Shown here in pieces: positions 1 to 48,814 of a stretch of 48,814 nucleotides of DNA. Made by a program: the position numbers and the translations under genes. How positions within the stretch are numbered: position 1 is the stretch's first letter; each line of letters begins with the position of its first letter. The stretch lies in assembly GCA_028688375.1 (NCBI GenBank), contig JAQTYG010000008.1:1-48814 (forward strand). Reading direction: 5' to 3'. Under the pieces are notes generated by a model. It was not told where the DNA came from. It searched no databases and saw only the letters and a program-made list of their open reading frames with translations. Source of the DNA: Patescibacteria group bacterium (GTDB lineage: Bacteria > Patescibacteriota > Patescibacteriia > Magasanikbacterales > GWA2-37-8).

Positions 1-2
1 TG

Positions 3-1241
3 GATGAAAAATCGCTGGAGGCAATGCGCGACGCCCGTCTGGAATATCTACTGGAAATTCGCGGCGTAGTACAGGCGCGCGGGGCCAAACAGGTGAACCC
101 CGACATGCCGACCGGCACAGTGGAGCTGTTGGCCAAAGAAATAAAAATTGTCGCCTCGTCCGAAGCCATGCCGTTCGCGGTGGACAGTGATACGCGCGCC
201 ATCAGCGAAGAGCTGCGTTTGAAATATCGTTATTTGGATTTGCGCTCCGAGCGAATGCTAAAAAATTTGGTTTTGCGCGACAAAGTAATTTCTTTCATGC
301 GCGATTTTCTGCATCAAGACGGCTTTATTGAAGTGGAAACGCCGTATATCACCAAAGGCACGCCCGAGGGCGCGCGCGAGTTTTTAATTCCCTCGCGCAT
401 TTATCCCGGACAGTTTTACGCCCTGCCACAATCGCCTCAGCAATTCAAACAGTTGCTGATGGTCGGCGGAATTGAAAAGTATTTTCAGATTGCGCGCTGT
501 TTCCGCGATGAAGACCAGCGTGGCGACCGCCAGCCGGAGTTTACCCAATTGGATTTGGAAATGTCTTTTGTCGAGCGCGAAGATGTCTTGGCTTTGACGG
601 AAAAAATGATGATTGCCTTGGTGAAAAAAGTAGCGCCGGAAAAAAGAATTCAAACCGTGCCGTTTCCGCGCTTGAGCTATAAAGAAGTAATGGATAAGTA
701 TGGTACGGATAAGCCGGATTTGCGCGAAGACAAAAATGATCCGAATTTGCTGGCTTTCGCCTGGATAATTGATTTTCCATTTTTTGAAAAAACCGAGGAG
801 GACGGCTGGACTTTCAGCCACAATCCGTTTTCCCGCCCCCAGCCGGAACATATGGACTGGCTGATGGAGAAAAAGAACATCGGCAAGATTTTGACCACGC
901 AATACGATATCGTTTTGAACGGCTACGAAGCCGGTGGCGGTAGTATTCGCAACCACGAACCGGAGGCCTTGCACAAAGTGTTTGAAATTATGGGCTTTGA
1001 TGAGGAGGGGATTCAGAAGCAGTTTGGTCACATGCTTGAGGCCTTTAAATTCGGCGCTCCACCCCATGGCGGTATTGCCCCGGGCCTCGACCGCCTGGTG
1101 ATGATTTTGGCCAACGAGCCGAATATTCGCGAAGTAATCGCTTTTCCCAAAACCGGTGACGCGCGTGATTTGATGATGGGCGCGCCAAGCGAGATGCCGG
1201 AATCGGCGCTGGATGAAGTGAATATAAAAGTAAAAAAGTAG
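3..1241 (+). CDS. aspS: Aspartyl-tRNA synthetase, 5' partial, without GAD insertion domain
   Basis: Charges tRNA-Asp with aspartate in the cytoplasm. The reading frame is open to the window edge, so the N-terminal anticodon-binding OB fold is cut; what remains begins in its last part. The class II core is complete: motif 1 around GFIEVETPYITKGTPEGAREF, motif 2 FRDEDQRGDRQPEFTQLDLE, motif 3 GGIAPGLDRLVMI, and the tail IREVIAFPKT. These are bacterial-type signatures. Bacterial AspRS normally carries a GAD domain of about 120 residues between the KYGTDKPDLR segment and the DFPFFE segment; here only about 15 residues separate them, so the insertion is absent. The gene is followed by a folded repeat element and then scpA. 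Confidence 0.96.
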   Translation, partial: DEKSLEAMRDARLEYLLEIRGVVQARGAKQVNPDMPTGTVELLAKEIKIVASSEAMPFAVDSDTRAISEELRLKYRYLDLRSERMLKNLVLRDKVISFMRDFLHQDGFIEVETPYITKGTPEGAREFLIPSRIYPGQFYALPQSPQQFKQLLMVGGIEKYFQIARCFRDEDQRGDRQPEFTQLDLEMSFVEREDVLALTEKMMIALVKKVAPEKRIQTVPFPRLSYKEVMDKYGTDKPDLREDKNDPNLLAFAWIIDFPFFEKTEEDGWTFSHNPFSRPQPEHMDWLMEKKNIGKILTTQYDIVLNGYEAGGGSIRNHEPEALHKVFEIMGFDEEGIQKQFGHMLEAFKFGAPPHGGIAPGLDRLVMILANEPNIREVIAFPKTGDARDLMMGAPSEMPESALDEVNIKVKK

Positions 1242-1280
1242 CGCGATGCGCCAAGAATAATTGTCCAGCCGCTTCCTGAG

Positions 1281-1426
1281 ACATGTTTCGTCCGGCTTGT
1301 GTTGAAGACTATCGCGCAGACGCGCGAGCATGGTTCCGCCCGAGGCGGATCGCGCGGCGAGCGTAAGGGCGGCGAGTCGCTGGACGAGCCGACCCGTGTC
1401 TGAAACGCATGCCGGACGAAACATGT
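1281..1426 (-). repeat. Folded intergenic repeat element, copy 1 (minus orientation)
   Basis: The ends form a perfect 16-bp inverted repeat (1281-1296 with 1411-1426, arm ACATGTTTCGTCCGGC). Read on the minus strand the inside matches the copies at 24281, 25277 and 46183: the ACCCGGGTCGG-like segment (ACACGGGTCGG here), the core CTCGCCGCCCTTACGCTCG, and a CGCGATAGTCTTCAAC-like end. An internal hairpin GTC-CAGC-GAC corresponds to differently sequenced hairpins in the other copies. This copy is longer because of extra GC-rich hairpins (for example CCGCC-TCG-GGCGG). It fills most of the aspS-scpA gap. Confidence 0.8.
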
Positions 1427-1465
1427 TATTCATGTGCCACGCGCCGAAAAGCGCAAAAAACTTAA

Positions 1466-2155
1466 ATGAAAGAAATAAAACTCGAACAATTTAGCGGGCC
1501 GTTGGATCTTTTGCTTGGTCTGATTGAACAGGAGAAGTTGAACATCAACGACATCGCTCTTTCCCAAGTCACCGAGCAATTTTTTGATTATCTGAATAAG
1601 CTGGGAGAAAAACGGCCGGAAGAACTGGCGGATTTTTTGGTCATCGCCACCAAATTGGTGTACATCAAATCAAAAAATCTTCTGCCTGATTTGGTTTCGG
1701 AAGCGGACGAAGGTCCATCACTCGCTGAGCAGTTGAAAATGTATAAGCGTTATCTGGAAGCGAGCCGGGAAGTGAACAAACGCTGGGAGGCGGGGGAATT
1801 AGCCTATGGCCGGCTGGAACCGCCGGTAAAATCTGAAGGATTTACTCCGCCGGCCAATGCCGGAGTTGATGATTTGAAAAATTCCCTCTATAATTTGCTC
1901 AAACGGCTTAAACCAATCAATCCTTTGCCCAAAGTCAGTATTGACCGCGCCGTCACCGTTAAACAAAAATTGGAATCAATTTTGGCCATGTTAAAAAAGA
2001 GCGGGCGGATCAGCTTCCGGCAAATGCTGGCCGAAGCCGAGAGTCGGACGGAAGTAATTATTAGCTTCCTTGCTTTGCTCGAACTGGTAAAATCCGGCGA
2101 CGCGTCTATCAAACAAAAAAACGCTTTTGATGATTTGGAAATAAGCAAAACATAG
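1466..2155 (+). CDS. scpA: Segregation and condensation protein A
   Basis: ScpA is the kleisin subunit that, with ScpB, closes the SMC ring and helps compact and separate chromosomes. The 229-residue product opens with the family signature FSGPLDLLLGLIEQEKLNIND and continues with the ADFLVIATKLVYIKSKNLLP helix that binds the SMC neck. The C-terminal winged-helix part (about 170-229, ISFLALLELVKSG) binds the SMC head. The ATG lies 39 bp after the repeat element and has no clear Shine-Dalgarno site. scpB starts 2 bp after its stop, so the pair is surely co-transcribed. No smc gene is in the window. Confidence 0.95.
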   Translation: MKEIKLEQFSGPLDLLLGLIEQEKLNINDIALSQVTEQFFDYLNKLGEKRPEELADFLVIATKLVYIKSKNLLPDLVSEADEGPSLAEQLKMYKRYLEASREVNKRWEAGELAYGRLEPPVKSEGFTPPANAGVDDLKNSLYNLLKRLKPINPLPKVSIDRAVTVKQKLESILAMLKKSGRISFRQMLAEAESRTEVIISFLALLELVKSGDASIKQKNAFDDLEISKT

Positions 2156-2157
2156 TT

Positions 2158-2706
2158 ATGAACACTACGTCAAAAATAGAGAGCATCTTGTTCGTCGCCT
2201 CCAAACCGTTGGCGTTAAAAAAAATCGCCAAAGCGGTTGGCGTTGACGAAAACGCGGCGGAAGAGGCGATTGAAACGCTGAAACAAAAATACAACCAGCC
2301 GGATTCGGGTGTGTCGCTTCTGGAAAATAACGAAGAATATCAATTAGTTTCTCATCCGGCCAATCGCGAATCGGCCGAACAATTTTTAAAAGCCGAAGTG
2401 ACCGGCGAACTGACCCGGCCTCAACTGGAAACGCTGACGGTTATTTCTTATTGCGGGCCGATTACCAAGCCGGAATTGGAACAAATTCGCGGGGTGAATT
2501 GCAGTATTATTTTGCGCAACCTGCTTTTGCGCGGTTTGATCAAAGAAAATGAGGAAGCGACCCTGTTGCCGACTTATGAAATAACCATGGATTACCTGCG
2601 TCATCTGGGCTATCAATCCATTCAAGAATTGCCGGATTATGAAATTTTGCATAATCATGAATATGTGATGAAGGCGTTGGGGCAGGAACAGCCGGTCGCT
2701 GAATAA
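2158..2706 (+). CDS. scpB: Segregation and condensation protein B
   Basis: Partner of ScpA in the SMC condensin complex. The 182-residue protein has the two winged-helix modules of the family: the first begins IESILFVASKPLALKKIAKA, the second contains LETLTVISYCGPITKPELEQIRGVNC and the typical C-terminal YEITMDYLRHLGYQSIQELPDY. Length is normal for the family. The gene follows scpA by 2 bp and the next gene by 3 bp, which indicates one transcription unit scpA-scpB-carboxypeptidase. Confidence 0.95.
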   Translation: MNTTSKIESILFVASKPLALKKIAKAVGVDENAAEEAIETLKQKYNQPDSGVSLLENNEEYQLVSHPANRESAEQFLKAEVTGELTRPQLETLTVISYCGPITKPELEQIRGVNCSIILRNLLLRGLIKENEEATLLPTYEITMDYLRHLGYQSIQELPDYEILHNHEYVMKALGQEQPVAE

Positions 2707-2709
2707 GTT

Positions 2710-3717
2710 ATGACCAAAAAAGTTTTTGATTTTTTGTCTTCTTTCGGCATGGTGATACTGGGCGTATCGCTCCTTTTTATTTTTACCGTTTCTTTTTCTT
2801 CGGCGGACAAGAATCGCGCTTATCAATTTCCTCGTTCTCATCCGCGCTTGGCCGGCGGGGATATTTATACCGAACCGCCGACGGCTCAACCGCAAATTCC
2901 GTTGGCGAAAAATGTCGATGAGGCGCCGGTTACCACCACCGCTTTGGCCGCTTTGGTGGCAGACGAACAAACTGGCACCGTACTTTATCAAAAAAATTCC
3001 GATGAAGTGCGCCCGCTGGCCAGTATTACCAAAATTATGGCCATGATGGTATTTTTGGATTTGCCGATAAAATGGTCGGCCACCACTACGGTTTTAGAAT
3101 CAGACTGCGACAACAGCAGCCACCAACTGACAGCGGGAGAAATATATACGCTCTCCGATTTATGGAATGCCGCGCTGGTCGGTTCGTCCAACAGCGCCGT
3201 GCGCGCGCTGGCCCGCTTTAGCGGTTTAACCGGCGAAGAATTCGTCGGCCGAATGAATCAGAAAGCGAAAAATTTAAATTTATCCACCATGCATTTTGTG
3301 GAACCGACCGGCTTGGATTCCGACAACGTCGGTTCGGCCAAAGACACCGCCCAAATGCTCAAAGCAGCGTTAAAATTTGAAAAGATTTTGCAGGCCCTGC
3401 AAATCGGCGAATATTATTTGCATCCGCTGAATAGCGCGAAGCCAAAACGCGTCTGGAGCACCAATTGGCTTTTGACCAAATGGATTCCTAATGATTTTGA
3501 CACTAAAGATATTTGCGGTAAAACCGGCTTTATCAATGACGCGCGCTATAATTTTGTGGTGCGGGTGGGCGATAAGACCGGACACCGGGTAATCGCCGTG
3601 GTACTGGGGGCGGCTACCAACGAGGCGCGTTTTAGCGAGGCCCGCGATTTGGCCAATTGGGCGTTCGAACATTATTTGTGGCCGGATGAGACGGGATATA
3701 ACGAATTGACCCAGTAG
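2710..3717 (+). CDS. Serine-type D-alanyl-D-alanine carboxypeptidase (family S11)
   Basis: Trims the terminal D-Ala from peptidoglycan stem peptides outside the membrane. All three penicillin-binding motifs are present: SITK at about 105-108 (nucleophile Ser), SSN at about 159-161, and KTG at about 270-272 in CGKTGF. An N-terminal hydrophobic stretch (about 12-30) is a signal anchor, followed by a linker rich in Pro up to about 75. The 335-residue protein lacks the extra C-terminal beta domain of PBP5-type enzymes. It is the last gene of the scpA-scpB unit; the pgk promoter starts right after its stop. Whether it acts as carboxypeptidase or endopeptidase cannot be decided here. Confidence 0.9.
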   Translation: MTKKVFDFLSSFGMVILGVSLLFIFTVSFSSADKNRAYQFPRSHPRLAGGDIYTEPPTAQPQIPLAKNVDEAPVTTTALAALVADEQTGTVLYQKNSDEVRPLASITKIMAMMVFLDLPIKWSATTTVLESDCDNSSHQLTAGEIYTLSDLWNAALVGSSNSAVRALARFSGLTGEEFVGRMNQKAKNLNLSTMHFVEPTGLDSDNVGSAKDTAQMLKAALKFEKILQALQIGEYYLHPLNSAKPKRVWSTNWLLTKWIPNDFDTKDICGKTGFINDARYNFVVRVGDKTGHRVIAVVLGAATNEARFSEARDLANWAFEHYLWPDETGYNELTQ

Positions 3718-3741
3718 CCGCTTTTGTCCGCGTGCCGATTA

Positions 3742-3750
3742 TGGTATAAT
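3742..3750 (+). promoter_or_regulatory. Extended -10 promoter for pgk
   Basis: TGGTATAAT, a perfect extended -10 box with no good -35 at 16-18 bp. The same TGGTATA(A/C)T string precedes eno, pilM, the pilin gene and ppsA. Confidence 0.6.
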
Positions 3751-3776
3751 ATCTGTACGATGCATGACGCAAATAA

Positions 3777-3842
3777 CACGATACAAATATGACGGGGCAT
3801 GAATTATTTTGGTTATAGTTGAGTCGTGCTATTTGTATCGTG
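3777..3842 (+). promoter_or_regulatory. Inverted repeat in the pgk 5' leader
   Basis: CACGATACAAATA at 3777-3789 is perfectly complementary to 3830-3842, with a 40-nt loop. It begins about 20 nt after the predicted transcription start and ends 16 nt before the pgk ATG, so a transcript would fold into a 13-bp hairpin just upstream of the start. No terminator-like U-run follows. Control of translation or mRNA stability is inference. Confidence 0.6.
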
Positions 3843-3858
3843 TGTCGTGAAAAATATT

Positions 3859-5028
3859 ATGAAAGTTCGGTCCATTGCTTCCGTAAAGAACCTTTTCGGC
3901 AAGCGCGTTTTACTCCGCGTAGATTTTAACGTGCCGATGAAAAACGGCCGGGTAAAAGAAAAATATAAAATTGAAAAAAGTTTGCCGACCATAAAATATT
4001 TACTGCATCATGACGCCAAAGTTATTTTAGTCAGTCACTTGGGCCGGCCGAAGGGCGCAGATAAAAAATTAAGTTTAAAACCGGTGGAAAAAGTTCTGGC
4101 AAAAATACTCGGGAAAAAAGTCGGGCTGGTGGAATTAAAAAATGCGGCCCAAAAAATCGCTAAAATGGCCGACGGTTCCGTAATTTTGTTGGAAAACATC
4201 CGGTTCATTAAAGGTGAAGATAAAAACGACGCCAAGCTGGCTAAAAGCTTGGCCGAATTGGCGGACATCTTTGTTTTGGATGGGTTCGCCGTAGCTCATC
4301 GCGATGTCGCTTCCGTGTCGGGTGTGGCCAAACATCTCCCGTCTTATGCCGGTTTGTTGCTGGCGGAAGAGGTGAAGGGCTTAAATCAGGTTTTACTTAA
4401 ACCGAAAAAACCCTTTGTGGTGATTTTGGGCGGAGCGAAAATGGAAACGAAAATTCCGTTAATTAAAAAATTATTACCGCAAGCGACCAATATTTTAGTC
4501 GGTGGTGGTATCGTCAATACTTGTCTTTGGGCTAAAGGATATAAGGTCGGCCGATCGATTATAGAAAAAGAACATAAAAAAACCGCTTTGGCTTTTTTGA
4601 AAAATAAAAAAATTATCATGCCGGTGGATGTGGTGGTGGGAAGCGCGGACGGCCAGGGCGTCAGAGTGGTGCCGGTGGACGCAAAATTTAAAGTCAAAGA
4701 CGCAAAATTTGGCATCTATGACATTGGTCCAAAAACCATTTCTTTGTTCGCTAAATACATTAAAAAAGCCAATACTTTGGTGTGGAACGGCGCCATGGGC
4801 ATGTTTGAACAACACCCCTATCAATTCGGCAGCCGCTCCGTTGCCCGTTTAATGGCCACGCGCGCCAAGGGGCGAGCCTACGGCGTAACCGGTGGCGGTG
4901 AAACCGTGGAATTAGTCAAAAAATTAAAATTACTGGACGAGATAGATTTGGTTTCCACCGGCGGCGGCGCCATGCTGGAATTTTTGAGCGGCCAGCGTTT
5001 GCCCGGAGTTCAGGCCGTGAGCAAATAG
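3859..5028 (+). CDS. pgk: Phosphoglycerate kinase
   Basis: Transfers phosphate from 1,3-bisphosphoglycerate to ADP in glycolysis. The start is placed at the ATG giving MKVRSIASVKNLFGKRVLLR; an in-frame GTG 33 bp upstream lies inside the leader hairpin and is unlikely. The 389-residue product is a full-length PGK: substrate site RVDFNVP and HLGRPKG, GGAKMETKIP with the conserved Lys, NGAMGMFE, and the nucleotide loop VTGGGETVELVKK before STGGGAMLEFLSG. A few family positions differ, for example LDGFAVAHR where most have NDAFGTAHR. It leads the cluster of lower glycolytic genes and has its own promoter. Confidence 0.95.
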   Translation: MKVRSIASVKNLFGKRVLLRVDFNVPMKNGRVKEKYKIEKSLPTIKYLLHHDAKVILVSHLGRPKGADKKLSLKPVEKVLAKILGKKVGLVELKNAAQKIAKMADGSVILLENIRFIKGEDKNDAKLAKSLAELADIFVLDGFAVAHRDVASVSGVAKHLPSYAGLLLAEEVKGLNQVLLKPKKPFVVILGGAKMETKIPLIKKLLPQATNILVGGGIVNTCLWAKGYKVGRSIIEKEHKKTALAFLKNKKIIMPVDVVVGSADGQGVRVVPVDAKFKVKDAKFGIYDIGPKTISLFAKYIKKANTLVWNGAMGMFEQHPYQFGSRSVARLMATRAKGRAYGVTGGGETVELVKKLKLLDEIDLVSTGGGAMLEFLSGQRLPGVQAVSK

Positions 5029-5107
5029 CAAGCAAAAACTTTTAAAAATATTAATCTATATAATTTAAACGTTTTTCAGACGAAAAATGTTTAAGGGAGG
5101 TTCATCT

Positions 5108-5974
5108 ATGAAATCTTTTGGCAAAAAAACGGTGGCCAAAGAGGCGGCCTGTGAGTGTGGCGGAAATTGCGGTTGCGCCGGCGGTTGCGGCGGTGGCTGT
5201 TGCGGTCAGCATGGTTTTGGCAAGAAGCTATTCCTAGCCTTAGCCGGCGTGGCCATGGTATATTTTATTTTCTTTTTGGGCACGTTAATTAACAACAATT
5301 TAAAAAAACACGATACCATCGGCAAAATGGATAAGAGCGAAAGAATGATCACGGTGAATGGCATCGGTAAAGTAACCGGCGATAACAACATTGCCGTGAC
5401 GACCATCGGTTATTCCAACACTAATAAGGAAGTATCGGTGGCGCAGGCGGAGAACAAAAAAGTGATGGATCAAGTGATGGCTGATTTGAAAAAAATGGGC
5501 ATGGCTGACAAAGATTTGCAAACCAATTACACCATTTATCCGGACTATGATTATACGGCCGAGCGCGGGCAGATTCTTAAAGGCTATAAAGTGAGCAACT
5601 CGGTCACGGTAAAAATTCGCGATTTGGCGAAAATCAACGATGTCTTAAGTTTGGCCGGTAAATACGGCGCGACCGAAGTGGGCGGTTTGAGTTTTACCAT
5701 TGACGACTCGAGCAATTTGAAAGACCAGGCCAGGACCAAAGCCATAGAAGACGTGGCCAAGAAAGCCGATTATCTGGCTAAATCTCTCGGCGTGCGTTTG
5801 GGCAATGTGGTTAGCTATTACGAGAACGACGCCAGCGGGGGCGATTATTACAAATATAGCAGTAATGTGATGGCCGAGGGCGGCGGTATTGGCGGCGGTG
5901 CTCCTGATGTGGTGGCCGGTGGCAGTAAAGACGTGGTCATGAACGTTAGTATTACTTACGAATTGGCGCAGTAA
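5108..5974 (+). CDS. SIMPL-domain (DUF541) membrane protein with N-terminal cysteine cluster
   Basis: The start at 5108 is fixed by a strong Shine-Dalgarno sequence AAGGGAGG 7 bp upstream; an ATG 21 bp earlier has none. The 288-residue product has three parts. Residues 15-32 hold seven cysteines among glycines (C15, C17, C21, C23, C27, C31, C32). Residues about 41-61 form one membrane helix. The rest is a SIMPL domain, beginning ERMITVNGIGKV and ending NVSITYEL, predicted to lie outside the membrane. SIMPL proteins are poorly understood and have been linked to envelope stress. The cysteine cluster is not part of the family and would face the cytoplasm if topology is N-in. It sits between pgk and eno, with a terminator behind it. 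Confidence 0.85.
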   Translation: MKSFGKKTVAKEAACECGGNCGCAGGCGGGCCGQHGFGKKLFLALAGVAMVYFIFFLGTLINNNLKKHDTIGKMDKSERMITVNGIGKVTGDNNIAVTTIGYSNTNKEVSVAQAENKKVMDQVMADLKKMGMADKDLQTNYTIYPDYDYTAERGQILKGYKVSNSVTVKIRDLAKINDVLSLAGKYGATEVGGLSFTIDDSSNLKDQARTKAIEDVAKKADYLAKSLGVRLGNVVSYYENDASGGDYYKYSSNVMAEGGGIGGGAPDVVAGGSKDVVMNVSITYELAQ

Positions 5975-5991
5975 TCAGCGGAAAAATAAAA

Positions 5992-6020
5992 AGGGGGTGC
6001 CTAAAACATCCTCTTTTTTT
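5992..6020 (+). terminator. Intrinsic terminator after the SIMPL gene
   Basis: Stem AGGGGGTG/CATCCTCT (two G-U pairs, 6-nt loop) followed by eight T. It separates the SIMPL gene from the eno promoter. Confidence 0.75.
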
Positions 6021-6033
6021 TATTCTTTTGGCG

Positions 6034-6042
6034 TGGTATAAT
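6034..6042 (+). promoter_or_regulatory. Extended -10 promoter for eno
   Basis: TGGTATAAT without a recognisable -35. The leader of about 95 nt contains a CCTGCCTG/CAGGCAGG hairpin near 6065 and a 10-bp CATTAAAACA/TGTTTTAATG hairpin at about 6093-6117, just before the start codon. Confidence 0.6.
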
Positions 6043-6145
6043 GAATTTATAAAAACACTAGAACCTGCCTGTCGGCAGGCAGGTACGAGAACATTAAAAC
6101 ACGGGTTGTTTTAATGCTTTCATATTTTTATGTTTTAATGAGCCT

Positions 6146-7396
6146 ATGCGTATAAAAAAAATTCAAGCCAGAGAAATTTTAGATTCACGCGGTAATCCTA
6201 CGGTGGAAGCGCGTGTGGTTTTAAGCAACGATTTATTTGTTTCCGCCAAAGTGCCGTCGGGCGCGTCCACCGGAGCGCACGAGGCTTGGGAGTTGCGCGA
6301 TGGCGGAAAGCGTTATGGCGGTAAGGGCGTGTTCAAAGCCGTAAAAAATGTGAACACGATTATCGCCAAGGCGATTGTCGGCATGAATGTCGATGATTTG
6401 CAAAAAATAGATCAGAAAATGATCGCTTTAGATAACACGAAAAATAAATCAAAATTGGGCGCCAACGCTATTCTGGCTGTATCCATGGCCGTGGCGCGCG
6501 CCGGCGCGGCCGCCGCCCGCCAACCGCTTTATCGGTATTTGCGTCGTTTGTACAATATTAAAGCCAAAGGCTGGCGTATGCCGGTGCCAACCATGAACGT
6601 GTTGAACGGCGGACGGCACGCCGACAGCGGTCTGTCTATCCAGGAATTCATGATTATCCCCGAGCATCGTTTGATGCGCGAACGGGTGCGCATCGGCACG
6701 GAGATTTTTCACGCGCTGGCCGGCATTTTGAAAAAAAAGAATTACTCCACCGCGGTCGGCGACGAAGGCGGTTTCGCGCCGCGCCTGCCGAACAATGAAG
6801 CGGCTTTGAGAGTTTTAGTGCAGGCGATTGACGCGGCCGGCTACAAAGCCGGAGAAAATGTCAGTTTGGGTTTGGATGTGGCCGCTTCGGAATTTTATGA
6901 TGATGGCAAATATTATTTTGAAAAAGATAAAGCCGGCCGTAATTCCGATAAAATGATCACCACGCTGGAAGCCTGGGTTAAAAAATATCCGTTGATTTTA
7001 GTGGAAGATGGTTTGAGCGAGGATGACTGGGTGGGCTGGAAAGATTTAACCGTCCGTTTGGGCAAGAAAATTACCTTAGTCGGCGATGATTTATTTGTCA
7101 CCAATCCGGAAATTTTTGCTCGCGGTATTAAAGAGAAAGTGGCCAATGCCATCTTGATTAAAGTCAATCAAATCGGCACGATCAGCGAAACTATGCAGGC
7201 GATTAAATTGGCTAAGGCCAATAATTATAAAATTAATGTGTCGCATCGCAGCGGTGAGACCGCGGATACCTTCATCGCCGATTTGGCGGTGGCGGTTAAC
7301 TCCGATTTTATCAAAACCGGCTCGTTGTCTCGTTCGGAACGCGTGGAAAAATATAACCGGTTGATGGAAATAGAAATGGAGTTGGGAATTTCATAA
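6146..7396 (+). CDS. eno: Enolase
   Basis: Converts 2-phosphoglycerate to phosphoenolpyruvate. The 416-residue protein has the N-terminal signature IQAREILDSRGNPTVEARV, the mobile loop SGASTGAHEAWELRDGG, the general-acid/base region VGDEGGFAP, metal ligands in LGLDVAASEF, VEDGLSEDDW and VGDDLFVTN, the catalytic Lys in ILIKVNQIGTISET, and SHRSGETADTFIADLAVA. Two usually invariant spots differ: NGGRHADSG for NGGEHADNN and VEDG for the more common EDP. These suggest a divergent but active enzyme. Length is normal. It starts a unit with the unknown gene and both gpmI genes. Confidence 0.95.
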   Translation: MRIKKIQAREILDSRGNPTVEARVVLSNDLFVSAKVPSGASTGAHEAWELRDGGKRYGGKGVFKAVKNVNTIIAKAIVGMNVDDLQKIDQKMIALDNTKNKSKLGANAILAVSMAVARAGAAAARQPLYRYLRRLYNIKAKGWRMPVPTMNVLNGGRHADSGLSIQEFMIIPEHRLMRERVRIGTEIFHALAGILKKKNYSTAVGDEGGFAPRLPNNEAALRVLVQAIDAAGYKAGENVSLGLDVAASEFYDDGKYYFEKDKAGRNSDKMITTLEAWVKKYPLILVEDGLSEDDWVGWKDLTVRLGKKITLVGDDLFVTNPEIFARGIKEKVANAILIKVNQIGTISETMQAIKLAKANNYKINVSHRSGETADTFIADLAVAVNSDFIKTGSLSRSERVEKYNRLMEIEMELGIS

Positions 7397-7402
7397 TCGC
7401 GT

Positions 7403-7810
7403 ATGTCTTTAAATAATCCACAATTTAGGGGGCGCATGAACGAAAGGGGTGGGGAGTTAGAAGACGATCTGGAGGAATTAAGAAATGTGGAAAAAATTGA
7501 TGGCGTTGATATCAGTATGCGCTTCGAGCGCTATACACCCGCTGCTTTCCGTGAATATTTTCGCGATGTAGTAACGCGCTTCCGAGCAAAAACCGGCCAA
7601 GATCCGAAATATGACCTGGTTTTTTTAGGCGAAGATTTAGGGAAAGATGACCGAGCCATCGCCGGCAAGTTGCGGGAGCTGAAAGCGCTGGCCGATGCCT
7701 CGGGAAAATATTTTGGCGACATTTGCGTTAAAAGCCGAAATTCGGATTTTCCCGCGTTGGAGCCCAATGTTTTTTCGTCAAACATCCGCTTCGAATTGTT
7801 AGAGGATTAA
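7403..7810 (+). CDS. Hypothetical protein, 135 residues
   Basis: No family recognised. The product is soluble, highly charged and shows no signal peptide or membrane segment. The central part (about 45-110) is predicted mixed helix/strand with YDLVFLGEDLGKDDRAIAGKL, and the end SNIRFELLED is acidic. It begins 6 bp after eno and ends 3 bp before gpmI, so it is co-transcribed with glycolytic genes. That position supports it being a real gene and hints at a role near glycolysis, but no function can be assigned. Confidence 0.7.
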   Translation: MSLNNPQFRGRMNERGGELEDDLEELRNVEKIDGVDISMRFERYTPAAFREYFRDVVTRFRAKTGQDPKYDLVFLGEDLGKDDRAIAGKLRELKALADASGKYFGDICVKSRNSDFPALEPNVFSSNIRFELLED

Positions 7811-7813
7811 ATT

Positions 7814-9391
7814 ATGGCAAAAAAATCAACGACCAAACCCACTCTGCTTATAATCATGGACGGCTGGGGGATCGCGCCGGTCAAGAATAAAGGCAACCCG
7901 ATTACGCCGGTCAACGCGCCGAATTATTTTTCGTGGATTAAAAAATATCCTTACACGGAAATCACCGCCAGCGGCACGGCCGTGGGTTTGCGCCGAGGCG
8001 AAGATGGCAACAGCGAAGCCGGACATATTAATTTAGGCGCCGGCCGGGTGGTGAAACAAGACGCGATGTACATTTCCGATGCCATCAAGGATGGCACTTT
8101 TTTCAAAAATAACGCTTTTGACCAAGCGTTGCATCATTTGCGAAAATATAAAACCTCGGCTCATGTGATGGGTCTGCTTTCCAATCATAACAGCGCGCAT
8201 TCTTGCCCGGAGCATCTCTACGCCTTATTGGATTTACTTTATCAGGAGGGAATAAAAAAAGTATACTTACACTTGTTCACCGATGGCCGGGATTCCGGCC
8301 AGCATGACGCGCCCCATCATCTGAAAAAATTGCGCGAGCACATGCATGAGACGGAGAAAATCGCCACTATTATCGGACGGTTTTACGCCATGGATCGGGT
8401 AAAAAATTGGGAACGAGTCAGGCGAGCTTTTGAGGCGATTGTGTTGGGCAAGGGCATGGGAACGCGTCGGACCGCTCACAGCGCCGAAGAGGCCGTGGTT
8501 CAGGCTTATAACATCGGTGAAACCGATGAGTTTATTACCCCAACCATTGTGATGGATGATGGCAAGCCGACGGCCACGGTGGAGGATAATGATATAATTT
8601 TCTTTTTTAATTTACGTAGCGACCGGGCGCGTGAGTTGGCCAAAACATTTGTTCAACCGGATTTTGAAAAAGTTAATTTTGAATCTTTTAAGCGCGCTCG
8701 CGTGCCGAAAAATATTCGTTTCGTGGCCATGACTGATTTTGGTCCGGATTTGCCAAACATGCTGACTGCTTTTCCCAGCCGGGACGTGAAAAATAGTTTG
8801 ACCCAGATGCTCTGTCCGCGCAAACAGCTGTATATCGCTGAAACGGAAAAATTCGCCCACGTCACTTATTTTTTTAATGGCGGTTACGCTCGGCATTTTT
8901 GCGACGAACGCTGGTTAAAGGCCGGCTCGGTGGCGGTGGACAATTACGCCAAAAAACCGAAAATGAGCGCGCGTTTGGTGGCTGATATGCTGATAAAATC
9001 CATCGAGCATGATGGTTATAAATTCGCTTGCGCTAATTTTGCCAACCCCGACATGGTCGGGCACACCGGAGATTTCGCCGCGACCGAGATCGCTATCCGG
9101 ACGGTGGACACAGAGGTGGCCAGAGTGATTAAAGCGGTGGAAAAGTGGGGTGGCCAGGCGATCGTGACCGCTGATCATGGCAACGCCGAAGAGCTGATAA
9201 ATTTAGCTACCGGGGAAATTGACACCGAACATTCTTCCAATCCCGTGCCGTTATTTTTGATCGGCGAGGCGTTTGATAAAAAGAAAACAAAAATGCGCCG
9301 GCACGGCAAACTGGCCGATGTGGCGCCGACGATTTTAAAAATGATGGGTTTGCCTAAGCCGAAAGAAATGACGGGCCGGGCTTTATTTTAA
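7814..9391 (+). CDS. gpmI: Phosphoglycerate mutase, 2,3-bisphosphoglycerate-independent (paralogue 1)
   Basis: Interconverts 3- and 2-phosphoglycerate through a phosphoserine enzyme, using two metal ions. The 525-residue product carries the alkaline-phosphatase-fold metal motif MDGWG (D16), the nucleophile Ser67 in GNSEAGHINLGAGR, the substrate loop TDGRDS, RFYAMDRVKNWERV, FFFNLRSDRARE, DMVGHTG and TADHGNAEE. Some loops depart from consensus (SNHNSAHS where most enzymes have SDGGVHSH). A second complete paralogue follows 6 bp later. The gene lies between the unknown 135-residue gene and gpmI paralogue 2, in one unit with eno. Confidence 0.93.
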   Translation: MAKKSTTKPTLLIIMDGWGIAPVKNKGNPITPVNAPNYFSWIKKYPYTEITASGTAVGLRRGEDGNSEAGHINLGAGRVVKQDAMYISDAIKDGTFFKNNAFDQALHHLRKYKTSAHVMGLLSNHNSAHSCPEHLYALLDLLYQEGIKKVYLHLFTDGRDSGQHDAPHHLKKLREHMHETEKIATIIGRFYAMDRVKNWERVRRAFEAIVLGKGMGTRRTAHSAEEAVVQAYNIGETDEFITPTIVMDDGKPTATVEDNDIIFFFNLRSDRARELAKTFVQPDFEKVNFESFKRARVPKNIRFVAMTDFGPDLPNMLTAFPSRDVKNSLTQMLCPRKQLYIAETEKFAHVTYFFNGGYARHFCDERWLKAGSVAVDNYAKKPKMSARLVADMLIKSIEHDGYKFACANFANPDMVGHTGDFAATEIAIRTVDTEVARVIKAVEKWGGQAIVTADHGNAEELINLATGEIDTEHSSNPVPLFLIGEAFDKKKTKMRRHGKLADVAPTILKMMGLPKPKEMTGRALF

Positions 9392-9397
9392 TTTTTT

Positions 9398-10984
9398 ATG
9401 GCCTTTAAATACAAACCGGTGGTGTTGATTATTCTCGATGGTTGGGGGGTGGCGCCGGATAGCGACGGCAATGCCATCACCCGCGCCAACACGCCGAATC
9501 TGGATAACTACGCTAAAAATTATCCGGTCATGACGCTGACCGCCTCGGGTAATGAGGTGGGTTTATCATTCGGTGAAATGGGCAATTCCGAGGTGGGACA
9601 TTTGAATCTGGGTGCCGGCCGGGTTTATTATCAAACCTTGCCGCGCATTGACCAAGAAATGGCCAGCGGCGCTTTCGCGAATAATCAAGCGTTATTGTCG
9701 GCCATGGAACACGCCAAGAAAAATAATTCCAATCTGCATTTGATGGGTTTGGTTTCCAGCGGAAAAGTTCACGCCAGCAACGAACACCTGTTTAAATTAT
9801 TGGAGTTGGCCAAGAAAAACGGTTTGACGAAAAATGTTTATGTTCATGCTTTTCTGGACGGACGCGACACCATTTATAATTCCGGAAAATTTTTTATTGA
9901 AGAATTACTCGGCAAGATGAAAGAAATGAAAGCCGGCAAGTTGGCGTCTTTGTCCGGACGTTATTGGGCGATGGACCGAGACAATCATTGGGACCGGATA
10001 GAAAAAGTTTATCGTTTGTTGGTCGAAGGTGAAGCGGAACGAACGGCCGATGATCCGTTAAAAGCGATTGATGGCGCTTACGCCAACAAAAATTATGATG
10101 AAGAGTTTTTGCCCACGGCCATTATTGATAAGAAAGGCCAGCCAGTCGCCACGATTAAAGACAACGATGCCGTGATATTTTTTAATTTTCGGCCGGATCG
10201 GGCGCGTGAATTGACCAAAGCTTTTGTTTTGCCGGAGTTCGCCAAGTTCTCGCGCCGGCATTTAGCCAATTTATGTTTTGTTACTCTGGCCGAATACGAA
10301 AAAGATTTGCCGGCCACGGTCGCTTATCCGCCGGTGTTGATTTTGAATTCATTGGCGGAAACCGTTAGCCGCGCGGGTTTGAAACAATTTCATCTGGCGG
10401 AAACGGAAAAATACGCCCATATCACTTTTTTCTTAAATGGCACCAGAGAAGAACCGTTCCCGGGAGAAGATAGAAAAATTGTGCCTTCACCGAAAGTCGC
10501 TTCTTATGACAATCAACCGGAAATGTCCGCGCCGGAAGTGACCAAAGAAGCCATAAAAGCGATTGAAAGTGATCGGTACGCTTGGCTGGCCATCAATTTC
10601 GCCAATGGCGACATGGTTGGGCACACCGGGAATATCGAAGCGACGATCAAGGCCTGTGAAGCGGCCGACAAATGTGTCGGCGAAATTGTGGACCACGTGC
10701 TGGCCAAAAACGGCGCGGTGGTGATCACATCCGACCACGGCAACGCCGAAGAAGTGAAAAATTTAGAAACCGGCGATATCGACAAAGAGCACTCCAACAA
10801 TCCGGTGCCGTTGTATATTATTAGCCACGACTTGATGGGTCAGGCCGGACCGAGTGGTGATCCGCCGGAAGGGGATCTGAGTTTGGTCCAGCCGGTCGGC
10901 ATGCTGGCCGATGTGGCGCCGACGATCTTAAATCTACTCGGGTTGGAGAAACCGCCGGAGATGAGTGGCAGAAGCTTGGTTTAA
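9398..10984 (+). CDS. gpmI: Phosphoglycerate mutase, 2,3-bisphosphoglycerate-independent (paralogue 2)
   Basis: Second full-length enzyme of the same family, 528 residues, with LDGWG (D14), nucleophile Ser64 in GNSEVGHLNLGAGR, LDGRDT, RYWAMDRDNHWDR, FFNFRPDRARE, MVGHTG and TSDHGNAEEV. It is nearer the general family consensus than paralogue 1 (LDGRDT rather than TDGRDS). It carries a short insertion near the end (about residues 482-500, GQAGPSGDPPEGDLS). Its stop codon overlaps the stop of the leftward DHH gene by 4 bp, so the two units converge without an obvious terminator. Confidence 0.93.
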   Translation: MAFKYKPVVLIILDGWGVAPDSDGNAITRANTPNLDNYAKNYPVMTLTASGNEVGLSFGEMGNSEVGHLNLGAGRVYYQTLPRIDQEMASGAFANNQALLSAMEHAKKNNSNLHLMGLVSSGKVHASNEHLFKLLELAKKNGLTKNVYVHAFLDGRDTIYNSGKFFIEELLGKMKEMKAGKLASLSGRYWAMDRDNHWDRIEKVYRLLVEGEAERTADDPLKAIDGAYANKNYDEEFLPTAIIDKKGQPVATIKDNDAVIFFNFRPDRARELTKAFVLPEFAKFSRRHLANLCFVTLAEYEKDLPATVAYPPVLILNSLAETVSRAGLKQFHLAETEKYAHITFFLNGTREEPFPGEDRKIVPSPKVASYDNQPEMSAPEVTKEAIKAIESDRYAWLAINFANGDMVGHTGNIEATIKACEAADKCVGEIVDHVLAKNGAVVITSDHGNAEEVKNLETGDIDKEHSNNPVPLYIISHDLMGQAGPSGDPPEGDLSLVQPVGMLADVAPTILNLLGLEKPPEMSGRSLV

Positions 10985-12126
10985 AATTGGACGGCGGCGG
11001 TAGCGGCGCGCAGATGCGCGAGCACGGCATCCTCCGCTTGTTTGAGAGTTTGATTGGCGACGACAAACGCCGCGGCGCGTTTATTGCCTTTAGGTTTGAA
11101 AGTTTTGAGGAGTTCCAGAGCGTCAAAATCTTTTTCCACGGTCAACCGGCCGTGGATTTCGTTTTTATTATCCGAAGATTCAAACAAAACCAAAATTAAT
11201 TTGGCTTCCGGCGAATTGCCGATTAGTTCCCAAATCAAATCTTTCAGGTCGGCTTCGGTGGAGCCGGAACGGGCAAAGTCGTCGCGCGTGAGGGTAGTCC
11301 AAACGAGGCCGGTGGCTCGGTCAGTTTGCAAATTGGTCAGCGCCTGTCCCCAAAGTTTCAGTGTGCCGATGGATTTGGTGCGATATAAATGGCGGACGAT
11401 TTTTTCTCGGTCAGCGCCCAAATCAATCAGCCGGCCGGCCATGTTCAAAGTGTGCGGCGTAACATTGGGCGTTTTGAAACTGCGGGTTTGCGCGATCATG
11501 CCCGTGAGCAAGGCGGTGGCGATCGGTTCGTCAATTTCCGACCCGCCGATTTTTTCCAGCAGTTTGAAAATAATTTCCGAGGTGGAAGTGGCGGCAATGT
11601 CCACCAGATTAAGTTGGCCGAAATGTTCATTGCCGGCGCGGTGGTCAATGTTGACGACCGGCGTGCGATAAAACAAGTCGGTATTGTTGTAAAAAATATC
11701 GCCGAGCGCTTCCAAATCCGGCGCGCCGAGCGTAAAGATTAAATCATACTTGAAACCGGATTGGGCGGTGCGTAATTCGTTTTTAGTAATGATGCCCTGT
11801 TTAGGCGTGAGATGAATGGCCAGCCAGCCGTCTTTGACATCATAACTCAGGGTTTCCAGCTGGGTTTTGGAGACATCAACTTTGATGGTAAATTTTTGCA
11901 GATGAGCCAGTTCCGGCTGGATGTCGGCCACACCGCGCAAAAAACCAAGATGCGTCGGGGCGGAAAAATCCGGCGAAGCCACGGTCGGCATCTTTTTCTT
12001 TTTAGTTAAAAATAAATTTAACGCCAAAGCCCCGGCGATGGCGTCGTCGTTTTCTTTGCCGAAAACAATCAGCGGTCGCCGGCTGTTTTCTATCAGTTTT
12101 ATCAGTTGTTCGGGGGTATCTAACAT
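10981..12126 (-). CDS. DHH-family phosphoesterase-like protein with degenerate active site
   Basis: The order of segments matches DHH/DHHA1 phosphoesterases such as NrnA-type nanoRNases: an N-terminal FGKENDDAIAGALAL segment in place of HxxPDxDAxGS, then LGAPDLEALGD, then NIDHRAGNEHFGQLNLVDIAATSTSEIIF where the family has IDHH, and a C-terminal DHHA1-like part (about 290-381). The first His and the second His of DHH are missing, so metal binding is probably altered. It may act on a different substrate or have lost catalysis. Length (381) fits the family. It is driven by a near-perfect consensus promoter and stands alone. Confidence 0.75.
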   Translation of the reverse strand: MLDTPEQLIKLIENSRRPLIVFGKENDDAIAGALALNLFLTKKKKMPTVASPDFSAPTHLGFLRGVADIQPELAHLQKFTIKVDVSKTQLETLSYDVKDGWLAIHLTPKQGIITKNELRTAQSGFKYDLIFTLGAPDLEALGDIFYNNTDLFYRTPVVNIDHRAGNEHFGQLNLVDIAATSTSEIIFKLLEKIGGSEIDEPIATALLTGMIAQTRSFKTPNVTPHTLNMAGRLIDLGADREKIVRHLYRTKSIGTLKLWGQALTNLQTDRATGLVWTTLTRDDFARSGSTEADLKDLIWELIGNSPEAKLILVLFESSDNKNEIHGRLTVEKDFDALELLKTFKPKGNKRAAAFVVANQTLKQAEDAVLAHLRAATAAVQF

Positions 12127-12143
12127 AGGAATCAGAACAGGTG

Positions 12144-12172
12144 ATTATATCTTATCCACAGGGGCTTGTCAA
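12144..12172 (-). promoter_or_regulatory. Consensus sigma-70 promoter of the DHH gene
   Basis: On the minus strand: TTGACA (12172-12167), 17-bp spacer, TATAAT (12149-12144), 18 bp before the ATG. The spacer contains a perfect DnaA-box sequence (TTATCCACA at 12152-12160 on the plus strand). Confidence 0.85.
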
Positions 12173-12375
12173 CGGTTAAATTTTGGCTAAATACAGCCAT
12201 TTTTTTGCCTCTGTGAACAATTTTTCGCGAGTTTAAGCAAAATGCGCGGTCATCCAAGTTGCTTTTTCCGCCATTTTTCATTAAAATTAACATGAATTGG
12301 GGCCCTCGAGATTTTTATGTGAATGAGTCGTTTAAATTAATCTGTCAGGTTCACTGAAGATGATTAAAATAATTT

Positions 12376-13737
12376 ATGGAAAAAGCGCATCTAATCATCG
12401 TCGGTTTTGATGATATTGTTTCTGATAAGTATTTGCCATGTATTAGAGAAGCTATCGACTGCGGTTTTATTAGCTCCTACTCGATAATTGATCTAGAGTC
12501 ACAGAAAAAGGAAATTGAACGGCGAACAAAAATAATTGACGTGAAACCAGAAAGTATTTATTATCTCATCCATCAACAAAAAAACAGTTGGTCTAATGTT
12601 GACGAGTTCGGCCCTCTAATAAAGAAAATCGCTGAGAATAAGAGCAGGGTAAAGGTGTATATTGCCACAGAAGTAAAAGCGCACGAAGAGTATTTACGAT
12701 ATTGTATTGAGAATAAGATAGATTCGTTGGTTGAGAAACCGATTTTTGTTCCATTGGTCAATAATTATTTTCAACCCAAACAAATTTGTTCAATAATGAG
12801 CGAGCTTATAAATGAAGCAGCTGCGAATGGTGGCAATCATTCAGTGATGACGCTTAGCAGGTATCACCCGATATATAATGACATCGCCCTGTCTTCTCTC
12901 AGAGATAGAATGATTAGTTTGAAAAGCCCGTTAACATCATTCCATTTTAGGCATGCAGGGGGTGTTTGGAATACTCACGTTGAATATGATCTCAGAGAAG
13001 ATCACCCGTACAAGTATGGTTATGGGATGCTCATGCATGGAGCATACCACTATCTAGATTTGATAGCGCAATTTTTGAGACTTAACAAATTACTTTTTCC
13101 AAACGACATATTCAGTATGTCTATTATGGGCTATGCGGCTTACCCGAAAGATCAAAATGATAGGATTTCCAAGAACGTTAGTAGACTATTTGGCGATGAC
13201 GATGATATTTGGGGATTAAGTAAACGGCATAATAAATATGGTGAAACAGATATTGTCTGTACTTATCGTTTAAGAATTAAAAGAACTGGCCGAGTAATAA
13301 CTTTAGGCACAATATCGTTTGAGCAAACGACGCCCTCGATCAGAACGTGGAAAGACATACCGGCTGGTATCTATAATAAAAACGGGAGAATATCGTGCGT
13401 AGATTTTGAGGCCCAACTCTCAACATTATTTTCAGAAAGCATCAGATGCTACGACGTGCCGGTCGTAGGCGACCGCAGTATTGATCATATTGACGCGTTT
13501 GCTCGTATTTCTACTCGCGCCAATGCTGCATTATTAAAAACTGAAAAATATGTTACGGAAGAATGTTATAGGGGAATTTTTCATAGTGACAGTAATCGTA
13601 AATTAATGTCAAATTGGCTCGCAAATAGTGAGAGCAGAAGTCACCTCGGAGATCACATGCAAACGATGCTGTTATTACAATATATTGCTATTGCCATATC
13701 GAAGCAGGGCAGGGAGGTTACTTTTGATTTTATGTAA
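12376..13737 (+). CDS. Gfo/Idh/MocA-like oxidoreductase-related protein
   Basis: The N-terminal half resembles the Rossmann domain of sugar dehydrogenases of the Gfo/Idh/MocA family: an opening strand-turn LIIVGFDDIV, then VYIATEVKAHEEYLRYCIENK leading to the family's EKP motif (about 120-122, SLVEKPIF). The glycine-rich nucleotide loop is not canonical (GFDDI rather than GxGxxG), so NAD(P) use is uncertain. The C-terminal part has MHGAYHYLDLIAQFL, in the place of the family's catalytic His region. At 453 residues it is longer than most members. It is AT-rich, lies 5 bp before a glycosyltransferase, and probably takes part in making or attaching an unusual sugar. Confidence 0.6.
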   Translation: MEKAHLIIVGFDDIVSDKYLPCIREAIDCGFISSYSIIDLESQKKEIERRTKIIDVKPESIYYLIHQQKNSWSNVDEFGPLIKKIAENKSRVKVYIATEVKAHEEYLRYCIENKIDSLVEKPIFVPLVNNYFQPKQICSIMSELINEAAANGGNHSVMTLSRYHPIYNDIALSSLRDRMISLKSPLTSFHFRHAGGVWNTHVEYDLREDHPYKYGYGMLMHGAYHYLDLIAQFLRLNKLLFPNDIFSMSIMGYAAYPKDQNDRISKNVSRLFGDDDDIWGLSKRHNKYGETDIVCTYRLRIKRTGRVITLGTISFEQTTPSIRTWKDIPAGIYNKNGRISCVDFEAQLSTLFSESIRCYDVPVVGDRSIDHIDAFARISTRANAALLKTEKYVTEECYRGIFHSDSNRKLMSNWLANSESRSHLGDHMQTMLLLQYIAIAISKQGREVTFDFM

Positions 13738-13742
13738 ATTTT

Positions 13743-14660
13743 ATGGATAGGAAAAAAGGCGTCAGCATCATCATCCCATGTTATAATGCTGGTCATTATT
13801 TGCTCGAGCTGGTAATCTCAATATATAATCAGCCTCTCCTACATCCATATGAAATTATAGTTGTTGATGACGGCTCTGACGATAAAGAAACGATATTGTT
13901 ATTTCAGCATCCATATTTTGATGAGAGAATAAAATTTATTAGAGTTGGACAGAACAGCGGGGCACAAAGAGCAAGAAATATTGGCTTAGAAGCTGCGACT
14001 TTTGATTATATTTTCACTATAGATGCGGATGATAAATTGAATACGGATCCGCAGATATTGAAAGGCGGAACGTATATAGATCGAGCGATTGGCATTTTAA
14101 GTTCAGATGATGATGTTTCGTTCGTTCACAGCCAGAGCTTAATGTTTGGCGAATTTAGCGGCCCGACAATATCCTCGCATACAATTACCGAAAATCTAGT
14201 TATGCACAAACATCATGTGCCGATAGGTATTGTTTATAGAAAATCAGATGCGCGTTCGGCGGGTTTTTATTGTGAATGTATTAAAAAATGGCAAGACTGG
14301 TCTTTCGGCGTCGCATTGTTAAATGCCAGATATAAGTTGGGTAAAAAAAATAAGATTATTTTTTTAGACGTACCGTATTATTTATATAGAGTCCACCGTA
14401 GTCTGTCTAGAATATCGCAAGTTCAATTGGACGAGAAGATAATGACAACAATAACATTAAAAAAATATCCAGAGATATTTCACAAATATTATTCCGGCAT
14501 GTCGGATGGAGAAATTGTAAATCATGTTTTACGGAATAAACCGAGTAAATTAACGGATTTATTATATGTCGCTTCGGACAATCTCCCGAGAGCCTTGGAG
14601 ATGGCAGAGCGAAGACATTTTGTGGGAAGAGGGTTGGGCGAACCGGCCGGCATACCATAG
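13743..14660 (+). CDS. Family 2 glycosyltransferase
   Basis: GT-A fold transferase adding a sugar from a nucleotide-sugar donor to a cell-surface glycan or lipid. The N-terminus VSIIIPCYNAGHYLLELVIS and VDDGSDD (about 41-47) are the nucleotide-binding signature, followed by NSGAQRARNIGLEAA and the metal-binding DADD (about 94-97). The acceptor region contains KKWQDWSFGVALL and a YRVHRSLSR segment. No membrane helix is seen. It follows the Gfo/Idh-like gene by 5 bp and shares its AT-rich composition. The last dozen codons are GC-richer than the rest, so the original 3' end may have been altered. Confidence 0.85.
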   Translation: MDRKKGVSIIIPCYNAGHYLLELVISIYNQPLLHPYEIIVVDDGSDDKETILLFQHPYFDERIKFIRVGQNSGAQRARNIGLEAATFDYIFTIDADDKLNTDPQILKGGTYIDRAIGILSSDDDVSFVHSQSLMFGEFSGPTISSHTITENLVMHKHHVPIGIVYRKSDARSAGFYCECIKKWQDWSFGVALLNARYKLGKKNKIIFLDVPYYLYRVHRSLSRISQVQLDEKIMTTITLKKYPEIFHKYYSGMSDGEIVNHVLRNKPSKLTDLLYVASDNLPRALEMAERRHFVGRGLGEPAGIP

Positions 14661-14694
14661 CGAACTCGTTCCCACTCTGAAGTAAAAATAAGTT

Positions 14695-15303
14695 TTACTT
14701 TCGGGCGAATACCCTTATCCATCCATAAAAATCGCCATCTGTTCGTTCCTTTATTATTTTAAAACCAGCTTTGGCAATCTTTTTCCTTAATTCAGTTGAA
14801 TAATAAAAAGATATTAGCCTCGGTTTATTGGAGTACTCTTTTTTAAGAATAATTTTTTCGTCCGCCCCTTTTTCAGCATTGATATATAATAAACCACCAG
14901 ATTTTAATACCCTGTGCATTTCGATTAAGGTTTGTTGTGAATAAATTTTTGGTATGTGTAAAAAAGATGCCGACATCCAAATTCCAGTAAAATAGTTCCT
15001 TGGGAAAAACAATTTTCTGATGTCCATTTTTTTAAAAATGGCGCTTGGTAATTTTTTTTTAGCTTCCCTCAACATTTTTTCAGATAAATCTATACCGATG
15101 ACATCGAATCCTTTCGATACAAAAAGTACCGAATCGTGTCCGGCACCACAACCGGCGTCCAATATTCTACCTTTTTTATTTTTTTTAATAAAATAAAGTA
15201 AGTCTCTTCCGATGTTTTTTGGGTGAAAAAAACGGTGCCTCGCGTAATCCTTCGCGAAGTTATCGTAGGTGCTTATGGTTGTTTTCGTTTCGTCTCTATC
15301 CAT
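14695..15303 (-). CDS. Class I SAM-dependent methyltransferase (type 11-like)
   Basis: Small-molecule-type methyltransferase, 202 residues. Motif I is ILDAGCGAGHDS (about 47-58), followed by the acidic strand end VIGIDLS, KKMDIRKLFF and the post-motif MHRVLKSGGLLYINAEKG. No DNA methyltransferase motif (DPPY/NPPY) is present. It points toward the glycosyltransferase (tail to tail) and is likewise AT-rich. The target cannot be predicted; modification of a surface sugar or lipid would fit the neighbours. Likely -10 sequences (TATACT) lie 10-20 bp before the start. Confidence 0.8.
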   Translation of the reverse strand: MDRDETKTTISTYDNFAKDYARHRFFHPKNIGRDLLYFIKKNKKGRILDAGCGAGHDSVLFVSKGFDVIGIDLSEKMLREAKKKLPSAIFKKMDIRKLFFPRNYFTGIWMSASFLHIPKIYSQQTLIEMHRVLKSGGLLYINAEKGADEKIILKKEYSNKPRLISFYYSTELRKKIAKAGFKIIKERTDGDFYGWIRVFARK

Positions 15304-15380
15304 ATAAGTATTGTATAGTATAGGCTATTTTTTTCAATACGTATCCCGCTAAATATTGTCCGTAAATGAAATAGGGTAGC

Positions 15381-15409
15381 TTGCTTTTGCTAAGAATACA
15401 TAGTAAAAT
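15381..15409 (+). promoter_or_regulatory. Promoter for valS-tyrS-argS
   Basis: TTGCTT, 17 bp, TAAAAT; a moderate match 36 bp before the chosen valS ATG. Confidence 0.55.
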
Positions 15410-15444
15410 AGATTGAAACATTGTGTATTAGGACCGCTGTTTGT

Positions 15445-18228
15445 ATGAAAGAATTAGCCAAGGCCTACGAGGCGAAAAAATACGAAGATGGGATTTATAA
15501 ACGCTGGCTGGACAGCGGGTTTTTTAAACCCGAAAATTTACCAAACACCAAAGGACGGTACGTGAATATTTTACCGCCGCCAAACGCCAATGGCGAAATG
15601 CATATCGGGCATGCTTCGGGTTATGTGGTAATGGATTTGCTCGGACGTTATCATCGCATGAAAGGGGAAAAAACCTTACTTCTGCCGGGTAAAGATCACG
15701 CCGGTATCCAGTCGCAAGTGGTGTATGAAAAGAAAATAAAAAAGGAGCGAGGTATTACTCGGTACGATTTGGGTAGAGAAAAGTTTTATGATGAAATTTT
15801 TGCGTTCTGCAAAGACCGTGCGCAATATATGCGCGGGCAAGAAAAAAAGATTGGACTTTCGGCCGATTGGGAGAGAGAAAAATTTACCATGGATCCCGAA
15901 TTGGTAAATGTCGTTTTGGATACATTTGTAAAAATGTATAACGAAGTGGATAAGAACGGAAGTAGAATGATTTATCAAGGTGAGCGAATAATAAATTGGT
16001 GTCCGCGTTGTTTTACGGCGCTCTCCGATGTGGAAGTGGAACATCTAGAGCAAGAAACGAAATTGTATACTTTTAAATACGACAAAAATTTTCCATTTTC
16101 CATCTCTACCACTCGCCCGGAAACAAAATTGGGCGATACGGCAGTGGCGGTTAATCCGAAAGATAAACGATATAAAAAATATATAGGTAAGACGTTTGAA
16201 GTTGATTTCGTCGGTGTGCCGCTAAAGATAAAAATTATCGCTGACCACGAGGTTGATTCAACTTTTGGCACCGGCGCCTTAGGTGTGACACCGGCACATT
16301 CAGCCGTTGATTGGGAAATGGCCCGAAAAAATAATTTGCCGATAATTAAAGTTATTGACGAGCACGGCAAAATCCATGAGGGCTTTGGCAAATTTAGCGG
16401 TATGGCGGTGAACGAAGCACAGGAGGCAATAATTAATGAATTGCGCGAGAATAAATTGTTGGAAAAAGAAGAGGATTACCCGAATAATTTGTCGGTTTGT
16501 GAACGTTGTAAGTCGGCGATTGAACCGCTCGTTTCCAAACAGTGGTTTGTAAATGTTGACCATAAAAATTTTTCATTAAAAAATGCGGCGCGTAAAGCGA
16601 TAGAGAATAATGAAATCAAGATTTATCCCGAGAGATTTAAAGATGTGATGTTAAGCTGGATAGATAACGTCCGCGACTGGTGCATTTCGCGCCAGATTTG
16701 GTGGGGGCCGAGAATACCCGTGTGGTATTGTGCACGGTGCGAAGATGATAGAGACAATATAAGTGAGGTATCATTTACTAATGATAGTGATCGCGCGAAT
16801 ATTAAAATTAAAAAACGCATCGGTAAAATTCCCGTTGCTGTTGGTGATAAGCCATTGGTGTGTCCCGTTGATAAGCGTCACGGTGATTATATGCTTTTTC
16901 AAGATGACGATACACTCGACACGTGGTTTTCTTCGGGTCAGTGGGCGTATTCCACTTTAGGTTTTCCGAATGGAAAAGATTATGAAGAATTTTATCCGAG
17001 CGATGTAATGGTGATGGGGCGAGATATTCTGCCGTTCTGGGCGTTTCGCATGATTATTTTGAGTTTATATCGTACAGGGCAGGTGCCGTTTAAAAATTTG
17101 TATTTTACCGGTTTGATCCGCGATGAAAAAGGTCAGAAAATGAGCAAATCAAAAGGCAACGGCATTGACCCAAAAGAAGTGATTGAAAAATATGGTACTG
17201 ATGCCGTGCGCCTCTCGCTTTTAATTGGTAATTCTCCGGGCAATGATTTGAATTTGGGCGAACAGAAGATCGCTGGCTTCCGCAATTTTACGAATAAATT
17301 GTGGAATATTTCGCGTTTCATGCTTTTGAATATTGAAAATCCGAAAATAGATACAAAGGAACCGAAGCCGAAAACTCTGTATGATAAAGATATCTTGCTA
17401 ACGTTAGATGAAAAAATATCTATTATTACTGATGATTTAAATAATTTTAGATTTTCTTTGGCCGGGGAAAATTTAAAAGAGTTTACCTGGGGGAAGTTGG
17501 CGGATCAATATTTAGAAGTGGCTAAAACTGAAGGTGAAAAATCCGAGATATTAAATTACATATTAAATACGATACTCAAACTTTGGCATCCGTTTATGCC
17601 GTTTGTAACCGAGACAATTTGGCAAGAAGTTTATGGTGCCGACCAGCTTCTGATGATTGAAAATTGGCCTCAAGGTAAAATTAATATTACGTCAAAAGGA
17701 GTACCTTTCGGTGTTATTCGTAGTTCGATTAGTCCGGCTACTTTTGCGGGAAATAGGAGAGGAATACATGCTAATGTAGATTTGGTAGAAGGCGTAATTA
17801 CAAAAATTCGCTCTCTTCGCACTGAATATAAAATTGAACCGGCGAAAAAAGTAAATGTGCTTATCGGTGCCGGCAATAAAGAAGAGTTATTATCAGAAAA
17901 TACCGAAAGTATTATGGCTCGGGCACGTTTAGAGAATTTAACGATTGCAAAAAAAGCCGAACGGCCGGACGGTTCCGTCGGGTTTGTGGAAAGCGGCGTA
18001 GAAGTGTTTATTGATTTGTCCGGTCTGGTGGATTTTGCCAAAGAAAAAATTCGTTTACAAAAAGAAATGGCCGAAGTGGAGCCGTATATTGCCGGGCTGA
18101 CCAAGAAATTAGCCAATAAAGAATTTGTTAAGAACGCGCCGAAAGAAGTGGTGGCCGGCGAGAAGCAGAAATTATCTGACGCTGAAGAAAAATTAAACAA
18201 ATTAAAAGAACAAATAAAATCATTATGA
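15445..18228 (+). CDS. valS: Valyl-tRNA synthetase
   Basis: Charges tRNA-Val and edits mischarged threonine. The ATG giving MKELAKAYEAKKYEDGIYKR is preferred over a TTG 24 bp upstream. The 927-residue class I enzyme has PPPNANGEMHIGHA (HIGH site), the editing domain with STTRPETKLGDTAVAVNP, the ValRS signature DNVRDWCISRQIWWGPRIP, KMSKSKGNGIDP, and the C-terminal coiled coil (about 855-927) that contacts the tRNA and is typical of ValRS rather than IleRS. The tyrS ATG overlaps the stop codon. Codon use is slightly more AT-rich than tyrS and argS. Confidence 0.95.
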   Translation: MKELAKAYEAKKYEDGIYKRWLDSGFFKPENLPNTKGRYVNILPPPNANGEMHIGHASGYVVMDLLGRYHRMKGEKTLLLPGKDHAGIQSQVVYEKKIKKERGITRYDLGREKFYDEIFAFCKDRAQYMRGQEKKIGLSADWEREKFTMDPELVNVVLDTFVKMYNEVDKNGSRMIYQGERIINWCPRCFTALSDVEVEHLEQETKLYTFKYDKNFPFSISTTRPETKLGDTAVAVNPKDKRYKKYIGKTFEVDFVGVPLKIKIIADHEVDSTFGTGALGVTPAHSAVDWEMARKNNLPIIKVIDEHGKIHEGFGKFSGMAVNEAQEAIINELRENKLLEKEEDYPNNLSVCERCKSAIEPLVSKQWFVNVDHKNFSLKNAARKAIENNEIKIYPERFKDVMLSWIDNVRDWCISRQIWWGPRIPVWYCARCEDDRDNISEVSFTNDSDRANIKIKKRIGKIPVAVGDKPLVCPVDKRHGDYMLFQDDDTLDTWFSSGQWAYSTLGFPNGKDYEEFYPSDVMVMGRDILPFWAFRMIILSLYRTGQVPFKNLYFTGLIRDEKGQKMSKSKGNGIDPKEVIEKYGTDAVRLSLLIGNSPGNDLNLGEQKIAGFRNFTNKLWNISRFMLLNIENPKIDTKEPKPKTLYDKDILLTLDEKISIITDDLNNFRFSLAGENLKEFTWGKLADQYLEVAKTEGEKSEILNYILNTILKLWHPFMPFVTETIWQEVYGADQLLMIENWPQGKINITSKGVPFGVIRSSISPATFAGNRRGIHANVDLVEGVITKIRSLRTEYKIEPAKKVNVLIGAGNKEELLSENTESIMARARLENLTIAKKAERPDGSVGFVESGVEVFIDLSGLVDFAKEKIRLQKEMAEVEPYIAGLTKKLANKEFVKNAPKEVVAGEKQKLSDAEEKLNKLKEQIKSL

Positions 18229-19409
18229 AAATAAACACCGACGCCAAGAAAATTGACGAATTGTTAACCCGCGGGGTGGAAAATATTTATCCCAATAAAG
18301 CTTTTTTGGAAAAGCGCTTGAAATCCGGCGAACAGCTGACTTTGTACACTGGCTATGACCCGACCGCGCCGGCGTTGCATATTGGCAATGCCATTACCAT
18401 GATTAAATTGCGTCAGTTTCAAGAGCTGGGTCATAAGGTGATTATGTTGGTCGGTGATTTTACCGGCCTGATCGGCGATCCGACGGATAAGACCGCGGCG
18501 CGCAAACAACAGACCCGCGACGAAGTATTGGCTAATTGCGCCAACTGGAAAAAACAGGCCGCCGCGATCCTGGATTTTGACGGCGCTAATCCGGTGGAAT
18601 GGAAATACAACAGCGAATGGCTGGCCAAACTAAAATTCGCCGATGTGGTGGAACTGGCCTCGCATTTTACGGTTCAGCGCATGCTGGAGCGGGATATGTT
18701 TGAAAAAAGAATTAAAGAAGAAAAACCGATTTATTTTCACGAATTTTTATATCCGCTGATGCAGGGCTATGACAGCGTGGCTATGGATGTGGATGGTGAA
18801 ATCGGAGGCAACGACCAGACCTTCAACATGCTGGCGGGGCGTGATTTGATGAAGGCGTTAAAAAATAAAGAGAAATTTGTTTTAACCACTAAACTTTTGA
18901 CGGACACGACCGGCAAGAAAATGGGCAAAAGCGAGGGTAATGTCGTGGCTTTGACCGATACGCCGGAAGAAATGTTCGGCAAAGTAATGAGTTGGACCGA
19001 TGGCATGATTGCCGGCGGTTTTGAACTTTGTACCGCGTTGCCGATGCCCGAGATCGCAAAAATTATCAAAGAAAATGCCAATCCGCGCGACCAAAAAAAT
19101 CGCCTGGCCTATGAAGTGGTGAAAACTTTTATCGGTGAAAAAGAAGCAACGGCGGCGCAGGAACATTTTGTCAGCCAGTTTAGCAAAAAAGAAATGCCGG
19201 AAGAAATGCCGAAAGTAGCGGCCGGTGATATCGCCGGCGCGTTAGTGGCGTCAAAAATCTGTAAAAGCAAATCCGAGGCGCGTCAGGTGATTGACCAGGG
19301 CGGGGTAAAAATAAACGAAAAAAAGGTGGCGGTAGGAGATTATGCCGCGGTCGTAAAATCAGGCGATGTGATTCAAAAAGGCAGCCGCTGGTTCGCGCGC
19401 GTAAAATAA
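18225..19409 (+). CDS. tyrS: Tyrosyl-tRNA synthetase
   Basis: Charges tRNA-Tyr. The 394-residue class I enzyme has LYTGYDPTAPALHIGNAI (HIGN variant of HIGH), GDFTGLIGDPTDK, the tyrosine pocket YPLMQGYDSVAMDVDGEIGGNDQ, and KMGKS in place of KMSKS. The C-terminus (about 330-394) is an S4 RNA-binding domain: KSKSEARQVIDQGGVKINEKKV. It belongs to the bacterial TyrRS type with S4 domain. The start overlaps the valS stop by 4 bp, and argS follows 4 bp after its stop, so valS, tyrS and argS form one operon. Confidence 0.95.
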   Translation: MKINTDAKKIDELLTRGVENIYPNKAFLEKRLKSGEQLTLYTGYDPTAPALHIGNAITMIKLRQFQELGHKVIMLVGDFTGLIGDPTDKTAARKQQTRDEVLANCANWKKQAAAILDFDGANPVEWKYNSEWLAKLKFADVVELASHFTVQRMLERDMFEKRIKEEKPIYFHEFLYPLMQGYDSVAMDVDGEIGGNDQTFNMLAGRDLMKALKNKEKFVLTTKLLTDTTGKKMGKSEGNVVALTDTPEEMFGKVMSWTDGMIAGGFELCTALPMPEIAKIIKENANPRDQKNRLAYEVVKTFIGEKEATAAQEHFVSQFSKKEMPEEMPKVAAGDIAGALVASKICKSKSEARQVIDQGGVKINEKKVAVGDYAAVVKSGDVIQKGSRWFARVK

Positions 19410-19413
19410 TTTT

Positions 19414-21084
19414 ATGAATTTGATTAAAGTGGCCATCGCCAAGTTGTTAACCGCCGCCGGAGTAACCGGCGCGATAGATTTTTCCTCTCCGCCCAAACCG
19501 GAACTGGGGGATTTGGCGTTCGCTTGTTTTGATTTGGCGAAGGAACAAAAGATAAATCCGGCCGAGGCGGCAAAAAATTTAGCCGGCAAAATAAAACCCG
19601 GCGGACTGGTGGAGAAAACCGAAGCGATGGGGTCGTATGTAAATTTTTATTTAAACGCTCCCGAACTGGCTAAATTTATTTTATCGGGAAAAAAGATCGC
19701 CCGAAAATCAGGCAAGAAAATCATGGTGGAATATTCTCAGCCCAACACCCACAAAGAATTTCACGTCGGCCATTTGCGCAATGCCTGTATCGGCGGAGCA
19801 GTGGTGGAATTGCTAAAACAGACGGGCAATAAAGTCATTGCCGCCAATTATATCGGCGATATCGGCGCCCATGTGGCGAAATGTTTGTGGTATATAAAAA
19901 AATTTAAAGCGGACGAGATGCCGACAGATAATCTGGGCGGTTGGTTGGGGAAAATGTACACGGAGAGCGCGCAAAAATTGGAAGCCAACCCGGAATATAA
20001 AAATGAAGTCGATGAAGTGTTGAGAAATTTGGAAAGCCGGGATAAAGAATGGACAGAATTTTGGGCTAAAACCCGCGCGGCCAGCTTGGACGAATTCAAA
20101 CGAATATATAAATTGCTCGGCAATAATTTTGACGTCTGGTTTTTTGAAAGCGAGGAAGAAAAGCGCGGCAAAGAAATTGTCGGAGAACTCCTGAAAAAAG
20201 GCGTGGCTAAAAAAGGCGAGGGCGGAGCGATTATCGTGGATTTATCCGAGTACGGGTTGGATATCTTTCTGGTCCTTAAGTCCGATGGTTCGTCGCTTTA
20301 TTCTACTAAAGACCTGGCGCTGACAGAGAAGAAATTTAAGAAATATAAAGTTGACGAGAGCGTGGTGATAATTGATTCGCGTCAAGGATTTTATTTTAAG
20401 CAATTGTTTAAAACATTGGAATTGGCCGGTTGGAAAAAACAGTTGGTTTGCCTGACTTATGAGTTTGTCCGTTTGCCGGAAGGCGCAATGTCCAGCCGTC
20501 ACGGCAATGTGATTTTGTTTGAAGATATTTATAATGAAGTTTTATCGGCGGTAAAAAACGAGGTGGTGTCGCGCCATGCCGATTGGGACGAAAAGAAAGC
20601 GGTTGACACAGCGCACGTTGTTACGTTAGCCGCCATAAAATTTGACATGCTGAAGCACCCCACGGACAAAGTGATTGAGTTCAACGTCAAAGAAGCGATG
20701 TCGTTTGACGGTTGTACCGGTCCTTATATTTTGTATACCGTGGCTCGCATTAGTAGTATGCTCAGAAAAGCCGGCGTGAAAAAAATAAACGCCGGGCGGG
20801 AGCTGGCTTTGTTGACGGCCGTGGAAGAAAAAAAATTGGCGTTGAAAATCGGCGAATTTGACGAGGCGATTGTTAGGGCGGCGGAAAAATTGAACCCGTC
20901 GGTCATCACCAAATACGCCTATGATTTAGCCAAAGTGTATAGCGAATTCTATACCAATTGCCAAGTGCTTGACAACGATGACGAAAAATTGACCGAAGCT
21001 CGTTTAGCCTTGTCTTTGGCCGCAAAAAATACCCTGCAAAATACGCTCAAACTCTTATTGATTGAGACAGTGGAAGAGATGTGA
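19414..21084 (+). CDS. argS: Arginyl-tRNA synthetase
   Basis: Charges tRNA-Arg; requires tRNA for activation. The 556-residue product has the N-terminal additional domain, VEYSQPNTHKEFHVGHLRNACIG (HVGH site), the ANYIGDIGAHVAK segment, SSRHGNVILFEDI in place of a KMSKS loop (normal in ArgRS), and the DALR anticodon-binding domain at about 435-556 with GPYILYTVARISSM. Length is normal. It ends the synthetase operon; no intrinsic terminator is evident before bactofilin. Confidence 0.95.
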   Translation: MNLIKVAIAKLLTAAGVTGAIDFSSPPKPELGDLAFACFDLAKEQKINPAEAAKNLAGKIKPGGLVEKTEAMGSYVNFYLNAPELAKFILSGKKIARKSGKKIMVEYSQPNTHKEFHVGHLRNACIGGAVVELLKQTGNKVIAANYIGDIGAHVAKCLWYIKKFKADEMPTDNLGGWLGKMYTESAQKLEANPEYKNEVDEVLRNLESRDKEWTEFWAKTRAASLDEFKRIYKLLGNNFDVWFFESEEEKRGKEIVGELLKKGVAKKGEGGAIIVDLSEYGLDIFLVLKSDGSSLYSTKDLALTEKKFKKYKVDESVVIIDSRQGFYFKQLFKTLELAGWKKQLVCLTYEFVRLPEGAMSSRHGNVILFEDIYNEVLSAVKNEVVSRHADWDEKKAVDTAHVVTLAAIKFDMLKHPTDKVIEFNVKEAMSFDGCTGPYILYTVARISSMLRKAGVKKINAGRELALLTAVEEKKLALKIGEFDEAIVRAAEKLNPSVITKYAYDLAKVYSEFYTNCQVLDNDDEKLTEARLALSLAAKNTLQNTLKLLLIETVEEM

Positions 21085-21090
21085 GAGGGT

Positions 21091-21099
21091 TTATCCACA
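21091..21099 (+). promoter_or_regulatory. DnaA-box match upstream of bactofilin
   Basis: Perfect TTATCCACA within the 72-bp gap between argS and bactofilin, with a weak -10 candidate (TATTAT, 21124-21129) downstream. A second perfect match is at 12152-12160. Two isolated boxes are not an origin. Confidence 0.35.
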
Positions 21100-21156
21100 C
21101 TTTAATTAATCCCTCAAAAGGTGTATTATATCCATATAAATAATAATTTATAAAAT

Positions 21157-21630
21157 ATGATTTTTCAACGCAAATCGCCGGTGGAAGTCGTGGAAGAAGT
21201 AGTGGAAGAAACTTTGGTCGAAGTTCAACCATCCGATGACAATATTGATACCGTAGTCGGTCCCTCGGTAAATGTGGAGGGTGATTTCGCTTCGGAAGGC
21301 AATATCGTGGTCAAAGGCACGGTCACGGGCAGTGTGCATACCAGCAAAAATTTAATTGTGGAACCGGGCGCGAAGATTGTCGCCAATGTCCGAGCCGGCA
21401 ATGCGAGTATTTCAGGAGAAGTCCGCGGTAATATGAAAGTAAGAGAATTTGTGGAATTAACCGCCACCGCTAAAATTGTCGGTGATATTGAAGCTCAAAC
21501 TATTGCCATGGAAGCTGGCGCGTTGTTGTACGGAAAAGTTTTAATGCCCGGGTTGGAATCAGGTGAACCGAGCCGGCGGACGGGTCGTTCCCGACGCGGA
21601 GAAGACGGTTCGCAGGAATCTGGCGCGTAG
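21157..21630 (+). CDS. Bactofilin (DUF583)
   Basis: Cytoskeletal protein that polymerises into filaments and often positions cell-wall or pole-organising enzymes. The 157-residue protein has a charged N-terminal tail (about 1-35), then the right-handed beta-helix core of the family: VNVEGDFASEGNIVVKG, TGSVHTSKNLIVEPGAKI, ANVRAGNASISGEVRGNM and VGDIEAQTIAMEAGALLYGK. The C-terminal tail is basic and disordered. No other cytoskeletal gene is adjacent; it is followed 20 bp later by a lipid-kinase-like gene. Confidence 0.9.
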   Translation: MIFQRKSPVEVVEEVVEETLVEVQPSDDNIDTVVGPSVNVEGDFASEGNIVVKGTVTGSVHTSKNLIVEPGAKIVANVRAGNASISGEVRGNMKVREFVELTATAKIVGDIEAQTIAMEAGALLYGKVLMPGLESGEPSRRTGRSRRGEDGSQESGA

Positions 21631-21650
21631 AACGGTAAAAAGTCGCGGTT

Positions 21651-22415
21651 ATGTATGTTTATCTTTACGACAATTATTTAAATAATAAAAAATTTCACTC
21701 GGTCTTAAAGTCAATTGAGATCCGTCTTGTTGATTACGGTATCGCCGGAAAAATTCTTCGCCTGAATAATTACATAGATGTTAAACCGGTCATAGAAGAT
21801 GAAATAAAACGCGGGGCGAAAAACGTGGTGATCGTGGGCAATGACCGAACCTTCGGTCATGTTTTATCCCGTGGCGCCACCTGCGATTGCGTTTTCGGCT
21901 TTTTGCCGATCGGTCCGGATAATACCATTGCTGAAGTGTTGGGTATTCCCGAAGGCATTGCCGCCGCTGATGTCTTGGCGCGCCGGAGAAAAGAAAAGTT
22001 GGATGTGGGCTGGTTTAACAACCGGTTTTTTGTTTCTCAATTGCACGTACCGCCGGCCAAAGTGCGCGTAGTCTACGATGAAAGATTTCAAGTGACCACG
22101 CCGTTCAAGATGGAAGTGGTGGTTTGCAATTTTCAGCCATTTTATTGGAAAAAAAGCAAGAAAGATAACGAAGAATTCGTCGTTCATCCGCAAGATAGCA
22201 AGCTGGAGGCGTTCCTTCGGCCATTGACAAAAGCCGGCTGGTTCGGGTATAACTATGAGGACCCGAGCATATTTCCCTTTGAAGAAATGGAGATAATCGG
22301 CGACGGGCCGTTTGTGGTAGAGGCCGATGGCAAGACAACCAAAGAGGTGAAGGTAAAAATTAGATTGGCCAAAAATAAGATCACTATGATTGTCGGCCGG
22401 GATAGGAAATTTTAA
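21651..22415 (+). CDS. Diacylglycerol-kinase-like protein with degenerate catalytic loop
   Basis: Resembles the catalytic domain of diacylglycerol/sphingosine kinases (YegS type). After AKNVVIVGNDRTFGHVLS comes FGFLPIGPDNTIAEVLGIPEGIAAADVLARRR and LDVGWFNNRFFVSQL, which follow the family order GGDGT, PLGTGNDFA, D-G-N-F. The ATP-binding GGDGT is GNDRT here (about 63-67), and the second loop has GPDNTIAE rather than GTGNDFAR. Loss of these glycines suggests weak or no kinase activity, or a new role. Residues 140-254 form a beta-rich C-terminal domain as in the family. tRNA-Leu starts 5 bp downstream. Confidence 0.65.
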   Translation: MYVYLYDNYLNNKKFHSVLKSIEIRLVDYGIAGKILRLNNYIDVKPVIEDEIKRGAKNVVIVGNDRTFGHVLSRGATCDCVFGFLPIGPDNTIAEVLGIPEGIAAADVLARRRKEKLDVGWFNNRFFVSQLHVPPAKVRVVYDERFQVTTPFKMEVVVCNFQPFYWKKSKKDNEEFVVHPQDSKLEAFLRPLTKAGWFGYNYEDPSIFPFEEMEIIGDGPFVVEADGKTTKEVKVKIRLAKNKITMIVGRDRKF

Positions 22416-22420
22416 ATTTA

Positions 22421-22501
22421 GCGCGGGTGGCGAAATGGTAGACGCACTACTTTGAGGTGGTAGCGCCGCAAGGCATGGAGGTTCGAATCCTCTCCCGCGC
22501 A
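22421..22501 (+). tRNA. tRNA-Leu (anticodon GAG)
   Basis: Acceptor stem GCGCGGG pairs with CCCGCGC (22494-22500), discriminator A. Anticodon stem CTACT/GGTAG closes loop TTGAGGT, giving anticodon GAG at 22454-22456 (reads CUU/CUC). The long variable arm (GCGCCGCAAGGCAT region) and T-arm GGAGG-TTCGAAT-CCTCT are as expected for a class II leucine tRNA. CCA is not encoded. The 3' end is duplicated downstream. Confidence 0.93.
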
Positions 22502-22654
22502 CGAACGAGCGATTAAACAATTTTAATCGCGAGCGGGGATTCGAACACCGGAGCGATGTCACGCGAGTTTGCTGACGAGCGTGACCGCGAGGTGGTGGCC
22601 AGACTGCCGAGTCGGAAGACGAGGCGAGTCGCGGCCGAATCCTCTCCCGCGCAC
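22484..22654 (+). repeat. Direct repeat of the tRNA-Leu 3' end flanking a 133-bp GC-rich folded insert
   Basis: The last 19 bases of the tRNA gene region (22484-22502, CGAATCCTCTCCCGCGCAC) are repeated exactly at 22636-22654. The intervening DNA contains hairpins: CGATTAAA-CAAT-TTTAATCG near 22510, GTCACGC/GCGTGAC (about 22559-22586), and CCGCGA/TCGCGG spanning about 22585-22635. The arrangement resembles target-site duplication by an element integrated at a tRNA 3' end, but the insert has no gene. Confidence 0.7.
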
Positions 22655-22669
22655 ATTTTAAACTAAATT

Positions 22670-22915
22670 ATGTTGCGCATTATAATCGGATTACTAATGG
22701 TGGGGGCCGGCGTGATTTTGATCGTAAAATCCGAGTGGTTTTTGCAAAATTTCGGTTCCATCGCCTGGGCGGAGGAAAATTTAGGCACCAGTGGCGGCAG
22801 CCGTTTAATGTATAAACTTGTTGGCTTAGTGTTTATATTTTTCGGCATGCTGGTCGCCACCAATATGATCACGGGATTTTTAATGGGCACCATTGGCCGT
22901 TTATTTGTGCGTTAA
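22670..22915 (+). CDS. Small membrane protein, two predicted helices
   Basis: 81 residues, no family recognised. Helix 1 covers about 2-20 (LRIIIGLLMVGAGVILIVKS), helix 2 about 50-70 (VGLVFIFFGMLVATNMITGF), with a short loop containing WAEENLGTSGG between them, probably outside the membrane. It lies 3 bp before a methyltransferase gene in a row of four tightly packed genes, which supports its being real. The function is unknown. Confidence 0.65.
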   Translation: MLRIIIGLLMVGAGVILIVKSEWFLQNFGSIAWAEENLGTSGGSRLMYKLVGLVFIFFGMLVATNMITGFLMGTIGRLFVR

Positions 22916-22918
22916 ATT

Positions 22919-23476
22919 ATGACACATTCGGGTACCGCTTTATTGGATCCAACGCAGGTTTTTGCCAAGATCGGTTTGGCCGCCGGCATGCGCGTGGCTG
23001 ATTTCGGTTGCGGGCGGACCGGCCATTTTGTTTTTCCCGCTTCCAAAATTATCGGAGAATTGGGTGTGGTTTACGCGCTGGACATTATGAAAGACGTGGT
23101 CGCCAGCATCCAGAGCCGGGTCGGCGCCGAAGGCCTGGGCAATATTCAAGCGGTTTGGACTGATCTGGAATCGGTCGGCGCGGCGCCTATTCCGGAAAAA
23201 AGTTTAGATGCCGGTTTTTTCGTTAATGTGATGTTTATGATAAAAAAACGCCCCGAAGCTCTGCGCGAGGCGGCGCGTTTGTTGAAAGATGACGGTTATT
23301 TAGTGGTGGTAGATTGGGATAAAAAATTGGGTCCGCTCGGACCGACACCGGAGCAAATGGTTAATGTTGACGATTTGGTAATTTTGGCTACTAAAGAAGG
23401 ATTGAAAGTGGCGGAGCGGTTTCCCATCAACGGTTATCATTTTTGCGTTATATTTAAGAAAAATAAAACCTTATGA
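22919..23476 (+). CDS. SAM-dependent methyltransferase
   Basis: Class I methyltransferase, 185 residues. It opens with a short helix and motif I VADFGCGRTGHFVFP (about 26-40), with VVYALDIMKDVVASIQ for the ribose-binding acidic residue and LDAGFFVNVMFMIKKRPEALREAARLLKDDGYLVVVDW for motifs IV and V. The arrangement resembles UbiE/COQ5- or ArsM-like small-molecule or protein enzymes; there is no nucleic-acid methyltransferase motif. It overlaps the next membrane-protein gene by 4 bp (ATGA), so their products may work together. The substrate cannot be inferred. Confidence 0.8.
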   Translation: MTHSGTALLDPTQVFAKIGLAAGMRVADFGCGRTGHFVFPASKIIGELGVVYALDIMKDVVASIQSRVGAEGLGNIQAVWTDLESVGAAPIPEKSLDAGFFVNVMFMIKKRPEALREAARLLKDDGYLVVVDWDKKLGPLGPTPEQMVNVDDLVILATKEGLKVAERFPINGYHFCVIFKKNKTL

Positions 23477-23871
23477 GTATCATGAATGTATTAAAATTAT
23501 CGTACTGGTTCCATCAGCCGTTTGTCGCCCGAGGCAACACGGTGTGGATTTGGGTGGTAATTTTTTTGGTCGCGATTTTCGCCGGTTTGATTTTGAAATT
23601 CGTCCAGCAGAAAATTGCGGAGAAATATAAACAAAAAATGCTGAACAGTTTCGCCAACCTCGGCTTAACCACCGGTTTGCTCGGGTTGTTATGGCTGTTT
23701 TTCCGCCAGGAAGCGGTGCCGTTTTTGGCTTGGCGTTTTTGGCTGTTGTTTATCGTGATTTACGCCGGTTACGTAATTTTCAAGAATGTTAAATTCGTGG
23801 TAACTCGTTTGCCGGAAATCCGCGCCGAACACGAGATTAAGAAAATTCAGGAAAAATATTTGCCGAAGTAA
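23473..23871 (+). CDS. Membrane protein, three predicted helices
   Basis: 132 residues. Predicted helices at about 22-44 (VWIWVVIFLVAIFAGLILKF), 63-80 (GLTTGLLGLLWLFF) and 86-104 (FLAWRFWLLFIVIYAGYVIF), with a charged C-terminal tail (IRAEHEIKKIQEKYLPK). No known family is recognised. The start overlaps the stop of the methyltransferase by 4 bp, and YraN begins 1 bp after its stop. Translational coupling is likely. Confidence 0.7.
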   Translation: MSIMNVLKLSYWFHQPFVARGNTVWIWVVIFLVAIFAGLILKFVQQKIAEKYKQKMLNSFANLGLTTGLLGLLWLFFRQEAVPFLAWRFWLLFIVIYAGYVIFKNVKFVVTRLPEIRAEHEIKKIQEKYLPK

Positions 23872-23872
23872 C

Positions 23873-24232
23873 ATGGCGCGTTACCGTAAAAACATCGGTG
23901 ATTGGGGCGAAAAATTGGCCACGGCGTTTTTGCTACGGCACGGCTGGCAAATTTTAGAAAGAAATTTTCATACTCCGGTCGGAGAAATAGATATCGTCGC
24001 CGTCAAAGGCGGCGATTATTATTTTGTCGAGGTAAAAACGCGCAAAGATACCGCCCTGGCCACTGATTTGGCGATACATCCGGTGAAGGTTTTTCGTCTG
24101 CGTAAGGCGATAAAGACATATTGTTATCGCCGGGGCGTGGGTGATGTCGGCATTGTCTTGGCCGGAATTATTATTTTGGTAGATAAGGCGGCCAAAACAG
24201 CAAAGATACGGTATGTGGTTTTGCGAGACTGA
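23873..24232 (+). CDS. YraN/UPF0102 family putative endonuclease
   Basis: 119 residues with the fold and motifs of the YraN family, a small PD-(D/E)xK nuclease-like family: GDWGEKLATAFLLRHGW at the N-terminus, VGEIDIVAVKGGDYYFVEVKTRKD (catalytic D40, E53, K55) in the middle, and KVFRLRKAIKTY afterwards. The full triad suggests an active nuclease; the physiological substrate of this family is not settled. It ends a tight four-gene row starting at 22670. Confidence 0.88.
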   Translation: MARYRKNIGDWGEKLATAFLLRHGWQILERNFHTPVGEIDIVAVKGGDYYFVEVKTRKDTALATDLAIHPVKVFRLRKAIKTYCYRRGVGDVGIVLAGIIILVDKAAKTAKIRYVVLRD

Positions 24233-24235
24233 CGG

Positions 24236-24264
24236 TTGACAAAAACAGGTTTTTGAGCTAAAAT
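24236..24264 (+). promoter_or_regulatory. Sigma-70 promoter upstream of ndk
   Basis: TTGACA, 17 bp, TAAAAT. The predicted transcript starts near 24271 and would carry the complete folded repeat (24281-24400) in its 5' leader of about 175 nt. Confidence 0.8.
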
Positions 24265-24280
24265 ATTCACAATCTTGCCT

Positions 24281-24400
24281 CGCTCGTCGAACATTTGTTT
24301 CGGACCCGGGTCGGCTCATCTGTGGATTCGCCGCCCTTACGCTCATTCCGGCTATGACGCCGGAATTCCGCGATAGTCCTCAACAAAAATTCGATTCGCT
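24281..24400 (+). repeat. Folded intergenic repeat element, copy 2
   Basis: Outer arms TCGAA/TTCGA and TTTGTT/AACAAA, central core CGCCGCCCTTACGCTC, hairpin ATC-TGTG-GAT, and hairpin ATTCCGGC-TATGAC-GCCGGAAT. Compared with copy 3 several base pairs change on both sides (for example A-T for G-C at the end of the CCGGC hairpin), so pairing is kept while sequence is not. This copy is transcribed in the ndk leader. Confidence 0.85.
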
Positions 24401-24444
24401 CGGTTTCATCTTTATCTATTTTCTATTAACTATTTTCTAAGTAT

Positions 24445-25044
24445 ATGGCCAACAAGAAAGAACGTTCGTTTGTTATCATTAAACCTGACGGTGTTCAGCG
24501 TTCGCTGATCGGGGAAATCATTCAGCGGATTGAACGCACCGGCTTAAAGCTGGTGGCTTTAAAAATGGTTTTGCCGACTGAAGATCAATGCTGGACGCAT
24601 TATAATAAAGACGACGCTTGGTTTGAAGCCAAGGGCGCCAAAATGGTGGACAGCCGGAAATTGGCCGGCTTGCCGACTGATAAACCGGCGGCGGAATATG
24701 GTAAAGATATCGTCCGCGCGTTGGTAAAATTTATGACCTCCGGTCCGGTGGTGGCGATGATTTGGCAAGGTAACGAAGCGGTCGGCATTGTTAAAAAGAT
24801 TGTCGGTGGCACCGAGCCGCTGACTTCCGACGTCGGTACCATCCGTGGTGATTTAACCATTGATTCCTACGATTTGTCCGGCGCCGATGAGCGCGCCGTG
24901 CGCAACCTGATTCATTGTTCCGACAAACCGGAGGAAGCGGAAAGAGAAATCGGCATTTGGTTCACTTCCGATGACATCGTCAACTACCGCTTGCTCAATG
25001 AAGAAATACTTTACGACGTGAATTTGGATGGAATTTTGGAGTAA
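24445..25044 (+). CDS. ndk: Nucleoside diphosphate kinase, long form
   Basis: Balances nucleoside triphosphates by passing phosphate through a catalytic His. The 199-residue protein is clearly of the family: RSFVIIKPDGVQRSLIGEI, KFMTSGPVVAMIWQGNEAV, GTIRGDL and NLIHCSDKPEEAEREI with catalytic H157. The usual enzyme has about 140-150 residues. The extra length lies in an insertion of about 35 residues after THYNK (about 55-88), about 12 residues before the catalytic loop, and a C-terminal extension. HCSD replaces the usual HGSD. The gene is monocistronic, between a consensus promoter and a strong terminator. Confidence 0.95.
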   Translation: MANKKERSFVIIKPDGVQRSLIGEIIQRIERTGLKLVALKMVLPTEDQCWTHYNKDDAWFEAKGAKMVDSRKLAGLPTDKPAAEYGKDIVRALVKFMTSGPVVAMIWQGNEAVGIVKKIVGGTEPLTSDVGTIRGDLTIDSYDLSGADERAVRNLIHCSDKPEEAEREIGIWFTSDDIVNYRLLNEEILYDVNLDGILE

Positions 25045-25054
25045 GCTAAAAAAT

Positions 25055-25098
25055 AAACATTAAAAAACCCTCGGCTGACCGAGGGTTTTTTAATGTTT
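25055..25098. terminator. Bidirectional intrinsic terminator, ndk / predicted ncRNA
   Basis: A 20-bp perfect stem (AAACATTAAAAAACCCTCGG and its complement) with loop CTGA. T-runs occur on both strands, so it can stop ndk rightward and the predicted RNA leftward. Confidence 0.92.
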
Positions 25099-25224
25099 CT
25101 GATAAGGGCTTAACATGTCCCTAATGTATAGGTGGTAAGTCTCACGCCAAGCCCACGGGCCTGACAAATATTGACGAACCATTACATGTTATTTGTAGAA
25201 CAGTTTTTGCCGCTTGTCAGAAAC
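25055..25224 (-). ncRNA. Predicted orphan small RNA, about 170 nt
   Basis: On the minus strand, a consensus promoter (25259-25231) is followed by a transcript of about 170 nt ending at the terminator at 25055-25098. The RNA ends pair: 25217-25226 with 25093-25102 is a perfect 10-bp stem, extended by AAG/CTT after one mismatch. Inside, AACATGT/ACATGTT and AATG/CATT form a second stem, and GUCAGGCC-CGUG-GGCUUGGC forms an 8-bp hairpin. That hairpin has two G-U pairs on the minus strand but two A-C mismatches on the plus strand, which supports leftward transcription. There is no open reading frame of note. The rod-like shape with end-closing stem recalls 6S RNA, but no sequence match is claimed. 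Confidence 0.6.
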
Positions 25225-25230
25225 ATCTGT

Positions 25231-25259
25231 ATTATACCAAGTATCAAAAAACCGGTCAA
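25231..25259 (-). promoter_or_regulatory. Sigma-70 promoter of the predicted small RNA
   Basis: Minus strand: TTGACC, 17 bp, TATAAT with an upstream TGG. No coding sequence follows for over 200 bp before the ndk gene in the opposite orientation. Confidence 0.75.
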
Positions 25260-25276
25260 AAGTGGCTAATTTTAAA

Positions 25277-25396
25277 AGCGAGCCAGACATTTGTTTCGGA
25301 CCCGGGTCGGCTCGCCTGCAGGCTCGCCGCCCTTACGCTCGTTCCGGCTTTGACGCCGGAACTCCGCGATGATCCTCAACAAAAATCTGGCTCGCT
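25277..25396 (+). repeat. Folded intergenic repeat element, copy 3
   Basis: The best-formed copy. Outer arm AGCGAGCCAGA (25277-25287) pairs perfectly with 25386-25396. Inner arms are TTTGTT/AACAAA. The core CTCGCCGCCCTTACGCTCG follows a GCC-TGCA-GGC hairpin and precedes GTTCCGGC-TTTGAC-GCCGGAAC. It lies just beyond the stop codon of the leftward gene at 25409 and upstream of the small-RNA promoter. Confidence 0.88.
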
Positions 25397-25408
25397 CTTT
25401 CGATCTCA

Positions 25409-25939
25409 TTATTCAATACAACAATCAATCGCTTTTTTCACCAGCGCGCCCAGCTTGCCCATAAAGCCTTTTTTTTCTTCATCGTGGCGGTTCATGGCTT
25501 CGCCGTCAATCTTCTTTACGTCGTCAGTTTTTATCAATTTCATGTTGATGCCCCAAAACAGAGAATAGAGGTCAAAAGATTTTTTGAATAAATCTTCCGC
25601 TTCGGCTTTGTTTCCCATTTTGTGCTGTTTAGTGCCGACTTCCATTAGACGCATGGACGCGGCCAATAAATGTTTGGAAATACACCAGACCTCGCCCTCA
25701 TATTCCTTGATTATCTTGCGCAATAAATCCCCGCGCATTTTGCGAACTTCTTGCAGTAAATCGTAGTATTCGCTTTTGCCGGTTTTATTGGCGGTAAAAA
25801 AGAAGTGTTCCTCGATGCTCACCAGATTCATGATAGCAATGGAGAGGTCCTGGTCGGAAGACAAGTCCATTTTATCCTGTTTTTTCATTTGGTCCACCTT
25901 CTCCACTAACTCCTGATAATTCTGTAATTCGTTGGGCAT
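25409..25939 (-). CDS. Hypothetical helical protein, 176 residues
   Basis: No family recognised. The product is soluble and predicted almost wholly helical, with charged amphipathic segments (ELVEKVDQMKKQDKMD, EVRKMRGDLLRKIIKEYEGE, KAEAEDLFKKSFDLYSLFWG). Pairs of helices around 70-150 may form a four-helix bundle. It ends with a short cysteine pair (AIDCCIE). It is the last gene of a leftward group after the CPVC membrane protein, 1 bp away, so a link to that redox pair is possible but not shown. Confidence 0.65.
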   Translation of the reverse strand: MPNELQNYQELVEKVDQMKKQDKMDLSSDQDLSIAIMNLVSIEEHFFFTANKTGKSEYYDLLQEVRKMRGDLLRKIIKEYEGEVWCISKHLLAASMRLMEVGTKQHKMGNKAEAEDLFKKSFDLYSLFWGINMKLIKTDDVKKIDGEAMNRHDEEKKGFMGKLGALVKKAIDCCIE

Positions 25940-25940
25940 A

Positions 25941-26444
25941 TTAAGGGATTAAGAAATAGAACACGGCGGAAAGCGCGGCTAAAATCACTATTGGTAAAAT
26001 TACTTTTTCAAATGGGAAATGCGCGTGGCCGTTGTTTTTCTTTTTTAAAAATTCGTAAAATATTTCTGTCAGCACAAATAAGATACTGCCGAAAAGAACG
26101 CCCAGCGCCAGTTTATCAACGCCCCATAAAATGTTAAAGGGGTGGCCGGCCAGTTCGCTCCAGTAAAGCGGGGCCAGAGTAATGGCGTAATAGGCTAAAG
26201 CAATCACGACTGTATCGCCGAAAAATTTGATATTCTTTTTTTCCAGCCAATTCATGGTCCAGGCTGTAAGGGAGGCGAGCAAGGCGCCGATCCAGACGCC
26301 GGTGATGGTGTCGTCAATGCCAAAATAGCGCGACAAGCCCACGCCACCGGCCACGGCCACGGTGCAAACAGGACAAACTGCTTTGGCCGGCAAGGCCCAA
26401 AGCGCGGAAACGAAAAAACTCAAAATGGCCGCCAATCGTTTCAT
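25941..26444 (-). CDS. Membrane protein with periplasmic-side CPVC motif
   Basis: 167 residues. A signal-like N-terminal helix (about 2-20) is followed directly by VCPVC (C24, C27), and then about four more helices (about 48-64, 77-95, 113-133, 146-166). A CxxC next to the first helix in a polytopic protein recalls thiol-disulfide exchange proteins of the DsbB/VKOR kind, but the sequence is not recognisably either. Its start overlaps the stop of the thioredoxin-like gene by 4 bp. The two products probably exchange electrons across the membrane; this is inference from the paired CxxC motifs and the overlap. Confidence 0.65.
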   Translation of the reverse strand: MKRLAAILSFFVSALWALPAKAVCPVCTVAVAGGVGLSRYFGIDDTITGVWIGALLASLTAWTMNWLEKKNIKFFGDTVVIALAYYAITLAPLYWSELAGHPFNILWGVDKLALGVLFGSILFVLTEIFYEFLKKKNNGHAHFPFEKVILPIVILAALSAVFYFLIP

Positions 26445-26806
26445 AATTTACTGTTAAAAAAGTTGATAATATCTTGGTCGCCCGTATAACAAACGCCGTT
26501 GTCATAAAGCATGGGCACGCCGACATTGTTTAAATCCAACCCGCAATTGGCGGCTTTGACCATTAACTCGTTGCTATTTTTGACGCTGTATTTTACTTCC
26601 TTTTCTTCAATATTAAATTTGTCGGCAATTTTATTATCCGTTATAAATTGCTTCACGATTTTACAGTGCGGGCAATCTTCGCGAGTATACAGTAAGAGTT
26701 TGCTGCCGGTGTTGCCCCCTCGGCCGGCCACCGCCCAAATTAAAACCGCGGCTAGAGCCAGTACGACCAGGCCCAAAATAATGTTTTTTGTGGTGGATTT
26801 TTGCAT
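26441..26806 (-). CDS. Membrane-anchored glutaredoxin/thioredoxin-like protein
   Basis: 121 residues. One N-terminal anchor helix (about 9-27) is followed by a thioredoxin-fold domain with the active site REDCPHCKIVKQF (C45, C48), a cis-Pro in VGVPMLYDNG, and YTGDQDIINFF. CPHC is the active-site sequence of DsbA-like oxidants, whereas the short domain size is like glutaredoxin. The domain is predicted to be outside the membrane. It leads the leftward unit with the CPVC membrane protein, from a promoter 26 bp upstream. Confidence 0.82.
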   Translation of the reverse strand: MQKSTTKNIILGLVVLALAAVLIWAVAGRGGNTGSKLLLYTREDCPHCKIVKQFITDNKIADKFNIEEKEVKYSVKNSNELMVKAANCGLDLNNVGVPMLYDNGVCYTGDQDIINFFNSKL

Positions 26807-26831
26807 AAAATATAGTCAAAGAAGCGCAGAT

Positions 26832-26860
26832 ATTTTAACATAGTCATCGGTTGTTTGCAA
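26832..26860 (-). promoter_or_regulatory. Promoter of the leftward redox unit
   Basis: Minus strand: TTGCAA, 17 bp, TAAAAT, 26 bp before the ATG. It is back to back with the pentapeptide gene promoter (26870). Confidence 0.65.
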
Positions 26861-26869
26861 GACAAACTA

Positions 26870-26898
26870 TTGACAAAAAATGACAAGTGTGGTATGTT
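26870..26898 (+). promoter_or_regulatory. Promoter of the pentapeptide-repeat gene
   Basis: TTGACA, 17 bp, TATGTT. Confidence 0.6.
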
Positions 26899-26933
26899 TT
26901 TATGTTCGAAAAACCCTAAAAAAGGAGGGACAA

Positions 26934-27347
26934 ATGGTTTTGAGAGATGAACAGAAGAAACAGCAGGTCGCTCTTTTGAAGGAAAGCGTGCCGAAGTGGA
27001 ACGAGTGGCGGGAGGAAAAAGGCATAGACGATGTGTTTCTGCGGGCGGAGGATTTCACCGGGTGCAACCTCGCCGGCGCCAACCTGTCCCATCTCGACCT
27101 GGAATGCTGCAACTTCACCGATGCCGACCTCTCCGGCTGCAACTTCACCGATGCCGACCTCTCCGGCTGCGACTTCAGCGGAGCGATCCTGAAGAAGGCC
27201 ATCTTCTTCAGGGCCAGGGTGTGGGGGGCCGCGCTGTACGACGCGGCATACCTGCTCGCGGCGGATTGGCGCGGTGCAGAACTCGGCCCCAAGCAGCAGG
27301 ACCTGCTCGCCGCCGTCTTCCGCTCTTCCTGGGACGACGCGGAATAG
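26934..27347 (+). CDS. Pentapeptide-repeat protein
   Basis: The ATG at 26934 is chosen for its AAGGAGGG Shine-Dalgarno site. The 137-residue protein has a helical head (1-38) and about 15 pentapeptide units from about 38 to 116 (A(D/N)LxG type: GANLSHLDLECCNFTDADLSG). Pentapeptide repeats fold into a right-handed quadrilateral helix that can mimic DNA; some members protect gyrase. Units at 27108-27137 and 27138-27167 are an exact 30-bp tandem duplication, so the repeat number changed recently. Third positions are strongly G/C, unlike the neighbours, which suggests acquisition. Confidence 0.88.
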   Translation: MVLRDEQKKQQVALLKESVPKWNEWREEKGIDDVFLRAEDFTGCNLAGANLSHLDLECCNFTDADLSGCNFTDADLSGCDFSGAILKKAIFFRARVWGAALYDAAYLLAADWRGAELGPKQQDLLAAVFRSSWDDAE

Positions 27348-27385
27348 CCACCCCACCCCGCCATACCCCGAATCTGCCCTTTCCC

Positions 27386-27488
27386 GAGCAGCTGTCAACC
27401 GACAGCTGCTCCAATGTTTTTAGGGACAAAAAACCCCGACGCGAGGTCGGGGCAGGCCCGCCTCCGCCGATTGGCGGACGGGCTTTTC
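27386..27488 (+). terminator. Three consecutive hairpins ending in a T-run
   Basis: An 11-bp stem GAGCAGCTGTC/GACAGCTGCTC (27386-27411), then CCCCGAC/GTCGGGG (27434-27452), then an interrupted stem GCCCG..CCGCC/GGCGG..CGGGC (27456-27483) followed by TTTT. The last probably terminates the pentapeptide transcript. Confidence 0.65.
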
Positions 27489-27490
27489 TT

Positions 27491-27527
27491 TCCGACCTGC
27501 CTGCCGGCAGGCAGGCGCAAGGTCGGA
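27491..27527 (-). terminator. Hairpin after rpmB
   Basis: TCCGACCT/AGGTCGGA enclosing the palindrome CCTGCCGGCAGG. It begins 5 bp beyond the rpmB stop on the minus strand. There is no long T-run, so a processing or boundary role is also possible. A CCTGCCTG..CAGGCAGG relative is in the eno leader. Confidence 0.45.
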
Positions 27528-27532
27528 ATAAA

Positions 27533-27712
27533 TTAAGCGGATAATTTTTTATTCAGCGTTCGGCGGCAGGTGGTGCAGGCCTTCACTTTGGTTCCGGACA
27601 TTTTCACCGTTTGTAAATTCGGCTTTTGGTGTCGCGGAGTTTTGATGTTGGAGTGGCTGACCGTATTGGCTCGGGCGGCTTTTTTACCGCAGAGAGTGCA
27701 GGTTCGGCTCAT
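27533..27712 (-). CDS. rpmB: Ribosomal protein L28
   Basis: Large-subunit ribosomal protein. The start at 27712 gives MSRTCTLCGKKAARANTVSH, the normal L28 N-terminus; an upstream in-frame extension is promoter DNA. The 59-residue product has the family's zinc-type CxxC (CTLCGK) and a second pair in KACTTCRRTL, plus NIKTPRHQKPNLQTVKM. Slightly short but complete. It is a single-gene unit with a perfect consensus promoter. Confidence 0.95.
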   Translation of the reverse strand: MSRTCTLCGKKAARANTVSHSNIKTPRHQKPNLQTVKMSGTKVKACTTCRRTLNKKLSA

Positions 27713-27748
27713 ATTGAATATGTAGTTAAAGTAAGTTATAATACACGC

Positions 27749-27777
27749 ATTATAGGCGCTTTTATTATCTTTGTCAA
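27749..27777 (-). promoter_or_regulatory. Perfect consensus promoter of rpmB
   Basis: Minus strand: TTGACA, 17 bp, TATAAT. The leader is about 30 nt long. The -35 box abuts the start of the divergent M50 protease gene (27783). Confidence 0.88.
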
Positions 27778-27782
27778 CCCCC

Positions 27783-28385
27783 ATGAACCCCCTGCAATTA
27801 GTCTTCTATTTTCTCATTATCGTCCCCTCGGCCATTATCCACGAATACGCCCACGGCTGGATGGCCGACCGTTTGGGCGATCCGACCGCGCGCTATGCCG
27901 GCCGGCTGACTTTGGACCCCCGGGCGCATATTGATTTGTGGGGCACAATTTTAATGCCGGTCTTGTTATTCTTTTTATCCAACGGCAGTTTTCTGTTCGC
28001 TTACGCCAAACCGGTGCCGTATAATCCGTATAATTTAAAAAATCATAAATGGGGGCCGGCGATGGTGGCCTTGGCTGGACCGCTGGCCAACTTGTTGCTG
28101 GCGACCGTTTTTGCTTTTTTGGTCAGAGTTTTTCCAGCCTCGTCGTTAGTGGAATTTTTCTACATTATCACTTACGCCAATGTCTTGCTGTTGGTTTTCA
28201 ACTTGGTGCCGATTCCACCACTCGACGGTTCCAAAATTTTATATGCGGTTTTGCCGGATTCAGCCAGCGGGGTGCGCGATTTTTTGGAACGATACAGTTT
28301 TGTCTTGTTGATGGTTTTTGTTTTCTTTTTGTTTGATTTTATCGCGCCGGTGATCGGCTGGGTAATGAAGCTTTTAATCGGTTAA
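27783..28385 (+). CDS. Site-2-protease-type zinc metalloprotease (family M50)
   Basis: Intramembrane metalloprotease-like protein, 200 residues. The zinc site HEYAH (H20, E21, H24) lies in the first membrane helix, and the third ligand in the family's NxxPxPPLDG motif (N140-LVPIPPLDG, D148). Five to six helices are predicted. No PDZ or CBS domain is attached, as in the short bacterial branch of this family. The start is the ATG giving MNPLQLVFYF; a TTG 12 bp upstream is unlikely. The substrate is unknown. It is followed by two more membrane-protein genes. Confidence 0.9.
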   Translation: MNPLQLVFYFLIIVPSAIIHEYAHGWMADRLGDPTARYAGRLTLDPRAHIDLWGTILMPVLLFFLSNGSFLFAYAKPVPYNPYNLKNHKWGPAMVALAGPLANLLLATVFAFLVRVFPASSLVEFFYIITYANVLLLVFNLVPIPPLDGSKILYAVLPDSASGVRDFLERYSFVLLMVFVFFLFDFIAPVIGWVMKLLIG

Positions 28386-28404
28386 CTAATTAATTTAGCA
28401 ATCT

Positions 28405-28902
28405 ATGGTTTTTAAAAATAAAACCGCTCCGATAATTATCGGGCTTTTCATCGTCGCGTTGTTACTACACATGGTTTTAATCGCGAGATTTTATGCCAAT
28501 CTTAGTCCGGTGAGGCAGGACAATAAAGAGACGGGCTGTTTCGCTTACGCTACAAAAACGGTTGGAACAATGATCGTGGATTTGTTTCCGCATCAGCGAT
28601 GTTCCGGAGATCCGAATAATTTAGGGTTGTATTCTTGCGCCAAGGGTCCGTTGGATGGCGTAGCCGGTTGTCAGTGGTCTAAACCGTTTTTCTTGGTTTT
28701 TATTTTGCTTTTGGCCGTGGCCGCGCTGTATTGGTATTCTTTTGCCGTTATTTGCGCGCGGATAAAAGCGAAGCGGGTGTGGTGGAAATGGACTTTGAGT
28801 TCGGTTCTCGCCGTTCTTATTTTTGGCGCGCTGATTTGGATTTTAACAATTTTTCACGTTAGTTTTATGTATTGCTCGAACGCGTGTATGCGTTTAGGCT
28901 AA
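28405..28902 (+). CDS. Membrane protein with cysteine-containing external loop
   Basis: 165 residues, no family recognised. Helices are predicted at about 9-28, 92-115 and 128-150. Between helices 1 and 2 lies a loop of about 60 residues with five cysteines (ETGCFAY, HQRCSGD, LYSCAKG, AGCQW), and two more at the end (MYCSNACMRLG). If helix 1 is a signal anchor the loop is outside and could hold disulfides; the CPHC/CPVC redox pair 2 kb upstream could then matter for its folding. This link is inference. Confidence 0.65.
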   Translation: MVFKNKTAPIIIGLFIVALLLHMVLIARFYANLSPVRQDNKETGCFAYATKTVGTMIVDLFPHQRCSGDPNNLGLYSCAKGPLDGVAGCQWSKPFFLVFILLLAVAALYWYSFAVICARIKAKRVWWKWTLSSVLAVLIFGALIWILTIFHVSFMYCSNACMRLG

Positions 28903-28913
28903 TTAAATAATTT

Positions 28914-29261
28914 ATGAAACTTCTTCTTCGCTGGTTAATCAGCGCCGCGGCGCTGATGCTCATCGCCACGTACGTGCCGGGTATCGCGGTGGCGGGTTTT
29001 TACAGCGCGCTTATTGCCGCTTTAATTTTTGGCCTAATCAACGCCCTGATTCGTCCGTTGGCTTTGCTTTTGACTTTACCGGTAAATATCCTGACACTGG
29101 GATTGTTCACCCTGGTAATTAACGCCCTGATGTTCTGGCTGGCTTCCACCGTGGTCAAAGGATTTTATGTGTCCGGTTTCTGGCCGGCGTTCTGGGGCGC
29201 GCTGATAATGTGGGTGGTGGCTTGGTTCACGAATATGATGCTGAAGAATAAGGCGTATTAG
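28914..29261 (+). CDS. YvlD-like membrane protein (phage holin family 4 superfamily)
   Basis: 115 residues, four predicted helices (about 7-24, 28-48, 55-75, 88-110). The segment GLINALIRPLALLLTLPVNILTLG followed by LFTLVINALMFWLAS is the characteristic signature of the YvlD/holin-4 family. Despite the name these proteins are found in chromosomes without phage, and their role is not known. No lysis gene is nearby, so prophage origin is not supported. Confidence 0.85.
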   Translation: MKLLLRWLISAAALMLIATYVPGIAVAGFYSALIAALIFGLINALIRPLALLLTLPVNILTLGLFTLVINALMFWLASTVVKGFYVSGFWPAFWGALIMWVVAWFTNMMLKNKAY

Positions 29262-29267
29262 TCAGTT

Positions 29268-29312
29268 CTCAGTTCGCAGTGCTCAGTTCACAGGAAGTGA
29301 TTTACAGTGCAT
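29268..29312 (+). repeat. Short CAGTTC-type intergenic repeat
   Basis: Degenerate tandem units of 8-9 bp (CAGTTCTCAGTTCGCAGTG and similar). A second patch lies at 30159-30192, so the two flank the UMP kinase gene. Confidence 0.6.
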
Positions 29313-29319
29313 AGAAATT

Positions 29320-29478
29320 ATGAAGAACTACTCATCAAATAGGGCGCAAAAGGGCAAAACGGCGTACCGCACGCCGAGTTTGTTTAAGGCAAATAAAAGC
29401 ATCAATTACGCCGATATCAAAAGCCGGGTGAATAGCGAGCAGTGGAATAAGAAACAAAATGATTATGTCAAAAAATAA
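29320..29478 (+). CDS. Possible 52-residue basic protein
   Basis: An ATG at 29320 opens 52 codons (MKNYSSNRAQKGKTAYRTPS onward, ending NDYVKK), and the 3' end overlaps the start of the UMP kinase gene by 20 bp. The product is hydrophilic and lysine-rich. No Shine-Dalgarno site is seen, but few genes here have one. It fills an otherwise empty gap. It could be a real coupled gene or chance. Confidence 0.4.
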   Translation: MKNYSSNRAQKGKTAYRTPSLFKANKSINYADIKSRVNSEQWNKKQNDYVKK

Positions 29479-30157
29479 AATTATTGTGCTTTCGTTGGGC
29501 GGGTCGCTGATTATTCCGAAAACTGGATTTGATTTGAAATTTCTTAAGGGTTTCAAACAGATGATTTTGGGTTTTATTAAAAAGGGGATGAGGTTCGTGA
29601 TTGTCTGTGGCGGGGGAGCGACTTGCCGGCAGTATCAGGCGGCGGCCAAGGGCGTGGGCAAGATGACGGCGAAAGATTTGGATTTAATCGGCATCCAGAC
29701 CACCCGTTTTAACGCGTTCTTTATTAAAACGATTTTCGGAAAACTGGCGCATCCGGAGCTGACCAAAGCGCCGGAGCAGAAGTACAGTTGGAAATCAAAA
29801 ATATTGGTCGGCGCCGGCTGGGACCCGGGTTGGTCGAGCGATTACGATGCCGTGGCTTTGGCCAAAACCTACGAGGCGAAGACCGTAATAAATCTTTCCA
29901 ACATTGAATATGTTTACGACAGCGACCCACGGAAAAATTCCAAGGCAAAAAAACTGGTAAATATTTCTTGGCCGGAGTTCAGAAAAATTGTCGGCAACAA
30001 ATGGATACCGGGCGCCAATCTGCCCTTTGACCCGATTGCTAGTAAGTTGGCGGAGAAAAATAAAATAAAAGTGGTTGTAATGAACGGCAAAAATTTGCCG
30101 GAGGTGAAGAAGGCGATTGAGGGGAAAAAGTTTAGGGGAACAACAATTGGGGCATAA
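29459..30157 (+). CDS. pyrH: UMP kinase (amino-acid kinase family)
   Basis: Phosphorylates UMP to UDP. The 232-residue product has the family signatures IIVLSLGGSLI, VCGGGATCRQY, SSDYDAVALAK and the uridylate-kinase signature NIEYVYDSDPRKN. The spacing and short length resemble the archaeal-type branch of UMP kinases, which also occurs in some bacteria, rather than the usual 240-residue bacterial PyrH. Two in-frame ATGs (29459, 29465) are possible starts. A terminator follows. The assignment to UMP rather than another amino-acid-kinase substrate rests on the signature. Confidence 0.85.
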   Translation: MIMSKNKIIVLSLGGSLIIPKTGFDLKFLKGFKQMILGFIKKGMRFVIVCGGGATCRQYQAAAKGVGKMTAKDLDLIGIQTTRFNAFFIKTIFGKLAHPELTKAPEQKYSWKSKILVGAGWDPGWSSDYDAVALAKTYEAKTVINLSNIEYVYDSDPRKNSKAKKLVNISWPEFRKIVGNKWIPGANLPFDPIASKLAEKNKIKVVVMNGKNLPEVKKAIEGKKFRGTTIGA

Positions 30158-30158
30158 C

Positions 30159-30192
30159 CAGTTCACAGTTCGCAGTACACAGTTCACAGTAC
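30159..30192 (+). repeat. Short CAGTTC-type intergenic repeat, second patch
   Basis: CAGTTCACAGTTCGCAGTACACAG-like units immediately after the UMP kinase stop, matching 29268-29312. Confidence 0.6.
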
Positions 30193-30199
30193 AAAAAAT

Positions 30200-30226
30200 C
30201 TCCGCTTTGCGCGGAGGTTTTTTAAA
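30200..30226 (+). terminator. Intrinsic terminator after UMP kinase
   Basis: CTCCGC/GCGGAG stem with 5-nt loop followed by TTTTTT; A-run upstream. Confidence 0.85.
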
Positions 30227-30314
30227 AATCCTATCTATGGCCGTCAGAAACAGCCGCAAAAGGGGATTGATGACATGACGCTGTCATCAGGCGGAAGGAG
30301 CGGGGGCGGGAGTA

Positions 30315-30614
30315 TTACCATAGTTTGTCCACGTCGCCGGCAGTGTCGCCGTCCTTTTTGGACGGTGGTTGCTTGACGATGGGGACGCAGACATGGCTGG
30401 TCAAGTTGCAGGCGAAGTCCTTGGGGCAGGCTTTCTCGGCCGAGCAGGGGACGATGGCTCGTTCCACGACGGCCCCGGTTTTGGCCGGGACGTTGGTGGA
30501 AAAGGTGTTCTGCGCCGACTCGGCTCTCGACCGCGCCTCCTCCTCGCAGATGCGCGCCGCGACGAAAATGGCGACAACTATTAGTCCGCTGGCCAGCATC
30601 ACTTTCCAATTCAT
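30315..30614 (-). CDS. Small secreted/anchored cysteine-containing protein
   Basis: 99 residues. The start is secured by the Shine-Dalgarno site AAGGAGGG 4 bp before the ATG. An N-terminal helix (about 4-20, VMLASGLIVVAIFVAA) is a signal anchor; the rest is outside and contains a compact four-cysteine stretch, VPCSAEKACPKDFACNLTSHVCVP, likely two disulfides. No family is recognised. GC content is high, as in the pentapeptide gene. It is monocistronic and divergent from the rplJ operon. Confidence 0.7.
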   Translation of the reverse strand: MNWKVMLASGLIVVAIFVAARICEEEARSRAESAQNTFSTNVPAKTGAVVERAIVPCSAEKACPKDFACNLTSHVCVPIVKQPPSKKDGDTAGDVDKLW

Positions 30615-30675
30615 TTTGCCCTCCTTCTCTTTTTTTCGGTTTAAAAAACCGAGTATTTGTATAGAACTAAGCGTA

Positions 30676-30704
30676 ATTTAAACATATTTTGGGTGTTTCG
30701 TCAA
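30676..30704 (-). promoter_or_regulatory. Probable promoter of the small secreted protein gene
   Basis: Minus strand: TTGACG, 17 bp, TTAAAT. The -35 lies 5 bp from the divergent rplJ -35. Confidence 0.5.
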
Positions 30705-30709
30705 CCCAC

Positions 30710-30738
30710 TTGACATGTTCCAGTGTTTTTGCTATTAT
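30710..30738 (+). promoter_or_regulatory. Consensus promoter of the rplJ-rplL operon
   Basis: TTGACA, 17 bp, TATTAT. The start of transcription would be near 30745, giving a leader of about 245 nt. Confidence 0.85.
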
Positions 30739-30744
30739 TCTCGC

Positions 30745-30990
30745 AGCCATAGACAGCCCCGACGCGCGTAAGCGGTCGGGATCCCGACTTTACGTCGGGA
30801 CAGGTATTCTTAGGAATATAATCTACTCCTTATTCGGAGTAGGCCTGCCGAGGCAATCTGACTGGTTTCCTGGATTCCCGCCTACGCGGGAATGACAAGT
30901 AAACCGAACAAGGTCGAAGATTGTTTTATGAGTCTGTGGTTTAAAGCCACAGTTTTATTTTTTAATAAATTGCGGCTGTAAACCATTATT
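30745..30990 (+). promoter_or_regulatory. Ribosomal protein L10 leader
   Basis: The leader folds into a series of hairpins: CCGAC/GTCGG (from about 30759), TCCCGAC/GTCGGGA (30782-30800), CTACTCC/GGAGTAG (about 30823-30842), TTCCCGC/GCGGGAA (about 30874-30892) and a terminator-like stem near the gene. L10(L12)4 binds its own leader in many bacteria to limit expression; this position and structure fit, though no exact L10-binding motif was identified. Confidence 0.6.
30934..30964 (+). terminator. Attenuator-like terminator before rplJ
   Basis: CTGTGG/CCACAG stem followed by TTTTATTTTTT, 27 bp upstream of the rplJ ATG. Because the operon promoter lies upstream, this hairpin would act within the leader, so conditional termination is likely. 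Confidence 0.65.
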
Positions 30991-31512
30991 ATGCCAAAAT
31001 CAAGACAGCAAAAAGAAGCGACATTATCGTCTTTGGGCGACGGCTTGGAAGCCGCGAAAGCGTCTGTTTTCGCGAACTTCCAGGGTTTAACCGTGGCCGA
31101 AGCCGATGAATTGCGCGGCCTTTGCCGTAAAGAAGGCATCAAAGTATTGGTGGCCAAGAAAACGCTGGTCAGAAAGGCCTTTAACGAGCTCGGCTTTGAG
31201 GCCGACCCGAAGGCTTATCAGGGCGGTGTGGCCGCATTTTTCGGTACGACCGATGAGGTCGCGCCGGCCAGAATCGTGAACGACTTTGCCAAAAAGCACG
31301 AGGTCGTGGCGATATTCGGCGGTACTTTGGACGGCAAATATATTGACGCGATGTTCGTGAAAAATCTGGCCTCTCTGCCGAGCAAGCAACAGCTGCTCGC
31401 ACAATTGGTCGGCACGCTCAACGCTCCGGTCTCCGGATTCGTCAATGTGTTGTCCGGCAATCTGCGCGGTTTGGTCTCAGTGCTTAATAATATAAAAGAA
31501 GCGAAAGCTTAA
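30991..31512 (+). CDS. rplJ: Ribosomal protein L10
   Basis: Base of the ribosomal stalk that holds L7/L12 dimers. 173 residues: [35 protein letters not shown] is the N-terminal rRNA-binding domain; the C-terminal helix (about 145-173, [20 protein letters not shown]) binds L12. Length is normal. rplL follows by 11 bp. rplK and rplA, which precede rplJ in many bacteria, are not here. Confidence 0.96.
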
Positions 31513-31523
31513 TTATTAAATCT

Positions 31524-31928
31524 ATGTCAGAAGAAAAAAAGGAAGTTATCGTCCCGGAGAAATTTAAATCTTTGGTGGGCGAAATCGAAAAAATGTCCGT
31601 CCTCGACCTGGCCGAATTGGTGAAGGTGTTGGAAGACAAATTCGGCGTTTCCGCCGCCGCCCCGGCCATGATGATGGCCGCTGCTCCGGCTGCCGGCGCG
31701 GCCGCGGCCGAGGAAAAATCCGAGTTCAATGTGGAGTTGGCTGAAGTCGGCGACAACAAGATCAACGTGATTAAAGCGGTAAAAGAAATCACCGGTTTGG
31801 GCCTGGCCGAAGCGAAAGCTTTGGTGGACGGCGCGCCGAAGATGATTAAAGAAGGCGTGAAGAAAGACGAAGCCGAGGCGATGAAAAAGAAAATTGAAGA
31901 AGCCGGCGGTAAAGTGAATTTGAAATAA
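31524..31928 (+). CDS. rplL: Ribosomal protein L7/L12
   Basis: Stalk protein that recruits translation GTPases. 134 residues: N-terminal dimerisation helices ([16 protein letters not shown]), Ala/Pro-rich hinge with [14 protein letters not shown], and the C-terminal domain with [25 protein letters not shown] and the acid-binding face [22 protein letters not shown] strong terminator follows. Its GC-rich hinge also keeps the opposite strand open, which explains a long antisense reading frame that should not be annotated. Confidence 0.97.
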
Positions 31929-31940
31929 CAAGCTAAAATA

Positions 31941-31970
31941 AAAAATCGCCCGAGTGGGCGATTTTTTATT
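31941..31970. terminator. Bidirectional terminator between rplL and cysS
   Basis: AATCGCCC/GGGCGATT stem with A-run before and T-run after. The stop codon of the leftward cysS lies within its T-run. Confidence 0.88.
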
Positions 31971-33348
31971 TTGTTATTCTGGTTCCACTGGGCGTATCCA
32001 TTACCGTGTAGCCGAGTCGAGCCAGGTCGTCGCGCAGTTCGTCGCTTTTTTCCCAATCTTTTTTGGCGCGGGCTTTGTCGCGTTCCCGTATCAGCGTCTG
32101 CGCGGCAACGGAGATTTCTTCCGTCGGTTTTTCCAAATTTTCTTTGATTTTCAACCCCAACACTTTATCAAACTCAAACAGAGTTTTTTGGCTGATAGTT
32201 TTTTCTTTAACCGCTTGCCAAACAATTGCCAGCGCGGCCGGTGTATCCAGGTCGTTATTTATCGCCGTCAAGAATTCGTCTTTTATTTGGCCGGTTTGTT
32301 CGTCGCTGTGCATGGAAACCGAAGATTTTTTAGGCAGTTCGGCCGCGGCGCCATATAGATGTTTCAGCCCGTTTTGCGCCGCCGCCAGCGCCGGCCAGCT
32401 GAAGGTCAGTTGTTTGCGATAATGCGTTTGCAGAATAAAGAAGCGGTAGGCGAGAGGAGTGATATTTTTTTCTTTGAGCGTATCCAGAGCAATAAAATTC
32501 CCCAGCGACTTGGCCATTTTTTCTTCACCCATGTTTAAAAATTCATTGTGGATCCAAAAACGCGCCGGCGTTACTCCTTCAGCCGCTTCGGTTTGAGCGA
32601 TTTCATTGGTGTGGTGCACCGGAATGTGGTCAATACCACCGCAGTGGATGTCAAAAGGCAGGCCCAGATATTTAGCGGACATGGCCGAGCATTCAATGTG
32701 CCAGCCGGGGAAACCGACGCCCCAGGGGCTTTTCCATTCCATCTGCCTCTTCTTTAACTTAGGCGAAAATTTCCAAAGGGCAAAATCCGCCGAGTGTTTT
32801 TTTCCGCCGACCGCCACTCTGATGCCGGCGCGCAAGTCTTGTTTTTTTAGCTGGGCCAGTTTGCCATAATCAGCCAGTTTGGCGGTGTCAAAATATATTC
32901 CGTCAGTGGTCGCGTAAGCGAAACCGTTTTTTTCAATTTTCTTTATCAATTTTATTTGTTCTTTGATGTGGTCAGTCGCTTTGCAGATCACATCCGGCCG
33001 GCGGATATCCAGATCGGCCAAATTTTGCATAAAAATTTTGGTGTAAAATTCAGCGACCTCCCAAGCGCTTTTATGTTCGCGTCGGGCGCCTTTTTCCATT
33101 TTGTCCTCACCCTCATCATCACCGGTCAAATGGCCAACGTCGGTGATATTCATGACGTGTTTTACTTTGAAGCCGTTGTATTCCAGCGCGCGGTGTAAAA
33201 CATCCCAAATAATATATGAACGCAAGTTGCCGATGTGGGCGTAATCATAAACCGTCGGACCGCAAGCGTAGAGGCCGACTTTTTTGCCTTTGAGCGGTTG
33301 GAAATCTTCCAGCCGGCGGGTGAGGGTATTGTGGAGTTTGAGAGACAT
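31966..33348 (-). CDS. cysS: Cysteinyl-tRNA synthetase
   Basis: Charges tRNA-Cys. The ATG at 33348 gives MSLKLHNTLTRR; an ATG 21 bp upstream is less likely. The 460-residue class Ia enzyme has YACGPTVYDYAHIGN (zinc Cys29, HIGN), GWHIECSAMS and DIHCGGIDHIPVHHTNEIAQTEA (zinc ligands), and KMAKSLGNFI as KMSKS variant. A C-terminal helical domain follows. It is a single gene; the -10-like TATAAT at 33419 drives the divergent pilM. Confidence 0.95.
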   Translation of the reverse strand: MSLKLHNTLTRRLEDFQPLKGKKVGLYACGPTVYDYAHIGNLRSYIIWDVLHRALEYNGFKVKHVMNITDVGHLTGDDEGEDKMEKGARREHKSAWEVAEFYTKIFMQNLADLDIRRPDVICKATDHIKEQIKLIKKIEKNGFAYATTDGIYFDTAKLADYGKLAQLKKQDLRAGIRVAVGGKKHSADFALWKFSPKLKKRQMEWKSPWGVGFPGWHIECSAMSAKYLGLPFDIHCGGIDHIPVHHTNEIAQTEAAEGVTPARFWIHNEFLNMGEEKMAKSLGNFIALDTLKEKNITPLAYRFFILQTHYRKQLTFSWPALAAAQNGLKHLYGAAAELPKKSSVSMHSDEQTGQIKDEFLTAINNDLDTPAALAIVWQAVKEKTISQKTLFEFDKVLGLKIKENLEKPTEEISVAAQTLIRERDKARAKKDWEKSDELRDDLARLGYTVMDTPSGTRITK

Positions 33349-33415
33349 AGGGTTCGTAATATTGTGCAACTATTTTACCCTAAAAAGATGGGGTGTTCAA
33401 TAGGCAAGGGATTTG

Positions 33416-33424
33416 TGGTATAAT
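33416..33424 (+). promoter_or_regulatory. Extended -10 promoter of the pilM gene
   Basis: TGGTATAAT preceded by TTTG; no convincing -35 box. The leader of about 120 nt holds a repeat with CCAATGACCA/TGGTCATTGG ends. Confidence 0.55.
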
Positions 33425-33439
33425 AAAATGTAGTTAAAT

Positions 33440-33545
33440 CACAATGACCAATTCCCAATGACCAGTCAAGCTCTAATGTCTAAGTTCTAAATTGGGCATT
33501 GGATTTTGGGATTTTTTTGGTCATTGGCTATTGGGGCTTGGAATT
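33440..33545 (+). repeat. Intergenic repeat of the CCAAT/ATTGG type, pilM leader
   Basis: AATTCCCAATG and ATTGGGCATTGG heptamer-like units on both halves. CCAATGACCA (33455-33464) pairs perfectly with TGGTCATTGG (33518-33527), so the transcript can fold. A similar patch is at 36517-36636. Confidence 0.6.
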
Positions 33546-33553
33546 TTTATTTT

Positions 33554-34711
33554 ATGGGCTTATTTTCTCCCAAACAAAAATCATATCTGGGCATTGACCT
33601 GGGCGCCGGTGGCGTCAAAGTGGTGGAATTGCGCCAGGAAAAAGGCCGGCCGGTTTTGTTTACCTATGGACTGACCTCTTCGGCCCAGGATGTGCACAAA
33701 CTTTTGGCAGAGAAACGCCTGGCGGTGGAAGACATTAAAATTGAACAAAATCAAAATATTCGCTCCGAGAAAACGCAAGCGCCGACGATCGCGGTCAATG
33801 ACGAGCGGATTGACCGTTACGCCGAGGTGATTAAAGCGGTCTGCCATGAGGCCAAAACCGTTTCCAAAATCGCCACGGTTAGTTTGCCGGTCTCGGCGGT
33901 TTTTCATTCCATTGTCACCATGCCGAAAGTGGACCAAAAAGAATTCATGGGTATTTTGAAGGCCGAGGTGAAAAAACTTTTGCCCTATCCGATTGAAGAC
34001 ATGGTGCTGGACCACCAAGTGTTGGAAAATTTTTCCACGGAGAAAAATAAGAAAATTTTGGTTTCCGCCGTGCCTAAATCAATCGTGGATTTTTACGCCC
34101 GCGTTTTTCAGCGCGCCGGGTTATCCCTGGAATCGCTGGAACCGGAGTCGGCTTCGTTGAGCCGTTCGTTGATTGGGCGGGATACGGCCGTGACCATGCT
34201 GATCGACATGGGCGCTGAGCGCACCAACCTGTTTATCATTGACCAGTCCGTGCCGATTACCCATCACACCATTGAATCCGGCGGTAATAAAATAAATAAG
34301 ATTTTGCAAAACGCTTTGGGTGTGACCGATGAGGCGCTGGCTTCGCAGATGAAGCATGATTTGTACAAACATTCTTTAGGCGGGAAAAACGGCGAATTGG
34401 ATAAAGCTAAATTTGTCAGTTTGCTGAACCCGGTGATTGATCCGATTATTAAACAAATTGATTACAGTTTTAATCTCTATTTCAGTCAGAGCGGGAATGA
34501 ATCCAAACGGCCGGAGAAAATCGTCCTGACCGGTGGCTCGGCGATGATGCCGTATTTGGCCGAGCATTTGGCCGAGACCTTTAAAATAAAATGTTATTTG
34601 GGCGATCCGTGGGCGCGGGTGGTTTATCAAGATAAATTAAAACCGCTGTTGAATGAGATCGGCCCGAGAATGTCGGTGGCGATCGGCTTGGCTTTGAAGA
34701 ATTTGGTATAA
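33554..34711 (+). CDS. pilM: Type IV pilus assembly protein PilM
   Basis: Cytoplasmic actin-like ATPase that connects the pilus motor to the inner-membrane ring. The ATG at 33554 gives MGLFSPKQKSYLGIDLGAGG; the longer frame upstream is intergenic repeat. The 385-residue protein has the phosphate-1 loop YLGIDLGAGGVKVVEL, VDQKEFMGILKAEVKKLLPYPIE, phosphate-2 LIDMGAERTNLFII, and adenosine loop IVLTGGSAMMP. PilN, PilO and PilP genes, which usually follow pilM, are not here; a receiver-like gene follows by 2 bp instead. Confidence 0.92.
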   Translation: MGLFSPKQKSYLGIDLGAGGVKVVELRQEKGRPVLFTYGLTSSAQDVHKLLAEKRLAVEDIKIEQNQNIRSEKTQAPTIAVNDERIDRYAEVIKAVCHEAKTVSKIATVSLPVSAVFHSIVTMPKVDQKEFMGILKAEVKKLLPYPIEDMVLDHQVLENFSTEKNKKILVSAVPKSIVDFYARVFQRAGLSLESLEPESASLSRSLIGRDTAVTMLIDMGAERTNLFIIDQSVPITHHTIESGGNKINKILQNALGVTDEALASQMKHDLYKHSLGGKNGELDKAKFVSLLNPVIDPIIKQIDYSFNLYFSQSGNESKRPEKIVLTGGSAMMPYLAEHLAETFKIKCYLGDPWARVVYQDKLKPLLNEIGPRMSVAIGLALKNLV

Positions 34712-34713
34712 TT

Positions 34714-35112
34714 ATGCTCAAGCAAAAAAAGTCCACCGGCGGGAAAGCCAGTATTTTGCTGATAGAGTCAGACGCTTTTTTGGCCGGTATTTATGAAAAA
34801 AATTTAGTGATGGAAGATTACGCGGTCGCGGTCGCCTCAAGCGGAGAGTCCGGTCTGAAAACGGCGCAAAAAAAATTACCGGATTTAATCTTATTGTCAG
34901 TGCTTTTGCCCGGCATGAATGGCTGGGAGGTGTTGGCAGGATTAAAAAAAGGCGAAAAAACACGAGATATTCCGGTGGTCATGCTGACCAAGCTTGGGAC
35001 TAAAGAAGACGTGGAAAAAGGGAGGGCCTTGGGCGCCAGCGCCTATATAATCAAGGCTCATTTTCAGCCATCCGAGGTTGTGGATAAGATTAAGAAAATA
35101 TTGCGTCAATAG
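34714..35112 (+). CDS. Pseudo-receiver domain protein (CheY-like) without the phospho-acceptor Asp
   Basis: 132 residues forming a single receiver domain: ILLIESDAFLAGIYEKNLV, PDLILLSVLLPGMNGWEVL, DIPVVMLTKLGTKED, LGASAYIIKAHFQPSEVVDKI. The conserved T92 and K114 remain, as do E18 and D20, but the phospho-acceptor position holds serine (S62 in LILLSVLLPG, where the family has D). It therefore cannot take phosphate in the usual way and is probably a protein-interaction module. It starts 2 bp after pilM, so a partner role for PilM is likely. Confidence 0.82.
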   Translation: MLKQKKSTGGKASILLIESDAFLAGIYEKNLVMEDYAVAVASSGESGLKTAQKKLPDLILLSVLLPGMNGWEVLAGLKKGEKTRDIPVVMLTKLGTKEDVEKGRALGASAYIIKAHFQPSEVVDKIKKILRQ

Positions 35113-35121
35113 GTTTTGTTG

Positions 35122-35130
35122 TGGTATAAT
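35122..35130 (+). promoter_or_regulatory. Extended -10 promoter of the pilin gene
   Basis: TTGTGGTATAAT, almost identical to the pilM and ppsA promoters. A weak TTGCGT lies 18 bp upstream. Confidence 0.6.
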
Positions 35131-35151
35131 GTCTCTATTAAGCGAAAAAGT

Positions 35152-35187
35152 ATGAACAACTACCAAGGAAAGGGGGTGAAATTATGA
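35152..35187 (+). CDS. Possible 11-codon leader peptide before the pilin gene
   Basis: ATG at 35152 encodes MNNYQGKGVKL, and its TGA stop overlaps the pilin ATG (ATGA). The pilin Shine-Dalgarno sequence AAGGGGG lies within it. Stop-start overlap suggests coupling, but chance is possible. Confidence 0.3.
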   Translation: MNNYQGKGVKL

Positions 35188-35633
35188 ATAAGAAAGGTTT
35201 TACTTTGATTGAACTCTTGGTCGTCATCGCCATTATTGGCTTATTGTCCACCCTGGCGGTAGTCGCTTTGGGCTCGGCCCGTCAAAAAGCGCGCGACTCC
35301 AAGCGTTTATCAGATTTGAAACAGGTCCAAACCGCTTTGGAATTGTATTTCACCGATAATAACACCTATCCGACCAGCACAGACTTGGTTTTGGGTGAAA
35401 CAGGTGCACAATGTTTGGGCGCCAATGGTTTCCAATCAACAGATGCGTGTACTGCCCCGGTTTACATGGGTATGGTCCCGTCCGAACCGCAGCCTGGTAC
35501 ACAAGCCTACACCTACAATGGTGCCTCCACGTCGTATAGTATCGACGCGTCACTGGAGGGAGCGATCAACGATTTGCTCGCTGGCACTGTCAGAGCTACA
35601 CAGAACGGCTTATCGAACTACACAGCGCCGTAA
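35184..35633 (+). CDS. Type IV pilin-like protein
   Basis: 149 residues. The prepilin signature MNKKG-FTLIELLVVIAIIG is cleaved by prepilin peptidase between Gly5 and Phe6; the following hydrophobic helix (about 6-28) forms the pilus core, with the conserved Glu10. The helix continues ARQKARDSKRLSDLKQVQTALELYF, as in many pseudopilins, and the C-terminal part carries two cysteines (AQCLGANG, DACTAPV) that may form a disulfide. It has a strong Shine-Dalgarno site and its own promoter and terminator, as expected of a highly expressed major pilin. Confidence 0.92.
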   Translation: MNKKGFTLIELLVVIAIIGLLSTLAVVALGSARQKARDSKRLSDLKQVQTALELYFTDNNTYPTSTDLVLGETGAQCLGANGFQSTDACTAPVYMGMVPSEPQPGTQAYTYNGASTSYSIDASLEGAINDLLAGTVRATQNGLSNYTAP

Positions 35634-35657
35634 ACCAATTTTCAATATTGAAAATGG

Positions 35658-35700
35658 CCCCCCACCACTTGCTTCAAGTGGTGGGGGGTTTCGGTTTTTT
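35658..35700 (+). terminator. Strong intrinsic terminator after the pilin gene
   Basis: A 13-bp perfect stem (CCCCCCACCACTT and complement) with loop GCTTC, followed by TTTCGGTTTTTT. Confidence 0.95.
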
Positions 35701-35710
35701 CAAGAGTCTG

Positions 35711-35719
35711 TGCTATAAT
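35711..35719 (+). promoter_or_regulatory. Extended -10 promoter of the prepilin peptidase gene
   Basis: TGCTATAAT, 11 bp before the ATG; no clear -35. The very short leader implies a nearly leaderless message. Confidence 0.5.
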
Positions 35720-35729
35720 GGTATGTAAT

Positions 35730-36515
35730 ATGGAGACCTTAATTAGCGCCATAATTTACGCGATAGTTTTTTTGTTCGGTACGGCCATTGGCAGTTTTAT
35801 CAACTGCCTGGTTTGGCGCGAGCACAATAATATGCGGGTGGCGGACGGCCGGAGTCGTTGCGTTCATTGTGGTCGGCAATTGCGTTGGTATGAAAATATC
35901 CCGATTTTTAGTTATCTTTTTTTAGCCGGCAAATGCCATACTTGCCACAAAAAAATTCCCGGCTATTATTTATTGACCGAGTTTTTTACCGGTGTTTTAT
36001 TCTTGTTTGTTTTTTGGCTGGATTTATACTATTTTCATTTTAGCTGGAGGCATTTGATTGGCGATTTAATTTTGTTGGCGTTTTTGGTGACTATTTTTGT
36101 CGGCGATGTTCTTTATCGAGTAATTTGGCCGGAAGTGGTTTGGCTGGGATTGGTGGCCGGCGCGGCCTACAACTTTTTTTCCCATGGCGCCAGTTGGCGT
36201 TCTATGGTTCTGGGTTTTGTAATTGGCGGGGGTTTTTTCTTGGCGCAACATCTGTTATCTCAAGGCCGTTGGGTGGGCGGCGGCGATGTCCGCCTGGGCG
36301 CGATGATGGGCGTGTGGTTGGGTTGGCCGGTGATTTTAGTGGCGATTTTCGCCGCCTATATTCTCGGCGCGATTGTGGCCGTGCCCCTGCTGATTTTTAA
36401 AAAGAAAAACTGGTCAACAGCCGTGCCTTTCGGCCCGTTTTTGGCCATTGCCACTTTTTGGGCGTTGAACCACGGCGAACGGGTGGTGAATTGGTACGTG
36501 GGGTTGTTGAAGTGA
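35730..36515 (+). CDS. pilD: Prepilin peptidase (A24 family)
   Basis: Membrane aspartyl protease that cleaves and N-methylates prepilins. The ATG at 35730 gives METLISAIIYAIVFLFG; the upstream ATG lies in the -10 box. The 261-residue protein keeps the N-terminal methyltransferase-type domain with the zinc-binding Cys pairs C44/C47 (CVHCGRQL) and C69/C72 (CHTCHKK), the loop WYENIPIFSYLFLAGKC, and both catalytic aspartates: D126 in FVGDVLYRVIWPE and D185 in GGGDVRLGAMMG. Eight helices are predicted. It processes the pilin encoded 100 bp upstream. Confidence 0.94.
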   Translation: METLISAIIYAIVFLFGTAIGSFINCLVWREHNNMRVADGRSRCVHCGRQLRWYENIPIFSYLFLAGKCHTCHKKIPGYYLLTEFFTGVLFLFVFWLDLYYFHFSWRHLIGDLILLAFLVTIFVGDVLYRVIWPEVVWLGLVAGAAYNFFSHGASWRSMVLGFVIGGGFFLAQHLLSQGRWVGGGDVRLGAMMGVWLGWPVILVAIFAAYILGAIVAVPLLIFKKKNWSTAVPFGPFLAIATFWALNHGERVVNWYVGLLK

Positions 36516-36516
36516 T

Positions 36517-38670
<2,154 letters not shown>

Positions 38671-38671
38671 T

Positions 38672-41600
38672 ATGCCGGATAAATTTAAACCAATTCCGGA
38701 GGAAATAAAAGCGGAAAAACCGAAGGATGTTGAGGTTGAAAAACTCGAAGATATTGATAGTAAAAATTTGCCGCAGGTGGATAAGGAAACGGGGATTTAT
38801 ACGGATGAGAATGAGGAAGAATGGGCAACAATAGATACCGCGTCGCAATTACTTGGCTTAAGCGGTAGTGCGATAAGGAGGCACATATCTCATGTGCGTT
38901 CAATACAGGGCAGGAGTAGAGAAACCCCCCGCATTAGTCGGAGGGGTCGAGCGTGCCGCCTGTTCAATATTGCCGATATCATAAAAATCCTTATCCTCCC
39001 GCAGGTTGACAAGGAAACGGGTATCTATACTGATTCACAGGGAGAGCAGTGGGCCGTGCTTAAAGTTGCAGCGGAGCTAATTGGTATAGCGCCGCAGACA
39101 ATACAGAAATACCTATCCGGCGTTCGTTCAATACAAGGTAGGGGCAGAGGTTCCCGTGAAACGGGTGTGGGTAGTCCCCACGATTTATTCAATCTCGCTG
39201 ATATCAAAAATGTCCTTTCTGAAATTATTACTATACCGCAGGTTGATAAAGAGACGGGGGTTTACGTCGATCCTCATGAGGAAGAGTGGGTTACTGTAAA
39301 AACCGCCAGCGAGATATTAGATTTACCTTTTAGAGCGACACGAAGACACTTGTCTGGAGTGCGTTCAATACGAGGCAGAGACAGAACTGGGCAGACGACC
39401 GATCCAGGTGAAGACAATTTATTCAACCTCGCTGATATTAAAAAAGTTTTTTCTGAAATTCTTGTTCTTCCACAAGTTGACAAAGAAACCGGTATTTATA
39501 CCGATACTAAGGGAGAGCGGTGGGCCACAGTGCATACGGCTGAGCAACTTTTCGGCGTTGGCAGGATAACAATAAAGAATCGTTTATCCAGTGTACGTTC
39601 GATACGTGGCAAGGATAGAATCGGTCAAGCACCCAATTCGAGTGAGCCAGATAATTTATTTAATCTTGCAGATATTAAATTGGCAGTTGCCGATATATTA
39701 GAAAAAAGAGAAGCCAGTGCCAACGAGCAAAAAATAAAGAAATCATATCAGGAAAAAATGGCCGAATACGCGGAAGGCAAGACCGAGTCGGCGGAAAATT
39801 TTCGCGCGCTTATCAACGCTTTCGGTTCGGCGAACTGCATTGATATTTTATACCGCCTCCACCCCGAATATAAAGGCCTACCAATGGAATATGTGAAGAG
39901 TCAGCTGGCCGATTATTTGGGTGATGTTTTATTGGTGAAAGGCGAATTTCGTTTCAAAGATTTGATTGAAACGCGGCCGTTTCTTTCCGATAACAATTTT
40001 AGCGGAGCGCTTTTTGAAAATATCAAAGAGCACTGTTTGCGTTATTTTTTTGAACAAAAAAGACGGGAGCCGGAAAAGGACAGTTTGGAAATTATCTACG
40101 ATTACCTTGACCGTACCGTTGAGGAGGCTCGCGCCCTGGGCATAAAAGAATTGGACGACATCATTCAGGCGGTGATCGTTTATTACGATGCGGCCATTCG
40201 CGATTTTAAAAAACCGGAAGTTTTTAAAGACCGTCTTTCCGCCGACCGAGATTTTCCCGATATCAATCAGAAAATTAACATGAAAGAACTGGCGGACAAA
40301 AAACGCCTTTTAATCGCCGATGACATGGGGCTGGGTAAGAGTGCCTCGGTGATTATGGCCAAAGAACAGTTGGGTATCAAACGCACATTGGTTATCGCTC
40401 CGTCCAATGTTATCGCTACTTGGCAAAAATACTTGTCCGATGGCGAAGAAGGTTATTATCAACCGGGTAAAGGACCGCGTGTTCTCGCGGTGGAAAGCCA
40501 GGATGACTTGAAAAATTTAGATAAAAGCGAATACGACTACATTTTAATTTCTCATGAACGGCTGGATTCATCCTCCGTGGAAAAATTGAAGGAGTCCGGA
40601 TTTGATATGCTGGCGGTTGATGAGGCGCATAAATTAAAAAATCCGGCAGGCAAACGTTCCGAGCAGGCGTTTGAATTGGCGGAGGCGCTGGACCCGGAAA
40701 AAGGATATTTGGCGCTTTTATCAGGCACGCCGGCTCCGAACAAAGTCGGCGACATTGCTTTTTCATTGAAAATGCTTTATCCGGAAAAATTCGCGGGCGT
40801 GTCCAATCGCGCTTTGACGGAACAAATTATCAGAGGCGACATGCTGGATTTACGCAGTTTGCTCGTGCCGCGTTTGCAGATGAAAGATTTGCGGGAAAGC
40901 GTGGAAATGCCGGAGTTGCGGGACGAGGTCACCTATGTTGAACTTTCGGAATTAGAAAAAGAAGTGTATGAAGTTTTGGTGGAAGAGGATGAGTTGACGG
41001 CGACAGACAAAATGAAAGTCCTGCGCCAATTTCTATTAAATCCGGAAACAATTGTTACCGACCCGAATATAGAAGGTTCTAAAATCAAAAAAGCCGGTCG
41101 GGATTTGCGAAAAGCTTTCGGCGAACACGACAAAGTCGTGATGTTTGTGAATGATTATATGGAAGGAGTGATTCGCGGCGAGAAAGGGATATCGGATAAG
41201 CTGGGTTTGCCGGATAACGTGAATGTAAAAACAATTCATGGTCCGATTCCGATGAACGAACGTCCGGCAATTCAGCAAGAGTTCAACGAGGGTGCTGGCA
41301 AAATGTTATTGGTTGTCAGCGGAGGGACTGCCGATGTCGGCGTTGATTTTTCCGGCGGACAAAAATTATTTTTTTATAATGAACCATGGACCGAATATCA
41401 GCGCCGTCAGGAATTGGGCCGGGTTTATCGTCCGGGAATAAAAAATTCGCTTTCAAGCGAAACCCTTGTAGTCCAGAGGACGATTGAACAGGGCATTCAC
41501 GAATATATCGGACGCAAATATCGGGCGATTGAGAAATTATTGCGTGGCGTCCCGAACACGGAATTGGAGAAAACTCTGCTTCGGGAAACGGAGAAGGTTG

Positions 41601-42658
41601 AAGACCCGAGTTTGGAAGTTAATCCGGAATTGGCGCGATATTACTTTTCCTGCTGGGATAAAATGATGCAGTTTTTCGGCTATGTAAAAGAACTGGGCGA
41701 AGTGAAGTTTGAAAAGTTTTTGGCTGATTATGGTCGTGATTACGCCCAAGGGTATCGCGAACTCGGCAATCGCAGTTACCAGTCCAACGCTAATCGCGTT
41801 GCCGGAGCGCTGATTGACAAATTCGCGGCAGAGGCCGGCTTGCCGTCAAAAGAGGTAAAAATTTTGGATTTGGCTTCCGGACCGGAGATGTTGCGTCGGC
41901 ATATTGGAGAGAAATTTCAAAAACAAGTCGTCAGTTTGGATATTAATCCGCATCATTTACAGCAAGCGCGGGGAGACGTCGTCGTTAGTAGCGCGCGCAA
42001 AACGCCGTTCAAAGATAAGTCGTTTGAATACCTAAATTTCGCTTTGGCCTGGCATTACAGTCGACTTGCTCCCAGCCAAGGAGATTATGAGCGCGTGGAA
42101 GTATTGGCCGAAGCCAATCGCGTGCTAAAAGAAAAAGGCCGGCTGGTAATGAGCTTGATTTATTCAGTTGATTTGGACGATGAAGATAAATTTTCCGAGG
42201 CGGTCGGAAAACTTGGTTTCAAGGTTGTTGATGAATACAGCGGCGAGGTGGCGGTTGAGAAAAATTATTTATCAAAGATGATTGTTTTGGAAAAAGTTCG
42301 CGACTTGGATGGCTCGCCGGAAGAGGTCGCCGGCGATTGGGATAAACAGGGCGCGCGCGGTTTTAAGCTAAAGAAGAAAAAGGTTTCTCTCAAGAATTCG
42401 CGAAAAATAATTGAACATTTTCCACTCAACGGAAAGGAGTTTCCAATTGAATTGAACGCCGATGATAAGGCGGTTTTAGAAGAGGAGCGTGTGATAAATG
42501 CCGAAGCCGAGGTGCTGAAAAAGAAGTTCGGCGGCATAAAAAATATTCCGCGAGAAGAAATCATTGCCGGAAATTTTGTAAGAATTTTACTCGGCGCCAA
42601 ATTTATTTTGTTCAAAAAGCTGAAAAAAGGCAGCGGCGCGGTGATGGTGAAGGATTAA
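38672..42658 (+). CDS. SNF2-family ATPase fused to four DNA-binding-like repeats and a methyltransferase domain
   Basis: 1328 residues, four parts. (1) Four tandem repeats of about 78 residues (about 34-108, 110-186, 189-265, 267-343), each PQVDKETGIYTD, EEWATVKTA.., helix pair, HLSGVRSIRGRDR, LFNLADIK, resembling helix-turn-helix modules with an arginine-rich tail. (2) A linker of about 190 residues. (3) SNF2/helicase core: Walker A DDMGLGKS (550-557), DEAH (650-653), LSGTPAPN (683-690), and motif V-VI ending QELGRVYRPG (913-922). (4) Class I methyltransferase with ILDLASGPEMLRRHIG (about 1064-1079), TPFKDKSFEYLNFALAW and EANRVLKEKGRLVMSLIY, closest to type 11 (small-molecule) enzymes, lacking DPPY-type base-methylating motifs. 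An about 120-residue C-terminal part follows. No comparable fusion comes to mind. A DNA-tracking or defence role is inference. Confidence 0.8.
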   Translation: MPDKFKPIPEEIKAEKPKDVEVEKLEDIDSKNLPQVDKETGIYTDENEEEWATIDTASQLLGLSGSAIRRHISHVRSIQGRSRETPRISRRGRACRLFNIADIIKILILPQVDKETGIYTDSQGEQWAVLKVAAELIGIAPQTIQKYLSGVRSIQGRGRGSRETGVGSPHDLFNLADIKNVLSEIITIPQVDKETGVYVDPHEEEWVTVKTASEILDLPFRATRRHLSGVRSIRGRDRTGQTTDPGEDNLFNLADIKKVFSEILVLPQVDKETGIYTDTKGERWATVHTAEQLFGVGRITIKNRLSSVRSIRGKDRIGQAPNSSEPDNLFNLADIKLAVADILEKREASANEQKIKKSYQEKMAEYAEGKTESAENFRALINAFGSANCIDILYRLHPEYKGLPMEYVKSQLADYLGDVLLVKGEFRFKDLIETRPFLSDNNFSGALFENIKEHCLRYFFEQKRREPEKDSLEIIYDYLDRTVEEARALGIKELDDIIQAVIVYYDAAIRDFKKPEVFKDRLSADRDFPDINQKINMKELADKKRLLIADDMGLGKSASVIMAKEQLGIKRTLVIAPSNVIATWQKYLSDGEEGYYQPGKGPRVLAVESQDDLKNLDKSEYDYILISHERLDSSSVEKLKESGFDMLAVDEAHKLKNPAGKRSEQAFELAEALDPEKGYLALLSGTPAPNKVGDIAFSLKMLYPEKFAGVSNRALTEQIIRGDMLDLRSLLVPRLQMKDLRESVEMPELRDEVTYVELSELEKEVYEVLVEEDELTATDKMKVLRQFLLNPETIVTDPNIEGSKIKKAGRDLRKAFGEHDKVVMFVNDYMEGVIRGEKGISDKLGLPDNVNVKTIHGPIPMNERPAIQQEFNEGAGKMLLVVSGGTADVGVDFSGGQKLFFYNEPWTEYQRRQELGRVYRPGIKNSLSSETLVVQRTIEQGIHEYIGRKYRAIEKLLRGVPNTELEKTLLRETEKVEDPSLEVNPELARYYFSCWDKMMQFFGYVKELGEVKFEKFLADYGRDYAQGYRELGNRSYQSNANRVAGALIDKFAAEAGLPSKEVKILDLASGPEMLRRHIGEKFQKQVVSLDINPHHLQQARGDVVVSSARKTPFKDKSFEYLNFALAWHYSRLAPSQGDYERVEVLAEANRVLKEKGRLVMSLIYSVDLDDEDKFSEAVGKLGFKVVDEYSGEVAVEKNYLSKMIVLEKVRDLDGSPEEVAGDWDKQGARGFKLKKKKVSLKNSRKIIEHFPLNGKEFPIELNADDKAVLEEERVINAEAEVLKKKFGGIKNIPREEIIAGNFVRILLGAKFILFKKLKKGSGAVMVKD

Positions 42659-42696
42659 GAAATTTAAAGGAAGTGATATCTTTATTTTTTAAACCA

Positions 42697-42702
42697 TATA
42701 AT
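42697..42702 (+). promoter_or_regulatory. Possible -10 box before the integrase-repeat gene
   Basis: TATAAT at 42697-42702, about 8 bp before the ATG at 42710, so transcription could start at or next to it (leaderless). The -35 (TGATAT at 42674) is weak. Confidence 0.35.
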
Positions 42703-42709
42703 TATATTT

Positions 42710-44189
42710 ATGCCAGAAAGAGGCTCCTACCCCCCCCCATGTAGAACGCGATTCCGCGAGAGAAATGCAAACGGAAGCTTTTGAAAAAATTGAGCATGAG
42801 AAAGGTCTCATTACTAGTTTGCTCGGTAAACGAAATAAAATGTTTGAAACGAGAGGTTTCGATCATGTCAAAGACCAGGTGATTGATTTCTTATTACGTG
42901 CGGATAATAAGGCGTTGCGAGCATTTCTTGATTCTCCCAAATTTAGATACATTGTCTATTCTAATGCAGCAAAAGGTTTTTTCCGTAAACCAGATTCGAG
43001 GAAAGAAGAATTTTCGACGGATGAAAATGGGCGGTTTTTTTCGACGCCTTTAGTCGCGGCTTCAACACTCGACGCCGATGTTCGCGCTACAGATAGAATG
43101 GCATATCATGCGGATTTATTAACAGAATTTGAAAGAAAAGTTGAGGCCAGTCATATTCCTCTCAAAGATCAAAAAATAATCAAAGATATTTTGCAGGTGG
43201 CGAAGCTTGTTGTTGCCGGCTGGAAAATAGGTGAAGCAGCGCGTGAGTATGATGTAACTGGTCAAGAAGCCAGCAGGAGATACGTTTTAATTAAAGAACG
43301 TTATCCTGATATTTTTGGCGCATTGCCACATACGCTCTCTGAATTTAGGCGTGGTTCTAAATTTTGGGGTGGAACAGGAAAATCAAATGAATCTGAATAT
43401 GCCAGAGAAATAAATGAACAACGCCGTCAAGATGCGATGGCCGGTTTGCGAGTTTTGTTGAACGAACTAGAACAGCCCGGCAGTGATGATAAGTTAAACA
43501 ATTTGGTTCAAATTGGTGGAAAAGATTTGCTTATTAAGGTAATTCGTTATCATTTGGAAGAAATATCACGTAACGAACTGGAGGCATCTGCCACATCGCA
43601 CGTTCTCCGAAGAATCAGAGAGGGATTAGTTAAAGAATTGGGCTTGCATAATTTACCGTTTCGTATTTCTGATGTAGAACGAGAGAGAAAAACGTTTCTT
43701 TCTCTTCAGGAACTTCGTGAGGCAGTTAAAGAGCAAGGCGTAACCACGGTTAATGGCTATGTTGAAGAATCTTCAAAACATGTTGATTGGCCTTCTTATC
43801 CAGCGCGGATATATAAAGATGAGTGGAAAGGTTGGATGGATTTTTTCGGTAAAGAAAAAGTAGAATATATACCTTTTCAACAATTAAAAAATGAAGTTGG
43901 GGCGGCAAAAGTTAAAAACAATAGAGAATATGCCGAGATTAAAAAAAATCATCCAGATTGGCCCAGCCACCCTGCAAATATATATGGCAAACAATGGCCA
44001 GGGTGGCGTAAATTTTTAGAAACAGCATTTCCGACGTTTGATGAATTACAGATGGCGGTGCGAGCTAGGGGGGTTAGAAATATTATTGAATATAGGAAAC
44101 TTTACAAACAAAGAGGCTGGCCTTCGAATCCCGAAGTTGTTTATGAGGAGAAGTGGGAAGGATGGCCCAGTTTTTTAGGCAATAAATAA
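42710..44189 (+). CDS. Protein with helix-turn-helix and three phage-integrase repeat units; N-terminus offset by a poly-C tract
   Basis: The main frame from 42765 encodes 474 residues. A helix-turn-helix-like segment (about 152-182, WKIGEAAREYDVTGQEASRRY) precedes three C-terminal repeats of about 52 residues (about 310-361, 366-419, 422-472) with the consensus F..LQELR..V...GV.....Y......DWPS.PA.IY...W.GW..F.G, which matches the phage-integrase repeat unit family. No integrase catalytic domain is seen. Upstream, ATG 42710 opens MPERGSYPP.. but runs out of frame; removing one C from the nine-C tract (42730-42738) would join it to the main frame and add 18 residues. Either the tract varies or the base is an error. 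The repeats are typical of DNA-associated proteins. Confidence 0.7.
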
Positions 44190-44198
44190 CAATAACAA

Positions 44199-44227
44199 AA
44201 ACCGCCCGAGGATATCGGACGGTTTTT
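44199..44227. terminator. Bidirectional terminator between the integrase-repeat gene and typA
   Basis: AACCG.CCGA/TCGG.CGGTT stem with T-runs on both strands; the typA stop lies at its edge. Confidence 0.8.
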
Positions 44228-46038
44228 TATTCAACGATTTCCATTTTTTTATTCGCCGCTCGGACAGCGTGGATGCGGTCGTTTTCCGTCAGATACTGTT
44301 TGCGCAAGCGGATGCTTTTTGGCGTGATTTCCAGATACTCGTCTTCGGCCATGGTTTCCAGGCCGAGTTCTAAAGTAATAACCATCGGCGGGACGAGTTG
44401 AATGGCAATGTCCGAGTTGGACGAGCGGGTGTTGGTCAAATGCTTGCCTTTGATCGGATTGACAGTCATATCCATGCCTTTGGCGGTTGAACCGATGACC
44501 TGGCCTTCGTAAACATCCACGTTCGGTTCCACAAATAAAACTCCGCGGTTTTGCAGGTTGGCAAGAGAATAGGAAAGCACTTTGCCGGTTTCGCCCGAGA
44601 CCATGGAACCGCTGTCGCGTTTTTCAATATCGCCGGCGTGCGGTTTAAAGCCGACAAATTCGCTGGTCAAAATGCCTTCACCACGCGTGTCCACGATAAA
44701 TTCCGAGCGGTAGCCGAGCAATCCGCGAGTGGGGATTTCGTAAACCATGCGCACATGATTTTGTTCCGGTCGCATTTCGAGCAACCGGCCTTTGCGTTTG
44801 GACATTTTTTCAATCACGATGCCGGAGAAGTCCGAACCGATATCGATGGTTGCTTCTTCGTATGGTTCGTGTTTTACCCCGTCAATTTCTTTAATGATAA
44901 CCTGCGGTTGAGAGACCTGCACTTCAAAACCTTCCCGGCGCATATTTTCCAGCAGAATGGCAATGTGTAATTCGCCCCGGCCGTAAACCTTGTAATATTC
45001 CACCGGAGAAAAATCGATTTTCAGGCCGACGTTCACTTCTAATTCTTTGGCCAGGCGTTCCTTAATCTGCCGACTGGTGACATATTTGCCTTCGCGCCCG
45101 GCAAACGGAGAGTTGTTGACCAAAAAATTCAAAGAAATAGTCGGCTCATCAATTTTAATGGCTGGCAGAAGCGGTTGATTTTCGTCGGCGCAAATCGTAT
45201 CGCCGATGTAAATGTTGGGCAAACCGGCCAGCATAATAATGTCGCCGGCGACGGCTTCGGGCACTTCTTTGCGGGTAATGCCCTCAAAAGTGTAAATTTT
45301 GGAAATGGTGCCGGCGGTAATTTCGCCGGTTATTTTTTTAACAAAAACTTTTCCGCCGGTGCTGACCGTGCCGGCGTATACCCGGCCGATGCCGAGACGG
45401 CCGAGAAAATTGTCGTAAGCCAGATTGAACGGCTGAAAAGTGAAAGGTTCACTGAGATTGGCTGGCGCCGGCGCGACTTTGGCCAAAATCGTATCCAACA
45501 GCGGAGTAAGGTCGGTGGATTCGTCGGTTAATTTGTATTTGGCGATGCCTTGCTTGGCAATGGCGTAAATGGTGGCGAAATTCATCTGTTCGTCGTTGGC
45601 GCCCAGGTCCATAAATAGTTCCAAAACTTTGTCGTGCGCCCATTCGGGTCGGGCGGCCGGCTTATCAATTTTATTCAGCACCACAATCGGTTTGAGGCCG
45701 AGTTCCAGAGATTTGCGCAAGACAAATTTGGTCTGGGGCATCGGGCCTTCCTGCGCGTCCACCACCAAAACGACCGAATCAATGGAACGCAAGACGCGCT
45801 CCACCTCAGAGCCGAAGTCGGCGTGGCCGGGGGTGTCCACGATGTTAATTTTGGTGCCTTTATAGAAAACAGAAGTGTTTTTGGAGTAAATAGTAATACC
45901 GCGCTCCAGTTCCAGGGCGTTCGAATCCATGGTCACGGAGTCATCTTTCACCATGCCGGTTTGGCGCATCAAAGCATCGGTTAGTTTTGTCTTCCCGTGA
46001 TCTACGTGCGCGATAATGGCGATGTTTCTAATTTCCAT
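44227..46038 (-). CDS. typA: Translational GTPase TypA/BipA
   Basis: Ribosome-binding GTPase related to EF-G that aids large-subunit assembly and stress growth. The ATG at 46038 gives MEIRNIAIIAHVDHGKTKLT; the frame upstream is promoter and palindrome. 603 residues: G1 AHVDHGKTKLT (the usual GKTT is GKTK here), switch I RGITIYSKN, G3 DTPGHADFG, G4 NKID, domain II, domain V and the TypA-specific C-terminal domain with EGQVIGSTAKGMDMTVNPIKGK. Monocistronic, with a perfect consensus promoter. Confidence 0.95.
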   Translation of the reverse strand: MEIRNIAIIAHVDHGKTKLTDALMRQTGMVKDDSVTMDSNALELERGITIYSKNTSVFYKGTKINIVDTPGHADFGSEVERVLRSIDSVVLVVDAQEGPMPQTKFVLRKSLELGLKPIVVLNKIDKPAARPEWAHDKVLELFMDLGANDEQMNFATIYAIAKQGIAKYKLTDESTDLTPLLDTILAKVAPAPANLSEPFTFQPFNLAYDNFLGRLGIGRVYAGTVSTGGKVFVKKITGEITAGTISKIYTFEGITRKEVPEAVAGDIIMLAGLPNIYIGDTICADENQPLLPAIKIDEPTISLNFLVNNSPFAGREGKYVTSRQIKERLAKELEVNVGLKIDFSPVEYYKVYGRGELHIAILLENMRREGFEVQVSQPQVIIKEIDGVKHEPYEEATIDIGSDFSGIVIEKMSKRKGRLLEMRPEQNHVRMVYEIPTRGLLGYRSEFIVDTRGEGILTSEFVGFKPHAGDIEKRDSGSMVSGETGKVLSYSLANLQNRGVLFVEPNVDVYEGQVIGSTAKGMDMTVNPIKGKHLTNTRSSNSDIAIQLVPPMVITLELGLETMAEDEYLEITPKSIRLRKQYLTENDRIHAVRAANKKMEIVE

Positions 46039-46060
46039 AGTTTTTGTGTGGAACTGGGCG

Positions 46061-46089
46061 ATTATATATGAAAAAAGGAATTTTGTCAA
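46061..46089 (-). promoter_or_regulatory. Perfect consensus promoter of typA
   Basis: Minus strand: TTGACA (46089-46084), 17 bp, TATAAT (46066-46061). Start about 16 bp before the ATG. Most of the -35 box lies inside a 42-bp palindrome. Confidence 0.9.
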
Positions 46090-46126
46090 ACCTCCGCCGC
46101 TTGCGCGCAAGCGGCGGAGGTTTGAC
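46085..46126. repeat. Perfect 42-bp palindrome overlapping the typA -35 box
   Basis: The 21-bp arm (46085-46105, starting GTCAAACCTCCGCCGC) is exactly complementary to 46106-46126, with no loop. It overlaps the typA -35 box, which begins 1 bp inside the arm. Beyond it lie GTCTGCC-CACA-GGCAGAC (about 46138-46155) within GACTCCG/CGGAGTC and then GTCGGAGT-CA-ACTCCGAC (about 46159-46177). No gene is encoded in this gap. Confidence 0.9.
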
Positions 46127-46182
46127 TCCGTACCGAAGTCTGCCCACAGGCAGACGAGCGTCGGAGTCAACTCCGACGTTTC

Positions 46183-46300
46183 GCTCGTCAGACATTTGTT
46201 TCGGGCCCGGGTCGCCTCGCCTGCGGGCTTGTTGCCCTTACGCTCGGCTCAACTGTGACGTTTCGCCTCCGCGATGACCCTCAACAAAAATCTGTCTCGC
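46183..46300 (+). repeat. Folded intergenic repeat element, copy 4
   Basis: Same order as copies 2 and 3: GTCAGACATTTGTTTCGGGCCCGGGTCG, hairpin GCC-TGCG-GGC, GCCCTTACGCTCG, a partly paired loop with GTGAC, CCGCGATGACCCTCAACAAAAATCTGTC. Outer pairing CAGA/TCTG and TTTGTT/AACAAA is kept, but the core hairpin is less regular. It lies between the typA palindrome and the ppsA promoter. Confidence 0.78.
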
Positions 46301-46327
46301 TCATATCTTAATACAACATCAAATTTG

Positions 46328-46336
46328 TGGTATACT
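46328..46336 (+). promoter_or_regulatory. Extended -10 promoter of ppsA
   Basis: TGGTATACT preceded by TTTG; weak -35 TTAATA at 46308. Same form as the pilM and pilin promoters. Confidence 0.55.
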
Positions 46337-46356
46337 ATATGCAGTAATTTTTGGTT

Positions 46357-48814
46357 ATGTACATCAAGTGGTTTAAGGATTTAAACATCAAAGACATTCC
46401 GCTGGTGGGGGGCAAGAACGCTTCGCTCGGCGAGATGTATGCCAAGCTGACGAAAAAGGGCATCCGCGTGCCCAATGGTTTTGCGATTACCGCCGGGGGC
46501 TATCGCGCTTTTATCAAAGAAAATAATTTGGATAAAAAAATTAAACAGACGCTGAAAGGTTTGAACGTGAAAAACGTCCACGCCTTGTCCACGGCCGGAG
46601 AAAAAATCCGGGAGATGATTTTGTCGGCGGAAATTCCTTGGGCGATGAATAAAGAAATCAGGGCGGCGTACAGAAAATTATCGGCCGGGAAAAAACATTT
46701 TGCCGCGGCGGTGCGTTCCAGCGCCACGGCCGAGGATTTGCCCAACGCCAGTTTTGCCGGCCAACAGGAAACATATTTGAATGTGCGCGGAGAAAAAGAA
46801 TTGATTAGCGCCGTGCGCAAATGCATGGCCTCACTTTTTACCAACCGGGCGATTTCTTATCGCGAAGACAAGGGCTTTGACCATATGGCCATCGCTTTGT
46901 CGGTCGGCGTGCAGGAAATGGTGCGTTCGGACATCGGCGCGAGCGGAGTAATGTTCACTTTGGATACCGAATCCGGCTTCAAAGGCGTGGTTTTGATCAA
47001 CGCCACTTACGGCCTGGGCGAATACGTGGTCAAGGGGCGGGTGGTGCCGGACCAATTTTTTATTTTCAAAGACGGCTTAAAAAATAATTACAAATCCATC
47101 ATCAGCAAACGACTCGGCTCTAAAGAGGTAAAATTGGTATATAACGATACCCAGGGCACCAAGCAGATGCCGGTAAATATGTCCGACCGGGAAAAATTTT
47201 GTTTGGACGATAACGATGTCATCAAACTGGCCAAGTGGGGCGTGCAGATTGAGGAACATTACGGCCACGCCATGGATATTGAATGGGCCAAAGACGGTGA
47301 AACCGGAAAATTATTTATCGTCCAGGCGCGTTCAGAAACGGTGAAGTCGCAGGAGCGGGTGAACGTGATAGAAACCTACCGCCTGAAAGCAAGAGGAAAA
47401 ATTTTGTTGGAAGGCATTAGCGTGGGGCAAAAAATCGGCGCGGGAAAAGTGCGGGTGATTGATTCGCCGAAAGAGATGAAGAATTTTAAAAAAGGCGAGG
47501 TGCTGGTGACTCGGCTGACCGATCCGGATTGGGAGCCGATTATGCGGCTGGCCAGCGCCATTGTGACCGAACAGGGCGGAAAAACTTCGCACGCGGCCAT
47601 TGTCTCGCGCGAATTGGGCACGCCGTGCATGGTGGGCACGGGTGGAGCGAGAAAGGTGTTAAAAAATGGACAGCCGGTTACCGTATCTTGCGCCGAGGGC
47701 GAAACGGCTTTCGTTTATCAGGGGTTGTTGCCGTTTACGGTGGAAAAAATTGAATTGAAAAAATTGGATAAAGCCCGCACTAAAGTAATGATGAACGTGG
47801 GCGACCCGTCCAGCGCGTTTTCTTTGGCCGGGATTCCTTCGGACGGCGTCGGCTTGGCGCGCGAGGAATTTATTTTCACCGATTTTGTAAAAATTCATCC
47901 CTTGGCTTTGGTAAATTATCCGCATCTGGCGGACAAAGAAGCCAAAGTGAAAATTGACCGGCTGACCGCGGGCTACGAGGACAAAAAACAATATTGCGTG
48001 GACCGACTGGCCGAGGGCATGGCTTTTATCGCGGCGGCGTTTTATCCGCATGACGTGATTGTGCGTCTGTCTGATTTTAAAACGAACGAATACGCCACCT
48101 TGATTGGCGGGGCGGAGTTTGAGCCGAAAGAAGAAAACCCGATGATCGGCTGGCGCGGAGCGTCGCGTTATTACGACCCGAAATACAAAGCCGGTTTTGC
48201 TTTGGAGTGCGCGGCGATAAAAAAGGTGCGGGAGACCTGGGGGCTAACCAACGTAATTGTGATGGTTCCGTTTTGCCGGACGCCGGAAGAGGGGAAAAAA
48301 GTAATCGCCGTGATGAAAGAATTCGGTTTGACGCGGGGCGGAAAAGACGGCTTGAAAGTTTATGTGATGTGCGAAATTCCGTCCAACGTGATTTTGGCCA
48401 AGGACTTCGCCCGCGTGTTTGACGGTTTTAGTATCGGCTCCAATGATTTAACGCAATTGACTTTGGGCGTGGACCGCGATTCGGCGCTGGTCAGCCATAT
48501 TTACGATGAAAATAACGAGGCGGTAAAAACGTTGATTCGGCGGGTGATTAAAGTGGCGCATAATTACAAACGCAAAGTCGGAATTTGCGGACAGGCGCCG
48601 AGCGATTATCCCAAGTTCGCCGAGTTTTTAGTGCGAGAGGGGATAGATAGCATTTCGCTGAACCCGGACACGGTGTTGAAGACACGACAGAATATTTTGG
48701 CGATGGAGAAAAAAGTCGGACGGAGGAACTCCGGGTTTGCCCGGGCGTCCAAGATTCTCGCCGTGCTGGCCTTGATGTTTTTCGCTTTGGCGGTCGGTGG
48801 ATATTTGTTGAAAG
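46357..48814 (+). CDS. ppsA: Phosphoenolpyruvate synthase, 3' partial, with C-terminal membrane segment
   Basis: Makes PEP from pyruvate, ATP and water (gluconeogenesis). The frame runs past the window end without a stop. 819 residues are visible: the ATP-binding domain starts MYIKWFKDLNIKDIPLVGGK and includes RSSATAEDLPNASFAGQQ; the phospho-His swivel domain has EQGGKTSHAAIVSRELGTP (catalytic His); the PEP-utilising C-terminal domain ends with GICGQAPSDYPKFAEFL (catalytic Cys). These features mark PpsA rather than pyruvate phosphate dikinase or enzyme I, though the three are related. After the usual end (about 780) the protein continues with a basic linker and a hydrophobic segment (about 798-818, ILAVLALMFFALAVGGYLL), unlike soluble PpsA. 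Confidence 0.93.
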   Translation, partial: MYIKWFKDLNIKDIPLVGGKNASLGEMYAKLTKKGIRVPNGFAITAGGYRAFIKENNLDKKIKQTLKGLNVKNVHALSTAGEKIREMILSAEIPWAMNKEIRAAYRKLSAGKKHFAAAVRSSATAEDLPNASFAGQQETYLNVRGEKELISAVRKCMASLFTNRAISYREDKGFDHMAIALSVGVQEMVRSDIGASGVMFTLDTESGFKGVVLINATYGLGEYVVKGRVVPDQFFIFKDGLKNNYKSIISKRLGSKEVKLVYNDTQGTKQMPVNMSDREKFCLDDNDVIKLAKWGVQIEEHYGHAMDIEWAKDGETGKLFIVQARSETVKSQERVNVIETYRLKARGKILLEGISVGQKIGAGKVRVIDSPKEMKNFKKGEVLVTRLTDPDWEPIMRLASAIVTEQGGKTSHAAIVSRELGTPCMVGTGGARKVLKNGQPVTVSCAEGETAFVYQGLLPFTVEKIELKKLDKARTKVMMNVGDPSSAFSLAGIPSDGVGLAREEFIFTDFVKIHPLALVNYPHLADKEAKVKIDRLTAGYEDKKQYCVDRLAEGMAFIAAAFYPHDVIVRLSDFKTNEYATLIGGAEFEPKEENPMIGWRGASRYYDPKYKAGFALECAAIKKVRETWGLTNVIVMVPFCRTPEEGKKVIAVMKEFGLTRGGKDGLKVYVMCEIPSNVILAKDFARVFDGFSIGSNDLTQLTLGVDRDSALVSHIYDENNEAVKTLIRRVIKVAHNYKRKVGICGQAPSDYPKFAEFLVREGIDSISLNPDTVLKTRQNILAMEKKVGRRNSGFARASKILAVLALMFFALAVGGYLLK

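Follow-up and report, generated by a model that had tools for sequence, protein, structure and literature searches.

What kind of element keeps its pairing when the sequences that pair differ from one copy to the next? The question is raised by a 48,814-nucleotide contig of a Patescibacteria group bacterium (the window, in what follows), in which a preliminary description made from the letters of the DNA had pointed to four intergenic segments sharing an ordered set of inverted repeats and hairpins. The four segments and their order of parts are present, a pattern for the core matching exactly at four places in the window and in none of 100 shuffles (0/100), and the outer arms are indeed unlike between copies, yet self-complementary. 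Table 1 gives their positions, the parts of copy 3, and a related element beside a tRNA gene.

Table 1. Elements in the window, with the parts of copy 3 as placed by the covariance model
Feature	Position	Strand	Match or model columns	Setting or remark
Copy 1	1282-1424	+ (folding)	R1, 105.9 bits, E 3.3e-21	class-II tRNA-synthetase gene on one side, scpA on the other (Pfam); GC-rich mini-palindrome inserted in hairpin 2
Copy 2	24279-24403	- (folding)	R1, 128.1 bits, E 2.3e-26	UPF0102 gene / ndk (Pfam); antisense to ndk
Copy 3	25275-25399	- (folding)	R1, 142.4 bits, E 1.2e-29	ndk (+) / uncharacterised ORF (-), ORF stop 9 nt off
Copy 3, outer stem P1, 5' strand	25378-25398	-	columns 2-22	partner columns 105-125
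Copy 3, outer stem P1, 3' strand	25275-25295	-		21 pair columns with 25378-25398
Copy 3, P1 tandem GA/GA internal loop, 5' half	25376-25377	-		other half 25296-25297
Copy 3, hairpin P2	25336-25368	-	columns 32-64	
Copy 3, hairpin P3	25304-25332	-	columns 68-96	tandem GA loop and bulged A
Copy 4	46180-46304	- (folding)	R1, 113.5 bits, E 5.6e-23	TypA/BipA gene (-) / probable + strand gene (Pfam)
tRNA-linked element	22536-22643	+	R2, 109.1 bits, E 1.0e-21	
tRNA-Leu(gag)	22421-22501	+	Rfam tRNA match, ARAGORN	directly upstream of the tRNA-linked element

Fold, folding strand and covariation

The fold is a three-way junction made of an outer stem, P1, of about 20 bp and two inner hairpins, P2 and P3, and each of the three arms contains an internal loop of tandem GA. 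P1, whose sequence is almost private to each copy, is interrupted four pairs from the junction by its GA/GA loop, which is invariant or nearly so in alignment A3 and reads TC/TC on the complement; P3 carries a bulged A as well as its GA/GA loop. No motif of the family is better conserved than the C-GGA-G / C-GA-G internal loop at the base of P2, and over 88 copies the invariant or near-invariant positions on the folding strand are this C-GNAG / GAG loop, the AG that precedes P3, the G that follows it and the bulged A (91%).

Some copies also contain nested mini-palindromes. One of these, CCTGCCTGCCGGCAGGCAGG, lies free at window positions 6063-6084 and 27495-27515 and is nested within P3 of one copy (L047), and a second, TCCGCC..GGCGGA, is nested in further copies. 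Perfect or near-perfect palindromes of 20-21 bp also lie near copy 3 (25055-25098, apparently the ndk terminator) and near copy 4 (46085-46126). The NDK encoded at 24445-25044 has 199 aa and matches its Pfam profile in two stretches, which suggests that it carries an insertion absent from the usual enzyme.

The strand on which the elements were originally read was the wrong one, and it is the reverse complement that folds (the minus strand in copies 2-4 and the plus strand in copy 1): the former has TC/TC internal loops and imperfect pairs of the A-C or C-T type, whereas the latter has GA/GA and G-U. In 21 copies the mismatches on the folding strand were G-A rather than C-U by 49 to 0 and G-U rather than A-C by 34 to 5, and with each column-pair type counted once the balance was still 38 to 5 (p = 2.5e-7); the G-U share was low (4%). 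The same asymmetry is seen in the distal arms alone (G-A 40 vs C-U 3; G-U 27 vs A-C 11) and in 88 copies (G-A 147 vs C-U 18; G-U 146 vs A-C 55). Folding energy was lower on this strand in 17 of the 17 copies tested, by 3 to 17 kcal/mol, with a consensus energy of -61.8 as against -46.5 for the complement. Because G-A and G-U (G-T) are stable mismatches in RNA and DNA alike, the mismatch test tells which strand folds but not whether it does so as RNA or as DNA. Of the earlier proposal that selection acts on RNA or a cruciform, the selected fold holds, but a symmetric cruciform is not supported as the form under selection, since the strands differ. The idea that copy 2 is transcribed as the ndk leader likewise finds no support, the strand that folds best running antisense to that gene.

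Pairing is maintained by compensatory change. In a gapless, structure-free alignment of 13 copies, both sides had changed in 26 of 46 pairs; in the later alignments, which were fitted to the model and lean to structure, doubly changed pairs numbered 40/46 (23 distinct rows), 41/46 (21 rows) and 45/46 (88 copies, 1571 double-changed cells), and none of 500 shuffles (0/500) reached the covariation scores or the double-changed cells of any of these four alignments. In the 88-copy set pairing is seen in 92% of pair cells, vs 36-45% with slid partners. The compensatory changes and the selection on a fold that the preliminary description had proposed thus hold genome-, order-, class- and phylum-wide in statistical covariation tests. 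It had also named two outcomes that would speak against them, paired positions that do not covary in a genome-wide set and a match to a known transposon-derived repeat with simple decay; the first was looked for and covariation was found instead, and simple decay of a palindrome is excluded by the strand-specific mismatch types. Selection acts on one folded strand, with template switching a likely helper.

Distribution and a second family beside tRNA genes

Over all 33 contigs of the genome (969 kb) blastn found 17 copies, and a covariance model of 13 gapless copies (R1) gave 20 strong copies at E <= 1e-9 in the 0.97 Mb; every copy examined is intergenic. Of the two expectations first voiced, hundreds of copies per genome or a preference for this region, the former fails at about 20 copies, while the window does have an excess, though a mild one (4 copies in 5% of the genome vs 1.0 expected; Poisson P about 0.02). 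Searching the genome and its relatives with covariance models, as had been suggested, both confirmed and enlarged the family. R1 finds one further genome in the same taxonomic family, and at the order level copies occur in two genomes of another family (G030 and G043) with the architecture kept and the stems different. The class yielded copies in at least 18 of 286 genomes and the phylum in at least 22 of 380 sampled, often several each and six or more in several; the wide searches scored 8 or 11 candidates per genome, and these counts are lower bounds. Most of the 380 genomes are without the repeat. A repeat confined to one genus, which was suggested when blastn found nothing in relatives, was overturned by the covariance models.

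No family of Rfam 15 matched at gathering threshold, the window and 18 related loci giving tRNA and tmRNA only; weak scores for THF-II-riboswitch, VA-RNA and microRNA in permissive scans were at chance level. No match was found in phages or plasmids, among 5,426 genomes of E. coli (E <= 0.01), or in viral contigs searched with one sequence pattern, and the core pattern gave chance matches alone across the genome collection, in clostridia and one actinomycetote. The open-licence literature held no account of such a repeat in this phylum. The repeat is a previously uncatalogued family, absent from Rfam.

Weak R1 matches first led to a second family, also absent from Rfam. In almost every one of 29 loci its element immediately follows a tRNA gene on the 3' side, and these genes cover many isotypes. 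Within the order, 14 of 86 genomes carry about 57 copies between them (model R2), and the copies covary strongly (23/33 pairs) and have the tandem-GA hairpins and the C-GGA-G / C-GA-G motif of the first family. The right arm often repeats the 3' end of the adjacent tRNA, as at window positions 22502-22660, where it repeats that of tRNA-Leu(gag) and the left arm resembles an inverted copy. A common origin of the two families is plausible. Beside tRNA-Asp in two species of one genus (L069 and L082), a hairpin stands between the tRNA and the tRNA-linked element, and its stem sequence is largely different with pairing and loop kept.

Probable mobility and the alternatives to it

The reading we favour, with a rough probability of 0.55, is that of a non-autonomous mobile (MITE-like) repeat recognised by its single-stranded fold, as RNA or ssDNA. 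At the atpD-atpC site the gap measures 292 bp and holds two copies, one inverted, in one genome (G013), but 25 bp in same-genus G019 and often 5-25 bp in other members of the family, so that presence and absence at an orthologous site, as looked for in a mobile repeat, is seen between G013 and G019 with its relatives. The short site speaks to presence and absence, not direction; loss from G019 is possible, and most relatives lack the insert. The second, inverted copy (beside L062, about 1355-1479) was missed by R1 and found by a further model, R3. As the 25-bp gap of G019 contains no comparable palindrome, the arms most likely arrived with the element. Two copies in G129 mark the edge of the unit, the identity of their flanks ending exactly at the arm ends, and terminal inverted repeats of the kind that define classical, DDE-type MITEs are present (mean of 20.5 Watson-Crick pairs in the arms of 46 copies). 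Copies are dispersed in both orientations, and in G642 they lie among unrelated genes. At two loci of G642 (L212 and L216) truncated 5' halves, followed by a shared spacer, precede full copies in a BIME-like mosaic.

Dispersal, patchy multi-copy occurrence, covariation, strand asymmetry, the better fold of one strand, the occupied and short site, the unit edge, and the position of copies beside stop codons and antisense to their neighbours argue for this reading. Against it stand the lack of a Y1 (PF01797) transposase match in the source genome (0 matches, with 5/14 controls positive), the lack of enrichment of target-site duplications (86 copies, lengths equal to the cross-copy control; one copy has a 6-bp candidate, with no overall excess), and the lack of a phage, plasmid or E. 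coli match that might indicate a vehicle. The source genome has three reverse-transcriptase (PF00078) matches, on contigs C17, C11 and C15 (L092-L094), which were not linked to the repeat.

Were the repeat mobile, the unit would take in the complete palindrome with its arms, about 120-170 bp, and to be copied it would have to be recognised as a folded single strand, either RNA or ssDNA that is exposed as the DNA replicates, by a factor, probably an enzyme, supplied in trans. Such a factor would read the shape together with the invariant nucleotides at the P2 base and junction, which would leave the stem sequences free to change, and copying with template switches could rewrite both arms at once and so help the stems to turn over. 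The antisense bias described below would then have arisen because copies that put the folded strand into host mRNA were lost. The near-private arms are unlike simple copy-and-paste and need either template rewriting or selection on each copy. The fuller version of this proposal, a phylum-wide family of mobile three-way junctions defined by shape, copied through the folded strand with both P1 arms rewritten together, is put forward tentatively and somewhat against the odds. The repeat offers a handle on spread without a REP-type transposase.

The main rival, a cellular structured RNA family in which transcripts of the folding strand act as a small RNA or protein binder and each fold is selected, is improbable. 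The invariant junction bases, bulged A and C-GNAG/C-GAG loop resemble the core of a protein- or ligand-binding RNA, the compensatory arms suggest that each copy is maintained, and the cousin family follows tRNA genes on their 3' side and shares their strand. Were it an RNA, the repeat would add a new structured class to a phylum whose RNAs have had little study. The gene context, however, speaks against this rival: in 44 copies with both neighbours called (context ORFs were called mechanically), both neighbours ran opposite to the folding strand in 23 cases vs 8 on the same strand, and the folding strand has no excess of TATAAT upstream and no T-run downstream when compared with the other strand. 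The absence of the repeat from most genomes of the phylum also tells against a cellular role. As the folding strand is mostly antisense to its neighbours, it is the less stable complement that would mostly appear in mRNA.

This last point brings in a sense-strand element of mRNA 3' ends, a terminator-like or stabilising hairpin placed just past stop codons. Adjacent gene 3' ends do lie within 18 nt of a copy in 25 of 49 cases, 19 of these 25 belonging to genes opposite to the folding strand, and the complementary strand also folds strongly. It does so, however, with UC/UC loops and A-C mismatches and 3-17 kcal/mol worse; no T-run is seen, and some copies lie inside operons (e.g., atpE-atpF and rpsL-rpsG, genes named from translations). 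We regard this explanation as quite unlikely.

Neutral palindromes, whose arms are made or repaired by template switching in replication and covary with no selection on the fold, have slightly poorer prospects still. Template switching is documented to yield multibase compensatory changes and can rewrite stems in one step (PMC8794818), and the low G-U share is in keeping with such an origin. Stems do get replaced as whole blocks where the cores of the copies are nearly the same: in G135 and G210 quite different paired arms surround such cores, and copies in G129 show the reverse, near-identical arms with the P2 and P3 stems replaced. In the source genome closely related copies have recognisably related arms, which differ mostly by paired transitions. 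Neutral palindromes, however, predict strand-symmetric mismatches, and those seen are strongly asymmetric, distal arms included; the phylum-wide invariant junction bases are also left unexplained. Template switching is thus disfavoured as the sole cause and may be a contributing mutational route, and the repeat is a natural experiment on the origin of compensatory changes, by selection or by template switching.

Insertion of a short core into the tips of pre-existing palindromes such as terminators, the arms being the target, was once favoured on the strength of the near-identical cores within different, perfectly paired arms in G135 and G210 and of the copies near stop codons, but fell, and is now very improbable, with the short same-genus site that has no comparable palindrome, the relatedness of the arms of several copies to each other, and the strand-specific G-A/G-U pattern shared by the distal arms.

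Comparison with known systems

The T-shaped terminal palindromes of the parvovirus type consist of a long stem with two internal hairpins, and their likeness to the repeat is anatomical only; no relation is claimed, the copies here being solitary and chromosomal with no linked replication gene seen. The attC sites of integrons are conserved in structure and variable in sequence, have one strand that folds, and are found just past the stops of genes, to which the folded strand is antisense. The repeat resembles attC in these structural and positional traits and differs in being a three-way junction, with no cassette arrays seen. Set beside the attC boxes (RYYYAAC / GTTRRRY), the 5' arm has GTT and the 3' arm AAC in the source genome, and alignments showed that these are not conserved in relatives.

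REP elements and their BIME and REPIN arrangements (TnpA-REP, RAYT) are also dispersed intergenic palindromes with a strand-specific fold, and for REP elements only the folded single strand is processed and stem imperfections matter (PMC8266576). They are hairpins of 20-40 bp, however, and not three-way junctions of 120-170 nt; they have a GTAG/CGTC-type tag at the hairpin foot, whereas no conserved sequence lies outside the arms in the source genome; and they are served by a Y1 transposase, which that genome lacks. ERIC/IRU, YPAL, Correia and other MITE-like repeats (reviewed in PMC2229807) are close in size and setting, being palindromic, intergenic, about 100-150 bp long and thought to be non-autonomous mobile DNA. 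The sequence similarity of enterobacterial ERIC does not extend to the present repeat, as the E. coli search above indicates. Small folded repeats are usually lineage-specific and defined by sequence, whereas this one is held by structure across a phylum: unlike ERIC, YPAL and Correia, its stem sequences turn over, one fold persists phylum-wide, and its tandem G-A pairs are specific to one strand.
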